A stretch of DNA of 50,387 nucleotides. Source: an uncultured Selenomonadaceae bacterium (GTDB lineage: Bacteria > Bacillota > Negativicutes > Selenomonadales > Selenomonadaceae). The number at the start of each line of letters is the position of its first letter. Positions within the stretch are counted from its first letter, which is position 1. Location: positions 5,298-55,684 of the forward strand of contig CAJOHI010000012.1 in the NCBI GenBank assembly GCA_905234365.1, in the 5' to 3' direction. Made by a program: the position numbers and the translations under genes. The notes under the pieces were generated by a model. The model worked only from the letters and a program-made list of their open reading frames with translations. It searched no databases and was not told the origin of the DNA. Below are positions 1 to 50,387 of this stretch, one piece after another.

Positions 1-98
1 AAGCGTATTTTAGCAAAAGAATTTACAAAATGCAATAAAAATTTTGCGCCTTATATCCCCATAGCTAAAGCAAGGGGCTTTTCGGCGCATTTCGGTAA
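1..98. mobile_element. End of an IS200/IS605-type element, cut by the window edge
   Basis: The first 98 bases match 9405-9502 closely and in the same orientation. They include a hairpin with CCCC/GGGG arms around TAGCTAAAGC and the terminal stretch GGCGCATTTCGGTAA. Such subterminal hairpins are typical of IS200/IS605 ends. No transposase is visible here and the other end lies outside the window. Bases 99-228 hold no gene I can support, only AT-rich leader sequence. Confidence 0.6.
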
Positions 99-228
99 AT
101 TGTCGTCAAGAAAATTTAATGAAATTCTAATGAAAATTTTATCCTTATTTACATTTAATCATTTAAGTTTTAAAGAATTTATGACGATATATTGTTTGAC
201 GTGATTTAATCGTAAGGAGGCGAATATC

Positions 229-519
229 ATGTTGGAAAAAATTGAACGCATTACTCGTATTAAACCGGCAGAAAATGATGTTTCAAAACGTTTCGACCGC
301 AAACATGGCTACAAGGATGAGCGAAATTCTAAAAAGAAATTCAGTCAAGCTCTACAAACCGCAGTTGAAAAAAGGGAAAACGATGCTGCTACTGTTCAGC
401 TTTCACCGGCAGCAGTTGCCGCTTCTGTACAACTCACTTCTACGCCGTCACATTCACTGTTTTATTTTTCCGGCTTATCTTTAAATCAACTTATTGCTGA
501 GAGCTTTGTTGCTGAATAA
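229..519 (+). CDS. Small hypothetical protein, 96 residues
   Basis: I do not recognise this protein. It starts at an ATG preceded by a strong AAGGAGG with good spacing, which is the main reason to call it real. The N-terminal 50 residues are charged and Lys/Arg-rich. The middle is Ala/Val/Ser-rich and the last 20 residues are moderately hydrophobic. There is no signal peptide and no clear motif. It lies between an IS605-type end and tadA on the same strand, 46 bases upstream of tadA, so it may be co-transcribed with it. A shorter reading frame in another register overlaps it but lacks a ribosome binding site. Confidence 0.5.
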   Translation: MLEKIERITRIKPAENDVSKRFDRKHGYKDERNSKKKFSQALQTAVEKRENDAATVQLSPAAVAASVQLTSTPSHSLFYFSGLSLNQLIAESFVAE

Positions 520-565
520 AAAATTTCGTTTGAGCGGTCATGCTTAAAAGTAAGAGGAATTTGAA

Positions 566-1012
566 ATGGACGACGATGAATATTTTATGAATCTTGCTAT
601 TAATGAGGCTAAAATTGCCGCTCTAAAAGATGAAGTGCCGATTGGCGCCGTCCTTATTGACGAGGACGGTTTTATTTTGTCGAAAAGTCATAACCTCGTT
701 AATACTCTTAAAGACCCAACAGCTCATGCTGAAATTTTGGCAATACGTGAAGCCGCTAAAATTTTTGGCTTGAGGTTGACCTCATCAACTCTTTATGTTA
801 CTATGGAGCCGTGTACAATGTGTGCCGGTGCTTTAGTTCTTGCTCGTATTCGCCGACTTGTTTACGCCGTGCCTTCGCCGTATGGTGCTGCCGAATCACT
901 ATTTAACGTAACGAATAATAAAAACCTCAATCATCAAATTGAAGTTACTGCCGGCTGTCTTGAGCAAGAAGCAAAAGACATTTTAAAAGTTTTTTTCAGC
1001 TCGAAAAGGTGA
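566..1012 (+). CDS. tadA: tRNA-specific adenosine deaminase TadA
   Basis: This 148-residue protein has the cytidine/deoxycytidylate deaminase fold signature. HAE is at residues 54-56 (zinc ligand His54, proton shuttle Glu56) and PCTMC at 82-86 (zinc ligands Cys83 and Cys86). The family converts the wobble adenosine of tRNA-Arg(ACG) to inosine and is normally essential. The length is typical for bacterial TadA. The start has AGAGGA at normal spacing. It is the first recognisable gene of a tight plus-strand run; the next gene begins 6 bases after its stop. Confidence 0.95.
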   Translation: MDDDEYFMNLAINEAKIAALKDEVPIGAVLIDEDGFILSKSHNLVNTLKDPTAHAEILAIREAAKIFGLRLTSSTLYVTMEPCTMCAGALVLARIRRLVYAVPSPYGAAESLFNVTNNKNLNHQIEVTAGCLEQEAKDILKVFFSSKR

Positions 1013-1018
1013 TAGTAT

Positions 1019-1666
1019 ATGTCTGACACTAAAAGTAAAGGTAAAAGTAAGAGTAAAACTCAAAATAAAAAAACTAAATCTTTATTGGAGCCTTTAAAAA
1101 AAGAAGAATGGAAATCGAGGACGGATATAAAAAGGCCTTTGAATTTCATGAATCAGAAAGCTGATATAAAGAAAAATGCAAACAAAGAAAAAGTAAATGG
1201 CAAGATTGATACTAACGAACCAGGTAAAAGACAACGTATTTTAACTGTTGTCAATCAGGAAACCGGCGAAGTTGAGGCACGTGTCAACCTTCGTAACCGT
1301 TTTGAGCAAGGTAGTTGGTTCGTTTTCTTTCAAAAGAGCGCTGCTTACTTGGCGCAAAATTTATCTTATAATGAAATGCGCGTCCTATTATACATGCTTT
1401 CAAAAGTAGATTATGGAAATTATATTCGCGTTACGAATAAAAATATATCAAATAACTTGAATATGGATCGTCGAAACGTAAGTGGAGCGCTTCGTAGTTT
1501 ACTTGAAAAAAATGTACTTGCGGTTCAAGAAATATATGGAATTAGTCGAGTTTTTCGAGTGAATCCTACGTTTCTGCATAAAGGAAAAGATATTTATCAA
1601 ACACATAAAGAATATAAAGAGCTAAAAGAAGACGAACTTAGCGAAGAAGAAGAAAATATGATTTAA
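1019..1666 (+). CDS. RepL-like winged-helix protein
   Basis: The first ~70 residues are very Lys-rich and probably disordered. Residues ~80-195 resemble the RepL replication protein family of Firmicutes plasmids: a conserved 'VNQETGEVE' strand, a helix ending in LLYMLSKVD, then a winged helix (TNKNISNNLNMDRRNVSGAL) and a wing followed by FRVNPTFLHKGK. RepL proteins initiate plasmid replication, but this copy sits between the housekeeping genes tadA and bioD, 6 and 25 bases away. A domesticated DNA-binding regulator is as plausible as an active initiator. The C-terminus is an acidic Glu-rich tail. The assignment rests on pattern recognition, not on an alignment. Confidence 0.65.
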   Translation: MSDTKSKGKSKSKTQNKKTKSLLEPLKKEEWKSRTDIKRPLNFMNQKADIKKNANKEKVNGKIDTNEPGKRQRILTVVNQETGEVEARVNLRNRFEQGSWFVFFQKSAAYLAQNLSYNEMRVLLYMLSKVDYGNYIRVTNKNISNNLNMDRRNVSGALRSLLEKNVLAVQEIYGISRVFRVNPTFLHKGKDIYQTHKEYKELKEDELSEEEENMI

Positions 1667-1691
1667 TTTTTATTTGAAAGGGTTTTTAATC

Positions 1692-2375
1692 GTGTCAAAA
1701 TGTCTATTTATTGCCGGCACCGGAACAGATGTCGGCAAAACTTTTATTTCTGCACTTGTCGTTAAATGCCTTCGTGATGTTGGACTGAATGCAGGATATT
1801 ACAAGGCGGCAGCTTCTGGCGTTGAACTTGATGACAATGGAAATCTTATTGACGGTGATCCAATTTTTGTAAATAATTTTGCCGGAATTGGTGAAAGTGC
1901 CGAAAATCTTGTATCCTATATTTATGCTCAACCTGTGTCGCCACATCTCGCTGCAAAAATTAATGACAAGCCTATTGATTTTGAAGTGGTAAAACGCGAC
2001 TTGAACCGTGCAAAATTAAAATATGATTATCTCATTGTTGAAGGCAGCGGCGGCATAATTTGTCCATTGCGTTGGGATAATGAAGCTCATTTCGGCGTAT
2101 TGGATATAGTCAGAGCTTTTGATTTGCCAATTCTGCTTGTAGCCAGTGCAAATTTAGGCACGATCAATTCAACTGTGCTTACTGTCGATTATCTCCGTCA
2201 CAATAATTTTAATGTCAATGCAATAATTTTTAATCATTTTAATGAAGGCGTTATGGAAATTGACAATTTACAGATGATTAAAGACATGACGAATCTGCCT
2301 GTTATTGCTGAAGTGCATGATAATGATAAAACACTTAATGTTGAAATTGAAAATTTGATAAATCTTTTTGCATGA
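1692..2375 (+). CDS. bioD: Dethiobiotin synthetase BioD
   Basis: BioD carboxylates 7,8-diaminopelargonic acid with ATP to form dethiobiotin, the penultimate step of biotin synthesis. The P-loop GTGTDVGKT is near the N-terminus, the substrate loop appears as KAAASGVE (usually KPVxSG) and VEGSGGIICPL is the second conserved motif. The reading frame could begin at a TTG 18 bases upstream. I prefer the GTG at 1692 because GAAAGGG sits 9 bases before it and the protein then starts MSKCLFIAG, as BioD usually does. No other biotin gene is in the window. The KP-to-KA change in the substrate loop is slightly unusual. Confidence 0.9.
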   Translation: MSKCLFIAGTGTDVGKTFISALVVKCLRDVGLNAGYYKAAASGVELDDNGNLIDGDPIFVNNFAGIGESAENLVSYIYAQPVSPHLAAKINDKPIDFEVVKRDLNRAKLKYDYLIVEGSGGIICPLRWDNEAHFGVLDIVRAFDLPILLVASANLGTINSTVLTVDYLRHNNFNVNAIIFNHFNEGVMEIDNLQMIKDMTNLPVIAEVHDNDKTLNVEIENLINLFA

Positions 2376-2384
2376 GGTGATTAT

Positions 2385-3632
2385 ATGTTAAAAAAATCTA
2401 TTGTTGGCACGATGTTGATTTTTTCAGCAATGGTGTCTATTTGTTTGGCGCAAAGTTCCAATTTGGCAAATTCCGTTGACAATTTCAGTTGGAAATATTT
2501 TAACACACTGGACAAAGACGAAAATATTTTTTACTCGCCATACAGCATAACAACGGCGTTGAGTGTTGTTGCCAACGGCGCTGAAAAACAGACATTAAAC
2601 GAATTTTTACAAGTGCTAAATGTCAATTCTCTTGATAGCATGAACGAATCATATCAAAACTTTCGTGATACTATCAACGAAAATTATCATGGCAGCAAAT
2701 TGACGCTTTTAGACTCCAACTTGATTTTGATTAACAAAGATTATGCAGCGAAAGGCATTAACACCGACTACAAAGCCATTGTTGAGAAAGTTTACAAATC
2801 TACAATTCGACAGGCTGATTTTAAAAATAATATTGCAGTTGAAAGGCAGAATATATCAAATTGGGTTGCTCAAAAAACAAATAATTTTATTCCAAATTAT
2901 AAATCAATAGTTAATCCGGAAACGGTCATGGATATTCTCAACGTCGTTTACTTCAAAGGCGACTGGAATATGCCGTTCAGCAGTAGATTAACCAGAATCG
3001 AAAATTTTACGAACAAAACCGGCGAAAAAATTCGAGTTGAAATGATGAATCAGACTTTCAAGGATAGGATTAAATATTACGAAGATGATAAATATCAGGC
3101 TATTGAACTGCCTTACAAAAGAAATAACAATGGTCAAATCGTCATTGCAATGTATTTACTTTTGCCGATTGATTCAGCAGATTTGAACATTGCAGATAAA
3201 TGGAACGATGAGACATTGAAATATAAGCAGAATTTATTAAAAAACGTTAGAAAAGCTGCGCCTTTTGACGGTAAAGTTTACGTTAAAGTGCCGAAATTTG
3301 AGTTAGATATTGAAAATAATTTAGTTAAAAATCTTCAAGCTGCAGGTATTAAACGAGCTTTTACTAACAACGCCGAATTTTTTAAAATGGTAAATGATAC
3401 TTCGCTCAAAATTGATAACGCCAAACACCGCGCAAAAATAAAAGTTGATGAAACCGGAACGGAAGCCGCTGCTATCACTGAAATTGGAATGCTTGAGACA
3501 ACCGCCGCAATGCCTGAACCGGAAATAATCAAAAATTTTTACGCCAATCGACCATTTTTATTTGTCATAAAAGATATTGACAGCGACGTTGAATTATTCA
3601 CAGGTGTAGTCAATAAGCTAAAAAGCATTTAA
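2385..3632 (+). CDS. Secreted serpin (serine protease inhibitor)
   Basis: This 415-residue protein has a Sec-type signal peptide (hydrophobic segment ending SICLA, likely cleaved before Gln) followed by a full-length serpin fold. Recognisable parts are the N-terminal 'NIFYSPYSI', the breach/shutter region 'VVYFKGDW' and the reactive-loop hinge 'DETGTEAAAIT' near residue 365. Counting from the hinge puts the scissile bond around a Thr-Thr pair, which I cannot fix precisely. The Ala-rich hinge suggests an inhibitory serpin. Bacterial serpins block host or competitor proteases. The gene starts 9 bases after bioD with GAGGTGAT and ends tail to tail with the OGT-like gene, overlapping it by 4 bases. 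Confidence 0.93.
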   Translation: MLKKSIVGTMLIFSAMVSICLAQSSNLANSVDNFSWKYFNTLDKDENIFYSPYSITTALSVVANGAEKQTLNEFLQVLNVNSLDSMNESYQNFRDTINENYHGSKLTLLDSNLILINKDYAAKGINTDYKAIVEKVYKSTIRQADFKNNIAVERQNISNWVAQKTNNFIPNYKSIVNPETVMDILNVVYFKGDWNMPFSSRLTRIENFTNKTGEKIRVEMMNQTFKDRIKYYEDDKYQAIELPYKRNNNGQIVIAMYLLLPIDSADLNIADKWNDETLKYKQNLLKNVRKAAPFDGKVYVKVPKFELDIENNLVKNLQAAGIKRAFTNNAEFFKMVNDTSLKIDNAKHRAKIKVDETGTEAAAITEIGMLETTAAMPEPEIIKNFYANRPFLFVIKDIDSDVELFTGVVNKLKSI

Positions 3633-5467
3633 AATTTTGTAGTAAATCGTCGATTTCTTTTTCGCTGCGGCGTTTCACAATAAATTTTCCAAGCCTCACG
3701 ATAACAGGATTCGATCTCCTTCATATATTGACAGCTGTCCATTAATGAAGATTTTAATAAGTGTTCACGCAGACCGGCATGGTAGCCTGCGATTAATTCT
3801 TTGCGCCTACCAAGTTGGACTGCTTTTTTTACGTATTCCATAGGGTTTTGTGCAATTAGTTCGTTAAGATCGGCATTAGTCAGAATACTTGCGCCGAATC
3901 TTGATCCGTGACTTTTTCCGCGAAATGTCACGACCGGTACACCCATATATAAAGCCTCGCAAGTCGTCAAACCACCGTTATAGGGAAATGTATCCAATGC
4001 AACATCAATGTCGCGGTATTGTTCCAAATAATCAGGACTGTAAGGACGAAGTTCGATTCTGTCAAGAGGAAAACTCATCTTGCCAAGTCTTTCAAGGACA
4101 ATTTCACGACCGGAAGGTATACTGCAAATTTTATTTTTAATGACTAAAATCGAATCCGGCACTTGCTCTAAAATGGCACGCCAAAGGTAAAGTGTTTCTT
4201 CGGTGACTTTTGCAAAATTGTTGAAACTGCCATAAGTTACATAATCATTTTGCAGCATTGGCGCTTTAATTCCGGCGGCAGGCATGAGGCGGACAGTACC
4301 AGGTGCATAACATAAGTGACAGTGCTTAGTTCGTAAAATTTTTTCGGTGAATCCGGCTGGCTGTTCTTTCTCAGGAAGACAAACCATGTCGGAAAGAAAA
4401 AAATCTATAGCATTAAGACCGGTTGTAGCCGTGTAACCGATTGCAGAAATTTGCACAGGTGCCGGCTTATAAGCCATAATAGTCAGACAACTGTTTTGGC
4501 TGTGACCGGATAAATCAATTAATATATCAACATGGTCTTCGTAAATCAATCTTGCTGCCGTCCTTGCCGCTCTGCCGCTCAAATCTCGCCAAGATACATG
4601 ATGACGCTTTAATCTGTCCGTCACGGCATCAGTTTTACCGGTCTGATAGCAGGTTACTGAAAAATTTTCCGCGTCGAAGTCTCTTAAAAATGGCAGAATG
4701 AAATTTGCAACGGCATGTTGTCGAAAATCCGGCGAAATATAACCAATTTTGAGTTTTTTTTCAAGCACACGCTTATTTTTATCGTGATTATAAGGTGTCA
4801 AATCTGCAAAAAATGACTGATATTTAATCGCCAAATCCTTGCTAAAAGCCGGTGCCAGATCGCGATAATTTCTCAAAAATAAATGCTTTCCATATAATTC
4901 TGCCGCACGTTCATTATTATCAGTCAACTCACTTGCCTCAAGAAGTGCTTCGGCTGCCGTTTCCGGTTCACCTGCCAAATATAAGCCGTTTGACGACCAA
5001 CTGAGTGCCTTGTAAAGCAAGTTCTGCATTAATGAAATTTTCGTTTCAGTTTCGTTTTGAAATTTTAAATCTTCTGCGGTCTTTTCACGTCGATTGAATA
5101 CAAATTTTCGCTGATAATTTTTTAATAATCTGTCAAGATTTTCAATCGTATTTTTTGCCTCTTTGATGACGCCTCTGAAAATTTTTAATTCTTCCTTTAG
5201 ATCAAATTTTTCTGCGGCGACGGCACCGAGTATTAATCGTCCGCGCAAATGGTTAGGCTCTAAATCAAGTGCATTTCTTGTCAAAGTTTCTGCTTCGTCG
5301 AGCTTTCCAAGATATAGCGCCGCTTCTGCCATAATTGCTACGCCGTCCGCTTTGCTCTTATCAAGCTCAAAAATTTCTCTGGCGCAAGCTCTCATCGCTC
5401 GTGGATCGCCATCGGTCGCAAATTTATCCGCTAACATCAACCAGTTTAATCTCTCATTCATTGCCAT
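3629..5467 (-). CDS. TPR / O-GlcNAc transferase (SPINDLY-like) protein
   Basis: A 612-residue protein. Residues ~1-100 contain TPR-like helical repeats ('AALYLGKLDEAETLTRNALD'). The rest matches the bacterial OGT C-terminal catalytic region: 'KIGYISPDFRQHAV', 'DILIDLSGHSQ', 'PAPVQISAIGY', 'YVTYGSFNN', 'RIELRPYSPDYL', 'DTFPYNGGLTTCEAL' and 'MGVPVVTFRGKSHGSR'. These are the nucleotide-sugar binding and catalytic motifs of GT41 enzymes, which glycosylate Ser/Thr on proteins. In bacteria they often act on flagellin or surface proteins; the substrate here is unknown. It is transcribed alone, and a terminator at 5562-5595 separates it from folB. Confidence 0.9.
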   Translation of the reverse strand: MAMNERLNWLMLADKFATDGDPRAMRACAREIFELDKSKADGVAIMAEAALYLGKLDEAETLTRNALDLEPNHLRGRLILGAVAAEKFDLKEELKIFRGVIKEAKNTIENLDRLLKNYQRKFVFNRREKTAEDLKFQNETETKISLMQNLLYKALSWSSNGLYLAGEPETAAEALLEASELTDNNERAAELYGKHLFLRNYRDLAPAFSKDLAIKYQSFFADLTPYNHDKNKRVLEKKLKIGYISPDFRQHAVANFILPFLRDFDAENFSVTCYQTGKTDAVTDRLKRHHVSWRDLSGRAARTAARLIYEDHVDILIDLSGHSQNSCLTIMAYKPAPVQISAIGYTATTGLNAIDFFLSDMVCLPEKEQPAGFTEKILRTKHCHLCYAPGTVRLMPAAGIKAPMLQNDYVTYGSFNNFAKVTEETLYLWRAILEQVPDSILVIKNKICSIPSGREIVLERLGKMSFPLDRIELRPYSPDYLEQYRDIDVALDTFPYNGGLTTCEALYMGVPVVTFRGKSHGSRFGASILTNADLNELIAQNPMEYVKKAVQLGRRKELIAGYHAGLREHLLKSSLMDSCQYMKEIESCYREAWKIYCETPQRKRNRRFTTKF

Positions 5468-5561
5468 TTCACGCTCATTTCAATAGTTCTTGAATAATAT
5501 TAAAACAAATGATTGATAATTGCAAGTTTTTATCATAGCTTGTTGTACTTATTTGCATTTT

Positions 5562-5595
5562 AAAACCCTCAAAGTTTTTGTACTCTGAGGGTTTT
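5562..5595 (-). terminator. Rho-independent terminator after folB (possibly bidirectional)
   Basis: A perfect stem AAAACCCTCA / TGAGGGTTTT encloses a 14-base loop, with T-rich flanks on both strands. It lies 20 bases past the folB stop on the minus strand. Confidence 0.85.
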
Positions 5596-5615
5596 TTGTT
5601 AATATAAGCTGTAGT

Positions 5616-5984
5616 TCAATCTCTCTTTTGCTTGCGAATAACTTCAACTTCTACATAATCAATAGGACCTGCAATCGGAACTGACGGTTTACGAACTTTT
5701 ACGGACGCTTCATCAATATGCGGAAACTTTGCAAGCAGTTTATCAGCAATATGACCGGCAAGCGCTGCAAGAAGTTGAAATCGTTTATTTTCTGTGACTT
5801 CCTTAACTAAGTCGTAAACTCTCGCCGTGTCAACACCGTCATTAAGACTGTCGGTATCGGTGGCTTTATCATCTTCCATAGTCAATTCAACATCAAAGAA
5901 AAATTTTTGACCTTGCTCTCGCTCATATTCATAATAGCCGTGAAAGCCGTAAAACATCATATTAGCAATGCGAACTTTTACCAC
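5616..5984 (-). CDS. folB: Dihydroneopterin aldolase FolB
   Basis: FolB cleaves 7,8-dihydroneopterin to 6-hydroxymethyl-dihydropterin and glycolaldehyde in folate synthesis. The family landmarks are 'FYGFHGYYEYEREQGQKF' (with the active-site region and conserved Tyr/Glu), 'YDLVKEV' and the C-terminal 'VRKPSVPIAGPIDYVEVEV', whose Lys is catalytic in the family. The reading frame extends 9 bases upstream to a GTG that overlaps the AAGAGGTG ribosome site. The GTG at 5984 has proper spacing and gives 122 residues, the normal length. No other folate gene is nearby; the gene follows yvcK by 64 bases. Confidence 0.93.
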   Translation of the reverse strand: MVKVRIANMMFYGFHGYYEYEREQGQKFFFDVELTMEDDKATDTDSLNDGVDTARVYDLVKEVTENKRFQLLAALAGHIADKLLAKFPHIDEASVKVRKPSVPIAGPIDYVEVEVIRKQKRD

Positions 5985-6048
5985 ATTAATCACCTCTTAA
6001 GACATTTTTTTAATTTTACACTATTATTTTGACAAAAGCAAGAAATTA

Positions 6049-7356
6049 TTAATTATTCGGCTGCAATTCGTAAATCATTTTCATCACGGCAGCACAAAGT
6101 TTATAAGGATCATGGCGGCCGGCATCAGTTGTGCTGACTAAATCTGCTTTGACAAGACCCATGCCGAGCGCATTAATTTTGTCTTCGTCAATAATAACCG
6201 GTTTTGCGTTTAATGATTCGCACATTTCCTCGTCAATTGGCGCAGAATTAACTAAAACGTAATCAATGACACCGCGACCGGCATGATCGAGAATTGCTTT
6301 AGCGTGCATGGCAGCAGTATAATTATCAGTTTCACCCGGCTGTGTCATGACGTTGCAGATATAAATTTTAATCGCCTTACTCTTTTTGAGTGCTGCTGCG
6401 ACGCCTTCAACTAAAAGATTAGGCATAATACTTGTATAAAGGCTGCCTGGTCCTAATATAATCGCGTCAGCGGTTTCAATGGCTTCAAGTGCAGAAGGTA
6501 CAGCAGGAACTTTTTTAGGAAAGAGTCGAACTCGCTTAATTTTTTTATGAGCTTCCGGAATTTGCGATTCACCTTCGACAATCGTTCCGTCTTCCATAAT
6601 CGCATCAAGTCTTACATATTCTTTCGACGCAGGCAACACTCTGCCTTTAACGGCAAGAACTTTGGAAGATTCTTGAAGCGCCGTTTCCATATCGCCGGTA
6701 ACTTCATTCATTGCGGCTATAAATAAATTACCGAAACTGTGACCGGCAAGTGCAGTTTTGCCTTCAAATCTATATTGAAAGAGTTTTTCCATTAACGGTT
6801 CAGTGTCAGCTAAAGCTACCAAACAATTTCGCAAATCACCAGGCGGAATTATTCCGAGTTCTTCGCGCAGACGACCTGAGCTGCCGCCATCATCTGCAAC
6901 TGTCACAACCGCACTGACATTACTGGTTGACGCCTTAATACCTCTAAGTAGTACACTTAATCCATGACCGCCGCCTATAACCGTCACAGCAGGACCTCGT
7001 CCAAGTTTACGCTTTTCGTAAATTAAATCAACGAGTCTATCCGAAGATTCCGGCATTAAAACAACTATGATTGAGCGGATAATTTGCCTTGTCGCAAGCA
7101 TCATACAACCTGAACCGATAATCACGACACAAAATCCAATCAGCGTTGTAAACATATAATCGTAACTGCCGAGTGAAAGGTAGACTAGTCTAAAAATTTC
7201 TTCTTCAATCTTGTCAAGATATTTGTAATTGAAGATAAGCGCTATACCTAAACTTACCATTAATACGCCGCTTGCAAATAATAGCAGCCAACGTTTCATT
7301 TTCATTCCAGGATAAAGCCACTTTAAAAGGTGCAGCAAATTTTTCACTCCGATCAT
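6049..7356 (-). CDS. yvcK: YvcK/CofD-family protein (gluconeogenesis factor) with membrane anchor
   Basis: Two N-terminal membrane segments (residues ~23-45 and ~68-92) precede a CofD-like domain. The motifs are 'VIGGGHGLSVLLRG', 'VADDGGSSGRLR', 'PPGDLRNCLVAL', 'AGHSFGNLFIAAM', 'GPGSLYTSIMPNLL' and 'MTQPGETDNYT'. YvcK homologues in Bacillus bind UDP-sugars and are needed for growth on gluconeogenic carbon and for correct cell-wall synthesis. The 435-residue length includes ~110 residues of membrane anchor that Bacillus YvcK lacks. Start and stop overlap by one base with rapZ (TAATG on the minus strand), implying translational coupling. The usual third partner, whiA, does not follow; folB does. 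Confidence 0.95.
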   Translation of the reverse strand: MIGVKNLLHLLKWLYPGMKMKRWLLLFASGVLMVSLGIALIFNYKYLDKIEEEIFRLVYLSLGSYDYMFTTLIGFCVVIIGSGCMMLATRQIIRSIIVVLMPESSDRLVDLIYEKRKLGRGPAVTVIGGGHGLSVLLRGIKASTSNVSAVVTVADDGGSSGRLREELGIIPPGDLRNCLVALADTEPLMEKLFQYRFEGKTALAGHSFGNLFIAAMNEVTGDMETALQESSKVLAVKGRVLPASKEYVRLDAIMEDGTIVEGESQIPEAHKKIKRVRLFPKKVPAVPSALEAIETADAIILGPGSLYTSIMPNLLVEGVAAALKKSKAIKIYICNVMTQPGETDNYTAAMHAKAILDHAGRGVIDYVLVNSAPIDEEMCESLNAKPVIIDEDKINALGMGLVKADLVSTTDAGRHDPYKLCAAVMKMIYELQPNN

Positions 7357-8354
7357 TAAGCATTGTCAACATGTTCCCATACGTCATTTTTCATTAAGTC
7401 GCGATGTTCCAACTTGACGGCGTAACCTTTTTTCTTCAGAAAGTCAAAAATATAACGCGCAATGAAAACACTGCGGTGCATGCCGCCGGTACAGCCGACT
7501 GCAATTACAAGTTGACTTTTGCCTTCGCGGATATATTGCGGAACGAGAAAATCAACCAGCGAAGTCAAACGCTTTTCAAATTCCTGCGTCACCGGTTTTG
7601 AATCAATATATTCTGCAACTTCCGGTACGGCGCCGCTTTTATGTTTTAAAGAGTCAATGTAAAACGGATTAGGTAAAAATCTAACGTCGAGAACCATATC
7701 AGCGTCAAGCGGCATGCCAAATTTAAATCCGAATGACAGAACGTTAATATTCATTTGTTCGCCTTCTTGATTTCCAAATAAGCGAACAATCTTTTCCTTT
7801 AAGTCGGCTTTACTGAGGTTTGAAGTGTCAATTATATAAGTTGCCTTGCTGCGAACAGTTTCAAGTCTTGCACGCTCTTTAGCCACACCGTCAGAAATTC
7901 TTGACGACGGTGCCATTGGATGACGGCGGCGAGTCTCTTTGTATCGGCGAATAATCGAATCATCTGTGGCGTCCATAAAAAGCATTTCATAAGATTGATT
8001 ATTCTTGTCCATATCTTCGAGAACTTGTACTAAGGCATCAAAAAATTCACGGCTTCGAGTATCAACGACAAAGACAACACGTTTGACGTGACTGCCGCCA
8101 TGTGAACAAAGCTCAACAAATTTCGGAATGAAAACCGGCGGCAAATTATCAACGCAGAAGTAACCTAAATCTTCTAAATATCTGCAGGCTTGAGTTTTAC
8201 CGCCGCCGCTCATACCGGTTACAATTACAATCCTTGATTTTTCGTTTTTTTTGAGATTTTCCATTAACTCAACGTCAGAAGTTTCGCTGCTGGCGATATT
8301 TTCACTGTTAATATCGTTCATTTCAAAATTATCAATATTGTTGTTTTCTTCCAT
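7356..8354 (-). CDS. rapZ: RNase adapter / nucleotide-binding protein RapZ
   Basis: RapZ family (YvcJ in Bacillus). The Walker A is GMSGGGKTQA, with 'CVDNLPP' downstream and the conserved C-terminal domain signatures 'LSFGFKFGMP', 'DVRFLPNPFY' and 'VGCTGGMHRSVFIA'. Proteobacterial RapZ steers RNase E onto GlmZ; in Firmicutes the protein binds ATP/GTP and its client is less clear. The 332-residue length includes an acidic, Asn-rich N-terminal extension of ~38 residues before the P-loop that most homologues lack. The start is supported by GGAG before the first ATG; an in-frame ATG 30 codons later has no good ribosome site. It is coupled to yvcK downstream. Confidence 0.95.
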   Translation of the reverse strand: MEENNNIDNFEMNDINSENIASSETSDVELMENLKKNEKSRIVIVTGMSGGGKTQACRYLEDLGYFCVDNLPPVFIPKFVELCSHGGSHVKRVVFVVDTRSREFFDALVQVLEDMDKNNQSYEMLFMDATDDSIIRRYKETRRRHPMAPSSRISDGVAKERARLETVRSKATYIIDTSNLSKADLKEKIVRLFGNQEGEQMNINVLSFGFKFGMPLDADMVLDVRFLPNPFYIDSLKHKSGAVPEVAEYIDSKPVTQEFEKRLTSLVDFLVPQYIREGKSQLVIAVGCTGGMHRSVFIARYIFDFLKKKGYAVKLEHRDLMKNDVWEHVDNA

Positions 8355-8375
8355 GATACTTTCTCCTTCAATTAT

Positions 8376-9179
8376 TTAAACAAGTACATATTTATAAACC
8401 GCTTGAGCAAAACCGTCATCGATACAATCACCTGTCACGAAATCACAAGCACTTTTGACTTCCGGCGTTGAATTACCCATAGCAACACTTTTGCCGGCGG
8501 CTTTTAACATCGGCAAGTCATTATAAGAATCACCAATCGCCATAATTTCCGAAACCTCAACATTAAACTTTTTGGCGAGAATTAAAACCGCTGCGGCTTT
8601 AGAAACTTCCGGACGAGTTATTTCGGTATATTCCGCATTTGAACGAGTTGCATTAATCCTGTCGCCAAATTTCGCTTTAAGTATTTTAATTCTATCTGCC
8701 GTTTCTTCGGCACCGGAAGAAATACTCAACATTTTAGGCACATTTTCCGTATAATCTTTAAGACCATTCCAGCCAATCGCTTTTCCTTTTGAAATTTTCA
8801 GCGCATCTTCATAGCCTTTTGCAAACTCGTTGTAATCTGGGTAATACAGGTTGTCATTACTGTAACTTTGCAAATGCCAATTTTGATTTTTACAAAAATC
8901 CGTAAGTTCTTTAATGAGCTGCGGATCAAGATAAGCACTGTAAAAAATTTCGCCGCTGACAGATTTAATCAAGGCGCCGTTGTAAGTAATAATTGGTACG
9001 TCAACGCCGAGATTTTTGGCAATAGGCAAGGCGGATTTATACATTCTGCCGGTTGCAACAGTAAATATTATACCGGCTTTAACCATGTCTTGTACTGCTT
9101 GAATATTTTTCGGCGAAACTGTCTGACCGCTCGGCAATAATGTTCCATCTAAATCCGTAACGAAAAATTTTATTGACAT
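8376..9179 (-). CDS. Cof-type HAD-IIB phosphatase
   Basis: The nucleophile motif DLDGTLL is at the N-terminus, 'VATGR' is motif II, a Lys near 'SKAAAV' serves as motif III and 'GDSYNDLPMLKAAG' is motif IV. Cof/YidA-type HAD enzymes dephosphorylate sugar phosphates, flavin or pyridoxal phosphates; the substrate cannot be read from sequence. The reading frame begins at a GTG that overlaps the ribosome site GGAGAG. The ATG at 9179 has 8-base spacing and gives 267 residues. It lies 21 bases upstream of rapZ on the same strand, so it probably heads a HAD-rapZ-yvcK-folB transcript. Confidence 0.92.
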   Translation of the reverse strand: MSIKFFVTDLDGTLLPSGQTVSPKNIQAVQDMVKAGIIFTVATGRMYKSALPIAKNLGVDVPIITYNGALIKSVSGEIFYSAYLDPQLIKELTDFCKNQNWHLQSYSNDNLYYPDYNEFAKGYEDALKISKGKAIGWNGLKDYTENVPKMLSISSGAEETADRIKILKAKFGDRINATRSNAEYTEITRPEVSKAAAVLILAKKFNVEVSEIMAIGDSYNDLPMLKAAGKSVAMGNSTPEVKSACDFVTGDCIDDGFAQAVYKYVLV

Positions 9180-9282
9180 TTTAATCACTCTCCAAAGTTT
9201 TTATGTTACAATTTTCTCATATATAAAAAAAAATGCAATACCTTTTGTAACAGAATATTGCAAAATATTTTTATTGTTGATT

Positions 9283-9502
9283 GACATACTCCCCACAGCT
9301 AAAGCTGGGGGATTCTGCTATCATCGACATTCGCCTTAAAAATAAGGTCTTACGATGTCTCCTGCAATGGTCGATGCCGGCGGCTTTTACCCCTGCTCAT
9401 CTTCAAGCGTATTTTAGCAAAAGAATTTACAAAATGCAATAAAAACTTAGCGCCTTACATCCCCATAGCTAAAGCTAGGGGCTTTTCGGCGCATTTCGGT
9501 AA
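9283..9502. mobile_element. IS200/IS605-type miniature element (no transposase)
   Basis: A 220-base element lies between the HAD gene and prs. One end has GACATACTCCCC followed by a CCCCACAGCT/AGCTGGGG hairpin. The other has a CCCC-TAGCT/AGCTA-GGGG hairpin and ends GGCGCATTTCGGTAA. Both are typical IS605-family subterminal palindromes, but only about 100 bases separate them and no intact ORF is present. It is best read as an internally deleted, PATE/MITE-like derivative, perhaps with remnants of a tnpB 3' end or omega-RNA region. The 9405-9502 half is repeated at 1-98. This accounts for the gene-free stretch 9180-9521. Confidence 0.7.
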
Positions 9503-9521
9503 GAGTTTTTAATATTAAATC

Positions 9522-10484
9522 TTAATCTCTAAAAAGTTGGCTTACACTGCGACGAGATTGAATGTGCAAAATAACATCACTGATGGAAGGTGCCATTGAC
9601 AAAACTTTAATTCTTGGAGACTGCTTTTCAGGTGGCAGCGGAATGGTATCAGTTACAACAAGTTCATCAATGAAGGAATTGTTAATCCTTTCAACAGCAG
9701 GATTACTTAAAACGGCATGTGTGCAGGCAGCAAGAATCTTTTTTGCGCCAAGTCGGTTGAGTGCTTTTGCACCTTCGCAGAGACTTCCGGCCGTGTCAAC
9801 AATATCGTCGATCATTATTGCCGTTTTATCTTTAACGTCACCTATAATGCTCATAACTTCAGCTTCACCGGGACGCGGACGGCGCTTTTCAATAATTGCA
9901 ATGGAAGTGTTAAGGTAGTCAGCAAGTTTACGAGCACGAGTGACACCGCCAAGATCAGGAGAGACTACAACGATTTCGTTCTCATACTTTTGCTGATTGA
10001 AATATCCAGCGATAACCGGCGCCGCTGCAAGATGGTCAACCGGAATGTCAAAAAATCCTTGAATTTGTCCGGCGTGCAGGTCAACAGTTACAACGCGAGT
10101 CATACCTGCTGCCGCCATGAGATTTGCTACGAGTTTTGCTGAAATTGGCTCACGTCCTCTTGTTTTGCGGTCTTGACGAGCGTAAGCATAATATGGAACT
10201 ACTGCTGTGATTGAGTGAGCTGAAGCACGTTTGCAGGCATCAGCCATGATAAGAAGGTCCATGAGATTATCGTTGACTGGTTGAGAAGTCGGTTGAATGA
10301 TGAAAATGTCCTTGCCGCGAATACTTTCGCTAATCATAACTTGAGTTTCGCCGTTGTTAAAGCGGCCAACAAAAGTATCGCAAAGAGTAACTTCAATGTG
10401 TTCACTGATTTTTTGAGCGAGCTCAGGATTTGCATTGCCTGTCATCAGACAAAGATTCCTCGTATCAACAGATTGTTTGCTCAT
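9522..10484 (-). CDS. prs: Ribose-phosphate pyrophosphokinase
   Basis: Prs makes PRPP from ribose 5-phosphate and ATP for nucleotide, His and Trp synthesis. The motifs are 'GRFNNGETQV', 'QPTSQPVNDNLMDLL', the flexible-loop region 'YYAYARQDRKTRGREPISAK', 'DLHAGQIQGFF', 'VVSPDLGGVTRAR' and the PRPP-binding loop 'IMIDDIVDTAGS'. At 320 residues it is full length for class I enzymes. The ATG is preceded by AGGAGG. A good vegetative promoter lies upstream at 10543-10571. The adjacent miniature element is 20 bases past its stop. Confidence 0.97.
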   Translation of the reverse strand: MSKQSVDTRNLCLMTGNANPELAQKISEHIEVTLCDTFVGRFNNGETQVMISESIRGKDIFIIQPTSQPVNDNLMDLLIMADACKRASAHSITAVVPYYAYARQDRKTRGREPISAKLVANLMAAAGMTRVVTVDLHAGQIQGFFDIPVDHLAAAPVIAGYFNQQKYENEIVVVSPDLGGVTRARKLADYLNTSIAIIEKRRPRPGEAEVMSIIGDVKDKTAIMIDDIVDTAGSLCEGAKALNRLGAKKILAACTHAVLSNPAVERINNSFIDELVVTDTIPLPPEKQSPRIKVLSMAPSISDVILHIQSRRSVSQLFRD

Positions 10485-10542
10485 TAAAAAAATTCCTCCT
10501 AAAATAAAATTAACCGGACATTAAATGAATAACATTTTTTTA

Positions 10543-10571
10543 AATATAACACATCTAAAAGACTTTGTCCA
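10543..10571 (-). promoter_or_regulatory. Vegetative promoter of prs
   Basis: On the minus strand TGGACA, a 17-base spacer and TATATT lie 59 bases before the prs start. A small inverted repeat (GATTGA/TCAATC, 10574-10590) sits just upstream of the -35. The rest of 10485-10670 shows nothing else I can support. Confidence 0.6.
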
Positions 10572-10670
10572 GCGATTGATATTTTCAATCACGAAAATTA
10601 ATTTCAAATGTCGTTGTAAAAAAATCTGCCGCCTAATTGTGCGACAGCTTTAAAATAATATGCGCCTATC

Positions 10671-11390
10671 TTATTTTATAACATCATATAAGGATTCCGG
10701 ATCTTCAGGTGTCCAGTAATTTTTGCCGTCGTATCCTTTGAATATTTTGCATTCCATATCAATAGATTTTGCTGCTTTAACTGGAATTTCATCAAAAATT
10801 TCTTCTTGAAGACCTTGTGATATCAATGATTGATATTCCTCATTTTTTTCGAGTTCTTTTCTTGCCTTTTGATCGCTAGGGTCAATCGTTCTCATAAAAT
10901 CTACAAATTCTTTATTGCCTCTCATCTTTTTTACGATAGCGTCATCATCAACCGGCGAAAAGGTCACTGTAACGACAGGATTAATATCATCATCTTTCTT
11001 GATTTTTACAGTTAAATTTGAACTGTCAGCACACTTTGCAAGATAATGAATTGCTAATTCGGTTGCCTTTTCCTCGTTAAGTACATATTCTTCCTGGAAG
11101 TCCTTTGCTATACTCATGACTCTATCTTTAAATGTTTTGTCAATGTCAGCCGGTGCCATTCCTGTTGAAGCTGCAGCCTCATTATCATCGCCGGTCGTTC
11201 CATAGACTTGAATCATTGCCCAATCTTCAATAGCTTTGTCAGGAGCAACGTTCGGCTTATTTGTTGAAAGCTTACTTCCTGCTGACTTTTCTGTTGGTGC
11301 TGATTTTGTTGATTCCGAATCGTCGTCGCAAGCTGTAAATGTGAACGTCGTTACAGCTAACATCATTACGACTAAAATTTTTTTAAACAT
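10671..11390 (-). CDS. Hypothetical lipoprotein
   Basis: A 239-residue protein with a lipoprotein signal: positive N-terminus MFKK, a hydrophobic core, and a lipobox-like FTAC at residues 18-21 followed by acidic residues (a plausible +2 Asp). The mature part begins with a Ser/Thr/Lys-rich linker (to ~residue 50) and then an acidic domain of mixed helix and strand with no motif I recognise. It is the last gene of a close-packed minus-strand run (gap of 29 bases to the gene upstream) that starts with the LytTR response regulator. It is probably anchored to a membrane, perhaps as an accessory factor for the upstream TPR protein. Confidence 0.75.
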   Translation of the reverse strand: MFKKILVVMMLAVTTFTFTACDDDSESTKSAPTEKSAGSKLSTNKPNVAPDKAIEDWAMIQVYGTTGDDNEAAASTGMAPADIDKTFKDRVMSIAKDFQEEYVLNEEKATELAIHYLAKCADSSNLTVKIKKDDDINPVVTVTFSPVDDDAIVKKMRGNKEFVDFMRTIDPSDQKARKELEKNEEYQSLISQGLQEEIFDEIPVKAAKSIDMECKIFKGYDGKNYWTPEDPESLYDVIK

Positions 11391-11419
11391 GCAATAAAAC
11401 CTCCATACAATTTATAATT

Positions 11420-11869
11420 TTATTTCATCTTTGCTTCATCGACAGTTTTTTTGATAAGTTCTCTCTGTTCATCATTTTCGGCTCTTTTTTCAAATCTTTC
11501 GCTGAGTTTTTCAAGTGCCATATTATTAGCTTTTTTAAATTCTTTTACGGCGTCTTTAATTTCATCTCTAAAATCTTTCGGCAGAGACGAATTTTGCGCT
11601 ATTGCTTCAAGATATTTAACTTGGCGAGTCTCAAATTTTTCGAGCAATTTGTCGTTATCATCAACAGCGTTTCCATCTTCGTACGCTTCTTTTGCCTTCA
11701 AATATTCCCTATGCAGTTTTTTTTCGTCATCAGAAAGCAAATCTTCATACTCATCAATGGATTTTTCGATCAGTTCGTCCAATTTTTCACCGGTTTTATA
11801 AGAATCAATACCGCCTTTAACAATATCAACCATTGTACCAACAACATCAAAAATATCTCCAAGACCCAT
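11420..11869 (-). CDS. Small coiled-coil-rich hypothetical protein
   Basis: 149 residues, unknown family. It starts MGLGDIFDVVGTMVDIVKGG, a Gly-rich amphipathic segment, and then is almost entirely charged helix (Glu/Lys/Asp-rich) suited to coiled-coil formation. No signal peptide is convincing. It is 28 bases downstream of the TPR gene and 29 bases upstream of the lipoprotein gene, so co-transcription is likely. A membrane-associated or adaptor role would fit the N-terminus, but this is only inference. Confidence 0.65.
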   Translation of the reverse strand: MGLGDIFDVVGTMVDIVKGGIDSYKTGEKLDELIEKSIDEYEDLLSDDEKKLHREYLKAKEAYEDGNAVDDNDKLLEKFETRQVKYLEAIAQNSSLPKDFRDEIKDAVKEFKKANNMALEKLSERFEKRAENDEQRELIKKTVDEAKMK

Positions 11870-11897
11870 TTTTAATACCTTCCTTCACAAAATTGAA

Positions 11898-13028
11898 TTA
11901 TTTTTCGAGGTATTCTTTACAATCCTTAATGCCTTCTGCACTCTCCGTATCATCTGGATCGAGTTCGAGCGCTTTTTGATAATCTTTGAGAGCTTTTTTG
12001 TATTCGCCAAGATTAAAATAGGCTGTTGCACGAGTGCTGTATCCTGCTGGCTCATAAGGATCAATTTTTATCGCAATATTGGCAAGTTCTATAGCGTCGT
12101 TATATTGCTCAAGAATATTCATTATAATGGAGCCATTGCTGTAAGCAAGTACATATTCAGGATCAATATCAATGGCCTTCATCAAATCATCTAATGCCTT
12201 GCCATAATCTTCAAGGTCAATGTAAGCACAGGCACGATAGTTATAAACATATGCTTGATTGTCATCTATTTTTATTGCCTTGTCGAGATCAGAAATTGCT
12301 GCTTTATAATTTTTTTGCTCAATTAAAACGTTTCCGCGAGCTGCATAAGCTGCACTGTTTTGCGAGTTCAACTCAATAGCTTCGTTATATTTTTTAAGCG
12401 CACCATTTAAATCATTGTTATCATAGAGTTTATCGCCTTCATCGACACGCAAATTAGACATAAAAACTTTATCTGCGCCGGAAATTTCCTCTTTGACTTT
12501 TGCTTCAACTTGAGGATTATTGTTTGCGGCAGCCAGTTGAGATTTTAATTCTGCAATTTGGCGATTTTGTTCTTCTATTGCCTGTTGAAGTTGTTTATTT
12601 TTTGCAACCATTTCAGAACGTTCGCCAACGCCTTTTTGTAGCCATTCAGCGACTTTATCGGTATCAATATTTGCTTTAAGTGTCGCACGAATCATTACAC
12701 CAACGCCATCGGTTGAAGGCAAAGTTTGATACTTAACGTCAAAAACCTGCATAATACCGTTGGTCATTGTGATAATTTCGTCTTGAGTTACCATAGCATT
12801 TTTAACTTCCGTAAAACTTTGTACGTAAACTCCTGCCTGTTCTTGAGCAGCTTGTTCAGCACGTTGTTTAGCTCTCTCTTTGGCGATATCCGGCGTCTCG
12901 AAGTCACTCATTATGTATTCACCAACACCGTCATAAGTTTTGATCTCAGCATTTGCATTAGAAATTGGAAAAATCGTCAAGTGACCTAAAATCATCGCCA
13001 TAATTAACGATTTTTTTGTCAGTCTCAT
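11898..13028 (-). CDS. Secreted protein with LPP20/FlgT-like N-domain and TPR repeats
   Basis: Start chosen at the ATG preceded by GAGGTG, giving 376 residues; a longer frame begins 15 bases upstream inside that ribosome site. A signal peptide ends at SNANA. Residues ~30-125 resemble the LPP20/FlgT N-terminal domain ('DIAKERAKQRAEQAAQEQAG' followed by 'VYVQSFTEV'), which occurs in outer-membrane and flagellar-associated proteins. Residues ~135-160 form a short coiled coil. From ~190 to the end there are about five TPR units ('AAYAARGNVLIEQKNYKAAI', 'AGYSTRATAYFNLGEYKKAL'). It is a likely periplasmic or surface scaffold. The stop of the response-regulator gene is 18 bases upstream. Confidence 0.8.
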   Translation of the reverse strand: MRLTKKSLIMAMILGHLTIFPISNANAEIKTYDGVGEYIMSDFETPDIAKERAKQRAEQAAQEQAGVYVQSFTEVKNAMVTQDEIITMTNGIMQVFDVKYQTLPSTDGVGVMIRATLKANIDTDKVAEWLQKGVGERSEMVAKNKQLQQAIEEQNRQIAELKSQLAAANNNPQVEAKVKEEISGADKVFMSNLRVDEGDKLYDNNDLNGALKKYNEAIELNSQNSAAYAARGNVLIEQKNYKAAISDLDKAIKIDDNQAYVYNYRACAYIDLEDYGKALDDLMKAIDIDPEYVLAYSNGSIIMNILEQYNDAIELANIAIKIDPYEPAGYSTRATAYFNLGEYKKALKDYQKALELDPDDTESAEGIKDCKEYLEK

Positions 13029-13046
13029 AATATAACACCTCATGTT

Positions 13047-13778
13047 TTATTTATTGGCAATATATTGCATGTATTTTAATTTTGATTCTCTGCGTTTTCT
13101 CTGACTAATTGGAACCTTTACATCATTTTCAAGGATAAAATCTTCATTTTCCATTGATTTTATGTGATCCATATTTACAATTACTCTATGATGACATTCT
13201 AAAAATCGTTTATCATTCAAAACTTGCGACTGGCAGTCAGAATAACTTGAACTTGTTATAATCTCTCGATTTTGCAAATGTATTTGTAAATGATGACTAA
13301 AATTTATATCTATAAAATAAATATTTTTGTACGAAATAGAAATATTTTCATTTTTAACTATTATATTCAAATTATGAATTTTATCAAGTAAATCCGGCAA
13401 AATATATTCAAAAGTTTCGGCAAATTTTTGTTTATTATCCTCAAGTGGCTTTAAAAAATATCCAGTTGCAAATACAGAATAACCATCAAGGATAAATTCG
13501 TCGCTGCTCGTGAGAAAAATAATCTTGCAATTTCTGTCTCGCATTCTGATAATTTGAGCGGTTCTGATACCGTTAATTGCATTCATAAATATATCTAAAA
13601 TAATTACTGAGTATTTATCCGATTGAAATTTTTCGAGCAGCGCTTTACCACTTGAATAAACATCAATTACGAAATTTTTAAAAATATCACTATGATTTTT
13701 ATAAATATACTCAACTAGATAATTTTTTGCAAATATTAAATCTCTGGCGCTGTCGTCAACGATTGCAATTTTTATCAT
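13047..13778 (-). CDS. LytTR-family response regulator
   Basis: The receiver domain (residues ~1-125) has the acidic pair Asp8-Asp9, the phospho-acceptor Asp62 in 'VIILDIFMNAINGI' and the conserved 'FLTSSDEF' and 'YFLKPLE' segments (Thr/Ser and Lys positions). The C-terminal ~100 residues are a LytTR DNA-binding domain ('FLECHHRVIVNMDHIKSM', 'VPISQRKRRESK'). The start at 13778 is preferred because GGTGATTT precedes it; a longer frame begins 12 bases upstream. LytTR regulators (AgrA, VirR) bind paired direct repeats next to the -35. The likely partner kinase is at 16047-17468, separated from it by a divergent clostripain gene. Confidence 0.92.
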   Translation of the reverse strand: MIKIAIVDDSARDLIFAKNYLVEYIYKNHSDIFKNFVIDVYSSGKALLEKFQSDKYSVIILDIFMNAINGIRTAQIIRMRDRNCKIIFLTSSDEFILDGYSVFATGYFLKPLEDNKQKFAETFEYILPDLLDKIHNLNIIVKNENISISYKNIYFIDINFSHHLQIHLQNREIITSSSYSDCQSQVLNDKRFLECHHRVIVNMDHIKSMENEDFILENDVKVPISQRKRRESKLKYMQYIANK

Positions 13779-13881
13779 ATAAATCACCATTTTTAATTTT
13801 ATTCTACATTTAATCTGAACATTGTCAATGTAAACTAAAAAAATGATAAAAAATTCAATAAAAGTGACAAAATGCGAATAG

Positions 13882-13923
13882 AAATCATTTTTATGAAATT
13901 TTAAATCACTTTTTGTGAATTTG
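13882..13923 (+). promoter_or_regulatory. Candidate LytTR binding site: two direct repeats 21 bp apart
   Basis: Two copies of AAATCA(T/C)TTTT, each followed ~5 bases later by AATTT, start at 13882 and 13903. They agree at 15 of the first 20 positions and are spaced exactly two helical turns. The second ends directly against the TTGACT at 13924. LytTR regulators such as AgrA and VirR use this geometry. Each copy also holds a small palindrome (TCAT-ATGA and TCAC-GTGA). The sequence is AT-rich, so chance similarity is possible. Confidence 0.5.
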
Positions 13924-13951
13924 TTGACTATATTTTAATTACAAATATAAT
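13924..13951 (+). promoter_or_regulatory. Promoter of the clostripain-family gene
   Basis: TTGACT, a 16-base spacer and TATAAT lie 54 bases before the chosen TTG start. Confidence 0.7.
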
Positions 13952-14005
13952 TAATGTTACAGGAATTGCCTAAAAAATTTTAGCATGGTAAAGGGGGTAT
14001 TTTTT

Positions 14006-16033
14006 TTGTTTAAAAAGTTTTTTTCTGCGATCATTTTATTTGCTGCAATTTTCATGTTTTCCGGCTGCGATGACGAAGAAAGTTCTTCAAATATCACTAA
14101 AGTCAGCGCTCAATTTGCAGACACTTACAATGCAGATGATACTTGGTTAATTTATTGGTATATCTGCGGCAGCAACCTTGAAACGGAAAATCAAGCGGCG
14201 ACTGCTGATCTAAGTGAAATGGTCAATGCTCAACTTCCGCCGAATGTGAAAGTTTTAATTCAAGCCGGCGGATCCAATCAATGGCACAATGAAGTTGTAA
14301 AACCCGGACAAATTAACCGTTATTTATACGACAGCGACGATATGAATATTCTTGAGGCACTTCCTGACGCTGATATGGGTGATTCTGCAACTTTAGTTGA
14401 CTTTTTGAAGTATGGCAAGGATAATTTTGACGCCGATCACAGAGTTTTCATATTTTGGGATCATGGCGGCGGAAGTGTCGGCGGCGTCTGTCAAGATGAG
14501 CGCACTAACAATATGTTGAGCCTCAACGATATTCGCACGGCTTTTGAGTCCGTTTATTCTCCGTCAGATGAAAATCCGCCATTTGAGATGATTGGATTTG
14601 ATGCCTGTTTAATGGCGACTTATGACACTGCTCACAATCTTCACGGCTTAACGCGATATATGACGGCTTCCGAAGAACTTGAACCAGGCTGCGGTTGGGA
14701 ATACACCGGCTGGCTTAGTGAATTAGGCAAAAATCCTGCAATGAGCGGTGCAAGACTTGGACAAATAATTTGTGATACTTATTTTGCTGGCTGCGCTGAA
14801 TATGATGTCGAAGACGCTGCGACGCTCTCGGTTATAGATGTCGGAAAAATTCCTGAATTAAGAACTGCTTACGAGAATTTCTCTACTGAGGCGTTGAGAT
14901 TGTCTGCTGAAAATCCGCAAAAGTTCTTTTCATCATTCGGACGCAGTGCCGTAAATGCTGAGAACTATGGCGGCAATACGCGAGATCAAGGCTATTTTGA
15001 TATGGTTGATCTCGGAGACCTTGCTAAAAAATCTAAGTCAATATTACCGCAAACTTCGCAAAACTTGATTAATGCTGTTGACGAAGCGATAATTTATAAA
15101 GTTCAAGGCAATTATCGCGATCAAGGCAGCGGAATTTCCGGCTTTTATCCTTACGATGGCGGCGATCAGATTTTCAATATGTATTCGCAAATTTATGCTG
15201 CACCGCTGGCGAATAAGTGTTTATTCTATCATCTGATTTATGGAACAATGCCGGAAGAAGGCAAAGCTATTCTAAACAATGCACAGACAACTGAGGTACC
15301 TAAACCGACTCAAAGAAAGAAAATTTTCAAGATCGAAGACCTGGAAGACGCAAAAATTGAGCTTGACCAAGACAATAATGCTTTCGTCAAACTCAATGAG
15401 GCTCAAATGGACCTTTTATCGAGTGTCCATTGTAATCTTGTTTACATTGATCCTGAAGATGATCTGATTTTATTTCTCGGCAGCGACTCAAATGTAAATG
15501 CTGATTGGGAAACCGGAATATTTACCGACAACTTTGATGGTACTTGGCCAATGTTTGAAGGTCATCCGGTTTACGTTGAAATTGTTTCTGAAGCCGACGT
15601 TGACGAGGATGGCAATGTTCAAGGTTACAATTTATACTCCGTTCCAATTAAACTTAATGGCATGAGTTGTAATTTGCAAGTAGCCTACGACCATAAGAGT
15701 GGCAAATATAAAATTCTCGGTGCTCGTCGTGAAAATACTTCCGGCGGTATGGCAGACAGAAATTTAATTAAACTCAAGAGCGGCGATCAGATAACAACAA
15801 TTCATTATGCGATGTTAATCAGCGGAGACAGCACGGATATTACAGAGGTTGAAGTTGATACCTTCACGATAGGAAATAATCCAAAATTTGAAGATGAAGA
15901 CGTTGGCGATGGTGAATATGGTTACTTATTTGAATTTGTTACGCCGGACAACAACAGCGCAACTTCTGAGGTAGTCAACTTTACTATTCAAAATGGCGAA
16001 ATTTATACAACAAAGTTAGACGATTTAAATTAA
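14006..16033 (+). CDS. Clostripain-family (peptidase C11) lipoprotein
   Basis: Start taken as the TTG at 14006: AAGGGGG lies 8 bases before it and the protein then begins MFKKFFSAIILF, a typical lipoprotein signal with lipobox FSGC. The 675-residue protein carries the C11 catalytic dyad: His153 in 'WDHGGG' and Cys201 in 'GFDACLMA'. C11 peptidases (clostripain, gingipain-like clan CD) usually cleave after Arg or Lys. Residues ~400-675 are an additional beta-rich acidic region of unknown role. The gene is divergent from the response-regulator operon and convergent with the kinase gene (13-base gap). In Clostridium perfringens, clostripain is controlled by the LytTR regulator VirR, a suggestive parallel. 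Confidence 0.93.
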   Translation: MFKKFFSAIILFAAIFMFSGCDDEESSSNITKVSAQFADTYNADDTWLIYWYICGSNLETENQAATADLSEMVNAQLPPNVKVLIQAGGSNQWHNEVVKPGQINRYLYDSDDMNILEALPDADMGDSATLVDFLKYGKDNFDADHRVFIFWDHGGGSVGGVCQDERTNNMLSLNDIRTAFESVYSPSDENPPFEMIGFDACLMATYDTAHNLHGLTRYMTASEELEPGCGWEYTGWLSELGKNPAMSGARLGQIICDTYFAGCAEYDVEDAATLSVIDVGKIPELRTAYENFSTEALRLSAENPQKFFSSFGRSAVNAENYGGNTRDQGYFDMVDLGDLAKKSKSILPQTSQNLINAVDEAIIYKVQGNYRDQGSGISGFYPYDGGDQIFNMYSQIYAAPLANKCLFYHLIYGTMPEEGKAILNNAQTTEVPKPTQRKKIFKIEDLEDAKIELDQDNNAFVKLNEAQMDLLSSVHCNLVYIDPEDDLILFLGSDSNVNADWETGIFTDNFDGTWPMFEGHPVYVEIVSEADVDEDGNVQGYNLYSVPIKLNGMSCNLQVAYDHKSGKYKILGARRENTSGGMADRNLIKLKSGDQITTIHYAMLISGDSTDITEVEVDTFTIGNNPKFEDEDVGDGEYGYLFEFVTPDNNSATSEVVNFTIQNGEIYTTKLDDLN

Positions 16034-16046
16034 TCTTGTCATAAAA

Positions 16047-17468
16047 TTAATCGGTGGAGTTGCAACTATTGTCCTTCCAATACATTAGCAAATTAACTTT
16101 ATTGTCAACCTGCGAAAAATCCACGTAAGCATTATATTTTTTTACAAAAGACCTCAACGATAACATTCCGATGCCATGACCTTCAGCAGCCGCTATTGGC
16201 AGTCCGTCCTCGTCAAATTTTATCAACTTGTCACAAAAATTAAATATTTCAAGGACACATTGATTATCGTGGTGCTGGATTTTGACTCTTAAAATTTTCT
16301 CGTCCGAAATTTGCGATTTTGTTGCTTCTATTGCATTTTCGAGCAAATTTGATAATAAAATAGCTAGATCATTTTCATCTGTCGTAAAATTTTGCGGCAG
16401 ATTTATTTTTTGTTCGACTTTAATTCCAAATTTATATGCCTGCTTGAAATAAATTGTCAATGCTGAATTTATTAATGGAGCGTAGCAATATTTATTAATT
16501 TTTGCCTCATCGAGTGAAATTTCCTGAGCTTTAATGTGTTTCATGGCCTCATTAACAGCGTTATTTTCCAAAAGTGAGTAAATTAGTCTGTAATGGTGGC
16601 GTAAATCATGCCGCATTATTGAAATTTTATCCTGATTTTCCTGCATAAGCAAATTGTAATCCTTTAGCGAAATTAATTGCTGCTCCAATCTTTGATAATT
16701 TTGTTTACTTATTAAACTTTCGTACATGTACTGTGAGGTTGCCATAATTGAACGATAAATTATAAAAAATACCAAGAGCAACATTAGTCGCGAGATTCTC
16801 TCTGACCACGTTTGAAATAATAAATTATTGAGCATTAATAGAGAATATCCTATGAACATTATTAATGGTAAAACCGAGATGTGTTTAGCAAGCGGCTTTA
16901 ATTTAAAAAACTCGTCTCCAGGCAGCATGTTCCTAAACAATCTTTGTTCTATAGGCAACAAAATTAAAAAGAATGCAAAATAAATAATTAATTCGGTTTG
17001 CTCAGGATAATTTTTATTAATTAAATCATTTTGAAGTAAAATGGTAATCGTTGAACCGCTTAGTGTGTGCAAAAATAATACCCAAATTCCTTGCATGCCC
17101 ATTACAAAGATATGCTGAAGGATTTTATTTTTTATAACGGTAAAAGATATGGCAAGATAAGGCAGCCATACTACGTATAAAATCAATTTATATAAAAATA
17201 TATGTACATCGACATTTTTAAAAGTGAACATCAAAATTCCAATACTACAAATACTCCAAATTAATAATCGTTTCCAGAGTTTTTTAATTTGAAATTCCGA
17301 CAAACTTTGACTAAATGGCAAATATCGAAGATACGCTCCGATCAAATTCATCAATGTTATCATTAACGGCATGATAAAAACTATCCATAACATGTTATTA
17401 ATTAATTGTACGGCATGTGACATGATCGAAATCAGTACAATTATCAATAATATTATAACACATACCAA
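16047..17468 (-). CDS. AgrC-like sensor histidine kinase (GHKL, HPK10 type)
   Basis: About 250 N-terminal residues contain seven or eight hydrophobic membrane segments and no obvious extracellular domain. A cytoplasmic coiled stretch follows, then the phospho-acceptor motif 'RHDLRHH' (~residue 287), the N box 'LLENAIEA' and the G box 'GHGIGML'. This is the AgrC/VirS/ComD class that senses peptides. No peptide precursor or AgrB-type processor is recognisable nearby. The start is uncertain: no strong ribosome site precedes the first ATG, and a TATAAT-like element overlaps the 5' end, so translation might begin at an ATG 15 codons in. Its probable partner is the LytTR regulator at 13047-13778. 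Confidence 0.88.
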   Translation of the reverse strand: MVCVIILLIIVLISIMSHAVQLINNMLWIVFIMPLMITLMNLIGAYLRYLPFSQSLSEFQIKKLWKRLLIWSICSIGILMFTFKNVDVHIFLYKLILYVVWLPYLAISFTVIKNKILQHIFVMGMQGIWVLFLHTLSGSTITILLQNDLINKNYPEQTELIIYFAFFLILLPIEQRLFRNMLPGDEFFKLKPLAKHISVLPLIMFIGYSLLMLNNLLFQTWSERISRLMLLLVFFIIYRSIMATSQYMYESLISKQNYQRLEQQLISLKDYNLLMQENQDKISIMRHDLRHHYRLIYSLLENNAVNEAMKHIKAQEISLDEAKINKYCYAPLINSALTIYFKQAYKFGIKVEQKINLPQNFTTDENDLAILLSNLLENAIEATKSQISDEKILRVKIQHHDNQCVLEIFNFCDKLIKFDEDGLPIAAAEGHGIGMLSLRSFVKKYNAYVDFSQVDNKVNLLMYWKDNSCNSTD

Positions 17469-17524
17469 GTATATTGCAAAAAATAGTTTATACAGGCAAG
17501 ATTTATGTTTACTTTATATTTATC

Positions 17525-17553
17525 TTGACAATTTTAAAGTAAAGGAGTATCAT
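17525..17553 (+). promoter_or_regulatory. Promoter of cysK
   Basis: TTGACA, a 17-base spacer and TATCAT, 60 bases before the cysK start. It is close to the sigma-A consensus. Confidence 0.7.
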
Positions 17554-17555
17554 AT

Positions 17556-17578
17556 AAACATATCAATTTTATATGTTT
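17556..17578 (+). repeat. Inverted repeat in the cysK leader
   Basis: A perfect 8-bp inverted repeat AAACATAT / ATATGTTT with a 7-base loop begins 2 bases after the -10. It lies in or at the start of the transcript, where an operator or an mRNA stem could control cysK. Confidence 0.55.
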
Positions 17579-17612
17579 TGTTATAAATTTTAAAATTATT
17601 TGGAGGCAAATT

Positions 17613-18542
17613 ATGAGTAAAATTTATCATAGTGTTACTGAATTAATTGGTGGTACGCCGCTTTTAGAGGCAAGAAATTTTGCCGAAGAAAATACTTTGG
17701 AAGCTACAGTTTTAGCGAAACTCGAATATTTTAATCCTGCCGGTTCCGTTAAGGACCGCATTGCTAAAGCGATGATTGACAAGGCTGAGAAAGAAGGAAA
17801 ACTTAAAAAAGGTTCCGTAATAATTGAGCCGACGAGTGGAAATACCGGAATTGGTCTTGCAAGTGTAGCGGCAGCAAGAGGATATCGTGCAATTTTGACA
17901 ATGCCAGAGACTATGAGCATTGAGCGTCGTAATCTCTTAAAGGCCTACGGTGCTGAAATTGTTTTGACTGACGGCGCAAAAGGTATGAAGGGTGCCATTG
18001 CAAAAGCTGAAGAACTTGCAGCAGCAACGCCTAAATCTTATATACCTTCGCAATTTACAAATCAGGCGAATCCGGAAATTCACGAGGCGACAACCGGACC
18101 GGAAATTTGGAAAGATACTAACGGAAAAGTTGACGTATTTATTGCTGGTGTTGGAACCGGCGGCACTTTAACTGGTGTTGGTCGTTACCTCAAAAAGCAA
18201 AATCCTAATGTTAAAATCATTGCCGTTGAGCCGTTGACTTCGCCGGTGCTGTCTAAAGGTACTGCCGGACCTCATAAGATTCAAGGTATTGGCGCAGGTT
18301 TTGTTCCGGAAACTCTCGACACCAAAATTTACGATGAGGTGTTGACGATAAGCAATGATGACGCTTTTAAATATGGTCGTCAATTTTCAAGAGCGGAAGG
18401 CGTATTGATCGGAATTTCTTCCGGTGCGGCGCTTGCAGCTTCAGTCCAAATTGCAAAGCGCAAAGAATTTAAAAATAAAACAATCGTTGTCTTATTGCCG
18501 GACACCGGAGATCGCTACCTTTCAACTGAACTTTTTGCATAA
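17613..18542 (+). CDS. cysK: Cysteine synthase A (O-acetylserine sulfhydrylase)
   Basis: This PLP enzyme combines O-acetylserine with sulfide to give cysteine. The PLP lysine is in 'GSVKDRIA', the substrate loop is '[12 protein letters not shown]' and the phosphate-binding loop is '[15 protein letters not shown]'. The C-terminal part contains 'GISSGAA' and '[15 protein letters not shown]'. The length (309 residues) is typical. It has GGAGGC before the ATG and a consensus-like promoter. A LysE-type exporter gene follows 88 bases after the stop and may export an amino acid such as cysteine or O-acetylserine, but that link is inferred only. Confidence 0.96.
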
Positions 18543-18630
18543 TAAATTTTATTATATGTGTATAACGGTTCTATGTGTTATAATTGACATGTATGAACTG
18601 TTTTTTTATTGTTATGAGGTGATTTACAAA

Positions 18631-19251
18631 TTGGAAAGTTCAACACTTTTTTATTTTTTGATAACATCTATATTGCTGACTCTTGCGCCAGGTCCTGACA
18701 TTTTATATTTGCTTACAAAAAGCCTTGCTGACGGAGCAAAGAGCGGAATAATTTTAGCTGCCGGATTAATCAGCGGAATAGTATTTCATACAATGCTTGT
18801 AATGCTTGGTGTTGCGGCATTAATACAAAGTTCGCCGCTCGCCTTGACTTTGCTGAAATATTTCGGCGCAGCATATCTGCTCTTTTTAGCATTTGGCGCA
18901 TTTAAGTCATCAGGAGAAATGAAATTAACGCGAGCAGATTCACAAACATCAACTGCAGCAATTTATCGACGCGGTGTGTTAATGAACGTACTTAATCCCA
19001 AAGTGCTGTTATTTTTCCTGGCGTTTTTGCCGCAATTTATAAATACTTCAGCCGAAATTTCCGTAAGTTTGCAAATTATTTTGTTAGGATTGACATTTGC
19101 GCTGCAAGGCTTTATAATTTTTTCAATCGTGGCGATTTGTGCTGGAAGACTTCGTAAAGTCATATTAAAAAATAAAAACCTCAACAAAATTTTTTCTGTC
19201 GTTGAAGGTTCAGTATTAACAATAATCGCTTTGGCATTAGTCTTTACGTGA
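18631..19251 (+). CDS. LysE/RhtB-family amino-acid exporter
   Basis: The reading frame runs back into cysK, but the TTG at 18631 has GAGGTG at a good distance and gives 206 residues, exactly the family norm. The protein begins with 'LLTLAPGPDILYLL', the conserved LysE signature, followed by 'GIILAAGLISGIVFH', and then 'RGVLMNVLNPKVLLFFLAFLPQF'. Six hydrophobic segments are visible. Family members export Lys, Arg, Thr, homoserine or cysteine derivatives by proton antiport. The substrate cannot be told from sequence; the position after cysK hints at a sulfur amino-acid pathway product. Confidence 0.9.
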   Translation: MESSTLFYFLITSILLTLAPGPDILYLLTKSLADGAKSGIILAAGLISGIVFHTMLVMLGVAALIQSSPLALTLLKYFGAAYLLFLAFGAFKSSGEMKLTRADSQTSTAAIYRRGVLMNVLNPKVLLFFLAFLPQFINTSAEISVSLQIILLGLTFALQGFIIFSIVAICAGRLRKVILKNKNLNKIFSVVEGSVLTIIALALVFT

Positions 19252-19270
19252 AAAAGGATGAAGATTTTTT

Positions 19271-20365
19271 ATGTCTATAATTAAAAGTGAAATTAATTCT
19301 TTGCCGAAAATTTCTGTAATTGTTCCATTGTACAATGCCGAAAAATATATCGCTCAATGCTTGGAAAGTCTTATAAATCAAACATTTAAAGAGGATTATG
19401 AAATTCTTGTAATTGACGATTGCAGCACTGACGGCAGTTTTGAAATTGTAAAAAGTTTTGTAAAAAAATCCAATGGACTTATAAGACTGATAAAACGCAA
19501 ATGGAATTCAGGAACAGCGGCGATACCTAGAAATATGGGTATAAGGCTTGCTCGTGGAAAATATGTTGCATTTATCGACAATGATGATATGTTTACTCCA
19601 AATGCGCTTAAAGATATGTACGAAGCGGCGGAAAAAACGCAAGCTGATATTGTTCATGCCGAAAAGTGGCTCATACCTAAAGATAAGAGCGGAGAAATTA
19701 ATAAAGATACGGCTTTCGGTGTAACAACTTACGAAAAAAACGGTTTTGTTGACAAGATCACTGTTGAAACTGACGATATTGCTAAACGAGTAAATCTGTT
19801 CTGTCAAGAGAGAATGTTTTGGAATATATGGACGAGTGCATATAGACGCGAATTTTTAAACGAAAATTATATTGAATTTCCTAATATGATAATTGCAGAC
19901 GATATGATTTTTACTTTCTATTGCATTTGTCTGGCTAAAAAATATGTTCGTGTACCGAGTATATTCAATATTTATCGTTATCGTGGAGATTCGTTTTCCA
20001 ATAACAGGTCTTCTGCCGAAAAAATAATTCATAATTGGGTAACTGTTATGGTTGAAGGCACGAAAGCACTTGATAAATTTATGAGCGAAATGGATTTTTT
20101 TGTAAATAATCCTGAAATTAAATATTCAACTCTTGATTATTTTGTAAAAAAACATTTGAGTTATACTGCCGCTGTTTATGCACAGGTTCCGGCTTACAAA
20201 TTTTATGATATCGTGAAAAAGGAATTTGATAAAAATCCTGCTGATAATGTGACATTAACGACGCATTTATATAACATTGCGGAGATATACAGACTTAACA
20301 TTCAAGTTATGACTAATAAAATTAATCAACTGCAACAACAAATTCAAGAACTTAAAAATAAGTAA
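19271..20365 (+). CDS. GT2 glycosyltransferase with C-terminal coiled coil
   Basis: A GT-A fold enzyme: 'VSVIVPLYNAEKYIAQ'-like N-terminus, 'VIDDCSTDGS', the 'RNMGIRLARG' segment and the metal-binding FIDNDD. It transfers a sugar from a nucleotide donor; donor and acceptor are unknown. The last ~25 residues are Gln/Leu/Lys-rich and should form a coiled coil, a feature shared by the next glycosyltransferase, so the two may assemble together. It follows the LysE gene by 19 bases and opens a five-gene plus-strand glycan cluster. Confidence 0.9.
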   Translation: MSIIKSEINSLPKISVIVPLYNAEKYIAQCLESLINQTFKEDYEILVIDDCSTDGSFEIVKSFVKKSNGLIRLIKRKWNSGTAAIPRNMGIRLARGKYVAFIDNDDMFTPNALKDMYEAAEKTQADIVHAEKWLIPKDKSGEINKDTAFGVTTYEKNGFVDKITVETDDIAKRVNLFCQERMFWNIWTSAYRREFLNENYIEFPNMIIADDMIFTFYCICLAKKYVRVPSIFNIYRYRGDSFSNNRSSAEKIIHNWVTVMVEGTKALDKFMSEMDFFVNNPEIKYSTLDYFVKKHLSYTAAVYAQVPAYKFYDIVKKEFDKNPADNVTLTTHLYNIAEIYRLNIQVMTNKINQLQQQIQELKNK

Positions 20366-20397
20366 AATTTATAAAAATTCCAAGAGGAATGACAATT

Positions 20398-22047
20398 ATG
20401 TTATTAGAAATAATCAATAAAGAACCTTTAAAAAAATCACTTTCTATTGATGAAATTCCTGCAACTATAAGAACCGATATGCAAAAAATCATTGCAGAAA
20501 AGTGCAATTTGGATATTTCTAAATCGACGCTGAATTTAAATAAAAATGATTGTGGTCAAATCGTTTTAACTTTTAAAAAGGTTTATGACAAGATTCAGAC
20601 TTTAAATTTTTCGCTAAATGAAGTAAAAAGCCTTGTTATTAATAATATAATGAGCAATTTATTTGACGTTTGGCGTCGATGTGAATATAGTTTGAGTTTT
20701 TTTGCAGCTATAAAACAAACATTTTCAGCGGCTATTATTACTGCTGTTCTATCAAGATATATTAATAACAGTAATATTGACGATATTTTGGACTTCTTTT
20801 TTGAAAAGAAAGATAAAATTTTCAGCAAAAACAGACCGATAAAAACCATTGCGTTATATTATTACAGCATGTTCAATAATGGTATTGCTCGATTTATAAC
20901 GCTGATTGTGCCGATTTTACTTGATATGGGTTATAAAATTGTCGTAATTACTGATGACATTGATGAGGAGCGAGATTATCCTTTGCCGCAAAGTGAGAAT
21001 CTTAAAAGAATCGTCATAAAAACGCCATATGATAATTTTTTGGGTCGTTTGGAAGAACTCACAAATTATGTAAATGAGTATAAAATTGATTTATTCTGTA
21101 GTCATGCTTATTATGGAAAATTTCAACCGCTTTATCAGATTCTCTTTTTTAAATTGCTTAATGTTCCGGTTGTTATGGAAATGCACAACATTTTTACCGT
21201 AATAGTTCCATTTAATCGAAAATTAGATAAAATTTACAGATTGGCAGATGCTATAATCAATTTATCTCGTACGGATAAGACTTTTTGGAGTAATCAAGGT
21301 TGTAATTGTTACTATATACCGAATCCCATTTATAAAGAAATCGTTGAAAATAGAACCAAGCGCGATCCTAAAGTCAATAGAAAAACTATTCTTTGGATTG
21401 GACAATTTAATAATCAAAAGCAACCTTTGGAAATCGTTCCTGTTATGAAAGAAGTTGTCAAATATATTCCAGATGCTAAGATAAATGTTGTGGCAAATCC
21501 TACTGATAAAATTTTATTTGAAAAAGTACAATCCGATATAAAATCAAATTCTCTTGAAAAAAATGTAAACCTTTGTGGATTTCATTTAAATGTTGCACCT
21601 TTTTTTGAGTCAGCAGATGTTATGTTAATGACTTCGGCGGTGGAAGGTTTTCCTTATATTGTAATTGAAAATAAACTTTATGAACTGCCTTTGGTTTGTT
21701 ATGAACTGCCATATTTAGAATTTTTCCGTAATGGCAAAGGCTATATCAGCGTCAGACAACAAGACAGACATGCCGCTGCAATGGCTATCGTTAAGATTTT
21801 GACTGATGACGACCTAAGAGAGAAGATGTCGATCGAAGCACGCGAAAGCATTCAGCCTTTTATTGATTATGATATTGCCGGCGCATGGAAAAAAGTTTTT
21901 GACGACGTTGAAGCTAATATAAGGCATGATGAGAAAAATTTTGAAATGGAACAAATTGAACTTTTAATGATGCAAAGTTTATCAAATCAAAATATGCAAA
22001 TCCGATATTTAAATAATGTTGTAAATAATCTCAAACAACATAAATAA
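20398..22047 (+). CDS. GT4-type glycosyltransferase
   Basis: Start set at the ATG at 20398, 9 bases after AGAGGA; the longer frame begins too close to that site. Residues ~1-145 are a helical extension of unknown function. Residues ~145-520 are a GT-B fold: 'KTIALYYYSMFNNGIARF' in the first Rossmann half, then 'ILWIGQFNNQKQP', 'VNLCGFHLNVAPFFESADV' and 'SAVEGFPYIVIE', with the Glu of the donor-binding E-x7-E-type motif. The C-terminus is a short coiled coil. A retaining sugar transferase acting on a glycan or glycoprotein is likely. It lies 32 bases after the GT2 gene in the cluster. Confidence 0.87.
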   Translation: MLLEIINKEPLKKSLSIDEIPATIRTDMQKIIAEKCNLDISKSTLNLNKNDCGQIVLTFKKVYDKIQTLNFSLNEVKSLVINNIMSNLFDVWRRCEYSLSFFAAIKQTFSAAIITAVLSRYINNSNIDDILDFFFEKKDKIFSKNRPIKTIALYYYSMFNNGIARFITLIVPILLDMGYKIVVITDDIDEERDYPLPQSENLKRIVIKTPYDNFLGRLEELTNYVNEYKIDLFCSHAYYGKFQPLYQILFFKLLNVPVVMEMHNIFTVIVPFNRKLDKIYRLADAIINLSRTDKTFWSNQGCNCYYIPNPIYKEIVENRTKRDPKVNRKTILWIGQFNNQKQPLEIVPVMKEVVKYIPDAKINVVANPTDKILFEKVQSDIKSNSLEKNVNLCGFHLNVAPFFESADVMLMTSAVEGFPYIVIENKLYELPLVCYELPYLEFFRNGKGYISVRQQDRHAAAMAIVKILTDDDLREKMSIEARESIQPFIDYDIAGAWKKVFDDVEANIRHDEKNFEMEQIELLMMQSLSNQNMQIRYLNNVVNNLKQHK

Positions 22048-22066
22048 TTCCAAAGGCGGTGTTTAT

Positions 22067-23014
22067 TTGAAAAAATCTTCAAAACCATTAGTTTCTGTCG
22101 TTTGTACTGCTTATAATCATGAAAAATATATCAGACATGCTCTAAATGGATTTGTAACGCAAGAAACAAATTTTCCATTTGAGGTGCTTGTCCACGATGA
22201 CGCCTCAACTGACGGTACTGCTGATATTATTCGTGAATATGAATCGAAATTTCCTAACATAATCAAACCGATTTATCAAACTGAAAATCAATACAGTAAA
22301 AAAATTAAAATTTTAAAGACATTTGTTTATCCAAAAGTTCAAGGCAAATATATTGCTATTTGCGAAGGTGATGATTTTTGGATTGATAAAAATAAGCTGC
22401 AAAAGCAAGTGGATTATTTAGAAAACCATTCGGATTGCTCTTTTACATTTCATCCGGTACATATTGTTGTCAATGAAAAATCAAATAAGAATACCAGATA
22501 TTGGGACAAAGAATTAGATTTTGACGCTGAAAAAATAATTGCAGTAACAGGTGGCGGATATGGAATTGCGGTTCCGACCGTTTCAATGTGTTTTAAAACA
22601 GATATAGCTTTAAATTTTCCTAAATTTCGTGAGATAGCTCCTGTTGGCGATTTACCTTTGCAAATTTTGTTATCATTGAATGGATTTGCACACTACTTTC
22701 CAGATATAATGGCTTGCTACAGACAAGGTCATGAAGGTTCTTGGACTGCCAAAAGGGAAAATAATAAAGAATTTGATGCAAAAAATTGTGTAAATGTTAT
22801 AAAAATGTTTACTGAATTAAACAGATATACTGAAGGAAAATATCAAAAAGTCATATCGCATAGAATTTTTGCATATATGCAAGGTTTACGAAAACTTGGT
22901 ATGCTGCAAATTGATCCTGTAATTTATAAAATTTATGCTGATTTGGAACAAGATATACGCAAGTATCAAGAAAGTTTGGTTGATAATATCGTTGCTAAAT
23001 TAGCAGATTATTAA
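22067..23014 (+). CDS. GT2 glycosyltransferase
   Basis: TTG start preceded by AAAGGCGG. The 315-residue protein has the GT-A signatures 'VSVVCTAYNHEKYI', 'VHDDASTDGTADI' and 'YIAICEGDDFWID' (metal-binding Asp pair). The C-terminal portion is helical. This subgroup ('EGDDFW' type) is common in polysaccharide and flagellin-glycosylation clusters. It lies 19 bases after the GT4 gene. Substrates are unknown. Confidence 0.9.
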   Translation: MKKSSKPLVSVVCTAYNHEKYIRHALNGFVTQETNFPFEVLVHDDASTDGTADIIREYESKFPNIIKPIYQTENQYSKKIKILKTFVYPKVQGKYIAICEGDDFWIDKNKLQKQVDYLENHSDCSFTFHPVHIVVNEKSNKNTRYWDKELDFDAEKIIAVTGGGYGIAVPTVSMCFKTDIALNFPKFREIAPVGDLPLQILLSLNGFAHYFPDIMACYRQGHEGSWTAKRENNKEFDAKNCVNVIKMFTELNRYTEGKYQKVISHRIFAYMQGLRKLGMLQIDPVIYKIYADLEQDIRKYQESLVDNIVAKLADY

Positions 23015-23035
23015 ATATAAAAAGGTGAAATATTT

Positions 23036-24154
23036 TTGAATAAAAAAATTTTAGTGACCCAATCCTCAATGCCGCCATTAGACGAGTATTTAGAACTTAT
23101 TAAAGATATTTGGAATACTCGTTGGCTCACAAATATGGGCAAGTATCACAAGGAATTTCAAGCTAAATTAAAAGAGTATTTGGACACCGAAAATATTGAA
23201 TTGTTTACAAATGGACATATGGCGCTGGAACTTTCACTGCAGGCAATGAACTTTCAACGCGGCAGAACTGAAGTTATAACTACGCCTTTTACATTTGCCT
23301 CGACAACTCATGCGATTATTAGAAATGGCTTAACACCGGTGTTTTGTGATATAAATCCTGTTGACTTTACCATAGATGTAACGAAGATTGAAGAATTGAT
23401 AACTGACAAAACTTGTGCAATTATGCCGGTTCATGTCTATGGAAATGTTTGTAATGTCGATGAAATTGAGCGCATTGCGAAAAAATATGAACTTAAAACA
23501 ATTTATGATTCGGCGCATACTTTTGGAGTGCGTTATAAAGGTGTAAGTACCGCTAATTTTGGTGATTTATCAATTTTCAGTTTTCATGCAACGAAAGTTT
23601 TTCACACGATTGAAGGCGGCGCAGCATGTTTTCACGATACTAAAATTGGCAGGAAACTATATCACCTAAAAAATTTTGGAATTACCGGACCGGAAACGGT
23701 AGACGGTATTGGTGCAAATGCCAAAATGAATGAATTTTGCGCAGCTATGGGTATTTGTAATTTACGTCATGTTGATGAAAACATTTCTAAGCGAAAATTG
23801 GTTTACGAACGCTACATTGACAACTTTTCAAATGTTGACGGTTTGCAGCTCAATAAATTCAGCAAAGATATAACGCCGAATTATGCTTATTTTCCTGTTA
23901 TCTTCGATGAAAAAATATTCGGTTCGTCGCGTAATGAAGTTTTTGAACAACTTGCAAAAAATGACATTCATGTCAGAAAATATTTCTATCCGTTGACAAA
24001 TTCTTTTGAATGTTTTCATGGAATGTTTGACGTGTCGGAAACACCAATCGCTTTACATATCAGTAATCGTGTATTGACGTTGCCGATCTATTCCGAACTC
24101 TCACTTGATGACGTAGATAGAATTTGTGAAATTTTGTTGACATGTAAGAAATAA
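23036..24154 (+). CDS. DegT/DnrJ/EryC1 sugar aminotransferase
   Basis: A PLP-dependent aminotransferase of the type that aminates keto-sugar nucleotides. The motifs are 'TPFTFASTTHAI', 'PVHVYGNVCN', 'IYDSAHTFGV' (Asp contacts the PLP ring nitrogen) and Lys187 in 'FHATKVFHTIEGGA' (Schiff-base lysine). The start is a TTG with AAAAGGTG upstream. It is full length at 372 residues. It implies that an amino sugar is part of the glycan built by this cluster, but the dehydratase or epimerase that would make the keto-sugar substrate is not in the window. Confidence 0.93.
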   Translation: MNKKILVTQSSMPPLDEYLELIKDIWNTRWLTNMGKYHKEFQAKLKEYLDTENIELFTNGHMALELSLQAMNFQRGRTEVITTPFTFASTTHAIIRNGLTPVFCDINPVDFTIDVTKIEELITDKTCAIMPVHVYGNVCNVDEIERIAKKYELKTIYDSAHTFGVRYKGVSTANFGDLSIFSFHATKVFHTIEGGAACFHDTKIGRKLYHLKNFGITGPETVDGIGANAKMNEFCAAMGICNLRHVDENISKRKLVYERYIDNFSNVDGLQLNKFSKDITPNYAYFPVIFDEKIFGSSRNEVFEQLAKNDIHVRKYFYPLTNSFECFHGMFDVSETPIALHISNRVLTLPIYSELSLDDVDRICEILLTCKK

Positions 24155-24187
24155 AATTATAATTTCATTTTATTAAAGAGGTTTACA

Positions 24188-25999
24188 ATGATTATTATTT
24201 TTTCCGGCTATAATCAACGCGCAGTAATTTCATTCATTCGGACTCTGGAAAAAAATCAAATTGACTCATACAGCATTATTGCTGTAAATCATGATCCAAT
24301 TTTGCTTACAAAATATAGAAAAAAAGTTTCTTATGTTCGACAGATTAAGGCTCTTGATTCGGAAGAAATTTTTTTTGCTTTAAATAAAATAAAAAATTCT
24401 GTCACTAATCAAAAATTATTTATAGCGCCGTCTACAGAAGCACTAAACAGATTTTTGCTCCAAAATCGAACCCAATTTGAAAATGCAGGTTTTATAATTC
24501 CTTTGGTTGATGAAAATCTTTATGAAAAAATCTCTGATAAGAAGAAATTTTCTAAATTATGCCAAGCATATGGGATATTGACTCCAAAAGAAATCACTAA
24601 ATTTAAACCTTTTAAGCCTGTTGTTGCAAAACCAAATAAATATTTTTCTTCTGACGGCAAAATTTATAGTCCTCAATTTATTTTTACTGAAAGCGAATTT
24701 GATGATTTTTTAAAAATTCATGTAAAAGACGACTTTACTTATCAAGAATTTTTAAATGGCGGTGACAGCTTTTATTTATTGTTTTATTTTTCCAAAAAAG
24801 GAAATGTCTATTCTTTCTCTCAAAAAAATTTGTCGCAGCAAAGTGCTGGTAAGTCCATAATTGCAGCAATTTCTGCTTCATATCATAAAAATAGCGGTAT
24901 TGTCAATCCGTATATAAATTTATTTAAGCAAGAAAAATTTTTTGGCTTAGTTATGGTTGAAATTCGTCATTACAATAATAATTACTATATGATAGAAGCT
25001 AATCCGCGATTTTGGGGACCATCGCAATTATTTTGTGATGCTGAGTATAATTTTTTTGAATTTATGTTGAAAGATTATGAGTTAATTGAAAAATGTTCCG
25101 AAAAGGTCAAAAATTCAGTGTATTACTGGCAAGGTGGCGATGGAATTAAAACCGTTTGGCATGAAGCCGGATTGAACTTTTTTGAAAACAATAAGGAAAA
25201 ATTTTTGGAATCTGAAATATATAAAAGAGAGGATACAATGGATATTTACAAATTAGAAAAATTACAGCGGCTCTATTCATCAACGAGTAAACATTCAAAT
25301 TATCAAGTTTTGCCTAAAAAATTGGAGAGTCTTATTGATTCATCTAATTTAAAAATAAAATCTCGATATGAAATTGAGCGTATGAATTATATAAAAAAAT
25401 ATGTAAATTTTGATGGTTTAAATGTTTTAGATATTGGAGGCAATACTGGCTTTTTTACTTTTGAATGTTTGGATTGTTCAGCAAATCATGTTAATTACTT
25501 TGAAGGCAACAAAACTCATGCCGAATTTGTAAGTATTGCAGCAGAATTGTTAAATTTAAAGGATAAAATTACCGTATCACCGCAATATTATTTATTCGAC
25601 AAAAAGATAAATTGCGATATAATATTTAATTTAAATGTTGTGCATCACTTGGGCGATGATTTTTATAAATGCAAAGCTAAATCAGATGCCAAAGAAAAAA
25701 TGCTGGATTGTTTAAATTCATTATCCGATAGCGCAAATATAATGATTTTCCAAATGGGATTTAATTGGAAAGGCGATCCTAATTGTTGTCTATTTGATCG
25801 AGGATTAAAAAAAGAAGTTATTGATTTTATAACTTGCGGCACAAAAAAATATTGGAAGATCATTTCGATTGGCATAGCCGAAAAAATTAATGATTCTGTA
25901 GTTTATGAAGACCTTAACGAAAAAAATATTCAAAGACAAGATGAATTAGGTGAATTTTTAAATAGGCCTTTATTCATAATGGAATCTATAAATCATTGA
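24188..25999 (+). CDS. Fused ATP-grasp ligase and SAM methyltransferase
   Basis: A 603-residue two-domain protein. Residues 1-~330 resemble ATP-grasp enzymes of the carbamoyl-phosphate-synthase/PylC-like type: a pre-ATP-grasp Rossmann start, 'KPVVAKPNKYFSSDGK' in the nucleotide lysine region and 'YYMIEANPRFWGPSQL', whose Glu and Asn bind magnesium. Residues ~351-603 are a class I methyltransferase with motif I 'VLDIGGNTGFFTF' (~residue 413) and 'FNLNVVHHLGDD'. Together with the aminotransferase upstream, the protein could acylate an amino sugar with a carboxylate and methylate the product; this is inference. A ribosome site and ATG exist inside the gene exactly at the domain boundary. Confidence 0.82.
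   Translation: MIIIFSGYNQRAVISFIRTLEKNQIDSYSIIAVNHDPILLTKYRKKVSYVRQIKALDSEEIFFALNKIKNSVTNQKLFIAPSTEALNRFLLQNRTQFENAGFIIPLVDENLYEKISDKKKFSKLCQAYGILTPKEITKFKPFKPVVAKPNKYFSSDGKIYSPQFIFTESEFDDFLKIHVKDDFTYQEFLNGGDSFYLLFYFSKKGNVYSFSQKNLSQQSAGKSIIAAISASYHKNSGIVNPYINLFKQEKFFGLVMVEIRHYNNNYYMIEANPRFWGPSQLFCDAEYNFFEFMLKDYELIEKCSEKVKNSVYYWQGGDGIKTVWHEAGLNFFENNKEKFLESEIYKREDTMDIYKLEKLQRLYSSTSKHSNYQVLPKKLESLIDSSNLKIKSRYEIERMNYIKKYVNFDGLNVLDIGGNTGFFTFECLDCSANHVNYFEGNKTHAEFVSIAAELLNLKDKITVSPQYYLFDKKINCDIIFNLNVVHHLGDDFYKCKAKSDAKEKMLDCLNSLSDSANIMIFQMGFNWKGDPNCCLFDRGLKKEVIDFITCGTKKYWKIISIGIAEKINDSVVYEDLNEKNIQRQDELGEFLNRPLFIMESINH
25226..25240 (+). promoter_or_regulatory. Possible internal ribosome site and start for the methyltransferase half
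   Basis: AGAGAGG, 5 bases and then ATG at 25238, in frame, codon 351, exactly between the ATP-grasp and methyltransferase domains. It could give a separate ~253-residue methyltransferase or be a relic of two genes that fused. Confidence 0.45.
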
Positions 26000-26058
26000 A
26001 TTTATAGTAAACCTGTCAACTTTAACCAAGAAAGAGTCAAACGAAAGGTTAAAACAGA

Positions 26059-26646
26059 ATGAATGAAAGACTTGAAAGGCAATTAAAATTTGCACTTGAA
26101 ATTGATAAGGCTAAAAATATCTTTCGGCAAACGCATTTGTCAGAACACGGTAGAAATGAAAATGACGCCGAACATTCCTGGCATATGGCGATAATGGCTT
26201 GGCTTTTGAAAGAATACTCAAATGACGAAATTGATATATCAAAGGTTATTCTGATGTGTTTGATTCACGATCTCGTTGAAATATATGCAGGCGACACTTA
26301 TGCTTATGACACTGAAAATTTAAAAACGCAACAATCAAGAGAAAATGAGGCAAAAGAAAAATTATTTTCAATATTGCCGGAAGATCAAAAGGCAAAATTA
26401 ATTGCATTGTTTGACGAGTTTGAAGCATATCAAACAGCGGATTCAAAATTTGCTCATGCTATGGATAATCTGCAACCGCTCATACTTAATGATAGCAATG
26501 ACGGCGGTGATTGGCGTGAACATCAAGTTACAGAGCAACAAATTTATAATCGACAGAAAAAAACTGCACTTGGTTCCAAAAAACTCTTTGAGGTGGCAAA
26601 TAAAATTATCATCAACAATATAAATAAAGGCAATATCAAAAAGTAG
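26059..26646 (+). CDS. HD-domain nucleotidase/phosphohydrolase (YfbR-like)
   Basis: A 195-residue HD-superfamily protein. The metal ligands appear as His in 'ENDAEHSWHMA', the His-Asp pair in 'MCLIHDLVEIYAGD' and a distal Asp in 'AHAMDNLQPLI'. This arrangement resembles the HD_3/YfbR group, which removes phosphate from deoxynucleoside monophosphates. The exact substrate is uncertain. The ribosome site is weak (GAAAGG). It is followed 43 bases later by the ter genes and may be transcribed with them. Confidence 0.88.
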   Translation: MNERLERQLKFALEIDKAKNIFRQTHLSEHGRNENDAEHSWHMAIMAWLLKEYSNDEIDISKVILMCLIHDLVEIYAGDTYAYDTENLKTQQSRENEAKEKLFSILPEDQKAKLIALFDEFEAYQTADSKFAHAMDNLQPLILNDSNDGGDWREHQVTEQQIYNRQKKTALGSKKLFEVANKIIINNINKGNIKK

Positions 26647-26689
26647 TGTTCAAAAATTTTATTTAATGTTGAGCGAGGTGATTAAACAT

Positions 26690-28042
26690 ATGGCAAATGA
26701 GTTGCAAAGAGGTCAAAAAGCCGATATTACAAAAAATAATCCTGCGTTAAAAAAATTAAACATTGCGCTTAACTGGCAGGCAGATTCTTCCATTGAGCTT
26801 GATACGTCGGCTTTTCTTCTCGGCGATAATGGCAAAGTCGCTGACGAATCTGATTTTGTATTTTACAGCAATCCTGCTCATTCCTCTCAAAGCGTTCGAC
26901 TTGCAAATAATCAACTGGAGATTGATTTATTAAAGGTGCCTTCTAATGTCAATAAAATCGCAATTACTCTGACGATTTACAGTAGGCACAATTTCAGTCA
27001 AGTTAAAAATGCTGTCATTAACGTTAATGATTTAATAACCTTCAAATTTGGCGAAAATCTTTCGAGTGAAACGGCGATTGTTGTAGCTGAAATTTACAGA
27101 TACAAAGGTGAATGGAAATTTAACGCCGTCGGTGCAGGTTTTAATGGCGGACTTGCGGCGCTTTGCAAAAATTTCGGTGTCGATGTCAGTGATGATACTT
27201 CAGCACCGCCGCCGACTGTATCACAACCTAAGCCTCAACCTGCTGCACCGCCACAGTCGACGACGCCGGTTCAAAGTTCAGCAACTTCAACACCATCAAC
27301 TGAAAACATACGCAAGCCAATGCGATTGGATCCGCCAAGTGCGCCGACTAACAGGCAGTCGATATCGTCTTCAATGCCGCCACCTTCAACGTCATCAACT
27401 TCTGACACATCTAAAAGAGTCGATCTCAAAAAAGTCGAACTCAAGAAAGGCGAAAAGGTCAGTTTAGTTAAAACCGGTGCCACCTTAGGCGAAATTGTTA
27501 TAAATCTTAATTGGACACAGCCTCAAAAAATGAGACAATCAGGTGGCTTTTTAAGCAGAATTTTCGGCGGCTCTCAAAGTGATAAAATTGATTTAGACCT
27601 TGCCTGTCTCTATGAACTTCAAGACGGCAATAAAGGCGTTGTCCAGGCACTTGGTAAGTGTTTCGGCTCTCTTGAAAAACCGCCATATATTGCTCTTGAC
27701 GGCGACGACAGAACCGGTGCAAAGACTACAGGCGAAACGATTCGCGTCAACGGCAAGTATGTAGACAAAATAAAGCGAATTTTAGTTTTTACTTTCATTT
27801 ACGAAGGCGTTGCTAATTGGCAGCAAGCTGACGGCGTTGTAACGGTTAAATGTCCTGGCAGTCCTGATATAATCGTTAAAATGGACGAATACGGCTCCGA
27901 TTTACCAAATTGCGGCATAGCGCTGTTGGAAAATCAAGGCGGCACTTTTAGCGTTGAAAAGATAGTTAAATTTTATCAGTCGACACGATATTTAGATCAG
28001 GACTTTAACTGGGGACTTCGCTGGACAAGCGGCAGAAAATGA
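26690..28042 (+). CDS. terA: TerA-like protein (TerD domain, Pro/Ser/Thr linker, TerA C-domain)
   Basis: The start at 26690 has GAGGTG 9 bases upstream; a longer frame begins 24 bases earlier inside that region. The 450-residue protein has an N-terminal TerD-type calcium-binding beta-sandwich ('DTSAFLLGDNGKV', 'KFNAVGAGFNGGLAALCKNF'). A ~75-residue linker of Pro, Ser, Thr and Gln follows, then a C-terminal region matching tellurium-resistance TerA ('LDLACLYELQDGNKG', 'IALDGDDRTGA', 'FTFIYEGVANWQ'). Ter proteins form membrane-associated stress complexes linked to tellurite, phage and colicin resistance. It is immediately upstream of terD. No terB, terC or terZ is in the window. Confidence 0.88.
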   Translation: MANELQRGQKADITKNNPALKKLNIALNWQADSSIELDTSAFLLGDNGKVADESDFVFYSNPAHSSQSVRLANNQLEIDLLKVPSNVNKIAITLTIYSRHNFSQVKNAVINVNDLITFKFGENLSSETAIVVAEIYRYKGEWKFNAVGAGFNGGLAALCKNFGVDVSDDTSAPPPTVSQPKPQPAAPPQSTTPVQSSATSTPSTENIRKPMRLDPPSAPTNRQSISSSMPPPSTSSTSDTSKRVDLKKVELKKGEKVSLVKTGATLGEIVINLNWTQPQKMRQSGGFLSRIFGGSQSDKIDLDLACLYELQDGNKGVVQALGKCFGSLEKPPYIALDGDDRTGAKTTGETIRVNGKYVDKIKRILVFTFIYEGVANWQQADGVVTVKCPGSPDIIVKMDEYGSDLPNCGIALLENQGGTFSVEKIVKFYQSTRYLDQDFNWGLRWTSGRK

Positions 28043-28064
28043 TTATATTTAGGAGGGTTTTATC

Positions 28065-28646
28065 ATGGCAGCAGTATCATTGAAGAAGGGCGCAAAAGTC
28101 GATTTGACCAAAGGTCGTCCAAACTTAAAAAAAGTTCTTGTCGGATTGGGTTGGGATATTAACAAATATGACGGCGGTAAGGCTTTTGACCTTGATGCCG
28201 CAGCTTTCATGCTCGGTGCTAACGGCAAAGTTACTGACAATTTGGATTTTGTCTTTTTTAACAACCTTAAGGATCCATCCGGCGCAGTACAGCATATGGG
28301 CGACAACTTAACAGGTGAAGGCGAAGGCGACGACGAAGTAATTAAAATCGACCTTTCAAAAATTCCGGCTAAAATTGAAAAGATTGACTTCACCGTTACA
28401 ATTTATGAAGCAGTTGAACGCCGTCAAAATTTCGGACAAATTGAGAATGCTTATATTCGCATTGTTGACGATGAAACCGGTGAAGAACTCATTCGTTATG
28501 ATCTTGGCGAAGATTTTTCCGTTGAGACGGCAGTTGTCGTTGGTGAAATTTATCGCCGCAACAACGAATGGAAATTTAATGCAATCGGTTCCGGCTGGCA
28601 GGAAGGTTTTGCTGCTCTTGTCAGAAATTACGGCGTAGACGTATAG
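28065..28646 (+). CDS. terD: TerD-family calcium-binding stress protein
   Basis: A 193-residue single-domain TerD protein. It begins '[15 protein letters not shown]' and carries the calcium-site motifs '[10 protein letters not shown]' and '[13 protein letters not shown]', then 'TVTIYEA' and the C-terminal '[20 protein letters not shown]'. The family (TerD/TerE/TerZ, also the plasmid-borne tellurite operon) is thought to act in calcium-dependent envelope stress signalling. AGGAGG precedes the ATG. It lies 22 bases after terA, so the two are surely co-transcribed. Confidence 0.95.
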
Positions 28647-28680
28647 TTAAAGTAATTTTGCATTATAGATTAGAAAAGTC

Positions 28681-28709
28681 TTGACTTTATGCAGATATTC
28701 TGTTATATT
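28681..28709 (+). promoter_or_regulatory. Promoter of the YjfB-like gene
   Basis: TTGACT, a 17-base spacer and TATATT, 42 bases before the ATG at 28752. It is close to the sigma-A consensus. Confidence 0.7.
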
Positions 28710-28751
28710 CTTTAAGGCTTTGATATGGCGCTATTTTTCGGAGGTAATTTT

Positions 28752-28928
28752 ATGGACATGAGTATTGCAGCAATGTCAGTTGACATTCATCAGGCAAAAG
28801 TTTGGCAAGATATTGGTATCGCTATGCTCGACAAAGCCATTGAAGCTGATACTGATATGATTGAAGAAGCCATAGAAATTGGCAACTTTGATCCTAATTT
28901 GGGTCATAATATTGATATTTCCATTTAA
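28752..28928 (+). CDS. YjfB-family putative motility protein
   Basis: The ATG at 28752 has CGGAGG upstream and gives 58 residues, the normal YjfB size; the longer frame has no ribosome site. The family pattern is clear: a short start 'MSIAAMSVDIHQAKV', then 'DIGIAMLDKAIE' and a variable tail. YjfB-type proteins are found near flagellar or chemotaxis genes in Firmicutes, but their function is not established. It has its own promoter. Confidence 0.75.
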   Translation: MDMSIAAMSVDIHQAKVWQDIGIAMLDKAIEADTDMIEEAIEIGNFDPNLGHNIDISI

Positions 28929-28943
28929 CCTAAAAATAATATG

Positions 28944-28958
28944 TGGAACGTTGTTCCA
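28944..28958 (+). repeat. Palindrome upstream of the HU gene
   Basis: A perfect TGGAAC-GTT-GTTCCA palindrome, 30 bases before the hup ATG and upstream of its GGAGG. It could be an operator or an mRNA hairpin. Confidence 0.5.
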
Positions 28959-28988
28959 AATTCTAAACTAAATTGGAGGTAATTTTTA

Positions 28989-29267
28989 ATGACTAAAACT
29001 GAATTAGCGGCAAACGTCGCAGAAAGAGCCGGTCTTACAAAGAAAGATGCTGACAAGGTATTAAATGCTGTATTTGAAAGCATTAAGAGTGCTCTTGTTG
29101 AGGGTGACAAAGTTCAAATCATCGGTTTTGGTACTTTCGAGATCAGAGAGCGTGCAGCTCGTAAAGGCCGTAACCCACAAAATGGTGCTGAAATTAACAT
29201 TCCTGCATCAAAACTTCCATCATTTAAAGCAGGCAAGGCCCTTAAAGAATCTGTAAATCCGAAATAA
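28989..29267 (+). CDS. hup: DNA-binding protein HU
   Basis: A classical 92-residue HU: '[21 protein letters not shown]', the dimer core '[25 protein letters not shown]' with the beta-arm Pro, and '[20 protein letters not shown]'. It bends and compacts DNA as a homodimer. GGAGG precedes the ATG. A terminator-like stem follows at 29298-29328. Confidence 0.98.
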
Positions 29268-29297
29268 TTAAATCTGATAAATCAACTAAAAAAATTA

Positions 29298-29328
29298 AAT
29301 CGCCGACATTTAAGCCGACGATTTTTTT
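29298..29328 (+). terminator. Imperfect terminator between convergent hup and the Asp23-like gene
   Basis: AATCG...CGATT arms with an imperfect inner stem (two mismatches), followed by TTTTT on this strand and preceded by an A run, so it may serve both convergent genes. Confidence 0.5.
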
Positions 29329-29341
29329 ATTGATAATTTTT

Positions 29342-30190
29342 CTAATATGTTGCCTGCTGCTGCTCAACATAGAGAGCGCGAACGGCGATATTAATTGATT
29401 GAACGATTAAACCCGTTGAAAATTCAATGACTTCGCGTACTTTATTTTGCGTTTGCGATATGAGCGTAGGAATGTGACTTCCATAACTTAAAATCACTTC
29501 GCAAGAAATTGACAATCCGTAATTTTCATCGCCTTGTAAGACATGCTTAATATTAACATTTTTGATTTTTTTGACCGACTCTTTTGCTTTAAGAGTCTTT
29601 TCAACGATTGAACGAATCACTAGATCATCAATAACTAACTTTCCGTAATAACTGAATATAGGACGGACTATAGATTTCTCGCCGAGTTTGCGCCGTCTGA
29701 CTCTTGAATGTTTAAAAAGTGACTGCAGCGGATCAATCAGAAAGCCGGAAAAGTGCGGTTTAAGTTCAATCGTCGGTACAGGTATAATATGTTTGCCTTC
29801 TTTGAGCCGGTGAAATTGTGCTTCTGCCATTTCAGATTTACTTGCGATATCTTCGATATGAATGATTAATTGGATCGACGGCAATTCAAGTGTTCTGGCA
29901 ATTTTATGCACCATATTTTCGGAAGTACCTATTATTAAAATTCTATGCGGTTTGACCTCATTGATAGCCTTGCGTACTTCTTCAGCATGACCCGGAAGAA
30001 TAAAAATTGCACGACGAACCGCCATAATTTTACTTTTTTCCGTCTTAGCAGAAGCGCCTGCAATAATTTTTCCGTTTTGAATCAAGATGCCGTCATCAAT
30101 GATAGCGTCCGCGTTGTGCTCCTTAGCGACTTTTAAAGCACGATGACTTTTACCAGTGCCACTTGAGCCTACTAAAGCAATAACGTCCAT
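29342..30190 (-). CDS. P-loop protein with C-terminal Asp23/Gls24-like domain
   Basis: A 282-residue protein. It opens with a Walker A GSSGTGKS at residues ~8-15, followed by a nucleotide-kinase-like region (to ~130; 'DAIIDDGILI', 'ILIIGTSENMVHK'). The last ~110 residues look like an Asp23/Gls24 envelope-stress domain ('YGKLVIDDLVIRSIVEKTL', 'GLSISCEVILSYGSHIP', 'VREVIEFSTGLIVQSINIAV'). I know this architecture as a conserved uncharacterised protein of anaerobic Firmicutes; its function is unknown. The first ATG is used. It is convergent with hup and is likely a single-gene transcript. Confidence 0.8.
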   Translation of the reverse strand: MDVIALVGSSGTGKSHRALKVAKEHNADAIIDDGILIQNGKIIAGASAKTEKSKIMAVRRAIFILPGHAEEVRKAINEVKPHRILIIGTSENMVHKIARTLELPSIQLIIHIEDIASKSEMAEAQFHRLKEGKHIIPVPTIELKPHFSGFLIDPLQSLFKHSRVRRRKLGEKSIVRPIFSYYGKLVIDDLVIRSIVEKTLKAKESVKKIKNVNIKHVLQGDENYGLSISCEVILSYGSHIPTLISQTQNKVREVIEFSTGLIVQSINIAVRALYVEQQQATY

Positions 30191-30295
30191 AGTTAAAAAT
30201 TTGCTCCTAACGTCAAAAAGTTTTCAAAAAATTTTTTTAATTATTATACATTAAGCAACACAATTTGTCCACGTTTTTTTCAGCTTTTTAAAGAC

Positions 30296-31123
30296 TTAGT
30301 TTGCCAGTCTATAAAACTTCTCCGCAAACTCATCTTCGATAGTAAATTCCCCTAGCTCCTTAACATAACGTGAAGCAGTACCATGAAAATCAGAGCCACC
30401 GGTTATCAAGAAATTATGCCTTTGAGCAATTTCCGTATAACGTGCAACATCTTCAGCGGTATGCAAAGGATAAAAGACTTCTAATGCGTCAATGTTGTAA
30501 TTATTGCAAATTTCTTCAACCAAATTTTCATCGTTAATTAATTTTGGGTGAGCAAGTGCAACTATTCCGCCGGCTTTATGAACTAAGTTAATGATTTCCT
30601 CGATTTCCAAAAGGTAACGCGGAACATATGCCGGTTGTCCTTTTTGCAACATGTTTTCAAAGGCTTCGCGAACGGTTTTAAAGCAACCATTTTTCACTAA
30701 TGCGCGTGCAATATGAGAACGACCTATGGATTTACTGGTACCGGCAACTTTTAAAACGTCTGTCTCACGAATTTGCAAGCCATTGGATTGAAGTTTTTGC
30801 ATTATTTCGCTAAACCTAATCCAGCGCGCTTCAATTACATCGTTGAGTTTGTCCTGTAAATTGCCGTTATAAATGTCAATATTATATCCGACTAGATGAA
30901 CGTCGTGATCTGGATTGTTAGCGCTAAATTCAATACCGGGAATAATTTTTATACCTTTATTTGGATACAAGTCGTTTTCATACAGGTGACAAATTCCGTC
31001 AACCGTATCATGATCTGTAATGGAAAGGTAATGTAAACCAAGTTTTTTAGCTGCAGAAATGAGTTCTTCTGGTGAAAAGCTGCCGTCTGAAAAATTGGTA
31101 TGTGTATGCAAATCACTAGCCAT
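30296..31123 (-). CDS. PHP-domain phosphoesterase (RNase AM / YciV-like)
   Basis: The ATG at 31123 has GGAGA five bases upstream; the frame extends 12 bases further. The 275-residue protein shows the PHP metal motifs 'DLHTHTNFSDG', 'ITDHDTVDG', 'IPGIEFSA', 'HPKLI' and 'SDFHG'. The group includes E. coli RNase AM (5'-3' oligoribonuclease) and 3',5'-nucleotide bisphosphate phosphatases. The precise substrate is uncertain. It is the last gene of a minus-strand series, separated from spoVS by a strong inverted repeat. Confidence 0.9.
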   Translation of the reverse strand: MASDLHTHTNFSDGSFSPEELISAAKKLGLHYLSITDHDTVDGICHLYENDLYPNKGIKIIPGIEFSANNPDHDVHLVGYNIDIYNGNLQDKLNDVIEARWIRFSEIMQKLQSNGLQIRETDVLKVAGTSKSIGRSHIARALVKNGCFKTVREAFENMLQKGQPAYVPRYLLEIEEIINLVHKAGGIVALAHPKLINDENLVEEICNNYNIDALEVFYPLHTAEDVARYTEIAQRHNFLITGGSDFHGTASRYVKELGEFTIEDEFAEKFYRLAN

Positions 31124-31187
31124 AAGTATCTCCATTAATGACTAAATCAATAAATTAAGGGTAAAATTAGTCATTCTCAAAAGAAGT

Positions 31188-31235
31188 AATGCGTAATGCG
31201 TCGAAAGAAAAAATCGAAAAAAAGCATTACGCATT
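31188..31235 (-). repeat. Perfect 12-bp inverted repeat downstream of spoVS
   Basis: AATGCGTAATGC at 31188-31199 pairs exactly with 31224-31235 around a 24-base A-rich (T-rich on the minus strand) loop. It begins 12 bases past the spoVS stop. Possible terminator or mobile palindrome remnant. Confidence 0.6.
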
Positions 31236-31247
31236 GTGTATAAATTT

Positions 31248-31508
31248 TCAACGAGGTTCAACAATAAGTTTGATAGCAGTACGCTCGCTACCGTCAATTT
31301 CGATATCCGTGAAAGCTGGAATACAAATTAGATCCACGCCATGCGGTGCAACAAAGCCACGTGCAATAGCAACCGCTTTGACCGCTTGGTTCAGCGCACC
31401 AGCACCGATCGCCTGCATTTCAGCGCTACCGCTCTCACGAATTACTCCGGCAAGTGCTCCGGCGACGGAATTAGGATTGGATTTTGCTGATACCTTTAAA
31501 ATTTCCAT
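31248..31508 (-). CDS. spoVS: Stage V sporulation protein S (SpoVS)
   Basis: An 86-residue Alba-like protein that is nearly canonical throughout ('MEILKVSAKSNPNSVAGALA', 'AIGAGALNQAVKAVAIARG', 'DIEIDGSERTAIKLIVEPR'). In Bacillus it affects septation and spore coat assembly, but it is also conserved in many non-sporulating anaerobes, so it does not prove sporulation. GGAGGAA precedes the ATG. It sits between ymdB and the PHP gene, with a terminator upstream, so it probably has its own promoter. Confidence 0.97.
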   Translation of the reverse strand: MEILKVSAKSNPNSVAGALAGVIRESGSAEMQAIGAGALNQAVKAVAIARGFVAPHGVDLICIPAFTDIEIDGSERTAIKLIVEPR

Positions 31509-31666
31509 GATCCGTTCCTCCTCTCTTGTTGCATTTAAAACGATTGCTAATTCTCCGGTTGCTGCGGCTTTTTCTACGTCTAAGTTATTCTGTTGTTTAG
31601 ATATTCTCTAAATTAATTTTAAATCCTGCATAAATTTTCTAATTTGTCATAATTTTTCTAATCTAC

Positions 31667-31694
31667 AAAAAATCCCACTAATTCCTTAGTGAGA
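31667..31694 (-). terminator. Terminator of the rny-ymdB transcript
   Basis: On the minus strand TCTCACTAA / TTAGTGGGA (one mismatch, 4-base loop) is followed by a T7 run, 17 bases beyond the ymdB stop. Confidence 0.88.
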
Positions 31695-31710
31695 CATTTA
31701 TTTGTTTCTA

Positions 31711-32490
31711 TTAATCAACTTGCTGATAAATTCTTTCGATATTTACAGCCTTATTAGTCTTATCGTCAATATCAATAATGGCTCCGCAATATATACAGGA
31801 ACCTTCGGCAACTTCAAATCTGCTCGGCAGCGTGGTCAAAAAGTGATTGATTATTATTTCAGTGCGAACACCTAAAACAGAATCATAAACACCGACCATG
31901 CCGAGATCAGTTATATAAGCAGTGCCTTGTGGTAACAGTCGTGAGTCAGCGGTTTGTACATGAGTATGAGTTCCAAAAATGGCTGTAACTTCACCGTCAA
32001 GATAAAAACCCATTGCCATTTTTTCTGAAGTAGTTTCTGCGTGGAAGTCCAAAAGTATAATATCACAATTTTTTTTAAGTTCCTTGACAACTTCTGCGGC
32101 TTTGGTAAAAGGCGAATCAATCAGCGGCATAAAAGTTCGACCGGAAAGATTCATCACGCCGATATTTTTTGCACGATGAGGATATATGCAGTAACCTTTT
32201 CCAGGCGTATCGTCAGGATAATTTGCCGGACGAATTAAAAATGGTTCGTCGTCAATGATTTTCAAGATGTCCTTATTATCCCAAATGTGATTGCCACTTG
32301 TTATGATGTCAGCGCCGCCGGTAAGCAGTTCCGTAAAAGTATTGTAAGTCAGTCCTTTGCCATGCGCGGCATTTTCACCATTGACAATGACAACATCAAT
32401 ATTTTTTTCGGCTTTTAACTTTGGAGTATAATTGCAAAATGCCTTTCTACCACTGCGACCGACAACATCGCCAACTGCCAATATACGCAA
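31711..32490 (-). CDS. ymdB: YmdB-type metallophosphoesterase / cyclic-AMP phosphodiesterase
   Basis: The TTG at 32490 gives MRILAVGDVVG, the standard start, with GGAG 7-8 bases upstream; a longer frame from a GTG is crowded against that site. The 259-residue protein has the metal-binding motifs 'GDVVGRSG', 'NGENAAHGKG', 'SGNHIWD', 'DFHAETTSEKMA' and 'GTHTHVQTAD'. YmdB (TIGR00282) in Bacillus hydrolyses 2',3'-cyclic nucleotides and influences biofilm and motility bistability, and its gene is near rny there too. Here a 174-residue unknown gene lies between the two. Confidence 0.95.
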   Translation of the reverse strand: MRILAVGDVVGRSGRKAFCNYTPKLKAEKNIDVVIVNGENAAHGKGLTYNTFTELLTGGADIITSGNHIWDNKDILKIIDDEPFLIRPANYPDDTPGKGYCIYPHRAKNIGVMNLSGRTFMPLIDSPFTKAAEVVKELKKNCDIILLDFHAETTSEKMAMGFYLDGEVTAIFGTHTHVQTADSRLLPQGTAYITDLGMVGVYDSVLGVRTEIIINHFLTTLPSRFEVAEGSCIYCGAIIDIDDKTNKAVNIERIYQQVD

Positions 32491-32505
32491 AAAACCCACT
32501 CCGTC

Positions 32506-33030
32506 CTAATTATTATAAATTATAACTCTCTCTCGTTCACGAACGCCGACTAAACGGTTTTCAATGCGAATCTGTCTGATGTTACTCAACATTTGCTCAA
32601 GATAATCTTCCTGTGCCATGACATAATCATCGTCATTAGATTCGCCGTCGACTTCTTCGATCAGATTGTCGCCAAAATAATTAATTGCCAATTCAGTTAA
32701 AAGTGTCAATTCACCGTAAGTCAAAGTTGCCATATCGCGACGTACGTTTACAAAACAAGTTTCAAATATTCCTTCGACGTTGAGTTCGATTGTGGCATTT
32801 CCGAGACCTTCAAGATTGTGATACGCTTCAACGCTGTCCGCGACGTATTTTAAAAAGCCTTCAAATTCGTCCTTTGAGAATTGACCTTTTAATGCAAAAG
32901 AAAGTTCAAGCATACCGTCCTTAGGATCATAGGAAACCGCCTGCACTGACGGATAAACAACTAAAATCGACGCCAATAGACGGCTGGCGTCAAGATTTGG
33001 CTTTTTATTCCTACTCAAAAAGTCAAACAT
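32506..33030 (-). CDS. Conserved-looking hypothetical protein between rny and ymdB
   Basis: 174 residues, not recognised. It begins 'MFDFLSRNKKPNLDASRLLA', contains a mixed alpha/beta central part ('VSYDPKDGMLELSFALKG', 'ATIELNVEGIFETC') and ends with an acidic segment followed by a basic amphipathic helix. No signal peptide or membrane span. It is 33 bases downstream of rny and 15 bases upstream of the ymdB start, so it is certainly in the same transcript. By position it may modulate RNase Y or cyclic-nucleotide turnover; that is inference only. Confidence 0.8.
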   Translation of the reverse strand: MFDFLSRNKKPNLDASRLLASILVVYPSVQAVSYDPKDGMLELSFALKGQFSKDEFEGFLKYVADSVEAYHNLEGLGNATIELNVEGIFETCFVNVRRDMATLTYGELTLLTELAINYFGDNLIEEVDGESNDDDYVMAQEDYLEQMLSNIRQIRIENRLVGVRERERVIIYNN

Positions 33031-33063
33031 ATTTTGCCTAAACCTCCTTTGATAACTTCATAA

Positions 33064-34635
33064 TTATCTAGCATAGTCTATAACGCGAGTTTCGCGAATT
33101 AATGTAGCTTTAATTTGTCCAGGATAATCCAATTCTTTTTCGATTCGTTTAACGATATCATGAGCAAGCGACACCGCTTCCAGATCGTCAATCTTGTCCG
33201 GTTTAACCATGACGCGGATTTCGCGACCGGCTTGTATTGCAAAACAGCGATCTACGCCTTCAAATGATTCGGCAATATCCTCTATCATTTTGAGTCGCTT
33301 AAGATACATTTCAAGGCTTTCACGTCTTGCACCAGGTCTTGCAGCGGATACCGCGTCGGCGGCAGCGACTAAAACGGCCTCAACCGTTGTAGCTTCAATG
33401 TCGCCGTGATGTGAAGCAATAGCATTAATGACATTTTTATTTTCGCGATAACGTTTTGCAAGGTCAGCACCTATTGTGACGTGTGGTCCTTCAATTTCAT
33501 GATCAACTGCTTTGCCAATGTCGTGTAAAAGTCCTGCACGTTTCGCAAGGTTGGCGTCAACTCCCAATTCACTCGCCAAAATTCCGGCTAACTGTGCAAC
33601 CTCAATCGAATGATCTAAGACATTTTGACCGTAACTTGTACGATACTTTAAGCGACCAAGAAGTTTAATCAATTCCGGGTGGATTCCATGAACGCCGACT
33701 GCGAAAGTTGCTTGTTCGCCTGCCTCTTTCATTCGAGAATCAACGTCGCGTTTAGCCTTCTCAACCATTTCTTCAATTCTTGCTGGATGTATTCTGCCGT
33801 CGGAAATTAATTTTTCGAGTGCAACTCTGGCGATTTCACGTCGGACCGGATCAAAACCGGAAAGTATGACTGCTTCAGGCGTATCGTCAATGATTAAATC
33901 AATGCCCGTCAAGGTCTCCAAAGTGCGAATATTTCTGCCTTCGCGTCCGATGATTCTACCTTTCATGTCGTCACTTGGCAGCTCCACTACTGAAACCGTA
34001 GTTTCTGCAACGTGATCTGCCGCGCAACGTTGAATGGCGACACTTAAAATATCTCGTGCCTTTTTGTCGGATTCGTCTTTTATTTGCGCCTCGTATTCCT
34101 TGATTTTTAAAGCCTTTTCGTGTTTTAAACCTTCCTCAACTTCCGTCATCAAAATACTTCTTGCTTCATCTCTGCTCAAGGCGGCGATTCGCTCCAATTC
34201 GGCATTTTCCTTAGCTTGCATTGAATCGAGTTGTATTTGAGCTTCGTTTAACCTTGCCTCTTTTTTGCTGAGAAACTGTTCCTTTTTTTCGATCGCCTCA
34301 AGTTTTTTATCAAGATTTTCTTCCTTTTGAACGACACGGCGCTCTTGACGTGAAATTTCATTTCGTCTTTCTTTGGTATCACGATCAAGTTCTTGGCGCA
34401 TGCGATGTATTTCCTCTTTTGCCTCAATGACGGCTTCTTTTTTTTCAGCAAGACTCTTTTCCTGAGCTTCAGCGATTATACGATTTGCTTCTTCTTCTGC
34501 GACGTTAATTATATTTTGAGCCTCGTCTTCTTCGCCCTTTCTACGCTTGTAACCTAGTTGTTTGCCGAAGAACACGCCAGCCAAGATAGCAAATACGATT
34601 AATAATACTGCAATTTTTATATCTATAATACTCAC
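33064..34635 (-). CDS. rny: Ribonuclease Y
   Basis: RNase Y is the membrane-anchored endonuclease that starts mRNA decay in Firmicutes. The 523-residue protein has an N-terminal membrane helix (residues ~7-25), a long charged coiled coil (~35-190), a KH domain with '[15 protein letters not shown]' (~residues 225-240) and an HD domain with the metal pair in '[17 protein letters not shown]' and 'IASHHGD'. The start is a GTG with a weak, close AAGGG; no better in-frame start exists without losing the anchor. Confidence 0.98.
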
Positions 34636-34729
34636 ACCCTTAATCAGTTAATTTTTAATCACTCCACATCTTTTAATTTTATAGATTATTGCTGAATATG
34701 TCAATGTTTATGGCAAATTTTTTTAACGA

Positions 34730-35620
34730 TTAATTTGGATCAAATTTCTTTTCGACTGCCTCAAGGATTGAATCGCGGCGCAACTTTGAAGCTGTAAAAT
34801 AATCATGGATTGCCTGTCTGTCTCCACGTTCGATAGCGGCGATCACTTCGTCGAAGATGTTTTTCATGTCGCGAAGGTTAGCCGCAATGGCCTCGCCATT
34901 CGTCATGCAAATATCAGACCACATGTCAGCATTCGATGAAGCTATGCGCGTTGTGTCTTTAAAGCCGCCGCCGATCAACTTAATGCAAGAATCAAGATCA
35001 CTGCCGGCACGGTTGAGCAAAGTCACGAGTGCCGCCGCCGTCACATGTGGTACATGACTTATAATTGAAGCGCAACGGTCGTGTTTTGCGATGTCAAGTG
35101 TCGTAAAATTTGCTTCGGTCAACTCAAGAAGGCTAATCAACTTCGCCTGAACTTCACTTGGTGCGCCCGTATCCTCAACGATCACATAAGCTTTGCCCTT
35201 AAAAAGGTCCTTCTTCGCTGCGGTTACGCTACTGAGTTCGCGACCTGTCATTGGGTGTCCGGCTATGTAGTAGATATCCGGCGGCAGAATTTTTTTGAGT
35301 TGTTCCCAAATATATTGCTTAGTGCTGCCGGCGTCGGTGATGATTGTGCCGGACTTCAAATATGGCAGAATCTTTTTAACCATTGGCACGATTTGTAAGA
35401 CCGGCGGCGACAAAAATACTATATCAGCGTCAGTGACGACGGCTTCGACATCTGGTGCAGCAAAGTCAACGGCACCAAGTTTTACTGCCAAGTCCATTGA
35501 CTTCTGCGTGCGACAAAGACCCGTAATGTAAATTTTGTCGCCAAGTTTGTCCTTGAGGCAAAGACCTAGCGAACCGCCAATTAAGCCGACACCAATTATC
35601 GCAAGTTTAATTTTGTTCAT
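34730..35620 (-). CDS. tyrA: Prephenate dehydrogenase
   Basis: TyrA oxidatively decarboxylates prephenate to 4-hydroxyphenylpyruvate in tyrosine synthesis. The NAD-binding fingerprint is 'AIIGVGLIGGSLGL', and the active-site region is 'YIAGHPMTGRELSSV' with the catalytic His, followed by 'ISHVPHVTAAALV' and 'GGGFKDTTRIASS'. Length 296 is typical for the monofunctional enzyme with no ACT domain. The ATG overlaps the aroF stop by 4 bases, implying coupled translation. Confidence 0.95.
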   Translation of the reverse strand: MNKIKLAIIGVGLIGGSLGLCLKDKLGDKIYITGLCRTQKSMDLAVKLGAVDFAAPDVEAVVTDADIVFLSPPVLQIVPMVKKILPYLKSGTIITDAGSTKQYIWEQLKKILPPDIYYIAGHPMTGRELSSVTAAKKDLFKGKAYVIVEDTGAPSEVQAKLISLLELTEANFTTLDIAKHDRCASIISHVPHVTAAALVTLLNRAGSDLDSCIKLIGGGFKDTTRIASSNADMWSDICMTNGEAIAANLRDMKNIFDEVIAAIERGDRQAIHDYFTASKLRRDSILEAVEKKFDPN

Positions 35621-36630
35621 AACTTTCTATCCATGATCTTTGCAATGGCGCTTAAATCCTTCATCAGTCTGCTGAAATTCTTAGGCGTTAGTGACTGATC
35701 GCCGTCTGACAGTGCCATTTCCGGATGTGGATGTACTTCGATTATCAATCCGTCGCAACCTGCCGCAACTGCTGCACGTGCCATTGGTTGAACCATTTGC
35801 CAACGACCGGTGCCGTGACTTGGATCAACGATTATTGGCAAGTGCGAAAGTTCCTTGACTGCCGCCACTGCCGATAGATCAAGCGTATTGCGTGTGAAGG
35901 TTTCAAAAGTCCTTATACCGCGCTCGCAAAATATGACTTGCTCGTTGCCGCCGGTCATTATGTACTCAGCCGCGTTGAGCCATTCGCTTATTGTCGCTGA
36001 GAGTCCGCGTTTCAACAACACCGGTTTTTTTGCCTTGCCGAGAGCTTTTAACATTTGGAAGTTTTGCATATTCCTTGCACCGACTTGAAGAACGTCCGCG
36101 TACTCCTCAATGACTGAAATATCATCTTTGTCAACGACTTCGGTTATGACTTTGAGTCCATTTTCATCAGCCGCCTGTCTGAGTAGTTCAAGACCCTTTT
36201 CGCCTAAGCCTTGAAAATCGTAAGGACTGGTTCTTGGTTTGAAAGCACCGCCGCGTAGGAATTTTGCACCGGCACTTTTAACCGCCTTTGCCGACTCTTT
36301 GAGCTGTTCAAGGCTTTCGACGCTGCAAGGTCCTGCCATTACGACTAATTCATCGCCGCCAATTTCAACATCGCCGACTTTGACAATGGTATTTTGCGGG
36401 TGAAAATTGCGACTGACCATTTTGTACTTTTCAGTTATGCGAACGGTTTTATCAACGCCGTCCATCATGTTCATTTCTAAGTTGGCAATGGTCTTCTTGT
36501 CACCGATAACGCCTACGATTGTGACTTCCTCGCCTTCGGAAAGGTGTGCGCGAAGTCCCAAATTCTCCAGTCTCTTAACTACGTTGGCTAAGTTGTCCTT
36601 AGTCGCAGTAGGTTTCATTACTATAATCAA
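35617..36630 (-). CDS. aroF: 3-deoxy-7-phosphoheptulonate synthase (DAHP synthase, AroF type)
   Basis: This enzyme condenses PEP with erythrose 4-phosphate, the first step of the shikimate pathway. The N-terminal ~70 residues are a ferredoxin-like regulatory domain ('[13 protein letters not shown]'), as in the Thermotoga-type feedback-sensitive enzymes. The barrel carries '[10 protein letters not shown]', '[14 protein letters not shown]', '[11 protein letters not shown]', 'VLLKRG' and '[11 protein letters not shown]'. The start is a TTG with GGAGTG upstream. Translationally coupled to tyrA; feedback by tyrosine or phenylalanine is expected from the family. Confidence 0.95.
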
Positions 36631-36699
36631 AAATTGTCACTCCAATCAATGTAAAACGAGATACAATATTATTTTACCACAAGTTTTGAAATTATTCAA

Positions 36700-38049
36700 T
36701 CATGATTTGTGATTTTTAATTAATATAAGTGCGTCGCCGACAGGTCTTTCTTTGCCGTCGCTCGGTGAATTTACTATATCGCCTTTGAGGACCAATTCCG
36801 TTGAGCCGCCGCCGTCTAAATTGATTGCGTTGACTGCACCGAAGTCGTTGAGCAAAATTGCGGACCATTCCTGCAAGGTGCAACCTTTACTGTGTGCTTG
36901 GCGACCGTCAACAACCGCAAAGATGTAGTCGCCGTATTTACTGACACCGACTGCGGATCGCGGCGCTCGTCCAACTCTTATGTCGGCAGGAAACTTTTCA
37001 GCGTCAACCGTCACATAAATTGCGCCGTCCTTGACGAGTGTTGGTCCTGCTCCGATGACGTGGATTGCCTTATCAAAATCGCTTTTGCCGTCAACGTCAA
37101 TGATCGACTCGTCAAATACAACTCTGTCGCCGATTTGCGTATCCTTAAAAAGTTCAGCCGCCTTGCCGTGTGCACTCACTACGTAACCATTGACCGGAAT
37201 GGTGTTATTGCCCTTGCCGTTGAAAATTTCCGTTACAATGCCGTCAACGACAATGTATTCAACGCCGAAGTCATTTGTACCGGTAGTTTTGCCCTGATGA
37301 ACGTTGTAAATTACCACACTGTCGGCGCCGCGTTCACAATCAACGCCGCCAATACTTAGCGACTGACCGTTAATAGTGATGTTGCCATAGTAGTTTGTCC
37401 TGCCGAAAATCGTCGTGCCGTCAGCGTTAATGCCTATTGTCGAGCGAGTGAAGTAAGTTGTACCGGCAACTACGCCGTCAATCTTGGTGTTGCCTAAGAT
37501 TTCTCCGCTGAGTGCGAAGTAACTTGCGTTGATCGCGGCGATTGCGTTGTAGGAATTGCTCATCGCTTTAACCGTCGTCCTGCCGGGAACTTGACCGCGT
37601 GCCAAAACCGGTTGTAAGCTGTACTTTTCATGGTCGGCGATTATCGCAAAAGCCATTATGCCGTCACGATTGACCATGCGAAATTCCAGTCCTTCGGCTT
37701 CCTCAAGTTCTGGTGTTGGCGGCGTTGAAGATTCCGTCGGCACTTCCGGTATCGAATAGTCCGGAATGTTTGGCGGTTCACTTGGCGGCAAATTGGTATT
37801 GATTGGCGGCACGTCGTCCATTGGCGGCAAATATATTTCCTGCTCTGCCGGTTCATCGGGTACAAATTCCTCGATTGATTCATCTGCCTTCGGTTCCGGT
37901 GAGGTGCGAGTTGGCTTTTGATTTACCTTTGTCGTTGAAGTTGAGTTTTCATTGCGTTCGACAATTCTTGCTGATTCCACGACTTCGGTTGCCTCGACGG
38001 TTTGGCACATCGTAAAGATCAGCATAACTAATATTAATAATCGTATCAC
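36700..38049 (-). CDS. Secreted phosphodiester glycosidase-family (NAGPA domain) protein
   Basis: A signal peptide (to about VEA, residue 20) is followed by ~110 residues of Pro/Glu/Ser/Thr-rich linker and a NAGPA-type domain (residues ~150-449). The visible motifs are 'AAINASYFALSGEILG', 'STIGINADGTTIFGR', 'HVIGAGPTLVKDG', 'APRSAVGVSKYGDYIFAVVDG' and 'AINLDGGGSTELVLKG'. Human NAGPA uncovers mannose-6-phosphate; bacterial members probably cleave sugar-phosphodiester bonds in cell-surface polymers. GTG start, 69 bases upstream of aroF but functionally unrelated to it. Predicted outside the cytoplasm, tethered only by its linker if at all. Confidence 0.9.
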   Translation of the reverse strand: MIRLLILVMLIFTMCQTVEATEVVESARIVERNENSTSTTKVNQKPTRTSPEPKADESIEEFVPDEPAEQEIYLPPMDDVPPINTNLPPSEPPNIPDYSIPEVPTESSTPPTPELEEAEGLEFRMVNRDGIMAFAIIADHEKYSLQPVLARGQVPGRTTVKAMSNSYNAIAAINASYFALSGEILGNTKIDGVVAGTTYFTRSTIGINADGTTIFGRTNYYGNITINGQSLSIGGVDCERGADSVVIYNVHQGKTTGTNDFGVEYIVVDGIVTEIFNGKGNNTIPVNGYVVSAHGKAAELFKDTQIGDRVVFDESIIDVDGKSDFDKAIHVIGAGPTLVKDGAIYVTVDAEKFPADIRVGRAPRSAVGVSKYGDYIFAVVDGRQAHSKGCTLQEWSAILLNDFGAVNAINLDGGGSTELVLKGDIVNSPSDGKERPVGDALILIKNHKS

Positions 38050-38077
38050 TTAAAATGTCCTCCGCGTTATCAATAAA

Positions 38078-38108
38078 AATCCTGCAGTCAATTTAAAGCC
38101 GCAGGATT
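38078..38108 (-). terminator. Terminator after the FlgJ-like gene
   Basis: AATCCTGC/GCAGGATT stem with a 15-base loop, followed on the minus strand by TTTTTATT. It starts 22 bases past the stop at 38130. Confidence 0.82.
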
Positions 38109-38129
38109 AATTGTCTCACGATATTGATA

Positions 38130-38534
38130 TCAAGTCAACTGTTTGTAGATAAAATCAGCAAGTCCGATTCCGCCGGCATTTGCCATTTCTTTGGTGAGTT
38201 CCTCGTGATACATATCTTGATAAATTTCCATTGAGTTGTCGTCGCCAAAGAGTTCGTCTTTTGGGACGGTCTTATACATTTCGGTGTACATCATTTTTAA
38301 AAGGATCGCCTCAAGCTCAACGCTTGCCTCTCGGATTTCCTTATTGCGCTGTGCAATTTCTTCGGCGGTCATGACCTTGACATTTGCTTTGGTGGCGTTG
38401 TTAATTTTGCTTGTTGCCTGGTCAAGTGCCGCCTGAAAAGTGTTATCCTCGTTGATGATATCTGCACCTTCGCTGCCGGTGTTGGTCGAATGCGTCTTGG
38501 GCAAGAGGTTATTTAATGCGCTGATACTACTCAC
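38130..38534 (-). CDS. FlgJ-like flagellar rod-binding protein
   Basis: The GTG at 38534 has GGAG 8 bases upstream and gives 134 residues; the longer frame starts inside that region. Residues ~60-134 match the rod-binding domain found in FlgJ ('ELEAILLKMMYTEMYKTVPK', 'MEIYQDMYHEELTKEMA', 'GGIGLADFIYKQL'). It lacks the muramidase domain of proteobacterial FlgJ, as is normal in Firmicutes. It implies a flagellum; no other rod, hook or ring gene is in the window. It has its own terminator. Confidence 0.88.
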   Translation of the reverse strand: MSSISALNNLLPKTHSTNTGSEGADIINEDNTFQAALDQATSKINNATKANVKVMTAEEIAQRNKEIREASVELEAILLKMMYTEMYKTVPKDELFGDDNSMEIYQDMYHEELTKEMANAGGIGLADFIYKQLT

Positions 38535-38603
38535 AATCATCACTCCAATCAAACGTTGTCAACTATATATTCGATTAACTGCGTCGAGAACTTTAGCATT
38601 TAT

Positions 38604-38629
38604 AAAAAAAATCTTCCCATTAGGGGAAG
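38604..38629 (-). terminator. Terminator of the tRNA-Leu
   Basis: CTTCCC/GGGAAG stem, 5-base loop, followed on the minus strand by a T7-8 run; 58 bases past the tRNA 3' end. Confidence 0.8.
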
Positions 38630-38686
38630 GTCACCGTTATCTTTGTGTTCTTCAAAAAAAAAGGACTAATGAAAATTACTTTTGAT

Positions 38687-38773
38687 TGGTGCCGAAGATC
38701 GGACTTGAACCGATACGTTGTTGCCAACGGCAGATTTTGAGTCTGCTGCGTCTGCCAATTCCGCCACTTCGGC
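38687..38773 (-). tRNA. tRNA-Leu (anticodon CAA)
   Basis: On the minus strand the acceptor arms GCCGAAG/CTTCGGC pair fully, with A as discriminator and an encoded CCA. The anticodon stem GCAGA/TCTGC carries the loop CTCAAAA, i.e. anticodon CAA, reading UUG. A long variable arm (CGTTG-GCAA-CAACG) marks it as class II, and the T-arm GGTTCAAGTCC is present. The surrounding 38535-38915 otherwise contains only its terminator and the leader of the next gene. Confidence 0.97.
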
Positions 38774-38915
38774 GTCAACACAAATATTGTAGCACGCCAA
38801 ATTGAAATTGTCAAGAGTATTTTTAGAAAATTTAACGGCAGTCAATGTACAGGATTTTTAATATGTCCGTCGAATAGTTTTAAAATGGTTAATTGTATAT
38901 GAGGAGTGATTTTTG

Positions 38916-39812
38916 ATGAGCGAGTTAAGTAACCCGAGCAAGACGGAGACGATCTCCATACTTAAGAGTTTGTTTTTGGAAATGTGTTCATCGCGACGGC
39001 AACTGAAGCCAATTTTAAGCGAAATACTTCGGGCGATTGATAATAACATGTTTGTTGACGCGGATTCTGACGAGGTTAAGGAGCTGCTTGAGGAGATTTT
39101 GGAAATGCAAGAGGCGCTGTCTAAGGTTGACGAGTTGCAAGCGGCATTCAAAACTAAAAAGATTGCGGCAGTTGACGACGCCATTAAGGATATGGAGCGC
39201 CGGCACGTAGTTAGCGAACTCAAAAGCATATTATCAAGATTCAAGAACCTCGTATGCGATTCTGACGACGAGAACGAGATCGACGCGGTTAAGAAACTCA
39301 AACGTCAAGCGCAAAAGCTCTCACTTAAAGCCGAAAAGATAAGCGCGGAGAACTTTGCCGAAGAAGGTGCAAAATTCGTTGACGTTGCTGAAAAGATTGT
39401 GGACACTAAGCCTTTATCATCGACGGCATTTTTGGAAATTCAAAACAGCTTTCCCGATAACTTGCTGATTGCATTCACTATCATGAAGAAGTCATTGCAC
39501 TTTGAAGGCGAAGTTTTAAAAGTTGCAGAAAGTAAAGTTGAGACGCTGCAAGAAATGGAGCAGAAGAAACTTGAGGCACTAAGAGCAATAGTCGACGACC
39601 TCAAAATTACCGTTGCAAGGTCCTTCGTCGACGAAGACGATATCACCATTGAGGCTAAGAACGTCAAGAAGCGCCTTTCGGTGAAGTCATTAAATAATAA
39701 GTTGCACGAATTTGTTGACGGCAGCGAGTCGCTCTCGTTTCCGGTGCTGAGTACTTTTTGTCAACGGACCCAACTTTTGCCGCCGATCAAGAGGACAAGG
39801 TGCATTCGCTGA
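38916..39812 (+). CDS. Helical protein, probably the N-terminal part of the giant ATPase (frame break)
   Basis: The ATG at 38916 has GAGGAG 9 bases upstream and starts MSELSNPSKTET. The 298 residues are almost entirely charged helix with coiled-coil character ('MQEALSKVDELQAAF', 'KLKRQAQKLSLKAEKISA'). No known motif. From about 39758 the frame no longer reads like protein (Cys/Arg-rich tail ending RTRCIR), while the -1 frame opens into the 1,500-residue ATPase with similar codon use. The two frames overlap by 55 bases around a T5 run. I read this as one gene broken by a frameshift (real, programmed or a sequencing error), though two overlapping genes remain possible. Confidence 0.7.
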   Translation: MSELSNPSKTETISILKSLFLEMCSSRRQLKPILSEILRAIDNNMFVDADSDEVKELLEEILEMQEALSKVDELQAAFKTKKIAAVDDAIKDMERRHVVSELKSILSRFKNLVCDSDDENEIDAVKKLKRQAQKLSLKAEKISAENFAEEGAKFVDVAEKIVDTKPLSSTAFLEIQNSFPDNLLIAFTIMKKSLHFEGEVLKVAESKVETLQEMEQKKLEALRAIVDDLKITVARSFVDEDDITIEAKNVKKRLSVKSLNNKLHEFVDGSESLSFPVLSTFCQRTQLLPPIKRTRCIR

Positions 39813-42800
39813 TCCCGGTCATTGTTGACAAGCTGTTTCAGTGGAGCATTGTCGATAAGGTCTATTGGAAGGGCATTCAATTTTACTATCTCACGGATAA
39901 CGGCAAGGAAATGTTGTCGCGCATACTTTCAATCAAGGACACTAGCAAGATTAATCAAAATGAGTCAGTCAAGAAGCGCCTTTCGGGATATCTGCGTCGC
40001 TTTATCCTGTTTTCGGTGATTTGGTCTTTGAAGATCAAGAAGAACACCACCAAAATTGACGGCGACGATAACCGCTTTTGGTTGCGTGCGGTGGCCAGAG
40101 TGCCGAATGGACCGTCGCATACATTTTTTGTGGTGTCGCTGATTTTCTTTGACAACGATTGGGTAAAAAATCTTGACAACTTCATCACGACTTACAAGGA
40201 CGAGGTGAGTAGCGGCAGGGTTATCAAGGGCGTATTTTTGATTAGCAACTTTGATTCGCAGCTGCTCCAATCTTGGATTGCGTTTTTTAAGACCGTTGGC
40301 GTCACCAATATTTACAGGTTCATGACGGCGGTGCAGGGCGGCAGTAAGTTATTCGACGAAAAAGGCAACGAGATCAACCTGCTTGAATGGTGCAACGAAG
40401 TCGGATTCGGCAAAGTTAGTCGTAATGAATCGACGTACGCGACTGACGAAGTTGAGATTCAAACTTACAGCGTAAACGACGACGACTCCGAAGAAATTGA
40501 GACCGTCAGCGAGACGAACGAGATTGACGAGACGGAATTTGACAGTGACGATGAGGTTGCCGACTTCGACGACTCTGACGACTCCGACAACTTCAACGAA
40601 GACGAATTTAACATTGTTAAGGACTCAACTCCAACTATGAGATTTAAAAAGGATAAGGACGTACCTTTGGGCAAGGGCATGAAGGCACCCGACAAGGCAC
40701 TTGGTCAAAGGTATATTGATATCGTCAGCAAGCAGTTGAAGGCATTGCCCAGCGACGAGGATAGAATGGTTCAAGGCATACTCTTTACCGCGACGAGGTT
40801 CTTTGTCGAAGGAAATTCAAGTCGCGCAATGATGTGGCTGCACATGCTTGCAACTCAGCAGTTGAGCAAGAACGAAGATTGGGCAATGAACCTTGCAGTT
40901 GAGATTGGCTACATTCTTGATGACCCGATGATAGTCAATCAACCACAAATGCGTAATATTGATCCCTTTGACTTTTGGGACAGCTACTTTGCGATTCCGA
41001 AAGTCAATGTAAGCGAACTTCATGATCACCTTAACTTGGCGGCACTTATTAAAGCCTTTTTTGCACCGCCGGAACCTATGAGCTTTCAGATCAAAAGTCG
41101 CTGGAACCAAATTAACGACGACCGCTCAAATATTGCATTGAAAACTTATCCGTCAACTAAAAAACTCATCAACCTTTTCAAGAACTTTGCGGAGCAAACT
41201 CACTGCTCGTTTGCCTCGTGCATTAGCGTTGACCATTCGACTGTTGAAATTGAACTCAAAAATGCACTCGAACTTATCAAAACCATGCACGAGAGAGCCG
41301 ACGCGATCATCAAAATCCCGATTAAACACCCGCGAACTAAGGGTCTTGTAAAAAAACTTTACGACACTGACGGCGAGATTCGGAAACTGCTTAACGTTGA
41401 AACTTCGCGTACACTCTTTACTTACTGCAGCCAGTTTACCGATGTGAATTTTGACCGAATTGAAAACCAAGTTGCTGTCACGAGCGAAGACATATTTTCC
41501 GAGATCAAGGTTGGCAATTACCTTGACGAAATTTGGAGCAGCATTAAGGTTGACTCTCACAAGAACGAAAAGTTTACAGGTGTTGAGCGCAACAAGCAAA
41601 TACGCCTGTTCATTCAAGCGCTTACGGCGCTGATTGCCTATGCCTTTGCAAAAAAGCATGCCGATACGCTCAAAAGTTCCGGTCATCAAAAGGCACCTAT
41701 CGCCAAGGCACTTGAACTTCTCAACGATATTGTCGACGAGTTTAGCCAAGTCGATCAAAAGATCACGATCAATCTTATCGGTCCGGCGATCTTTATCGTC
41801 TTTATCGAAAACCTTGCGGTGCAAATGACTAGCAAGGAGCGGCCGCTGTTCTATCGCGAATGTCTTTTGGGTTCCAAATACTTTGAACTCACAACTGACG
41901 GCATACCTTTTAAAAATTCCTATCGGGTTGCCTCGTTTAGACTTGCAAATCACGTGATTGAATTTAATAAAGCTATGGAAAACTTGACCGTAAAGGAAGC
42001 GGCCAACGTTGCCTACGAAACTGCCGTTAGAAGTTGCGACTTGGGTGTACTAAAACTGCTAGAAGCTAACTATCGCGAATATATTGACCGCTCTGATGAG
42101 GAGTTGAAGCGCCGTCAAGATAACGTTACTAAGTTGGTGGATCGTCAACTTGACAGAATTTATCACGAGTTTCTAGACAACCTTGAACTTGATCGCAACT
42201 ACGATCGAATCACTAACCAGGATAAAATTGACTTCTACGTCATGGTTGCAACCGCCGCGAAGGAGCATTACAGCCAAACTAAAAACGCCGGTATCTTCCA
42301 GCGCTTTGTCAATGCTTGCAAAAATGATATCCTCTTGGCGGCTCAACCTCACAAAAACGCCCTTGAACAGCGACTCAACACCTTGAAGGAAAAACTTGAA
42401 TCCGAACTTTCCACCGACGAGGACCTCGACACGAAATATCCTATCCTTGCCGAGATTCACCGCCAACTTACACTTGGTAACCTCACCGTTGCCGAAGATT
42501 ACCTAAACCGCTGGAATGATAACAACGCTCAACTTAACATCAACTTTACCGAAAGTCAGAACGAGGCGTTTGAGGACTTTTTGGACAACTACGAGTTCAT
42601 TTTCACCACTTGCATTAGCAACAAGAGCGACTCGCTTGAAAAAATCTATTCCAGAATGCGCAGCGGTAATGCCAAGAACCGTTCCGAGAGAGACGCCACA
42701 AGTTTTGTCAACGCCTGGCAAGGACTTAACACTGACCTTAAAGCCCGCGCTGAGGCTTCGGTTGTCGAATTGATCAATCATCTTTCCTTTGACACTGCGA

Positions 42801-44344
42801 CAGTTGACAAGTCCGAGAAGGTGCCGCCAAATCAGTGGAACTTTCAACTTAGCTTTCCAAATTACAAGAGGTCCAAAGCCGCCTATCCCCATTGCTTTGC
42901 GGTTTATGGCACCGAGATTGCCTCAAAGGGACTTGCCGTCATCTACCTTGCAAGTAACCGCACCGCTGATAACATTGTTGAGACGCTCTCAAAGACGATT
43001 AAGCCGGATTGCGGCATCATTTGTCTGGTTGACTGTGCTCTAAGTCTTGCTCAACGCCGTAAGATCGCTCAAGCTTTCAAACTTAGACCGGACCTCAAAA
43101 ATATCGTCGTGATTGATCGGGTTATGGCGATCTTTTTGACTCGTTTTGAAGACAGCGTTCGCGGCGTTAAGTTCCTCAACGCCGCTCTGCCGTTTGCCCG
43201 CGTGCAACCTTACACAACTGGCGGCGTCGTTGCTCCGGAGATGTTTATTGGGCGTTCGAAGGAATTGGCTAAAATCCAGGATATGGCAGGTCCCGTATTT
43301 GTCTACGGCGGCCGTCAACTCGGCAAATCCGCGCTCCTTCGCCAAGTCAGAAACATCGTCAACGATCCGCAAAGCTCTAATTTCGCCTTCTTTATCGATC
43401 TCAAAGGTCTCGACAGCGATAAATCACTTGATAAGATCGTTCGCGAGCTTAAGGATTCCAAACTCATCGACGAGGGCGAAGTTGTCGGCAGTTGGGACGA
43501 TTTTTCGCTGACGATTCGTAACCTTATGAAGTCCGAAGTTGCAGCGCCTAAGAAACTCATGCTGCTCCTTGACGAGAGTGATGAATTTTTGGCCTCCGTT
43601 GAGACCTCTGCAAACCGCGCCATTGACGTGTTGCGTGAACTTCGCGAGACCTTTGCCGGTTCATTTAAGTTCGTTTTGGCCGGACTTCACAAGGTCATTC
43701 GCTTTGAAAAAAATTCCTCTTTTGGCAACCTTGACCACATCTCAATTTTGCCCTTTACTCCAACCGACGCTCTTGAACTGCTGCTTAAACCTATGAGCTG
43801 CTTGGGTTTCACGATTGAGGACGAAAGTTTGATGTCGGCTATCTTCTCTAGGGCCAACTATTATCCGGGTCTTATTCAGTATTATTGCAAGATGATTGTT
43901 GACGCCGCTGCTGATAACTATGCTCAGCGCAATTTTGACGCCACTAAGAATCCGCCTTATAAACTTGATGATCAGTACCTTAAAAATATGTTGGGCAAGC
44001 GCGATTTTCAAGAGGAGATCAACAAGAAGTTTCAGATTACTCTCAAGCTTGATGATGACAATTTTTATGAGGTCATTGCTCTTGTCATTGCTCTTGCTTA
44101 TTACGAGTCCAATCGACCCGTTCATGTCAGCCTTGATAAGATTCGCGAGACTTGCTTGCTCTACGATATTGATAAGATTGCACAGATGAGTAATTCGCAG
44201 CTGGAGTCGTTGCTCGGTGAAATGGTTGAGCTTAATTTGTTGCGCAAGGTTGATGATATGTATGAGTTTAATCGTTATGCCTTTTGGCACATGTTGGGCA
44301 ATGAAGATGAGGTCAGCTCCCGCTTGGCTTCTATTTTGGATTAA
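39758..44344 (+). CDS. Giant STAND-like P-loop ATPase (about 1,500 residues)
   Basis: The open frame begins at a TTG at 39758. If it is separately translated, the GTG at 39800 (AGAGGA 4-5 bases upstream) is an alternative start. Apparent order: winged-helix-like segment (~15-75), mixed alpha/beta region (~85-190), highly acidic Asp/Glu linker (~228-285), a long helical region (~300-1090), and a Rossmann-like segment just before the ATPase. The NTPase (~1150-1450) has Walker A 'GGRQLGKSA' at ~1184, Walker B 'LMLLLDESDEF' at ~1272 and a sensor-like 'FKFVLAGLHKV', followed by a C-terminal winged helix. 'GGRQLGKSALLR' and 'MFIGRSKEL' recall STAND/archaeal-type ATPases, many of which are immune or signalling switches. 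Function unknown. Codons are more G/C-ending than in the left half of the window. Confidence 0.8.
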   Translation: MSTDPTFAADQEDKVHSLIPVIVDKLFQWSIVDKVYWKGIQFYYLTDNGKEMLSRILSIKDTSKINQNESVKKRLSGYLRRFILFSVIWSLKIKKNTTKIDGDDNRFWLRAVARVPNGPSHTFFVVSLIFFDNDWVKNLDNFITTYKDEVSSGRVIKGVFLISNFDSQLLQSWIAFFKTVGVTNIYRFMTAVQGGSKLFDEKGNEINLLEWCNEVGFGKVSRNESTYATDEVEIQTYSVNDDDSEEIETVSETNEIDETEFDSDDEVADFDDSDDSDNFNEDEFNIVKDSTPTMRFKKDKDVPLGKGMKAPDKALGQRYIDIVSKQLKALPSDEDRMVQGILFTATRFFVEGNSSRAMMWLHMLATQQLSKNEDWAMNLAVEIGYILDDPMIVNQPQMRNIDPFDFWDSYFAIPKVNVSELHDHLNLAALIKAFFAPPEPMSFQIKSRWNQINDDRSNIALKTYPSTKKLINLFKNFAEQTHCSFASCISVDHSTVEIELKNALELIKTMHERADAIIKIPIKHPRTKGLVKKLYDTDGEIRKLLNVETSRTLFTYCSQFTDVNFDRIENQVAVTSEDIFSEIKVGNYLDEIWSSIKVDSHKNEKFTGVERNKQIRLFIQALTALIAYAFAKKHADTLKSSGHQKAPIAKALELLNDIVDEFSQVDQKITINLIGPAIFIVFIENLAVQMTSKERPLFYRECLLGSKYFELTTDGIPFKNSYRVASFRLANHVIEFNKAMENLTVKEAANVAYETAVRSCDLGVLKLLEANYREYIDRSDEELKRRQDNVTKLVDRQLDRIYHEFLDNLELDRNYDRITNQDKIDFYVMVATAAKEHYSQTKNAGIFQRFVNACKNDILLAAQPHKNALEQRLNTLKEKLESELSTDEDLDTKYPILAEIHRQLTLGNLTVAEDYLNRWNDNNAQLNINFTESQNEAFEDFLDNYEFIFTTCISNKSDSLEKIYSRMRSGNAKNRSERDATSFVNAWQGLNTDLKARAEASVVELINHLSFDTATVDKSEKVPPNQWNFQLSFPNYKRSKAAYPHCFAVYGTEIASKGLAVIYLASNRTADNIVETLSKTIKPDCGIICLVDCALSLAQRRKIAQAFKLRPDLKNIVVIDRVMAIFLTRFEDSVRGVKFLNAALPFARVQPYTTGGVVAPEMFIGRSKELAKIQDMAGPVFVYGGRQLGKSALLRQVRNIVNDPQSSNFAFFIDLKGLDSDKSLDKIVRELKDSKLIDEGEVVGSWDDFSLTIRNLMKSEVAAPKKLMLLLDESDEFLASVETSANRAIDVLRELRETFAGSFKFVLAGLHKVIRFEKNSSFGNLDHISILPFTPTDALELLLKPMSCLGFTIEDESLMSAIFSRANYYPGLIQYYCKMIVDAAADNYAQRNFDATKNPPYKLDDQYLKNMLGKRDFQEEINKKFQITLKLDDDNFYEVIALVIALAYYESNRPVHVSLDKIRETCLLYDIDKIAQMSNSQLESLLGEMVELNLLRKVDDMYEFNRYAFWHMLGNEDEVSSRLASILD

Positions 44345-44352
44345 TTATTACT

Positions 44353-44424
44353 AACTTTCTTTGAGTGAGCAAAGAAAGTTACAAAGAAACTCACATACTT
44401 TTGTAAAAGTATGCAAAACAAGTG
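44353..44424. repeat. Dispersed twin-hairpin element, copy A
   Basis: Two adjacent stems: AACTTTCTTTG / CAAAGAAAGTT (loop AGTGAG) and CATACTTTT / AAAAGTATG, joined by ACAAAGAAACTCA and followed by CAAAACAAGTG. The same element recurs at 46600 and 48335. It lies 8 bases after the giant ATPase stop. No T run follows, so it is not a classical terminator. Confidence 0.85.
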
Positions 44425-44468
44425 TCCGGCTTTAGTTTGACTAAATTTTTAGAATATTCTACTTTCTA

Positions 44469-44497
44469 TTGACCTTCGCCACGCCGTTTGCTATAAT
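44469..44497 (+). promoter_or_regulatory. Promoter of glgB
   Basis: TTGACC, a 17-base spacer and TATAAT, 31 bases before the ATG at 44529. It is very close to consensus. Confidence 0.78.
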
Positions 44498-44528
44498 TGG
44501 TTATATTTAATGATTGGAGTTGTTTTTT

Positions 44529-46547
44529 ATGAGTCAATCTCACATCGGTTTAGTCGCTCATGATTCGTGGCTCGAACCTTTTGAAGACGCTATTCGCGGC
44601 AGACATGATCATGCCGCTTGGAAAATTAGCCAACTTACTCAAAATGGTAAGCGCTCTCTTTCCGATTTCGCTACCGGTCATCTCTATTTCGGTCTTCATA
44701 AGACCAACAACGGCTGGGTTTTTCGCGAGTGGGCCCCTAATGCTACCGCGATCTTCCTCGTCGGCGATTTTAACTCCTGGAAAGAGCAGGAAGCTTATCG
44801 CCTCACCGAAATTCCAGGTTCCGGCAACTGGGAAATTAACTTGCCTGAAAAAGCTATGAAACATGGCGACCTCTACAAGATGAAGGTTTATTGGAATGGC
44901 GGCTCCGGTGAACGCATTCCCGCTTGGGCTACTCGCGTCGTCCAGGACGATCAGACTAAAATTTTCTCCGCTCAAGTTTGGCACCCAGATCAACCTTTCA
45001 GCTGGTCCGATTCCAACTTCAAAACTGATGTCGATCCCCTCCTTATCTACGAATGCCACGTCGGTATGGCTCAGGACGCCGAAAAGGTTGGCTCCTACTC
45101 TGAGTTCAAAGATAATATCCTGCCTCGCGTTAAGGCTGACGGTTACAACGCGATCCAGGTTATGGCCATTCAAGAGCACCCTTATTACGGCTCCTTCGGC
45201 TATCACGTCAGCTCCTTCTTCGCCCCTAGTTCTCGTTTTGGCACGCCTGAGGAACTCAAGGACCTCATCAACACCGCTCACTCTATGGGTATCGCCGTCA
45301 TTATGGACCTCGTTCACTCTCATGCCGTCAAAAACGAAGTCGAAGGTCTTGGCAACCTCTGCGGTGACCCCAATCAGTTCTTCTATCCCGGCGGCCGTCA
45401 TGAACACCCCGCTTGGGATTCCCTTTGCTTCGACTATGGCAAAGATGATGTCCTGCACTTCCTGCTTAGTAATTGTAAGTATTGGCTTGAAGAATTTCAC
45501 TTCGACGGCTTCCGCTTCGACGGTATTACCTCCATGCTCTACTACTCTCATGGCTTAGGCGAGGCTTTTACCAACTACGGCGACTACTTCAACGGTCATC
45601 AAGATGATAACGCCATTTGCTACCTCACTATCGCCAACAAATTGATCCACGAAATTAATCCCGACGCCGTTACTATCGCCGAAGATGTCAGCGGTATGCC
45701 TGGCCTTGCCGCTAAATACGAAGACGGCGGCTACGGTTTTGATTACCGCCTTGCTCTCAACATTCCTGACTACTGGATCAAGACCATTAAGGAGGTCAGC
45801 GATGAGAATTGGAAACCTTCTAGTATCTTCTGGGAACTCACTAATCGCCGTGCCGGTGAAATGACCGTCTCCTACGCCGAAAGCCACGATCAAGCCCTCG
45901 TCGGCGACAAAACTATCATCTTCCGCCTCATTGACGCCGATATGTATTGGCACTTCCGCAAGGGCGACGAAAACGAATTGGCTAGACGCGGTATTGCACT
46001 TCACAAGATGATTAGACTTGTCACTGCCTCTACCATTAACGGCGGTTACCTCAACTTTATGGGTAACGAGTTCGGTCACCCCGAATGGATCGACTTCCCT
46101 CGTGAGGGTAATGGCTGGAGTTATAAATATGCCCGCCGTCAGTGGAACCTCGTTGATAACCATGAGCTCTGCTACCATTGGCTTGGCGATTTTGATCGTG
46201 AAATGCTCAAGGCTATTAAGTCCGTTGACAAGTTTGAAAAGACGCCCGTTGTTGAGATTTGGCATAGTGACGGCGATCAAGTACTCGCTTATATGCGTGG
46301 TAACCTTATCTTCGTGTTTAATTTCTCTCCAACTAGGTCCTTTACTGACTATGGTTTCCTCGTCCCCAAGGGTTCTTACAATGTTGTGCTTAATTCTGAT
46401 TCTAAGGACTTTGGTGGCTTTGGTTTCGCTGATGATTCGATTACTCATTTTACTAACTTTGATCCGCTTTACGAAAACGACGGCAAAGAGTGGCTTAAAC
46501 TGTACATTCCCGCTAGGAGCGCCGTTGTCCTTCGCAAGCAGGATTAA
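44529..46547 (+). CDS. glgB: 1,4-alpha-glucan branching enzyme (GH13)
   Basis: GlgB makes alpha-1,6 branches in glycogen. The ATG at 44529 has GGAG 9 bases upstream; the frame extends 15 bases more. Residues ~50-150 are the CBM48 domain ('FREWAPNATAIFLVGDFNSW'). The barrel contains 'AIQEHPYYGSFGYHV', 'VIMDLVHSHAVKN', the nucleophile Asp331 in 'FHFDGFRFDG', the acid/base Glu385 in 'TIAEDVSG' and 'SYAESHDQALVGDKT' with the conserved His-Asp. This is closer to the eukaryote-like GH13_8 subgroup than to E. coli GlgB. It uses strongly C-ending codons (CTC, GAC, TTC, GTC) and is alone, with its own promoter and no other glycogen gene nearby. Confidence 0.95.
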   Translation: MSQSHIGLVAHDSWLEPFEDAIRGRHDHAAWKISQLTQNGKRSLSDFATGHLYFGLHKTNNGWVFREWAPNATAIFLVGDFNSWKEQEAYRLTEIPGSGNWEINLPEKAMKHGDLYKMKVYWNGGSGERIPAWATRVVQDDQTKIFSAQVWHPDQPFSWSDSNFKTDVDPLLIYECHVGMAQDAEKVGSYSEFKDNILPRVKADGYNAIQVMAIQEHPYYGSFGYHVSSFFAPSSRFGTPEELKDLINTAHSMGIAVIMDLVHSHAVKNEVEGLGNLCGDPNQFFYPGGRHEHPAWDSLCFDYGKDDVLHFLLSNCKYWLEEFHFDGFRFDGITSMLYYSHGLGEAFTNYGDYFNGHQDDNAICYLTIANKLIHEINPDAVTIAEDVSGMPGLAAKYEDGGYGFDYRLALNIPDYWIKTIKEVSDENWKPSSIFWELTNRRAGEMTVSYAESHDQALVGDKTIIFRLIDADMYWHFRKGDENELARRGIALHKMIRLVTASTINGGYLNFMGNEFGHPEWIDFPREGNGWSYKYARRQWNLVDNHELCYHWLGDFDREMLKAIKSVDKFEKTPVVEIWHSDGDQVLAYMRGNLIFVFNFSPTRSFTDYGFLVPKGSYNVVLNSDSKDFGGFGFADDSITHFTNFDPLYENDGKEWLKLYIPARSAVVLRKQD

Positions 46548-46556
46548 ATTTATATT

Positions 46557-46671
46557 AACTTTCTTTGCCTGAGTTAGCCTTATTATTATTATTATTACTA
46601 ACTTTCTTTGAGTGAGCAAAGAAAGTTACAAAGAAACTCACACACTTTTGTAAAAGTGTGCAAAACAGGTG
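46557..46671. repeat. Dispersed twin-hairpin element, copy B, with a truncated copy
   Basis: A full copy spans 46600-46671: AACTTTCTTTG / CAAAGAAAGTT and then CACACTTTT / AAAAGTGTG. Compared with copies A and C the second stem has T-to-C and the paired A-to-G, so base pairing is kept. A partial first arm lies at 46557-46567, followed by an ATT trinucleotide run to about 46598. The remaining gap to 46761 shows no supportable gene. Confidence 0.85.
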
Positions 46672-46761
46672 CCTACTTTCCTGCCACTTTGCTCATCTTG
46701 GACTTTAATTCTACCGCTAGGTTTCTTAGCTCATATGGCCAGACTGTTATGGTTTGGCTTT

Positions 46762-47526
46762 TTAGATTTCGATAAAATAGTGGTTGCAGATGTCCACCAG
46801 TTCTTCCACAATCAACGAGTGGAATGCTGCAAATGATAGGTTTTCCGTTAGTGCCGCAAATGTGTATTGCCCTACCGCCCATGCCGCTACGTTGCTCTTG
46901 TCGCTCACTCGCGCCATGTATATCCTCGTTCCGCTTGATAAATCTATCTTCCACTTTACCCCATATACCCCGCTTATGTCCTTCAGCTCCTCGCCAACTT
47001 GCCGTTTATATGTCCGCACTGCCAGCGTCACCGTCGGTTCCCAGCGTCTGCCGTATCGTATCTCGACGATGTTCTCATTTATCACCGCGATATAGTTCAC
47101 TGCGTACCCGCTCTTTCGCGGTATGTATAGAGGTATGTAACCCACTTTGCGTGCCGCTTCCTCAAAATTCGAGTACATAACTATCGGACTTGGCAGGCCT
47201 ACGCTCTCTTTGAGCTCCGCTTCGATTGGCGGCCTTGTCACCTCAACTTCCGGCGTTACCTCAACTTCCGGCGTTACCTCAACTTCCGGCGTTACCTCAA
47301 CTTCCGGCGTTACCTCAACTTCCGGCGTTACTTCAACTTCCGGCGTTACCTCATCTTCCGGTTTCTCTACCTCAAACGTTTCTATCTCGTCCCTTACCGT
47401 CACGTTCGCTTCGTCTATCCTCCGCTGTTGTGCCGCCATGATCGACAATTCCTCGTCTCCTCGCGCCGCTTCTGCACTCGTCGTCACCAACGCCGCTATC
47501 AGCGCTCCTATCAATATCTTCCTCAT
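46762..47526 (-). CDS. Secreted protein with (TPEVEV)6 repeat and DUF4367-like C-domain
   Basis: A 254-residue protein with a clear signal peptide (MRKILIGALIAALVTT, cleavage near AEA). Residues ~50-95 are six copies of the hexapeptide Thr-Pro-Glu-Val-Glu-Val encoded by an 18-bp tandem repeat, a rigid acidic stalk. The C-terminal ~150 residues resemble DUF4367-type domains ('GYIPLYIPRKSGYAVNYIAV', 'VVEIRYGRR'-like strands, 'WAVGQYTFAALTENLS'), which occur in exported or anti-sigma-factor-associated proteins; this match is from memory of the pattern. It starts 9 bases after the ABC ATPase gene, so the two are co-transcribed. Its coding strand is very purine-rich. Confidence 0.7.
   Translation of the reverse strand: MRKILIGALIAALVTTSAEAARGDEELSIMAAQQRRIDEANVTVRDEIETFEVEKPEDEVTPEVEVTPEVEVTPEVEVTPEVEVTPEVEVTPEVEVTRPPIEAELKESVGLPSPIVMYSNFEEAARKVGYIPLYIPRKSGYAVNYIAVINENIVEIRYGRRWEPTVTLAVRTYKRQVGEELKDISGVYGVKWKIDLSSGTRIYMARVSDKSNVAAWAVGQYTFAALTENLSFAAFHSLIVEELVDICNHYFIEI
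47243..47350 (-). repeat. 18-bp tandem repeat, six units
   Basis: Six consecutive copies of an 18-bp unit (TCAACTTCCGGCGTTACC on the plus strand), one carrying a single C-to-T change, encode (TPEVEV)6. Copy number could vary without a frameshift because the unit is 6 codons. Confidence 0.95.
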
Positions 47527-47535
47527 CCTTCAACC

Positions 47536-48234
47536 TCATATTATCGTCCCGAACTTTTCCTTCATCTTTTCATTACTTAGCACTTCTGCCGCCCTTCCCG
47601 CCGCTAGCACCCCCTTATCCAATAGTATCACTTGGTCCGCGTGCCTCAATACCTGCTCCAGATCATGCGAGATCATTATTATCGCCATGTCTTCCCTCCT
47701 CTTTAGCTCCTCCAGTATCTCATAAAATAGCTCCAGCCCGTTTCGATCTACCCCTGAGACCGGTTCGTCCAATAATAATAAGTCTGGCTTTGGCTCCAGC
47801 GCTAACGCTATTAGCACTCGCTGCAATTCCCCACCACTTAACGCCCCTAGCCGCCTCTCTATCAAGTGCTCCGCTTGCACTCGCCTTAATTTCCTCTCTA
47901 TTTCCTCTCGCTCCCTCTTTGTCGTTTTTAGCCACACTGGCTTTTCCCTCTTGCACGCCATAAATATGTCTATTACACTTATCGGCGCCGTTACGTCAAA
48001 CGTCAGGTATTGCGGTACGTACCCTATTACTGGCTTTCCACTTCCCTCATAGCCTATCCTCCCACTATGTTTCACTTCCCCTATCAGCGCCTTCATTAAC
48101 GTGCTTTTGCCCCCACCATTGGGCCCTATTATCGCCGTTATCTCCCCTCTTTGTACCTGCATGTTTACTCCTTCAAATATTACTAACTCTCCTACCTTCA
48201 CCCCAAAATCCTCTATCTCATATCCCTTTCCCAT
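47536..48234 (-). CDS. ABC transporter ATP-binding protein, metal-type
   Basis: The ATG at 48234 has AAAGGTG upstream; the frame extends 27 bases further. The 232-residue NBD has Walker A 'GPNGGGKST', Q-loop 'YVPQ', signature 'LSGGELQRV', Walker B 'LLLLDEPVSGVD' and H-loop 'ISHDLEQV'. 'YVPQYLTFD' and the overall pattern resemble ZnuC/MntB-type manganese/zinc importers. No permease or binding protein is in the window; the gene downstream encodes a secreted repeat protein instead. Arg, Gly and Glu codons are mostly purine-ending, unlike the left half of the window. Confidence 0.88.
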   Translation of the reverse strand: MGKGYEIEDFGVKVGELVIFEGVNMQVQRGEITAIIGPNGGGKSTLMKALIGEVKHSGRIGYEGSGKPVIGYVPQYLTFDVTAPISVIDIFMACKREKPVWLKTTKREREEIERKLRRVQAEHLIERRLGALSGGELQRVLIALALEPKPDLLLLDEPVSGVDRNGLELFYEILEELKRREDMAIIMISHDLEQVLRHADQVILLDKGVLAAGRAAEVLSNEKMKEKFGTII

Positions 48235-48259
48235 TTTATCACCTTTTCCCACTCTCGTC

Positions 48260-48334
48260 AACTTTCTTCCCTTAAAATTAAATTAACTTTCTTCCCTTAA
48301 AATTAAATTAACTTTCTTCCCTTAAAATTAAATT
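48260..48334. repeat. Three perfect 25-bp tandem repeats
   Basis: Three identical 25-base units (beginning AACTTTCTTCCC and ending TTAAATT) run directly into twin-hairpin copy C, whose first arm starts with the same AACTTTCTT. The array may have arisen by slippage of the element's edge. It lies upstream of the ABC ATPase gene. Confidence 0.92.
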
Positions 48335-48403
48335 AACTTTCTTTGACTGACCAAAGAAAGTTACAAAGAAACTCACATACTTTTGTAAAAGTATGCAAAA
48401 CAA
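48335..48403. repeat. Dispersed twin-hairpin element, copy C
   Basis: AACTTTCTTTG / CAAAGAAAGTT with loop ACTGAC (AGTGAG in copies A and B), then CATACTTTT / AAAAGTATG and CAAAACAA. Stems are perfectly kept while the first loop differs. It lies between two minus-strand genes. Confidence 0.85.
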
Positions 48404-48480
48404 CTTCAGCTTTTTTTCCCCTTTTTCCTCCTAAACTTTTATTTCCCTTCCCCTCTTGACTTTTCCTCTTTCTCGTGTTA

Positions 48481-49338
48481 TTATCTCTTTATACCTATTC
48501 TTACTATTTCACTCACTTCTCTTATCCGCTCTGCTATCCTCTCCCCGTTCGCCCCGTATCGCCCGCTTATCTCCCTTATACTTAGGTTGCTCGTTATTAT
48601 CGTTCGTAACCCCTCTCGCACCCGGTAATCTATTATCATATATATCTGCTCCCCATTATACTCGCTCTCTCGCTCACTGCCAAGATCGTCTAATATCAAC
48701 GTCTTTACTTCCCGTACCGCTCGCATTGCCTCCTCGTACCCTTCCGCATTATACCGCAATTTTATCATCAACTCCCCTACCGTTGTAAATAATACCCCCT
48801 CCCCTCGCTTTATCAGCTCGTTCCCTATCAAACTCGCTAACATCGTCTTGCCTACTCGCCGCTCCTCACTATATATATATATTGAACCCAGCTTTAGCCC
48901 TTTCGCTACCGCTTCCATGTTCCCTTCGTGCACCTCGTAGTCTTCAAACCCCTTCTTACTATACACCCCAGGTATCTTGCTCTGCAGCAGCCGTCGCTCC
49001 GTTCGCTCCTCTTGTTGCCTTTGCTTCAAATATCTACATCTCTTTACCCCAAAGTACAGCACTCTTACCCCGTTCACCTCGTACGTTGACGCCATTTGCT
49101 CATACCCTGTCCCGCTCTCATCATATTGACACGCTTCCAATCCCTCGCAGCTCTCACATTTCCCTTTCCGCTGCCGTATCCCCTCTAACTTTATCGCTTC
49201 TATTTTACTAACGTACAGCCCGTATGCGCTGCTATACGTCTTTTGTAGCCCCATTACGTAGCTTGTCGAATATGTGTTGATATTCTCTCGGCACTTCTGC
49301 AAGTATCCCTCCAATTTTATTACCTCTGAGATCAACAT
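48481..49338 (-). CDS. DnaI-type helicase loader (AAA+ ATPase)
   Basis: Start taken at the ATG at 49338 (GGGGAGG just upstream), giving 285 residues; the frame extends 42 bases further. The N-terminal part holds a DnaI-like Cys pattern 'CESCEGLEAC...C' (residues ~61-100), a likely zinc site. The AAA+ domain has a divergent Walker A 'SEERRVGKT' (~157-165), Walker B 'TLILDDLGSE' and sensor I 'TIITSNLS'. DnaI/DnaC proteins load the replicative helicase. The Arg-Arg-Val before GKT replaces the usual small residues. The 5' end overlaps the upstream gene by 107 bases in another frame. It could be the chromosomal loader or belong to an element. Confidence 0.85.
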   Translation of the reverse strand: MLISEVIKLEGYLQKCRENINTYSTSYVMGLQKTYSSAYGLYVSKIEAIKLEGIRQRKGKCESCEGLEACQYDESGTGYEQMASTYEVNGVRVLYFGVKRCRYLKQRQQEERTERRLLQSKIPGVYSKKGFEDYEVHEGNMEAVAKGLKLGSIYIYSEERRVGKTMLASLIGNELIKRGEGVLFTTVGELMIKLRYNAEGYEEAMRAVREVKTLILDDLGSERESEYNGEQIYMIIDYRVREGLRTIITSNLSIREISGRYGANGERIAERIREVSEIVRIGIKR

Positions 49339-49807
49339 GCCCCTCCCCTGCCTTTCTTTTTCCTTGCTTTTTCTTTCCATACGTATTGTGTGCGGTCTTT
49401 ACTGTATTGTCCCTTTCTTGGAAATATGGTTGAGGGGTCTGGGGAGAAGGAAAAGAACCTTCTTTCGCCTCTCGGTCCACTTCCCGGTCCACTTCCCGGT
49501 CCACTGGACTGCCTATTTTATACTCCGGTACTGGCTTTATACTATACGCTTTCGGTTTGCCGCTATACGCTATATACCCCAATGATATCAGCCGTTGCTT
49601 TATCCCTTGCAATGTTTGCTTACTCTTTATATGCGTTATATTCATAAGCTCGCTGTCCGTAATTACAAACGAGTCAGACCAATAGTTCTTGTTCGCTGCG
49701 TCACACAAGACGCGATACACCAACTGAGTTAAAGGATTGAGTCGCTTATCATTCGTGCAGTTCCTTACAAATTGCTGCATTTCCTTAAAATAGCTCTTTC
49801 CATTCAT
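49232..49807 (-). CDS. Winged-helix replication-initiation-type protein
   Basis: The ATG at 49807 overlaps the previous stop as ATGA and has GGAG 8 bases upstream, giving 191 residues. Residues ~20-95 form a winged helix typical of phage/plasmid replisome organisers or DnaD-like N-domains ('LNPLTQLVYRVLCDAANKNY', 'DSELMNITHIKSKQTLQGIK', 'LISLGYIAYSG'). A threefold DREV repeat (12-bp DNA repeat) and a basic, disordered segment follow. The C-terminal ~25 residues are helical ('EVPREYQHIFDKLRNG'). Being next to a DnaI-like gene suggests a primosome pair. The family assignment is by pattern only. Confidence 0.65.
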   Translation of the reverse strand: MNGKSYFKEMQQFVRNCTNDKRLNPLTQLVYRVLCDAANKNYWSDSFVITDSELMNITHIKSKQTLQGIKQRLISLGYIAYSGKPKAYSIKPVPEYKIGSPVDREVDREVDREAKEGSFPSPQTPQPYFQERDNTVKTAHNTYGKKKQGKRKAGEGHVDLRGNKIGGILAEVPREYQHIFDKLRNGATKDV

Positions 49808-50094
49808 GCCTTCGGCTCCCGCCACTCATTTAACATGTGCCAATCATACAAATCATGATCCAGCGCCAGACTATAGTCCACTAGCTCCAAAAAGTCCTCG
49901 TGATAGTACTTCTTTAGCCCCGTTGCCAGCGCAAATAACTTCGCTTCTTCGATCTCGCCGGCATAGAGCAGCTGATTGTAAATCACCTTGCATCGCGCAA
50001 GCTTATTTGATTCGTCGCAATTCCATATATTACGCTCTTTGAGTGACAGGTACCATTCCAACCAATATTTGAGATAGTATGACATTTTATGCAT
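49804..50094 (-). CDS. Small hypothetical protein, 96 residues
   Basis: Not recognised. Aromatic-rich helices (Trp, Tyr), no signal peptide: 'YLKYWLEWYLSLKERNIW', 'CKVIYNQLLYAGEIEEAKLF' and 'EDFLELVDYSLALDHDLYDW'. The first ATG has a GGGGGG run 7 bases upstream, contributed by the conserved leader repeat at its 5' side. Its stop overlaps the start of the winged-helix gene (ATGA), so the two are translationally coupled and probably work together. Confidence 0.65.
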   Translation of the reverse strand: MHKMSYYLKYWLEWYLSLKERNIWNCDESNKLARCKVIYNQLLYAGEIEEAKLFALATGLKKYYHEDFLELVDYSLALDHDLYDWHMLNEWREPKA

Positions 50095-50109
50095 TTTTTT
50101 GCCCCCCGC

Positions 50110-50151
50110 GTTAATTAAGTCACCGCGATACTGACCTCGCGGCTCGGTCTA
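50110..50151 (-). repeat. 42-bp leader repeat, copy 1
   Basis: Identical over 42 bases to 50258-50299. It contains the palindrome CCGCGA-8-TCGCGG. Flanks also match: a GCATTTTTT and C-run on the left, and ATTTTTGAC..TAACGG on the right, so the real unit is about 80 bases. The outer arms CGTTAAT / ATTAACG can pair. On the minus strand it supplies the G-run ribosome site of the 96-residue gene. Confidence 0.9.
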
Positions 50152-50240
50152 CACATTTTTGACATTAACGGCGGTTTCAATTTTTTACACTCGATGTCAC
50201 CTATCAAGCTATTTAAGGCCATAAAGTTGCCTTTCCGCAT
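50115..50240 (-). CDS. Possible 41-residue small ORF between the two leader repeats
   Basis: Reads ATG CGG AAA GGC from 50240 and stops inside leader copy 1. The peptide begins MRKGNFMALNSLIGDIECKK and ends RPSREVSIAVT, the last part being encoded by the repeat itself. A GGGGG run from leader copy 2 lies about 9 bases upstream, as for the 96-residue gene. It could be a small gene or leader peptide; it may also be chance. Confidence 0.35.
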   Translation of the reverse strand: MRKGNFMALNSLIGDIECKKLKPPLMSKMCRPSREVSIAVT

Positions 50241-50257
50241 TTTTTCATACCCCCACC

Positions 50258-50299
50258 GTTAATTAAGTCACCGCGATACTGACCTCGCGGCTCGGTCTA
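50258..50299 (-). repeat. 42-bp leader repeat, copy 2
   Basis: Second exact copy of the 42-bp core. Outer arms CACCGTTA / TAACGGTG (50255-50262 with 50319-50326) pair over 8 bp, differing in sequence from copy 1 but keeping the pairing. The remainder to the window end (50387) contains no gene I can support. Confidence 0.9.
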
Positions 50300-50387
50300 A
50301 CAAACAATTTTTGACGCTAACGGTGCCGATATGGATCACAGAAGTCATTGACGTAATCTGCGATACATTGCGTAATTGGCAGTGCAA

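Follow-up and report, generated by a model that had tools for sequence, protein, structure and literature searches.

A duplicated element, probably a structured RNA, at the gene boundaries of a phage-like cassette in an uncultured Selenomonadaceae bacterium

Introduction

In ColIb/IncI-type RepZ systems, a short reading frame and a pseudoknot control translation ahead of the replication gene. A pseudoknot in the messenger RNA is also the operator through which translation of gene 32 of phage T4 is autogenously repressed; it is approximately 28 nt long and has a 5′ end that overlaps the upstream reading frame segG (PMC535899). Type III antitoxins are repeated H-type pseudoknots beside a small gene, with CptI having two repeats and a 45-nt knot (PMC4627078), and a terminator is among the criteria listed for ToxIN loci (PMC8860590).

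Here we describe a duplicated element that stands between two genes of a phage-like cassette in an uncultured Selenomonadaceae bacterium. The duplication is real, and the element is probably a structured RNA of unassigned type. The window referred to below is the whole stretch of DNA that was analysed, 50,387 nt corresponding to positions 5298–55684 of contig C12, from a 2.3-Mb draft genome of 148 contigs that is 89% complete.

Genes of the element

The genes around the duplicated element all lie on the minus strand. At the end of the window is the 3′ end of a 167-aa gene (50317–50387), cut by the contig end after 22 codons that have 95% identity to P0001, its counterpart on contig C11. It is followed by a 96-aa gene (49804–50094), by a 197-aa gene (49232–49825) whose product matches a phage replication-initiation family (E 4e-9) and by a 299-aa gene (48481–49380) whose product matches DnaC-like helicase loaders (E 4e-43); these last two are the replication genes that the original prediction had placed downstream.

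The two proteins that flank the duplicated element belong to no family that we could find and bear no resemblance to each other. The 96-aa protein of the window has no match in Pfam at E 0.001, or in NCBIfam or PHROGs at E 0.1, the 167-aa protein and the C11 version of the 96-aa protein have none in Pfam up to E 5, and a PADLOC search up to E 1 gave nothing for the 167-aa or the window 96-aa protein. Chance was taken to account for the PHROG matches of the 167-aa protein (E 0.4) and of the C11 96-aa protein (E 0.18), as well as for two lamin matches to the 96-aa protein among solved structures (E 0.5–0.56), where the 167-aa protein has no match. The 96-aa protein is predicted to be mostly helical, at low confidence (mean pLDDT 60.7).

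Past the helicase-loader gene lies a terminator-like hairpin on the minus strand (48334–48363), inside an 81-nt intergenic repeat that is found elsewhere in the genome. This repeat, at 44344–44424, 46591–46671 and 48326–48406 of the window, has two hairpins (AACTTTCTTTG...CAAAGAAAGTT, then CATACTTTTG...), and five matches in its own genome; its core is matched at least 40 times in a single congener (G010), and matches in 7 of 21 genus genomes make it a repeat family of the genus. Several other features of the window were recorded alongside it. Tandem repeats of 18 bp at 47219–47380 lie inside a 254-aa minus-strand ORF and code for repeated PEVEVT, and a pair of 98-nt sequences at 1–98 and 9405–9502 is 96% identical over a distance of 9.4 kb. 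The region 47000–49500 shows a strong strand skew over its minus-strand genes (GC skew to −0.61), unlike 40–46 kb, and a 1528-aa plus-strand ORF at 39758–44344 has a putative ATPase-like part near its end (GGRQLGKSALLR, identified by eye).

The duplicated units and their second locus

Unit 1 (50109–50173) adjoins the 96-aa gene and unit 2 (50255–50325) adjoins the 167-aa gene, both on the minus strand, with an 81-nt spacer (50174–50254) between them that holds the start of a 41-aa ORF (50115–50240). The units have in common a 58-nt block at 91% identity, repeated at a distance of 148 bases, and match again in a shorter block towards their far end (88% over 17 nt); a pair of such length and identity is far beyond chance. 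Each consists of an outer stem, an A-rich GUCAAAAAU that is conserved, and a pseudoknot core, at 50123–50149 in unit 1 and at 50271–50297 in unit 2. Model R1 scores the units at 92.7 and 99 bits respectively, values that are not independent because the model was built from the unit copies themselves. On the minus strand unit 1 leads into CGGGGGGCAAAAAAATG and the 96-aa ORF, and unit 2 into GGTGGGGGTATGAAAAAATG and the 41-aa ORF. Unit 2 is placed across a gene boundary: the 167-aa gene terminates at a TAG (50317–50319) inside the 5′ arm of the unit's outer stem, and the 3′ arm leads into G-rich sequence and an ATG.

When the genome was searched by blastn, the element was located at one further place, the end of contig C11 (locus L004), at 84% DNA identity over query positions 30–308. 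This second locus holds the whole 167-aa gene, two units and a 96-aa gene with 94% identity to the window version. The four copies, from two loci of one genome, could be aligned over 71 columns, and the 3′ outer arm TTAATTAACG is identical in all of them. The 96-aa gene of C11 passes directly into the final codons of trpS: it resembles the window version as far as roughly codon 94 of 96, beyond which its two remaining codons and its stop overlap the 3′ end of trpS. The C-terminus of this trpS product is DYC, while congeners have DYF and a further one to four residues (the 3′ end was readable in five of nine congeners); the C11 trpS (L004 2520–3531) is split between two frames, with its 3′ end directly against the element's 96-aa gene. 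Because C11 keeps the 167-aa gene, the units and the 96-aa gene before running into the end of trpS, the module common to both loci is the 167-aa gene, a unit, a spacer, a second unit and the 96-aa gene, and the initiator and DnaC-like genes, which stand downstream of the cassette in the window copy only, are outside it as judged from these two copies.

The only minus-strand promoter site near the units in the window is a weak one in the spacer (50207–50180), and none could be placed upstream of the 167-aa gene in the window or in C11, where the sole minus-strand site near this gene overlaps its start codon (4606–4577).

The second locus bears on much of what had been predicted from the window. 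The unit duplicated 148 bases apart was found as described and has a like pair at C11, the CCGCGA/TCGCGG stem and outer arms are present as stated, and in the window each unit does lead into a predicted ribosome site and start codon. As a rule, a ribosome site directly after each unit does not extend to C11, where 62 nt, compared with 14 nt in the window, lie between unit 1 and the 96-aa start codon. Nor does the 41-aa ORF look like a gene: the short frame of the C11 spacer has 29 aa from an ATG (32 from a GTG), the frames of the two loci cross unit 1 in different reading frames, and mainly a short GNFMAL stretch is common to them. The longer array suggested beyond the window finds no echo at C11, which extends 535 nt past its own unit 2 and has two units only; the final base of the window is itself the final base of contig C12, whose terminal 55 bases are identical to C11, an identity that probably explains why the assembly stopped there.

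Pairing and conservation

On the minus strand the core follows the order GACC, GAG, CCGCGA, GGTC, AGTA, TCGCGG, which is that of an H-type pseudoknot, with GACC/GGTC crossing the central CCGCGA/TCGCGG in an arrangement peculiar to pseudoknots. An outer stem, CCGTTA/TAACGG, encloses the knot in each unit, a further GTC/GAC stem is present, and the A-rich stretch beside the knot is mostly unpaired in the structure used. The knot loops are 3 and 4 nt on this strand, lengths that fit an H-type knot, and it was by gene direction and loop lengths that the strand for the structure was chosen. H-type pairing is possible in all four copies as far as their sequences go, and in the most diverged, unit 2 of C11, the knot stem is GTCC/GGAC, a compensatory change, with a fifth pair gained.

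When 22 pairs were scored over the four sequences, 96.4% of 83 cells could pair, with one pair changed on both sides, compared with 28–51% for structures slid by one to three columns. A column shuffle test was not significant (136 of 500 shuffles scored as high), as is expected with only four sequences. Between the two loci unit 2 has seven substitutions, which break no pair, change one on both sides (A-U to U-A) and add one. In 200,000 trials with seven random substitutions in the 67 columns of unit 2, no pair was broken in 1.2%, and the absence of a broken pair together with at least one two-sided change arose in 0.34%, a figure that gives support and no proof since the structure was chosen after the sequences had been seen. 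Folding energies, in which the knot is uncounted, are not clearly lower than those of shuffled sequences on the minus strand (z −0.92, −1.63, −0.22 and −0.04) and are somewhat better on the plus strand (z −1.10, −2.84, −2.18 and −0.22).

The original prediction had seen covariation in the outer arms, and had named further copies and covariation as its test. Further copies exist at C11 and one compensatory change was found, in the knot stem; these come from a single genome and from an alignment that the shuffle test does not single out. The outer helix itself has no pair changed on both sides across the four copies, its 3′ arm being invariant, and the apparent covariation arises because the 5′ arm and flanks differ and the units pair over different lengths.

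Comparison of the loci shows how strongly each part of the module is kept. Unit 1 is identical at 64 of 65 positions and unit 2 at 60 of 67 aligned positions, against 57 of 73 in the spacer, where 16 columns are gaps. The 96-aa gene matches at 273 of its 291 bases, with differences in 12 of its first 93 codons, four of which alter the residue; the leader ahead of its start has a 48-nt gap between the loci. On these counts unit 2 is kept better than the spacer and no better than the 96-aa gene. The seven changes of unit 2 fall in five codons of the frame that continues past the 167-aa stop and alter the residue every time, which argues that the unit is not kept as protein.

Search for relatives

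Searches of genomes, phages, plasmids, viral contigs and Rfam families gave no convincing relative of the units. A blastn search with 308 bases against 99 genomes, including the source genome, gave no other genome at E below 0.008 among the matches listed, of which the others were at most 49 nt long. The units had no match in phages and plasmids, and two DNA patterns of the unit had none in viral contigs (0 and 0). A unit pattern had two matches in genome contigs (Pseudooceanicola and a Rhodocyclales MAG), by our estimate about what chance would give for 19 fixed bases in 257 Gb; against model R1 the pattern alone fits in both (20–24 of 69 positions).

Model R1 itself, run on 66 genomes of the genus, found the source genome and five weak matches (E 0.006–0.064 per genome, with about four expected by chance), four of which lie within long coding frames and one of which is mostly intergenic; these were not accepted. 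Only the source genome was found among 380 genomes of the class, and two were found in a sample of 398 from the phylum, the source and one match at E 0.0014 that was rejected, being within a 492-aa frame and having several model pairs broken. These genome-wide runs used stricter filters, with which weak matches may be lost. Rfam models gave only a CRISPR-repeat match outside the units over 49500–50387 at E up to 10 (E 8.6), and at gathering scores only a tRNA at 38690–38773 in the window and L004. Other known elements were considered and set aside: an integron attC site has its arms in another order, stop-codon readthrough would need a frame past the stop that is not kept, no intrinsic terminator was called at the units, and known ribozymes have no Rfam match there.

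In 99 genomes the 96-aa protein was found in two, the source and a 30% match (E 8.8e-4) inside a 729-aa frame, and a two-row profile of it found one of 380 genomes, again the source; it had no match in viral contigs, genome contigs, phages or plasmids. The 167-aa protein was found in one of 60 genomes (the source) and not in viral contigs, phages or plasmids, and the 299-aa and 197-aa proteins were not found in viral contigs. The single-protein contig scans reach only close relatives, and the contig collections may omit records very near the genome of the window. Within this scope the element is an orphan so far, present in one genome only, and its absence from the 65 congeners scanned with model R1 (drafts) fits a recently acquired mobile element.

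Proposed function and alternatives

The element is supported by four copies and one compensatory change, and its role is most likely cis-acting. More specifically, we give about an even chance to each unit being an intercistronic cis-acting RNA that controls translation in a mobile cassette. Of the cis-acting RNA leader originally predicted before a replication operon, the RNA between operon genes thus remains the best reading, while the tie to replication was lost with C11, which keeps the cassette and runs into trpS.

The unit would be an RNA of approximately 65–70 nt within a minus-strand transcript of the mobile, phage-like element, with an H-type pseudoknot inside an outer stem, sited where two reading frames meet. 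Its likely action would be control of translation re-initiation, because the outer stem of unit 2 has the 167-aa stop on one side and a G-rich stretch and start codon on the other. The folded unit may mask or space the next ribosome site and so hinder the next start, and a ribosome arriving from upstream and ending at the 167-aa stop would open the outer stem; alternatively, a cassette product, possibly the 96-aa protein, might bind the pseudoknot and keep the unit closed. The sequences themselves show the units, how far they are kept, their potential for pairing and the one compensatory change, while transcription, folding within cells, masking and the ligand are here what we infer. Masking cannot be general, given the 62 nt that separate unit 1 of C11 from the 96-aa ATG and the apparently good ribosome site which that gene has of its own there; a unit acting on ribosome re-initiation or on message decay would still fit that locus.

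Replication origins often contain paired repeats with inverted arms, and the element encodes an initiator and a helicase loader. The units could be DNA sites, either part of an origin or a protein binding or recombination site, with the inverted repeats acting as double- or single-stranded DNA, and folding of the plus strand is at least as good as that of the minus. We consider this possible but unlikely. The C11 copy is without replication genes downstream of its 96-aa gene, the start-to-start spacing of 148 nt in the window and 143 nt at C11 implies no fixed helical phase, and GACC/GGTC and CCGCGA/TCGCGG, being crossed, do not form a simple DNA palindrome. A separate iteron-like array is also present, within the initiator gene and outside the units, where 2.8 copies of a 12-bp repeat form candidate iterons (49473–49505). 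Repeats were found in 10 of 14 scanned loci of dnaC-like relatives, and of the eight checked further six have an 11/12-bp array within a reading frame that lies close to the dnaC-like gene and is initiator-like by eye (L043, L045, L046, L047, L050 and L051; like the array of the window, candidate origins), and two have longer repeats that are coding. These arrays make it more likely that the origin lies within the initiator gene, an arrangement known from lambda, and less likely that the units are the origin.

The likeness of the predicted fold to type III antitoxins, which are H-type pseudoknots repeated beside a small gene (PMC4627078), and the mostly unpaired A-rich stretch beside the knot would both suit a trans-acting RNA cut from the transcript, in which repeated pseudoknots hold a protein of the cassette. 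Such an RNA seems quite improbable here: the repeats are not head to tail and have approximately 80 nt between them, at neither locus was a minus-strand terminator-like site called between the units and the 96-aa gene, Pfam and PADLOC give no match to the 167-aa and 96-aa proteins at the thresholds used (E 5 or 0.001 and E 1, respectively), the model of the 96-aa protein is helical, at low confidence, and no Rfam family matches over the units. It is rather unlikely, in turn, that the units have no function and are a recent duplication in a decaying element with pairing left by chance. The restriction to a single genome, the C11 junction of the 96-aa gene with trpS, which looks like a broken end, the outcome of the shuffle test and the conservation of unit 2, no better than that of the 96-aa gene, would all be expected of such a remnant; the better conservation of both units than of the spacer, and substitutions that avoid breaking pairs, would not.

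Returning to translation control by a cis-acting RNA, confirmation of the pairing would establish an RNA family without an Rfam match, a pseudoknot at stop/start boundaries of a mobile operon and present twice per message. The locus would then offer a compact natural setting in which to ask how re-initiation is gated by a knotted RNA, and would mark a cassette of two uncharacterised proteins as a functional unit. Should the pairing fail to be confirmed, what is left is an ordinary sequence duplication in one genome. A bolder suggestion, which we consider a long shot, is that the 167-aa and 96-aa proteins and the pair of knotted RNAs form a new two-gene, two-RNA system of RNA and protein (an antitoxin, decoy or protein-bound switch) that would move as a single module between phage-like elements, independently of the adjoining replication genes.

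Comparison with known systems

Compared with the ColIb/IncI-type RepZ arrangement, the knot proposed here is local and duplicated, and at C11 no replication gene follows the 96-aa gene. The RNAs of type III toxin–antitoxin systems (ToxI, CptI) share with the units, as these are predicted to fold, the repetition of H-type pseudoknots by a small gene (PMC8860590, PMC4627078). Type III repeats run head to tail upstream of the toxin gene, whereas some 80 nt, including a short frame, separate the units; here no terminator-like site was called before the gene, and the Pfam and PADLOC searches gave no toxin of the ToxN, CptN or TenpN family. The T4 gene 32 operator, with which the units were compared in sequence by Rfam scan only, resembles their predicted fold in being a pseudoknot that precedes a gene in the setting of phage replication (PMC535899), and the knot of the units may likewise be a point of contact for a regulator. 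In the available sections of that source, the T4 operator is a single copy whose bound protein is a single-stranded-DNA-binding protein and for which no enclosing stem is described, whereas the units are two in number and each is enclosed by an outer stem.
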